Positions 1-11,350 of a stretch of DNA of 11,350 bases are shown piece after piece. The stretch is from an uncultured Oscillospiraceae bacterium (GTDB lineage Bacteria > Bacillota > Clostridia > UBA1381): assembly GCA_945876665.1 (NCBI GenBank), contig CAMCPC010000018.1, forward strand, positions 1 through 11,350. The letters are read 5' to 3'. The notes beneath the pieces were generated by a model. It was not told the DNA's origin. It did not search any database and saw only the letters and a program-made list of their open reading frames with translations. Each line of letters opens with the position of its first letter. Position 1 is the stretch's first letter. The translations under genes were made by a program, and so were the position numbers.

Positions 1-993
1 GCGCTTTTAGGCAATGACGGTCTGCTTGTCGCGAATGAAATTATAAAAAACCGCGCAAATATTCTCTCAGACAATATAGAGCGTTTCGGACTGACTAACA
101 CAGTAGTAACAAATGAAACACCGCAGAAGTTAGCAGAAAAATATCCTCATTTTTTCAATAAAATAATCGTTGATGCGCCATGCAGCGGCGAGGGAATGTT
201 CCGCAAGGAGCCGCAGGCAGTAGACGAATGGAGCATGGAGCATACCATTTCCTGCGGTACTCGTCAAAAGCACATACTTGACTGTGCGATGAAAATGCTC
301 AAAGGCGGCGGATATATAGTCTATTCCACCTGCACCTTTGCGCCGGAGGAAAATGAGCAGGTCTGCGCGTATATGCTTGAAAATTATAACGTTGAGCTTT
401 TTGAGCCGCTTAATCTTGATTTGCTTTCACGTGGCAAAATAGAATGGTCGCTGTCTGACTACGACATGGAAAAAACGCGCCGTATTTTCCCTCACAAAAA
501 CAAGGGCGAAGGTCATTTTGTGGCGCTGTTTCACAGTCTTGACAGTGAAGATTTTACAGAAATTAAAAAAACACATAAGACCGTCTGTGATGGTGAAAAG
601 CTGTACCGAGAATTTGAAAAGGAATTTTTAAATACCACTCTTGACGGAGAATTTTGCCTGTTCGGCGAAAATCTTTATCTTAAGCCGAAAAATATAAACA
701 TAGACAAAATCAAGGTTGTCCGCGCGGGACTTCATCTCGGAATATGCCGCAAAAACCGCTTTGATCCGTCACACGCACTGTGCCTTGCGCTTAAAAAAGA
801 GGATTTTAAAAATTCAATTGACTTTTCATGTGACAGTGAAATACTAAAAAAATACCTCATGGGTGAAACGATAGAATATGACAAAAAGGGCTGGTGTGCC
901 ATTACGGTAAACGGCTATCCCATTGGCTGGGGAAAAGCGTCAAACGGAATACTTAAAAATCATTTTCCGAAATATATGAGATTAAAAAAATAA
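1..993 (+). CDS. rsmF: RsmF/NOP2-Sun family rRNA cytosine-C5 methyltransferase, 3' part (5' end outside window)
   Basis: SAM-dependent enzyme that would methylate a cytosine C5 in 16S rRNA during ribosome assembly. The reading frame is open from base 1, so the N-terminal part and probably the first SAM-binding motifs lie outside the window; 330 residues remain. Visible motifs are DAPCSGEGMFRK (bases 172-207), which carries the motif IV cysteine, and STCTFAPEENE near bases 325-357, which carries the motif VI catalytic cysteine. This two-cysteine pair is typical of the Nop2/Sun family. The C-terminal part has RAGLHLGICRKNRFDPSHAL and GYPIGWGKASNGILKNHFPK, which match the PUA-like RNA-binding tail of RsmF-type proteins in Gram-positives. 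The 29-nt gap to the next gene suggests co-transcription. Family is secure; the exact target base is inferred. Related names in use are RsmF and YebU. Confidence 0.9.
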   Translation, partial: ALLGNDGLLVANEIIKNRANILSDNIERFGLTNTVVTNETPQKLAEKYPHFFNKIIVDAPCSGEGMFRKEPQAVDEWSMEHTISCGTRQKHILDCAMKMLKGGGYIVYSTCTFAPEENEQVCAYMLENYNVELFEPLNLDLLSRGKIEWSLSDYDMEKTRRIFPHKNKGEGHFVALFHSLDSEDFTEIKKTHKTVCDGEKLYREFEKEFLNTTLDGEFCLFGENLYLKPKNINIDKIKVVRAGLHLGICRKNRFDPSHALCLALKKEDFKNSIDFSCDSEILKKYLMGETIEYDKKGWCAITVNGYPIGWGKASNGILKNHFPKYMRLKK

Positions 994-1022
994 CTACTGC
1001 TATAGTAAAGGAGAAAAAACAA

Positions 1023-1373
1023 ATGAAGCTTTTTGAATCAGAACGAAAGGTTATGGACGTGCTGTGGCGCGATGGTGCCATAACGGCCGGAGAAATTTCA
1101 AAAATACTCGCCCTCGAAATTGGTTGGAACAGAAACACCACCTACACAATCATTAACAAGTGCATAGCCAAAGGCTACATATCAAGAGGTGAAAAGAAAT
1201 TCATATGTACTCCGATTTTGTCAAAAGAAGAAACCCGAAATGAAGAATTAACGGAAATCATGGAAAAATATTTTGACAACTCGCCCGTTAAACTTTTCAG
1301 CTCTCTTATAAAAACATCAAACAAACAAGAAATTAAAAAGATGAAAAAGATAATCAAAAATATGGATATATGA
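1023..1373 (+). CDS. BlaI/MecI/CopY-family winged-helix transcriptional repressor
   Basis: Small DNA-binding protein of 116 residues, close to the usual 120-130 of BlaI/MecI regulators. The N-terminal half fits the winged helix: LFESERKVMDVLWRDG begins it, ITAGEISKILA is the first part of the helix-turn-helix, and NRNTTYTIINKCIAKGYISR looks like recognition helix plus wing entry. GEKKFICTPILSKEE matches the wing and the start of the C-terminal dimerisation helices. AAAGGAG lies 9 nt before the ATG. No BlaR1/MecR1 sensor protease follows: the next gene is convergent beyond a terminator. It is therefore an orphan regulator as far as the window shows, probably co-transcribed with the upstream methyltransferase gene. 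Its target operator is unknown. Known relatives control beta-lactamase, mecA, copper ATPase or other genes, and a resistance role should not be assumed. Confidence 0.88.
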   Translation: MKLFESERKVMDVLWRDGAITAGEISKILALEIGWNRNTTYTIINKCIAKGYISRGEKKFICTPILSKEETRNEELTEIMEKYFDNSPVKLFSSLIKTSNKQEIKKMKKIIKNMDI

Positions 1374-1403
1374 AAAATGACTGCCTTTTCGGCAGTCATT
1401 TTT
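1373..1403. terminator. Bidirectional Rho-independent terminator shared by convergent genes
   Basis: A perfect 13-bp stem, AAAAATGACTGCC (1373-1385) with GGCAGTCATTTTT (1391-1403), closes a 5-nt loop TTTTC. The GC-rich core flanked by A and T runs gives a U-tract on both strands. It serves the BlaI-type gene on the plus strand (its stop overlaps the first base) and the stalk-protein gene on the minus strand (its stop is 8 nt away). Confidence 0.9.
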
Positions 1404-1411
1404 ACTGAATA

Positions 1412-2530
1412 TTAATCATTTACTATTTCAATATTTTCAGCGGCTTCAAGAACCTCTGTGAAATATTCAACAGGAACATATGTAAGGTCGTCCTTTATTT
1501 CAGGCGCAGCCTTTAATTCAACAGGCATCATTTTACCCTTTACATAGCTGTTTTCTCCAATCTTAAGACTGTACATACCGCCGTTAAGAATAACTGCTCT
1601 CAAATTACCGTCCCACTCAACTGTAAAACCAAGCTCCTCGGCAATTTCTCTCAAAGGAACCATAAGAACATCGTCCTTTGAATATATATTTGTAACCGTC
1701 TTATTTCCTACAACAACTGCTGTTGCTGAACTGATTTCCGGTGTTTCCACAGGAGCAGGAGTAGGAGTTTCAGCCGTTACATTCTGTGCATCAGCAATCT
1801 GTGCAAGCGCTGTCTCATTCTCGCCAAGAACAACTACCTTTTCCGGAGTTGTCTGAGCCGGAATACTTCTTGTTGTTATTGTATAGAATACAACAAGGTC
1901 TTTGTTCGCAAGTTCATCTGCCTTTACTTCCTTGCCGTCCTTATCAACGATTTTTGTTGTTTCACCAATATTAAGTACAAGTGAATTTACAGCGTTTATA
2001 AGTCTTTCACCGTCTGCAATATATGTATCAACATTAACAGAGCCTATTTCTTCTCCGTCATTTATGATAATAACATCAGCCTGATACTGCGGAGGCATAA
2101 TAAGCGGAGCAGGTGAATATGAGTTTGTGAATACTGTTATGTCAGCATCCTTTTCAATATCCTTTACTTCCTTCTTTTCACCCTTTGAGTTAAATACAAG
2201 AGTGTTTTCCAAAATTGTATAATTTACTGTGTTTTCAGGATTTTCTGCGTCCTCTTTGTTAAGAGTTGTCGCTATTTTTCCCTCGCCAACCTCTGTAACT
2301 GTTACAGTGTTTGATATGTAGCTCGGAATTGAAACAGGCGCGCCGATATTCTCGCCTTCTTCAGATACAGGCATTACATATTTTTCATCATCTTCAGGAG
2401 CAGCAGTCTGTGTTGCTGTAACCTCCTGAGCCTCAGTTAAATCTGTCATTGGTATTTCGTCGGCAAATGCCGCTGTTGATGAGGCAAGTATTGCAACTGC
2501 CGCCATCAGTGTAATTAAGTTCTTTTTCAT
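1412..2530 (-). CDS. Secreted protein with C-terminal copper-amine-oxidase-like stalk domain
   Basis: 372 residues from the chosen ATG at 2530, which has GGGAGA about 8 nt upstream and starts directly with a signal peptide (MKKN, then a hydrophobic stretch, then AFA|DE near residue 23). An upstream in-frame start at 2587 would add 19 charged residues before the signal and is unlikely. Residues about 24-60 are acidic, Thr/Ala-rich linker. Residues about 70-240 hold two similar beta-rich units (about 104-157 and 184-236). Residues about 253-264 are a Pro/Thr linker. Residues about 268-369 match the copper amine oxidase N-terminal-like domain (PF07833 type), with VPLREIAEELGFTVEWDG and TYVPVEYFTEVL as hallmarks. 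Despite the name, this domain is not an oxidase; it is a common surface or stalk module in Clostridia. No LPXTG anchor or SLH domain is visible. Function unknown; probably exported and cell-envelope associated. Confidence 0.85.
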   Translation of the reverse strand: MKKNLITLMAAVAILASSTAAFADEIPMTDLTEAQEVTATQTAAPEDDEKYVMPVSEEGENIGAPVSIPSYISNTVTVTEVGEGKIATTLNKEDAENPENTVNYTILENTLVFNSKGEKKEVKDIEKDADITVFTNSYSPAPLIMPPQYQADVIIINDGEEIGSVNVDTYIADGERLINAVNSLVLNIGETTKIVDKDGKEVKADELANKDLVVFYTITTRSIPAQTTPEKVVVLGENETALAQIADAQNVTAETPTPAPVETPEISSATAVVVGNKTVTNIYSKDDVLMVPLREIAEELGFTVEWDGNLRAVILNGGMYSLKIGENSYVKGKMMPVELKAAPEIKDDLTYVPVEYFTEVLEAAENIEIVND

Positions 2531-2598
2531 TTCATTCTTCTCCCTTTTATTTTTTTGGTAATTACCTTTACATATTATTAGACGCATATAACTCTATT

Positions 2599-2634
2599 TT
2601 TGTTCCAAAAAATTATGAATTTTTTTTGAACAAA
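2599..2634. repeat. Imperfect palindrome in the divergent promoter region
   Basis: Within the 167-nt gap between the stalk gene and the lipoprotein gene, TTTGTTC (2599-2605) is mirrored by GAACAAA (2628-2634). Between them A-rich and T-rich arms (AAAAAATT, 2607-2614; AATTTTTTTT, 2618-2627) flank ATG. The arms pair along almost their whole length, with one extra C on the left. It could be an operator for the divergent genes or a cruciform-prone AT tract. Function is inferred from position only. Confidence 0.55.
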
Positions 2635-2654
2635 CTCATAAAACAAAAAATAAT
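2626..2654 (+). promoter_or_regulatory. Candidate promoter for the lipoprotein gene
   Basis: TTGAAC (2626-2631), a 17-nt spacer and AATAAT (2649-2654) resemble a housekeeping sigma promoter, about 43 nt before the ATG. The -35 element overlaps the right arm of the palindrome. The region is very AT-rich, so chance matches are likely. Confidence 0.4.
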
Positions 2655-2697
2655 GATAATAATAACTGTGTATCAATAAAAATTGGAGGAAATAAAT

Positions 2698-3045
2698 ATG
2701 AAAGGCATAAAATTAATTCTATTATCTGCAATTGTTACCGCAATGCTTACATCATGCGGCATGAACAATTCAAACACAAACAACGCCTCACCTGCTCCAA
2801 ATGAAACAAATTCAGGAAATGTAAGCAATACAAATAACGGAAGTGTTTCAAATGATGTAAATGACGCAGGCAACAGCGCGGGCAATGCCGTAAAAGATGT
2901 AGGCGAAGGAGCAGGCAACGCTGTAAAAGATGTCGGCGATGCAGCAGGTGACGTTGTTGAAGGCGTAGGTGATGCAGCAGGCGACGTTACAAGAGGTGTA
3001 GGCGATGCTGTCGGCACAAACGACGCTAATAATAACGGAAGATAA
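2698..3045 (+). CDS. Small lipoprotein with tandem 11-residue repeats
   Basis: 115 residues. The ATG at 2698 is chosen because GGAGG (2685-2689) lies 8 nt upstream; the in-frame TTG at 2683 lies inside that SD site. Residues 1-20 form a lipoprotein signal: a lysine, a hydrophobic stretch and the lipobox L-T-S-C with Cys20 as the lipidated residue. Residues 21-50 are an Asn/Ser/Thr-rich, low-complexity spacer. Residues 51-105 are five 11-residue units, the first degenerate, with the pattern G-[ND]-x-V-x-x-V-G-[DE]-[AG]-A. The tail is Asn-rich and ends NNNGR. It should be anchored on the outer face of the cytoplasmic membrane. No enzyme motif is present. Size, lipobox and glycine-rich pattern loosely recall entericidin-like small lipoproteins, but homology is not claimed. 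It is monocistronic, with its own terminator, and divergent from the stalk-protein gene. Confidence 0.85.
   Translation: MKGIKLILLSAIVTAMLTSCGMNNSNTNNASPAPNETNSGNVSNTNNGSVSNDVNDAGNSAGNAVKDVGEGAGNAVKDVGDAAGDVVEGVGDAAGDVTRGVGDAVGTNDANNNGR
2848..3012 (+). repeat. Five tandem 33-bp units encoding 11-residue repeats
   Basis: Units start at 2848 (degenerate), 2881, 2914, 2947 and 2980, each exactly 33 bp. Protein units are SNDVNDAGNSA, GNAVKDVGEGA, GNAVKDVGDAA, GDVVEGVGDAA and GDVTRGVGDAV. The last four are clearly related. Codons differ between units (for example GCC/GCT and GTA/GTC), so the repeat has aged at DNA level while the protein period is kept. Confidence 0.85.
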
Positions 3046-3057
3046 ATTTTTCTTGCG

Positions 3058-3090
3058 GGGCTGTATTAACAGCCCTATTTTATTTTTAAT
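3058..3090 (+). terminator. Rho-independent terminator after the lipoprotein gene
   Basis: GGGCTGT (3058-3064) pairs with ACAGCCC (3069-3075) around the loop ATTA, followed by a T-rich tract TATTTTATTTTTAAT. It begins 12 nt after the lipoprotein stop codon and separates that gene from the next promoter. Confidence 0.85.
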
Positions 3091-3096
3091 ATATTC

Positions 3097-3125
3097 TTGA
3101 CAATCATCATATAAAGAGATAAAAT
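3097..3125 (+). promoter_or_regulatory. Strong housekeeping-type promoter for the beta-propeller gene
   Basis: TTGACA (3097-3102), a 17-nt spacer and TAAAAT (3120-3125): a perfect -35 and a one-mismatch -10 at optimal spacing, 31 nt before the start codon. It is placed directly after the preceding terminator. Confidence 0.8.
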
Positions 3126-3156
3126 TTTTTTATACCATACAAAGGAGATTTTCATT

Positions 3157-4242
3157 ATGAGAATAACAAAAATATCTGACGGAAGCTATTCCACTCTTCT
3201 CGGAATGAACGGCGGAATGGTGGAAAGTCCCGATGGAAAACAAATTATATATGCGCGCAAGGCGGACCTTGAAAAAAGTGAAACGGAAATTTTTATTTGC
3301 AGCAGTGACCTTACAAATCACCGCAAAATATTTGAAGTAAACTGCGGCAACCATAACGGTCCTTCAGCTACTTTTATAACAAACAGTCTTGTCGTATTCC
3401 GCGACAGTATCGACAATCTGCCCGTATTCCGAATTATGGATACAGACACAGGCGAAGTAAAATACAAAATCTGCGCTAAGGAAAGCCACTGCGCGGAAAA
3501 TGGAAAATATCCCTTTTCTGTTTCAGAGGAATTTCTTGACAAAAATCCCGATTATCCCGAAATTAACAAATGCGGAATTTACATACTTGACGTTTTAAGT
3601 GGTAAAATTACCTTAGCAGCAACCGAAGATGATATTCTTGATATGGTGCGTTCACACAATCTTACGCCAAACGAATATACCGCATCTGTCAGCCATGTAC
3701 AGCTTAATCCGTCAGCCACAGCAGTTATGATGCGTCTTGGAGTCAAGGACTGTCCCGTATTCGGTGCGCTCGGCTGTATTGACCTTGACACCGGAAAAAC
3801 ACACGTTATCCCCGACAAGCCTGTTCATCAGCTATGGTTTGACGATGAAACATACATGGCAACGCGTCAGTTCAATCAGGGCAGACATATTGAAATGGAA
3901 ACAAGCTACATTGCGCGTTTTTCAAAGGACGGCGAAGAAATAGAGGTACTCGGCGGCATATCAAACCATATGGACGCGAACAAGGACAGAACACTTTTCA
4001 CAGGCGACCGCTGTTATCCCTATTTTTCGCCGAATGTGTATCTTTACAGGCGCGGCGACAAAAATCCGATAGCAACATTTGAAATACCGCAGGACGAATA
4101 CACCACATGGAAGCTGCAGGTACACCCAAACCCGTCATTTTCGCGTGACGGAAAAAGGCTTTATTTCAACAGACAATTAAAGTCCGAAAACGGCAGATAT
4201 AAAACGGAGGCAGTTTTTGCCGATATATCTGAATTTATATGA
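3157..4242 (+). CDS. Cytosolic beta-propeller protein, oligogalacturonate-lyase-like (tentative)
   Basis: 361 residues. AAAGGAG lies 9 nt before the ATG. There is no signal peptide or membrane segment, so it should be cytosolic. Repeated propeller-blade signatures are visible: ESPDGKQIIYAR (residues 23-34), FRIMDTDTGEVKY (91-103), IYILDVLSGKITL (141-153), LNPSATAVMMRLG (183-195), GCIDLDTGKTHVI (206-218) and PSFSRDGKRLYFN (326-338). These recall TolB/WD40-like blades. Overall order, with NHNGPS, SHVQLNP, a histidine before a blade (SNHMDANKD) and QVHPNPSFSRDGK, resembles the oligogalacturonate lyase family (PF14583 type), which cleaves short pectin oligomers using a Mn-binding histidine cluster. 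Here the motif expected as HPHPSF reads HPNPSF, so one ligand may be changed and activity is uncertain. Alternatives are a non-catalytic propeller or a different sugar-acid enzyme. It is a single-gene unit with its own promoter. Confidence 0.6.
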   Translation: MRITKISDGSYSTLLGMNGGMVESPDGKQIIYARKADLEKSETEIFICSSDLTNHRKIFEVNCGNHNGPSATFITNSLVVFRDSIDNLPVFRIMDTDTGEVKYKICAKESHCAENGKYPFSVSEEFLDKNPDYPEINKCGIYILDVLSGKITLAATEDDILDMVRSHNLTPNEYTASVSHVQLNPSATAVMMRLGVKDCPVFGALGCIDLDTGKTHVIPDKPVHQLWFDDETYMATRQFNQGRHIEMETSYIARFSKDGEEIEVLGGISNHMDANKDRTLFTGDRCYPYFSPNVYLYRRGDKNPIATFEIPQDEYTTWKLQVHPNPSFSRDGKRLYFNRQLKSENGRYKTEAVFADISEFI

Positions 4243-4249
4243 AATTAGC

Positions 4250-4278
4250 TTGCAAAAACAACCCTTTTTTGCTATACT
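4250..4278 (+). promoter_or_regulatory. Extended -10 promoter of the aromatic operon
   Basis: TTGCAA (4250-4255), a 17-nt spacer and TATACT (4273-4278), with TGC directly before the -10 as an extended element. The predicted transcript start is near 4285, leaving a leader of about 30 nt, too short for a T-box or leader-peptide attenuator. GCAAAAA (4252-4258) and TTTTTGC (4266-4272) form an inverted repeat between the two promoter elements that could be an operator or a weak hairpin. Confidence 0.75.
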
Positions 4279-4315
4279 ATATATACTACATAACAAAGAA
4301 AGAATGTGAATAAAT

Positions 4316-5335
4316 ATGATTATTATCATGAAGGATTCCGCGTCGGCAAAGGAAATTGACAGCGTTGAAAAGCTGCTTGCCGAGTTCGGATTTCAGACAC
4401 ACCCTATTTACGGTGAAAAAAAGACAGTTATCGGCGCAATAGGCGATAAGCGTCTTTTGAGCATGAACCAGATTTTAACAATGGACGGCGTTGAAAACGT
4501 TGTACCTATTATGAAGCCCTACAAGCTTGCTTCGAAGGAGCTTCACAAGGAACAGTCAGTAATAGACATTGGTCACGGCGTAACAGTCGGCGGAAATAAG
4601 CTTGCAGTTTTTGCGGGTCCGTGCGCCATTGAAAGTCAGGAACAGTTTACAATGGTATCCGCCGCTGTAAAAGACGCGGGTGCAAACATCTTAAGAGGCG
4701 GAGCGTTCAAGCCGCGTTCATCTCCATATTCATTTCAGGGTCTTGAGGGTGACGGTCTTAAGATAATGTACAACAGCGGCAAAGAGCTTGGTATGCCTAT
4801 CTGTACAGAGGTTCTTGACACAAGAGATGTTGAGCTTGTAGCAAAATATGCTGACGTTATGCAGATCGGCGCGAGAAATATGCAGAACTTCAAGCTTCTG
4901 CGCGAGGTTGGAAAATGCAACAAGCCGATACTTTTAAAGCGCGGTCTTGCGTGTACAATAGAAGAATGGCTTATGGCGGCTGAATACATAATGTCAGAGG
5001 GTAACGAAAACGTAATCCTTTGCGAAAGAGGTATCAGAACATACGAAACAGCAACGAGAAACACCTTTGATTTAAGCGCGATACCTGTTACAAAGGAGCT
5101 TTCTCATCTTCCTATAATAGCAGACCCAAGCCATGCGACAGGAACATATAAATACGTTCCGGCAGTTGCAAAGGGCGCAATAGCCGCAGGTGCGGACGGT
5201 CTTATGATTGAGGTGCACAACTGCCCCGAAAAGGCGGCGTCAGACGGTGCGCAGTCACTTACACCGGAAAACTTTGCAAAGCTTATGAAGGAGCTTGACC
5301 CAATTGCAAAAGCTGTAAATAAAACTTTATTATAA
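4316..5335 (+). CDS. aroF: 3-deoxy-7-phosphoheptulonate (DAHP) synthase, type I beta
   Basis: Condenses phosphoenolpyruvate and erythrose 4-phosphate to DAHP, the first step of the shikimate pathway, in the cytosol. 339 residues, the full length of the Thermotoga-type enzyme. Residues 1 to about 65 form the ferredoxin-like regulatory domain (MIIIMKDSA... VENVVPIMKPYKLAS), which in relatives mediates feedback inhibition by aromatic amino acids. The rest is the catalytic barrel: GPCAIES (101-107), RGGAFKPRSSPYSFQG, QIGARNMQNF, KRGLACTIEEWL, ADPSHATG and MIEVHNCPEKAASDGAQSL. Expected metal ligands are present: Cys103, His273, Glu299 and Asp310. No chorismate mutase domain is fused. The start at 4316 has only a weak purine-rich SD, but the encoded N-terminus matches the family; Met5 lacks any SD. 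The stop codon overlaps the SD of the next gene, so the two are co-transcribed. The name aroF is by function; other schemes use aroA or aroG. Confidence 0.95.
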   Translation: MIIIMKDSASAKEIDSVEKLLAEFGFQTHPIYGEKKTVIGAIGDKRLLSMNQILTMDGVENVVPIMKPYKLASKELHKEQSVIDIGHGVTVGGNKLAVFAGPCAIESQEQFTMVSAAVKDAGANILRGGAFKPRSSPYSFQGLEGDGLKIMYNSGKELGMPICTEVLDTRDVELVAKYADVMQIGARNMQNFKLLREVGKCNKPILLKRGLACTIEEWLMAAEYIMSEGNENVILCERGIRTYETATRNTFDLSAIPVTKELSHLPIIADPSHATGTYKYVPAVAKGAIAAGADGLMIEVHNCPEKAASDGAQSLTPENFAKLMKELDPIAKAVNKTLL

Positions 5336-5347
5336 GGAATAAAAAAT

Positions 5348-6160
5348 ATGTTAGGTTATCTTGGTCCCAGCGGGACATTCTCACATCAGGCGGCAATGGA
5401 ATGGTCGCAGGGTAAGGAAGAAATAAAGGAATTTTCAACCATCTATTCCGCTATACTTGCGGTTGATAAGGGGAAAATAGACAGAGCAATTGTCCCGATA
5501 GAAAATTCCATAGAGGGAAGCATAAACACAACCCTTGACGCGCTTGCTTTTGACGTTGACCTCTATATAACAGGCGAATACATACTTCACATAAGTGAAA
5601 ACCTTATGGTTAAAAAGGGTACAAAAAAAGAAGATATAAAAATTATAACATCTCACCCACAGCCAATAGGTCAATGCTCCAGACTTCTGTCAAATGAATT
5701 TGCGGACACAAAGATTGAATTTTCAGACTCAACCGCAGCAGCCGCAAAGCGCGTTGTGGAATCGGACGGTTCAATAGCTTGTATAGGCTCGCCGAACAGC
5801 GCGGAATTATACGACCTTGATATACTATACGCGGATTGCGGTGACGATACAAACAATTCGACACGATTTGTTATAATTGAGAAAAAACCGAATACAGAGG
5901 TTACGGGACATGACAAGAGTTCTATCGTATTTACTGTTGACAACAAGCCGGGCAGTCTTTACAATGCCATTGAGCTTTTTGCAAAATCAAACATAAATAT
6001 GATTAAAATTGAGTCCCGTCCGATGAAAGACGAGCTTGGAAAATATATATTCTTTATTGATATAGAAGGAAATATTGACAACGCAACAATTTATTTTTCG
6101 CTCGACAAGGTAAGACAGAATACTCCGTTTTACAAATTTCTCGGTTCTTACAAATACTAA
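5348..6160 (+). CDS. pheA: Prephenate dehydratase with C-terminal ACT domain
   Basis: Converts prephenate to phenylpyruvate in the phenylalanine branch. 270 residues, typical of the monofunctional Gram-positive enzyme without a chorismate mutase domain. The catalytic part starts with GYLGPSGTFSHQAA (residues 3-16) and includes VPIENSIEGSINTTLD (49-64), SHPQPIGQC (102-110) and the NSTRF signature (170-174), whose Thr-Arg-Phe is catalytic in relatives. The ACT domain begins near residue 191: DNKPGSLYNAIELF and IESRPMKDELGKYIFFID (222-239). GSLY and ESRP correspond to the GALV and ESRP motifs that bind phenylalanine, so feedback inhibition by Phe is likely retained. SD AAGGA (5334-5338) overlaps the upstream stop codon, leaving a 12-nt gap and implying a tight operon with DAHP synthase. 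No tyrA or aroC follows. Confidence 0.96.
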   Translation: MLGYLGPSGTFSHQAAMEWSQGKEEIKEFSTIYSAILAVDKGKIDRAIVPIENSIEGSINTTLDALAFDVDLYITGEYILHISENLMVKKGTKKEDIKIITSHPQPIGQCSRLLSNEFADTKIEFSDSTAAAAKRVVESDGSIACIGSPNSAELYDLDILYADCGDDTNNSTRFVIIEKKPNTEVTGHDKSSIVFTVDNKPGSLYNAIELFAKSNINMIKIESRPMKDELGKYIFFIDIEGNIDNATIYFSLDKVRQNTPFYKFLGSYKY

Positions 6161-6190
6161 AAAATGGCGGAATTAATTTCCGCCATTTTT
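6160..6190. terminator. Bidirectional terminator whose loop holds a stop codon
   Basis: AAAAATGGCGGAA (6160-6172) pairs with TTCCGCCATTTTT (6178-6190) around the 5-nt loop TTAAT, giving a perfect 13-bp stem with A and T flanks. It ends pheA on the plus strand and the helicase-loader operon on the minus strand. The minus-strand stop codon (6173-6175) lies in the loop, so one stem arm also codes for the last residues of the loader. Confidence 0.92.
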
Positions 6191-7162
6191 CAGTTTCTGA
6201 ATCCTTATATCCTCACCGTAGAATTTATACAGCATAAAATACTCATACAATCTTGAAGTAAAACGCATACTGTACATTTTTGTTATTTCGTTTATCTGCA
6301 GGTTTGTATTTATAATAATCTTCTTATTTTTTGCTATTCTCTCATTTACAATATCAAACAAAAATGAAATATTATTTTTATTGAACGGCTCTGTTCCAAG
6401 GTCATCTATAATCAGCAAATCAGCATTATAAATATTGTCTATAACAGACCTGTCCGTATTTCTGCCGAATTTGTAATCTTCATATATTGTAAACAGCTTT
6501 GTTGCTCTAACATAAACAACCGTTTTGCCTCTGTCCATAATATCCTTTGCAATAGCGCTCGAAAGGAATGTCTTTCCCAGACCTGTCGTACCGTAAAATA
6601 CAAGTCCCTTTGTTTCATTTTCAAAATTTTCACAGAATCTTTTACAGTTATTATATATTTTCGTCATATTTTCATAGGGCGAAATTCCGTTTTCATATGG
6701 CTGTCTTGAATAGTAATCAATGGAAAACGTATCAAAATTCTGCGTCTTTATTATCTCCGCCATATTTGACATTGAATATGCCTCGTTTATCAGCTTTTGC
6801 TTAAAGCACTGACACTTCTTGCCGTTATCGTCATAGCCTGTATCATGGCAGTTTTCGCATACATATTTATATTTATCATAATCGTCAGAAATATTATTTT
6901 CCTGCATTATTTTTTTCTTTTCCGCGTTCAGCCTTTCCAAATTTTCTTTGAAATCAGCATTAAACTCGTCCTTTTTTTCGGGATTTTTCAGAATGTTATT
7001 CGTGTTGTCAAGTCCGCGTCTGAAAATTTCCTTATCTATTTCCCCTATTCTCGGAAAGTTTTTATTAACCTCTTCAATGCGCCTTTTTCTGTCATTTGCC
7101 GCATTCATACGAAGCTCCTCATATTCGTCCATGATTTTGTTTATTACTCTTTCTTCAGCCAT
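6173..7162 (-). CDS. DnaC/DnaI-like AAA+ ATPase, probable replicative helicase loader
   Basis: 329 residues. The ATG at 7162 is chosen because GGAGGTG lies 6 nt upstream; the in-frame GTG at 7171 overlaps that SD. Residues about 20-95 are charged and helical, possibly coiled coil. Next is a zinc-finger-like set, VCENCHDTGY...KKCQC (Cys102, 105, 117, 119), common in the clostridial DnaC/DnaI family. The AAA+ core has Walker A GTTGLGKT (191-198), Walker B LLIIDDLG (249-256), a sensor-1-like IINTN (283-287) and RFTSRL (300-305) as candidate arginine finger region. Such proteins load the hexameric helicase at oriC. Transposon-encoded IstB proteins share the core, but no transposase or inverted repeats are nearby, and it sits downstream of dnaA and dnaN, favouring a chromosomal loader. 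It overlaps the upstream gene by 8 nt and is probably translationally coupled. Last gene of the operon. Confidence 0.88.
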   Translation of the reverse strand: MAEERVINKIMDEYEELRMNAANDRKRRIEEVNKNFPRIGEIDKEIFRRGLDNTNNILKNPEKKDEFNADFKENLERLNAEKKKIMQENNISDDYDKYKYVCENCHDTGYDDNGKKCQCFKQKLINEAYSMSNMAEIIKTQNFDTFSIDYYSRQPYENGISPYENMTKIYNNCKRFCENFENETKGLVFYGTTGLGKTFLSSAIAKDIMDRGKTVVYVRATKLFTIYEDYKFGRNTDRSVIDNIYNADLLIIDDLGTEPFNKNNISFLFDIVNERIAKNKKIIINTNLQINEITKMYSMRFTSRLYEYFMLYKFYGEDIRIQKLKNGGN

Positions 7163-8606
7163 TATTTTCACCTCCGATTATTTCAAGAATTTCGTCTTTC
7201 TTTTGCAAAATTTCATCAAAACGATTTATATATTCAAGCGGGTCTTTGAAATTGAAAATTCTTTCAATCCTGTCACCCATCACAAGCTTTGTACTTCCTC
7301 CTCCTCCAAGGGCAATTATGGTTTGCTTTTCCTCCATAATATTTATGTTATATGTGCTCATATATCCGTCCTTGGCATAGCCTACATTTTCAAGATTGCC
7401 GGAAATATTTTTCTGACGATACATGTAGTAAGGCTTTCTGCCCGTCTGCGCCATACGTTTTTGAGTATAGGAAAGCATTTCATTCATGTCCTTTGACTTT
7501 GCCAGTTCCGTATCGGTAAACCGAAGTGACGCGGCTCTCTTTACCGCCATAGAATGAACAGTTATGTTTTCAGGATCAAGATTTATCACTTCATCAATAC
7601 TATATTTAAACATATCAACAGTTTCATCGGGAAGTCCCGCAATCAAATCCATATTTATGTTGTCAAAACCTATTCTTCTTGCCATATTAAAGCAGTTTTT
7701 TACCATATCGGGAGTGTGCTTTCTTCCTACCTTAACAAGTGTTTCATTATTCATGGTCTGCGGATTTATACTTATCCTGTTTACTCCTCCCTTTTTTGCC
7801 TCAAGCAGCTTTGCTTCCGTAATAGTGTCCGGTCTGCCCGCCTCAAGGGTAAATTCCTTTATTTTACTGAAATCAAAATTTTCCTTTAATCTGTCAAAAA
7901 TACTTTTCAAATGATGCGGTTCAAGAGTTGTCGGCGTTCCGCCGCCGATATATATATTTTCAACGTAAGCGCCCATTTTTTCTATAATTTCCGCTGTTTT
8001 ATCAATTTCAAGCAGCAGCTTTTCTACAAAGCCGTTCATATATTTTCCACTTACCCTTATATCGGTTGAAACAAATGAACAATAAAGACAGCGCGTAGGA
8101 CAAAACGGAATACCAATATATATACTCACGCTGTTTTCGCCTATTTCATCAAGAAGCGCCTTTTCATTTTCAGCGACAGTTTTAGCAAGCTCTATCTTTT
8201 CATCGGAAACCTCATAAACTTCCTTTAAAATCCTCACAACCTCGCTGTCGCTGTAACCCTCCTCCATAAGAGAGCGAACATTTTTAGCGGGACGTATGCC
8301 GCACATCACACCCCATGGAATATTTATATCCTTTATCTTTTTTGCCGCATGACAAAACGACTTCGTACATGAAGCCGTAAATACCTTTTTTATAAGCTGC
8401 TGAGTTTTATTTTCCGTATCAAAACTATAGTAGTAGTCATCAAAATATGTATCATTACCGTATATTATTTCTGTGTATACATTTATAGTTTTATCCTTAT
8501 ATTCAAAATTTGAAAATACGCAGATGTCCTCCTCCGCGCTGAAAAAAAGCCCGTAAAAAAGCTTCATTTCGTAATCACATTCGTAACCGTTCTGAATAAT
8601 AAGCAT
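7155..8606 (-). CDS. hemZ: HemZ-type radical SAM protein (coproporphyrinogen III dehydrogenase family)
   Basis: Oxygen-independent coproporphyrinogen oxidase-like enzyme acting in tetrapyrrole synthesis. 483 residues, usual for HemZ. Residues 1 to about 95 are the HemZ-specific N-terminal extension. PWGVMCGIRPAK (97-108) is a typical HemZ motif. The radical SAM core starts at IGIPFCPTRCLYCSF (164-178) with the [4Fe-4S] cysteines Cys169, Cys173 and Cys176 (CX3CX2C), then GGGTPT (221-226) for SAM binding, EAGRPDTI and RISINPQTM. The C-terminal part has KPYYMYRQKNISGNLENVGY, also characteristic of HemZ. The fourth cysteine found in E. coli HemN (CX3CX2CXC) is Phe here, as expected in this family. 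AAAGGG sits 7 nt before the ATG, inside the end of the upstream gene. True coproporphyrinogen activity is not proven for all HemZ proteins, and no other heme genes are nearby. Confidence 0.92.
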   Translation of the reverse strand: MLIIQNGYECDYEMKLFYGLFFSAEEDICVFSNFEYKDKTINVYTEIIYGNDTYFDDYYYSFDTENKTQQLIKKVFTASCTKSFCHAAKKIKDINIPWGVMCGIRPAKNVRSLMEEGYSDSEVVRILKEVYEVSDEKIELAKTVAENEKALLDEIGENSVSIYIGIPFCPTRCLYCSFVSTDIRVSGKYMNGFVEKLLLEIDKTAEIIEKMGAYVENIYIGGGTPTTLEPHHLKSIFDRLKENFDFSKIKEFTLEAGRPDTITEAKLLEAKKGGVNRISINPQTMNNETLVKVGRKHTPDMVKNCFNMARRIGFDNINMDLIAGLPDETVDMFKYSIDEVINLDPENITVHSMAVKRAASLRFTDTELAKSKDMNEMLSYTQKRMAQTGRKPYYMYRQKNISGNLENVGYAKDGYMSTYNINIMEEKQTIIALGGGGSTKLVMGDRIERIFNFKDPLEYINRFDEILQKKDEILEIIGGENNG

Positions 8607-8609
8607 AGT

Positions 8610-9239
8610 TTAGCCCTTTATAAATATATTGAATTTTTTCTCATACCCAATAGATGTCTGTTCTCCGTGTCCGGGGAAAACCTCAATTTCATCATCAAGT
8701 GTGTATAATTTATTCTTTACAGAATTGACAAGCTCATCAAGATTGCCTGTGGGCAAATCATGTCTGCCGACACTTCTTAAAAACAACGTATCACCGACAA
8801 ACAGCTTTTCATTATTAAAAAGATAGCATGCGCCGCAGTTTGTGTGTCCCGGCGTATAGATACATTTTACATGAAGTCCGTCAAGGTCAAATTCCTCGTT
8901 ATCCTGTAAAATTATATCGCTCTTTTTTGCAGACAGGGCATAGCCAAGACCTGAAACGGAATGATTAATATCAGGATCGCCTATATTAATGCTGCCGTAT
9001 TGGCTGCTTACAAGTAATGCGCCTGTTTTTTCACGCAGCGGCTCAAGGTCTGAAATATGGTCATAGTGACAGTGGGTTATAAAAATATATTTTATATTAA
9101 TACCGTCATCTGCCGCAGCTTTCAAAATTCCGTCACACTTATAGCCGGGGTCTATAACAATACCGTTCTTTGTATTTTCATCATAAACAATATATGTGTT
9201 TTCGTCATTGTAGTAATTGTTAAGCGTTTTAATTTTCAT
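8610..9239 (-). CDS. Metallo-beta-lactamase-fold hydrolase, glyoxalase II-like
   Basis: 209 residues, the size of small single-domain glyoxalase II-like proteins (YcbL/YqgX type). The metal site is complete: THCHYDH (residues 55-61, His56, His58, Asp60, His61), GHT (His132), GD (Asp150) and FPGHG (His191). This predicts a binuclear metal hydrolase in the cytosol. FLRSVGRHDLPTG after Asp150 is typical of the glyoxalase II-like subgroup; substrate-binding C-terminal helices of classical glyoxalase II are missing, so the substrate (thioester or other) is unknown. GAGG lies 7 nt before the ATG. It starts 11 nt after dnaN and ends 3 nt before hemZ, so it is in the middle of the replication-gene operon. 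It is not a beta-lactamase in any predicted sense. Confidence 0.9.
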   Translation of the reverse strand: MKIKTLNNYYNDENTYIVYDENTKNGIVIDPGYKCDGILKAAADDGINIKYIFITHCHYDHISDLEPLREKTGALLVSSQYGSINIGDPDINHSVSGLGYALSAKKSDIILQDNEEFDLDGLHVKCIYTPGHTNCGACYLFNNEKLFVGDTLFLRSVGRHDLPTGNLDELVNSVKNKLYTLDDEIEVFPGHGEQTSIGYEKKFNIFIKG

Positions 9240-9250
9240 ATTTAAACCTC

Positions 9251-10384
9251 TTAATTATACAATCTTACGGGTAATATCATATAAACATAAGAATCGTCAC
9301 CGTTTACACTTCTTATAAAGCAGCCGCTTGTTGGCGCGGAAAATTCCAATTTAACCTTATCCTCGTCACAGGCTGACAGAGCATCAAGTAAAAATCTGCA
9401 GTTAAATCCAATAAGAAGCTCGCCGCCCTCAAGCTCAACAGGTACAGTATCATTAACCTGTCCCTTATTTGTTATACATGACACATCAATCTTATTATAC
9501 GCAATATTAAAGCGCACCGGAATTTTATTTTCCGACTTTGCCGAAATATCATCATTAATAAGGAGCAGTGCTCTTTCAAGGCTGTCAACAATATATCTTT
9601 TTTCAGCCACAACGTTCAAAGAATTAACAGCAGATATAATAGCTTCATATCTCAAAAATTCACCGTCAAGAAGTCTTGAATAAACCTGATAATGTCCGAA
9701 ATCCATAAGTACTGTTCTGTCAGATACAATAATATCAACATTATCATCTTCATCCTTAAGAACCTTAAGAAGTTCTCTTAGTGTCATTCCCGGAACAACG
9801 AATTTATTATTTTCAACGCTTTCCTTAATTTCCTCTTTAACTACAGCAAGTCTGTGACCGTCAGAGGCAACCACATTAAGATAATTATTTTTTATCTCAA
9901 ACAGCGCGCCCGTAAGAACAGGCTTTTTACCCTCGTTCTGAGCAACAAAGGATATAGTTTTTCTTATTAGATTTTTCAGATTTTTCTGAGAAAGTGAAAA
10001 TCTGAAATTTTCATCAAGTACGGGAGCAGATGGAAATTCATCCGGAGCAATACCCTGAATATTAAATTCACTTGAACCGCTCTTTATCTTAGTAATAAAA
10101 TTTGACGGATTTACGCTTATTGTAACATCACCCTCCGGCAGACGTCTTACAATCTCACCGAACATCTTTGAAGCAAGCGCTATAGTTCCGCCCTCTGTAA
10201 CTGTGCATTTGGTATTATATTCAATACATAAATCAATATTGTTACCTGTAAACACAACATTTCCGTCACCGTTTGCATCTATCTTTATACATTCAAGTAT
10301 AGGAAGAGCTGTTTTAGGTGCAATAGCTCTCTGAACAGTGTTAATAATATCGACAAGCTGTGGTTTACTGCAGATTAATTTCAT
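9251..10384 (-). CDS. dnaN: DNA polymerase III beta subunit (sliding clamp)
   Basis: Ring-shaped dimer that tethers DNA polymerase III to DNA and also recruits repair proteins. 377 residues, full length for the three-domain clamp. Recognisable parts are TVQRAIAPKTALPILECIKIDA near the N-terminus, LASKMFGEIVRRLP, IKSGSSEFNIQGIAPDEFP, VLTGALFEIKNNYLNVVASDGHRLAV in the middle domain and the C-terminal MILPVRLYN, which corresponds to the conserved MP(M/V)R(L) end near the partner-binding pocket. GAGGAG (10395-10400) lies 10 nt before the ATG. It is downstream of dnaA in the usual order, and begins an apparent operon continuing into the MBL-fold hydrolase, hemZ and helicase-loader genes. A TTATCAACA site lies 27 nt upstream of the start codon, so DnaA could influence its expression. 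Confidence 0.97.
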   Translation of the reverse strand: MKLICSKPQLVDIINTVQRAIAPKTALPILECIKIDANGDGNVVFTGNNIDLCIEYNTKCTVTEGGTIALASKMFGEIVRRLPEGDVTISVNPSNFITKIKSGSSEFNIQGIAPDEFPSAPVLDENFRFSLSQKNLKNLIRKTISFVAQNEGKKPVLTGALFEIKNNYLNVVASDGHRLAVVKEEIKESVENNKFVVPGMTLRELLKVLKDEDDNVDIIVSDRTVLMDFGHYQVYSRLLDGEFLRYEAIISAVNSLNVVAEKRYIVDSLERALLLINDDISAKSENKIPVRFNIAYNKIDVSCITNKGQVNDTVPVELEGGELLIGFNCRFLLDALSACDEDKVKLEFSAPTSGCFIRSVNGDDSYVYMILPVRLYN

Positions 10385-10410
10385 AACTTATTATCTCCTC
10401 GCGTATAAAT

Positions 10411-10419
10411 TTATCAACA
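10411..10419 (+). promoter_or_regulatory. dnaA box: Candidate DnaA box TTATCAACA
   Basis: TTATCAACA differs from the classical TTATCCACA at one position (C6 to A). It lies in the dnaN leader region, 27 nt from the start codon. The same variant recurs twice more in this gap. Confidence 0.55.
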
Positions 10420-10441
10420 TCATTGATCTGATGATTTATAC

Positions 10442-10483
10442 TATATATTTATATATATAATATATTATATTTTAATAATAATA
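10442..10483. other. Pure A/T run, candidate DNA unwinding element
   Basis: Forty-two consecutive A or T bases, mostly alternating TA steps, bounded by C10441 and G10484. Such easily melted tracts next to DnaA sites are typical of origin unwinding elements. Position between dnaA and dnaN supports this reading, which remains inferred. Confidence 0.55.
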
Positions 10484-10490
10484 GTAATAA
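10473..10490 (+). other. DnaA-trio-like triplet series
   Basis: Six consecutive triplets, TAA TAA TAA TAG TAA TAA, fit the DnaA-trio pattern (3'-[G/A]A[T/A]-5' read on the same strand). They are followed after GGAA by CGTGGATTG (10495-10503), which shares the GTGGAT core of an inverted DnaA box. The order triplets, short G-containing spacer, box is the one described for bacterial unwinding systems. Confidence 0.45.
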
Positions 10491-10568
10491 GGAACGTGGA
10501 TTGATGGAAAAGTAGTTTAAATCAAGTAAATATGCCAAAATTTATTAACCCTTTCATGCGGGATTTAG

Positions 10569-10577
10569 TGTTGATAA
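10569..10577 (-). promoter_or_regulatory. dnaA box: Candidate DnaA box TTATCAACA (inverted)
   Basis: TGTTGATAA on the plus strand is the exact complement of TTATCAACA. It forms an inverted pair with the next site: GTTGATAA (10570-10577), a 7-nt A/T spacer, TTATCAAC (10585-10592). Confidence 0.55.
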
Positions 10578-10584
10578 TTTAATT

Positions 10585-10593
10585 TTATCAACC
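10585..10593 (+). promoter_or_regulatory. dnaA box: Candidate DnaA box TTATCAACC
   Basis: Shares eight of nine bases with the TTATCAACA sites, differing only at the last base. Head-to-head with the site at 10569-10577; together they could also form an 8-bp stem, but the lack of GC pairs and of a T-tract argues against a dnaA terminator. Confidence 0.5.
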
Positions 10594-10654
10594 ATATATA
10601 AATTACATAAATTTACATATTTTTTTATTCACGCACATTTCCACCATTTATCCC

Positions 10655-11350
10655 CTACATTGACTCTAAATCCCTTGTTATATATGTGACATCGGAATTA
10701 AGAGTTTCGTTTGTATTGATTTCTGATTCAATCTTTTCTATATTATGCTTTACCGTTGTTCGGTCCTTTGAAAATTCCTTTGAAATAATTGTATCGTTCA
10801 TGCCCAGAAGCTTACGGCACAGATACATTGCCACCTGACGCGGAACGGCAATTTCCTTTGTTTTGATTTTGCCTGTTATGTCATTTTCGGAAATGTTATA
10901 GTATACAGAAACCTTTTGTATAATTGTTTTAGGACTGATTTTTGAAGAATCATCACTTGAAATAACAGTTTCAAGCGTATTCTTTACAAAGTCCATTGTT
11001 ATATCACATTGTTTTATTTCCGACATTGATATTACGTTAAGAAGCGCGCCCTCAAGCTCACGTATGCTTGAACGTATATGGTCAGCGATATATCCGAGAA
11101 TATCCTCATTAATATTTGTATGATGTTCAAGTGCCTTGTTCTGGAGTATGGCTATTCTTGTTTCATAATTAGGAAGAGATATATCTATTGTGAAGCCTTG
11201 TCCGAAGCGTGTTATCATTCTTGTGGTAAGAGTTTTAAGCTCGCCGGGACGTCTGTCGCTTGTAAGCACAATCTGCTTGCCGAGTGAAAAAAGCTCGTTG
11301 AAGGTATGGAAAAATTCCTCCTGCACAGCCTCCTTATGCTCAAGAAACTG
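10655..11350 (-). CDS. dnaA: Chromosomal replication initiator DnaA, C-terminal part (5' end outside window), divergent DNA-binding signature
   Basis: AAA+ initiator that binds DnaA boxes and opens oriC. The frame is open to base 11350, leaving 231 residues; the N-terminal domains and Walker A/B lie outside. An internal GTG at 11326 is not the start, because QFLEHKEA before it continues the family sequence. Visible parts: QEEFFHTFNELF, sensor 1 IVLTSDRRPGEL, ITRFGQGF with the box VII arginine, ETRIAIL and sensor 2 SSIRELEGALL. Domain IV follows: VPRQVAMYLCRKLLGMNDTIISKEF, then SKDRTTVKHNIEKI. In almost all DnaA proteins the signature reads FGGRDHTTVxHA. Here it is one residue shorter, the histidine equivalent to E. 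coli His434 is Arg, and the position of E. coli Arg399 is Lys (bases 10862-10864). Both contact box bases in E. coli. Synteny with dnaN makes this the true initiator, not a paralogue. Confidence 0.96.
   Translation of the reverse strand, partial: QFLEHKEAVQEEFFHTFNELFSLGKQIVLTSDRRPGELKTLTTRMITRFGQGFTIDISLPNYETRIAILQNKALEHHTNINEDILGYIADHIRSSIRELEGALLNVISMSEIKQCDITMDFVKNTLETVISSDDSSKISPKTIIQKVSVYYNISENDITGKIKTKEIAVPRQVAMYLCRKLLGMNDTIISKEFSKDRTTVKHNIEKIESEINTNETLNSDVTYITRDLESM

Follow-up and report, generated by a model that had tools for sequence, protein, structure and literature searches.

Few protein–DNA pairs of bacteria are as conserved as DnaA and its box, and searches for boxes begin from TTATCCACA. 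The window, an 11,350-bp contig of a 292-contig MAG, ends inside a dnaA gene in which the start of the domain IV recognition helix departs from the usual signature, which raises the question of whether this lineage also uses different DnaA boxes. We consider it probable, both parts taken together, that the gene is a genuine chromosomal dnaA belonging to an uncultured family of clostridia, and that the recognition helix has been rewritten in steps in this family, with the origin boxes changing in step. The residues, their distribution, the box statistics and the layout of boxes and DnaA-trio given below are direct observations.

The dnaA gene of the window

The alignment ruler is domain IV of E. 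coli DnaA; its residues 399, 423 and 432–439 match those named in papers. By this ruler, the helix in the window reads K432-D433-R434-T435-T436-V437-K438-H439, and one Gly of FGG is absent. The preliminary description had noted the signature FSKDRTTVKH, one residue short, and a Lys at the Arg399 position, both correct by translation, but it overlooked R432K and Lys438, the latter replacing the usual M, I or L (K438 occurs in six of the 14 loci of the genus). Base contacts have been reported for positions 399, 423, 432–435 and 438–439, so that Lys438, too, occupies a reported DNA contact (PMC5043019). Of the canonical base-contact set (R399, D433, H434, T435 and H439), the window keeps D433, T435 and H439 and carries K399 and R434; these five residues and P423 are reported as conserved in C. 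difficile and other Firmicutes (PMC7561715).

The translation is one open frame of 231 aa with 0 internal stops. Both domains that mark a DnaA were found, the AAA+ domain (PF00308, 62.1 bits) and the C-terminal HTH (PF08299, 77.5 bits, cut-off 31.5), each above its cut-off, together with a dnaN neighbour, a box cluster and a DnaA-trio (Table 1). The TIGR00362 score (251.5 bits; profile positions 210–436 of 437 matched) lies under the cut-off of 343.9, since the contig breaks off within the gene; open frames in the 13 other genus genomes with a match measure 443–475 aa. The “otherwise normal DnaA” of the preliminary description can bear on the C-terminal 231 aa only, as the window ends inside dnaA and domains I–II lie beyond the contig.

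Table 1. Positions of the origin region and dnaA features in the window.
Feature	Coordinates	Strand	Evidence
dnaN, DNA polymerase III beta clamp	9251..10384	-	TIGR00663 248.7 bits, cut-off 137.65
dnaA–dnaN intergenic region, 270 bp, candidate oriC2: box cluster, DnaA-trio-like repeat, AT-rich tract	10385..10654	.	sequence scan
putative DnaA box TTATCAACA just upstream of dnaN	10411..10419	+	pattern scan
DnaA-trio-like repeat TTATTACTATTATTATTAA, then AT-rich tract	10472..10490	-	anchored scan
trio-proximal box 2 (B. subtilis box 7 place), CAATCCACG; G9 not A9	10495..10503	-	anchored scan
trio-proximal DnaA box 1 (B. subtilis box 6 place), TTTTCCATC; T8 C9 not C8 A9	10503..10511	-	anchored scan
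box-like TTATTAACC, position 9 not A	10542..10550	+	pattern scan
putative DnaA box TTATCAACA	10569..10577	-	pattern scan
box-like TTATCAACC, position 9 not A	10585..10593	+	pattern scan
box-like TTATTCACG, position 9 not A	10625..10633	+	pattern scan
dnaA, C-terminal 231 aa, end of AAA+ domain and domain IV	10655..11350	-	PF00308 62.1 bits, PF08299 77.5 bits
FSKDRTTVKH, start of recognition helix; H434R, R432K, Lys438, one residue shorter than FGGRDHTTVxH	10745..10774	-	translation and E. coli alignment
KIKTKEIAVPRQ in the window dnaA	10835-10870	-	translation
Lys codon at the E. coli Arg399 position (basic loop, minor groove); not family-specific	10862..10864	-	alignment

An artefact, whether a faulty contig end or a dnaA of foreign origin in the MAG, could be suspected, since the 11-kb window is an entire contig, one of 292 in the assembly, and breaks off inside dnaA. 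This explanation is refuted for practical purposes: four other genomes of the genus, at 85–91% identity, also have R434 and the short form. Sequencing error is excluded because the identical FSKDRTTVKH recurs in 21 of the 120 homologues listed out of 126 found, and 66 of the 120 have R434. These relatives and homologues equally rule out contamination for the window dnaA.

Eight of the 120 listed homologues (P0025–P0029, P0031, P0033 and P0034) carry FSKDRTTARS, where His439 was apparently lost a second time, close to the window's genus; this motif was found in none of the 55 family loci. Elsewhere in the window, past dnaN, an MBL-fold-like protein and hemZ, lies a gene for a DnaC/DnaI-like ATPase (6173–7171, minus strand; PRK06835, 358.1 bits, cut-off 215). 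A small protein encoded at 2683–3045 (plus strand) has a lipoprotein-like start by eye and GNAVKDVGDAAGDV-type repeats, and gave no Pfam match.

Distribution of the residue changes

The comparison covers 176 dnaA loci, of which 55 belong to the window's family, 20 to three further families of its order and 101 to a class sample. The family sample yielded a match in 54 of 70 genomes (56 match rows, one of which, a 63-residue fragment, was left out), and the class sample in 106 of 108; an order-level search brought no new genomes. Arg434 occurs in 53 of the 55 family loci, including all 14 of the genus, and in 0 of the 121 other class loci (His in 113, Tyr in eight): H434R is a family trait. A tree computed with a masked signature places the origin of Arg434 at the base of the family, beside L046 (family f3, His434). 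Among 80 further loci from a named collection, Arg434 occurs in three, each of which duplicates a family locus counted above (the last 300 DnaA residues match those of L016, L039 and L075 exactly). Ser438-Ser439 is found in six genus loci, the signature type of this subclade being FGKDRSTVSS.

The two family loci without Arg434 are L045 (genome G031) and L076, the second dnaA of G086. The latter MAG has two dnaA contigs, one of the family type (L075, DRTS) and one of the ordinary type (L076, DHTT); L076 falls among other class members on the tree and is probably a contaminant. L045 carries His434 and lies inside the family, on a long branch, and the best 13 other matches of its DnaN are all family members. 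Its trio box is TTATACACA, with an anchor score (18.2) below the threshold of 19.5 used here, and its gap contains several TTATCCACA; L045 and L076 together have nine TTWTCCACA. L045 is either an old branch that keeps the ancestral state or a reversal.

Boxes of Arg434 and His434 origins

The trio-proximal box, at the place of B. subtilis box 6, was located by TTWT and the trio periodicity at 19–23 bp, with positions 5–9 unused; the conservation of TTWT and of the trio spacing is not independent evidence, because both served to find the box. At the threshold of 19.5, 85 of the 174 stretches scanned yielded an anchor, against 0 of 532 shuffled stretches. In the window, TTTTCCATC takes the place of a canonical box with C8 and A9.

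C8 is present in 47/50 of these boxes at His434 loci and 4/27 at Arg434 loci without S439 (Arg434-Ser439, 5/6; Tyr434, 1/2). The corresponding figures for His434, Arg434 without S439 and Arg434-Ser439 are 45/50, 7/27 and 2/6 for A9, 49/50, 25/27 and 0/6 for A7, and 29/50, 25/27 and 6/6 for C6. Fisher's test on C8, His versus Arg, gives p = 1.5e-12 with related loci treated as independent, a value that is not a probability of chance because of that relatedness. The contrast persists across score thresholds (His vs. Arg, 52/57 vs. 8/36 at 18; 18/18 vs. 0/5 at 22.5). All 42 anchored loci with both His434 and His439 have C8, the three His434 exceptions having Tyr or Ser439. A second His434 set, of which 41 out of 77 loci were anchored (0/41 with a DnaA identical to one in the first set), has C8 in 41/41, A9 in 37/41 and A7 in 41/41. 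C8 is kept in four of the eight R434 loci with Tyr439. Four of the eight genus His439 loci were anchored; by eye, the box is TTTTCCAAC in L004, L005 and L007, and L006 has none that is clear. AT bias was rejected as the cause of the box change: AT-rich His434 gaps (GC < 0.28) keep C8 and A9 in 27 of 29 cases each, and the change of A9 to C or G opposes the bias.

On a tree of 86 rows (the anchored loci plus L045), position 8 changed nine times in the Arg434 part (33 loci, S439 included, length 12.0) versus three times in the His/Tyr434 part (53 loci, length 37.5). For the other positions, the changes number 10 vs. 5 (position 9), 5 vs. 2 (position 7), 6 vs. 12 (position 5) and, in the opposite direction, 2 vs. 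16 (position 6); therefore, it is constrained box positions that moved. Arg434 arose about once, leaving two independent His/Arg pairs, with which a sign test cannot reach significance; in random pairings, the same direction was obtained in 1.7 (position 8) and 1.6 (position 9) of 2.

Free EM motif discovery gave as its best result an AT repeat in both genus subgroups and an A-run in family f2. As it was usable for the class and family results only, we relied on the anchored boxes and on conditional substitution profiles around TTWTNMACA in the dnaA–dnaN gap, set against dinucleotide shuffles. In the 82 Asp433-His434 class loci, bases other than A7, C8 and A9 all stay at or below 1.8-fold at positions 7–9, and position 6 shows C at 32-fold and A at 8.6-fold. 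The 39 family R434 loci outside the genus have a relaxed position 9 (C 4.1-, G 6.9- and T 3.4-fold), a somewhat relaxed position 7 (G 6.0- and T 2.7-fold) and a position 8 that stays C (T 1.7-fold). In the eight genus His439 loci, A is favoured at position 6 (16.8- vs. 8.0-fold), position 7 stays A and position 9 is also G (10 seen vs. 0.5 expected). The six genus Ser439 loci have G (8 vs. 0.6) or T (11 vs. 0.4) at position 7, with A at chance (1 vs. 0.5), their boxes being TTWTCC(G/T)C.

Patterns in the gap were also counted, as seen versus expected from base shuffles. Family loci beyond the genus have TTWTCCAT 37 times vs. 1.8, and the class has it 4 times vs. 2.9; within the genus, the counts are 5 vs. 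0.3 with His439 and 0 vs. 0.2 with Ser439. TTWTCC(G/T)C is seen 22 times vs. 0.1 in the Ser439 loci, 0 vs. 0.1 in the genus His439 loci and 6 vs. 2.4 in the class; family loci beyond the genus have 15 vs. 0.6, that is, some relaxation of position 7 without S439. For TTWTNMACA, the counts are 121 vs. 6.7 in family loci beyond the genus, 25 vs. 1.4 in the genus His439 loci and 1 vs. 1.0 in the S439 loci. A search for classical TTATCCACA boxes, which might have overturned the idea of altered specificity, found 0 in the dnaA–dnaN gap of the window and one in that of a single genus locus out of 14 (L008).

The preliminary description had suggested a lineage with altered box specificity, pointing to Lys399, to Arg in place of His and to a signature one residue short, with TTATCAACA as the proposed target. 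At the level of sequence, the first part holds: origin boxes in the R434 family depart from the H434 clostridial ones at positions 8–9 and, in one subclade, at 7. The particulars fared less well. K399 is present in all 14 genus loci, 16 of the 41 other family loci (thus only 30/55 in the family) and 14 of the 101 class loci; the family profile at box positions 1–4, the side read by Arg399, is much like that of the class, so that the Arg399 to Lys change accompanies a nearly unaltered 5′ end, and the only two anchored H434 cases with K399 have ordinary boxes. The short form, universal in the genus (14/14), is found in three of the 39 other R434 family loci and in 19 of 95 H434 class loci, of which 7/9 anchored ones keep C8. 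Lys399 and the deletion by itself were accordingly both rejected as the cause. As to TTATCAACA, A6 is indeed enriched, and the family is shifted further to A over the whole gap (A:C at position 6, 102:44 vs. 118:167 with D433-H434), but A6 is also common with a normal DnaA (8.6-fold with D433-H434, as above) and C6 in the trio-proximal box is more fixed with R434 (25/27) than with H434 (29/50), and a simple switch was rejected.

Could the residue changes be neutral? R434 DnaA would then still read TTATCCACA, the trio-proximal box having been weakened by drift, with other boxes recruiting DnaA cooperatively. The strong enrichment of TTWTNMACA in the family (121 vs. 6.7) fits such a scenario, as does the reported use of weak boxes by DnaA with bound neighbours (PMC6727663). 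We nevertheless judge it quite unlikely: TTWTCCAT, the altered form, is enriched in its own right (37 vs. 1.8), C6 is kept in 25/27, A9 became C in 15/27, in AT-rich DNA and against mutation bias, and classical boxes in the S439 gaps are at chance (1 vs. 1.0). Moreover, in B. subtilis, where boxes 7 and 6 are reported to be bound by two DnaA domain IVs (PMC10721633), the upstream box of the pair, the equivalent of the one that changed here, is described as the required one, tending nearer to consensus (PMC8287927, PMC6669920).

Upstream of dnaA, at least two TTWTNMACA within 450 bp are present in two of the 36 R434 loci outside the genus that have sufficient sequence, compared with 56 of 76 class loci: the upstream box cluster is mostly missing in these family loci. 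TTWTCC(G/T)C occurs there 8 times vs. 1.9 in the family outside the genus, 3 vs. 0.3 in the genus H439 loci and 0 vs. 0.5 in the S439 loci. In the S439 subclade, TTWTNMACA is seen upstream 11 times vs. 0.7 expected. A divergent sigma-70-like promoter (TTGTGA-17-TATAAT, 10 of 12; three promoter-like sites in this stretch vs. a mean of 1.1 in shuffles) is predicted in L016, where its TATAAT shares bases with TTATACACA and its first hexamer with TTTTTCACA. By eye, this layout fits nine of the 11 upstream matches, the exceptions being one in L010 and one in L013. The predicted promoter offers another reason for most of these classical matches, which could still be boxes. Searched with a simple pattern, none of 16 family loci (13 genus, three others) showed rpmH ahead of dnaA.

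Proposed stepwise change of helix and box, and related systems

The changed residues 434, 438 and 439 lie where the changed bases 7–9 are read, because helix 434–451 is reported to read 5′-TnCACA, with Arg399 reading 5′-TTA (PMC5742627). We infer that the altered residues brought about the altered boxes, that binding behaves accordingly and that initiation works as in B. subtilis. Outside the S439 subclade, R434 appears to have loosened the box requirement without switching it cleanly, because TTWTNMACA is still common and half of the R434-Tyr439 loci keep C8 (4/8). S439 alone is insufficient: H434 loci with S439 keep A7 (L120, L163, L178 and L045).

The order of events may have been the reverse, with the boxes changing first, or another cause such as the loss of the upstream cluster intervening, and the protein following; the correlation would then reflect common ancestry. 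R434 has about one origin, and the upstream cluster was also lost in the family (2/36 R434 loci outside the genus vs. 56/76 in the class), as this ordering would have it. We hold it to be unlikely: the changed positions 7–9 are those read by the changed helix, position 6 of the trio box became more fixed instead, and a second protein change (S438-S439) accompanies a second, different box change within one genus.

In the stepwise scheme that we prefer, H434R would have come first, at the base of the family, with TTWTN(A/C)AC-type boxes still used and C8 and A9 no longer demanded. The trio-proximal box would then have drifted mostly to TTWTCCAT(C/G/A), and other boxes would have come to end in A, G, C or T. 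In a second step, in the window's genus, one Gly before the helix would have been lost, Lys would have become fixed at 399 and position 438 would have been released from constraint (K, S, T or G). In a third, restricted to one subclade of the genus, S438-S439 would have appeared, after which A7 would be unused and the boxes would be TTWTCC(G/T)C. Initiation would otherwise proceed as in B. subtilis, two tandem boxes loading DnaA beside the DnaA-trio. A stricter version, in which H434R frees positions 8–9, S438-S439 shifts position 7 from A to G/T, one genus harbours two mutually non-recognising DnaA/oriC pairs and L045 is a reversal of both, is put forward tentatively, as possible rather than probable.

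The clade may thus be a natural record of how an essential protein–DNA recognition code can drift, and of how such a code might shift without cell death. The joint change of helix residues and box bases offers a ready-made test of residue-to-base reading and candidate orthogonal DnaA/oriC pairs. Should binding confirm it, the evolution of initiator specificity could be put to a direct test with B. subtilis chimeras. Origins of this kind may escape finders tuned to TTATCCACA.

Canonical Firmicutes systems, e.g., those of B. subtilis and C. difficile (basal unwinding system: tandem boxes 6/7, spacer and DnaA-trio), share with the family the dnaA–dnaN order, PF08299 and tandem boxes about 21 bp before the DnaA-trio. 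The family differs by H434R, by R432K in many members and often by K399, with one residue fewer in the genus; its boxes differ at 8–9 (at 7 in one subclade), and the upstream cluster is mostly missing. In Thermotoga maritima, domain IV substitutions are reported to alter the box (PMC6669920), which is ACCTACCAC / AAACCTACCACC, and the signature FNRSHPVV is as short as that of the window. Thermotoga changed most of its signature and the whole box, whereas the window's family keeps TTWT and much of the box and changed stepwise among close relatives; no RSHPVV-like signature is present in the window, which reads DRTTVKH and has TTWTNMACA-like boxes in its gap. Epsilonproteobacterial DnaA (H. pylori, A. 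butzleri) is likewise reported to combine an altered box preference, for T5, with variation in the same helix, at 435, 438 and 439; there, the 433–434 dyad is reported as conserved and the shift, at position 5, is milder (PMC5043019), whereas in the window's family 434 is changed and 7–9 are affected. Among the open-literature matches listed, no title or abstract beginning mentions an Arg434 DnaA lineage or a stepwise box change within one genus.

Other families of the order deviate in their own ways. In family f4 (L029, L047), two of three loci read HYTT, and the trio box of L029 is TTTTCCTTA; box matches lie upstream of dnaA (C6, 7 vs. 0.2 expected), with none in the dnaA–dnaN gap. Family f2 (L048–L063) has NHAT in 16/16 loci (Asn433 and Ala435, with Asn439 in 13/16), which reads as another rewritten signature in the same order. 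The fetched stretches of f2 contain no dnaN; TTWTN(A/C)ACA is found 0 times after dnaA for both A6 and C6, and upstream of dnaA the C6 form is seen five times vs. 1.3 expected.
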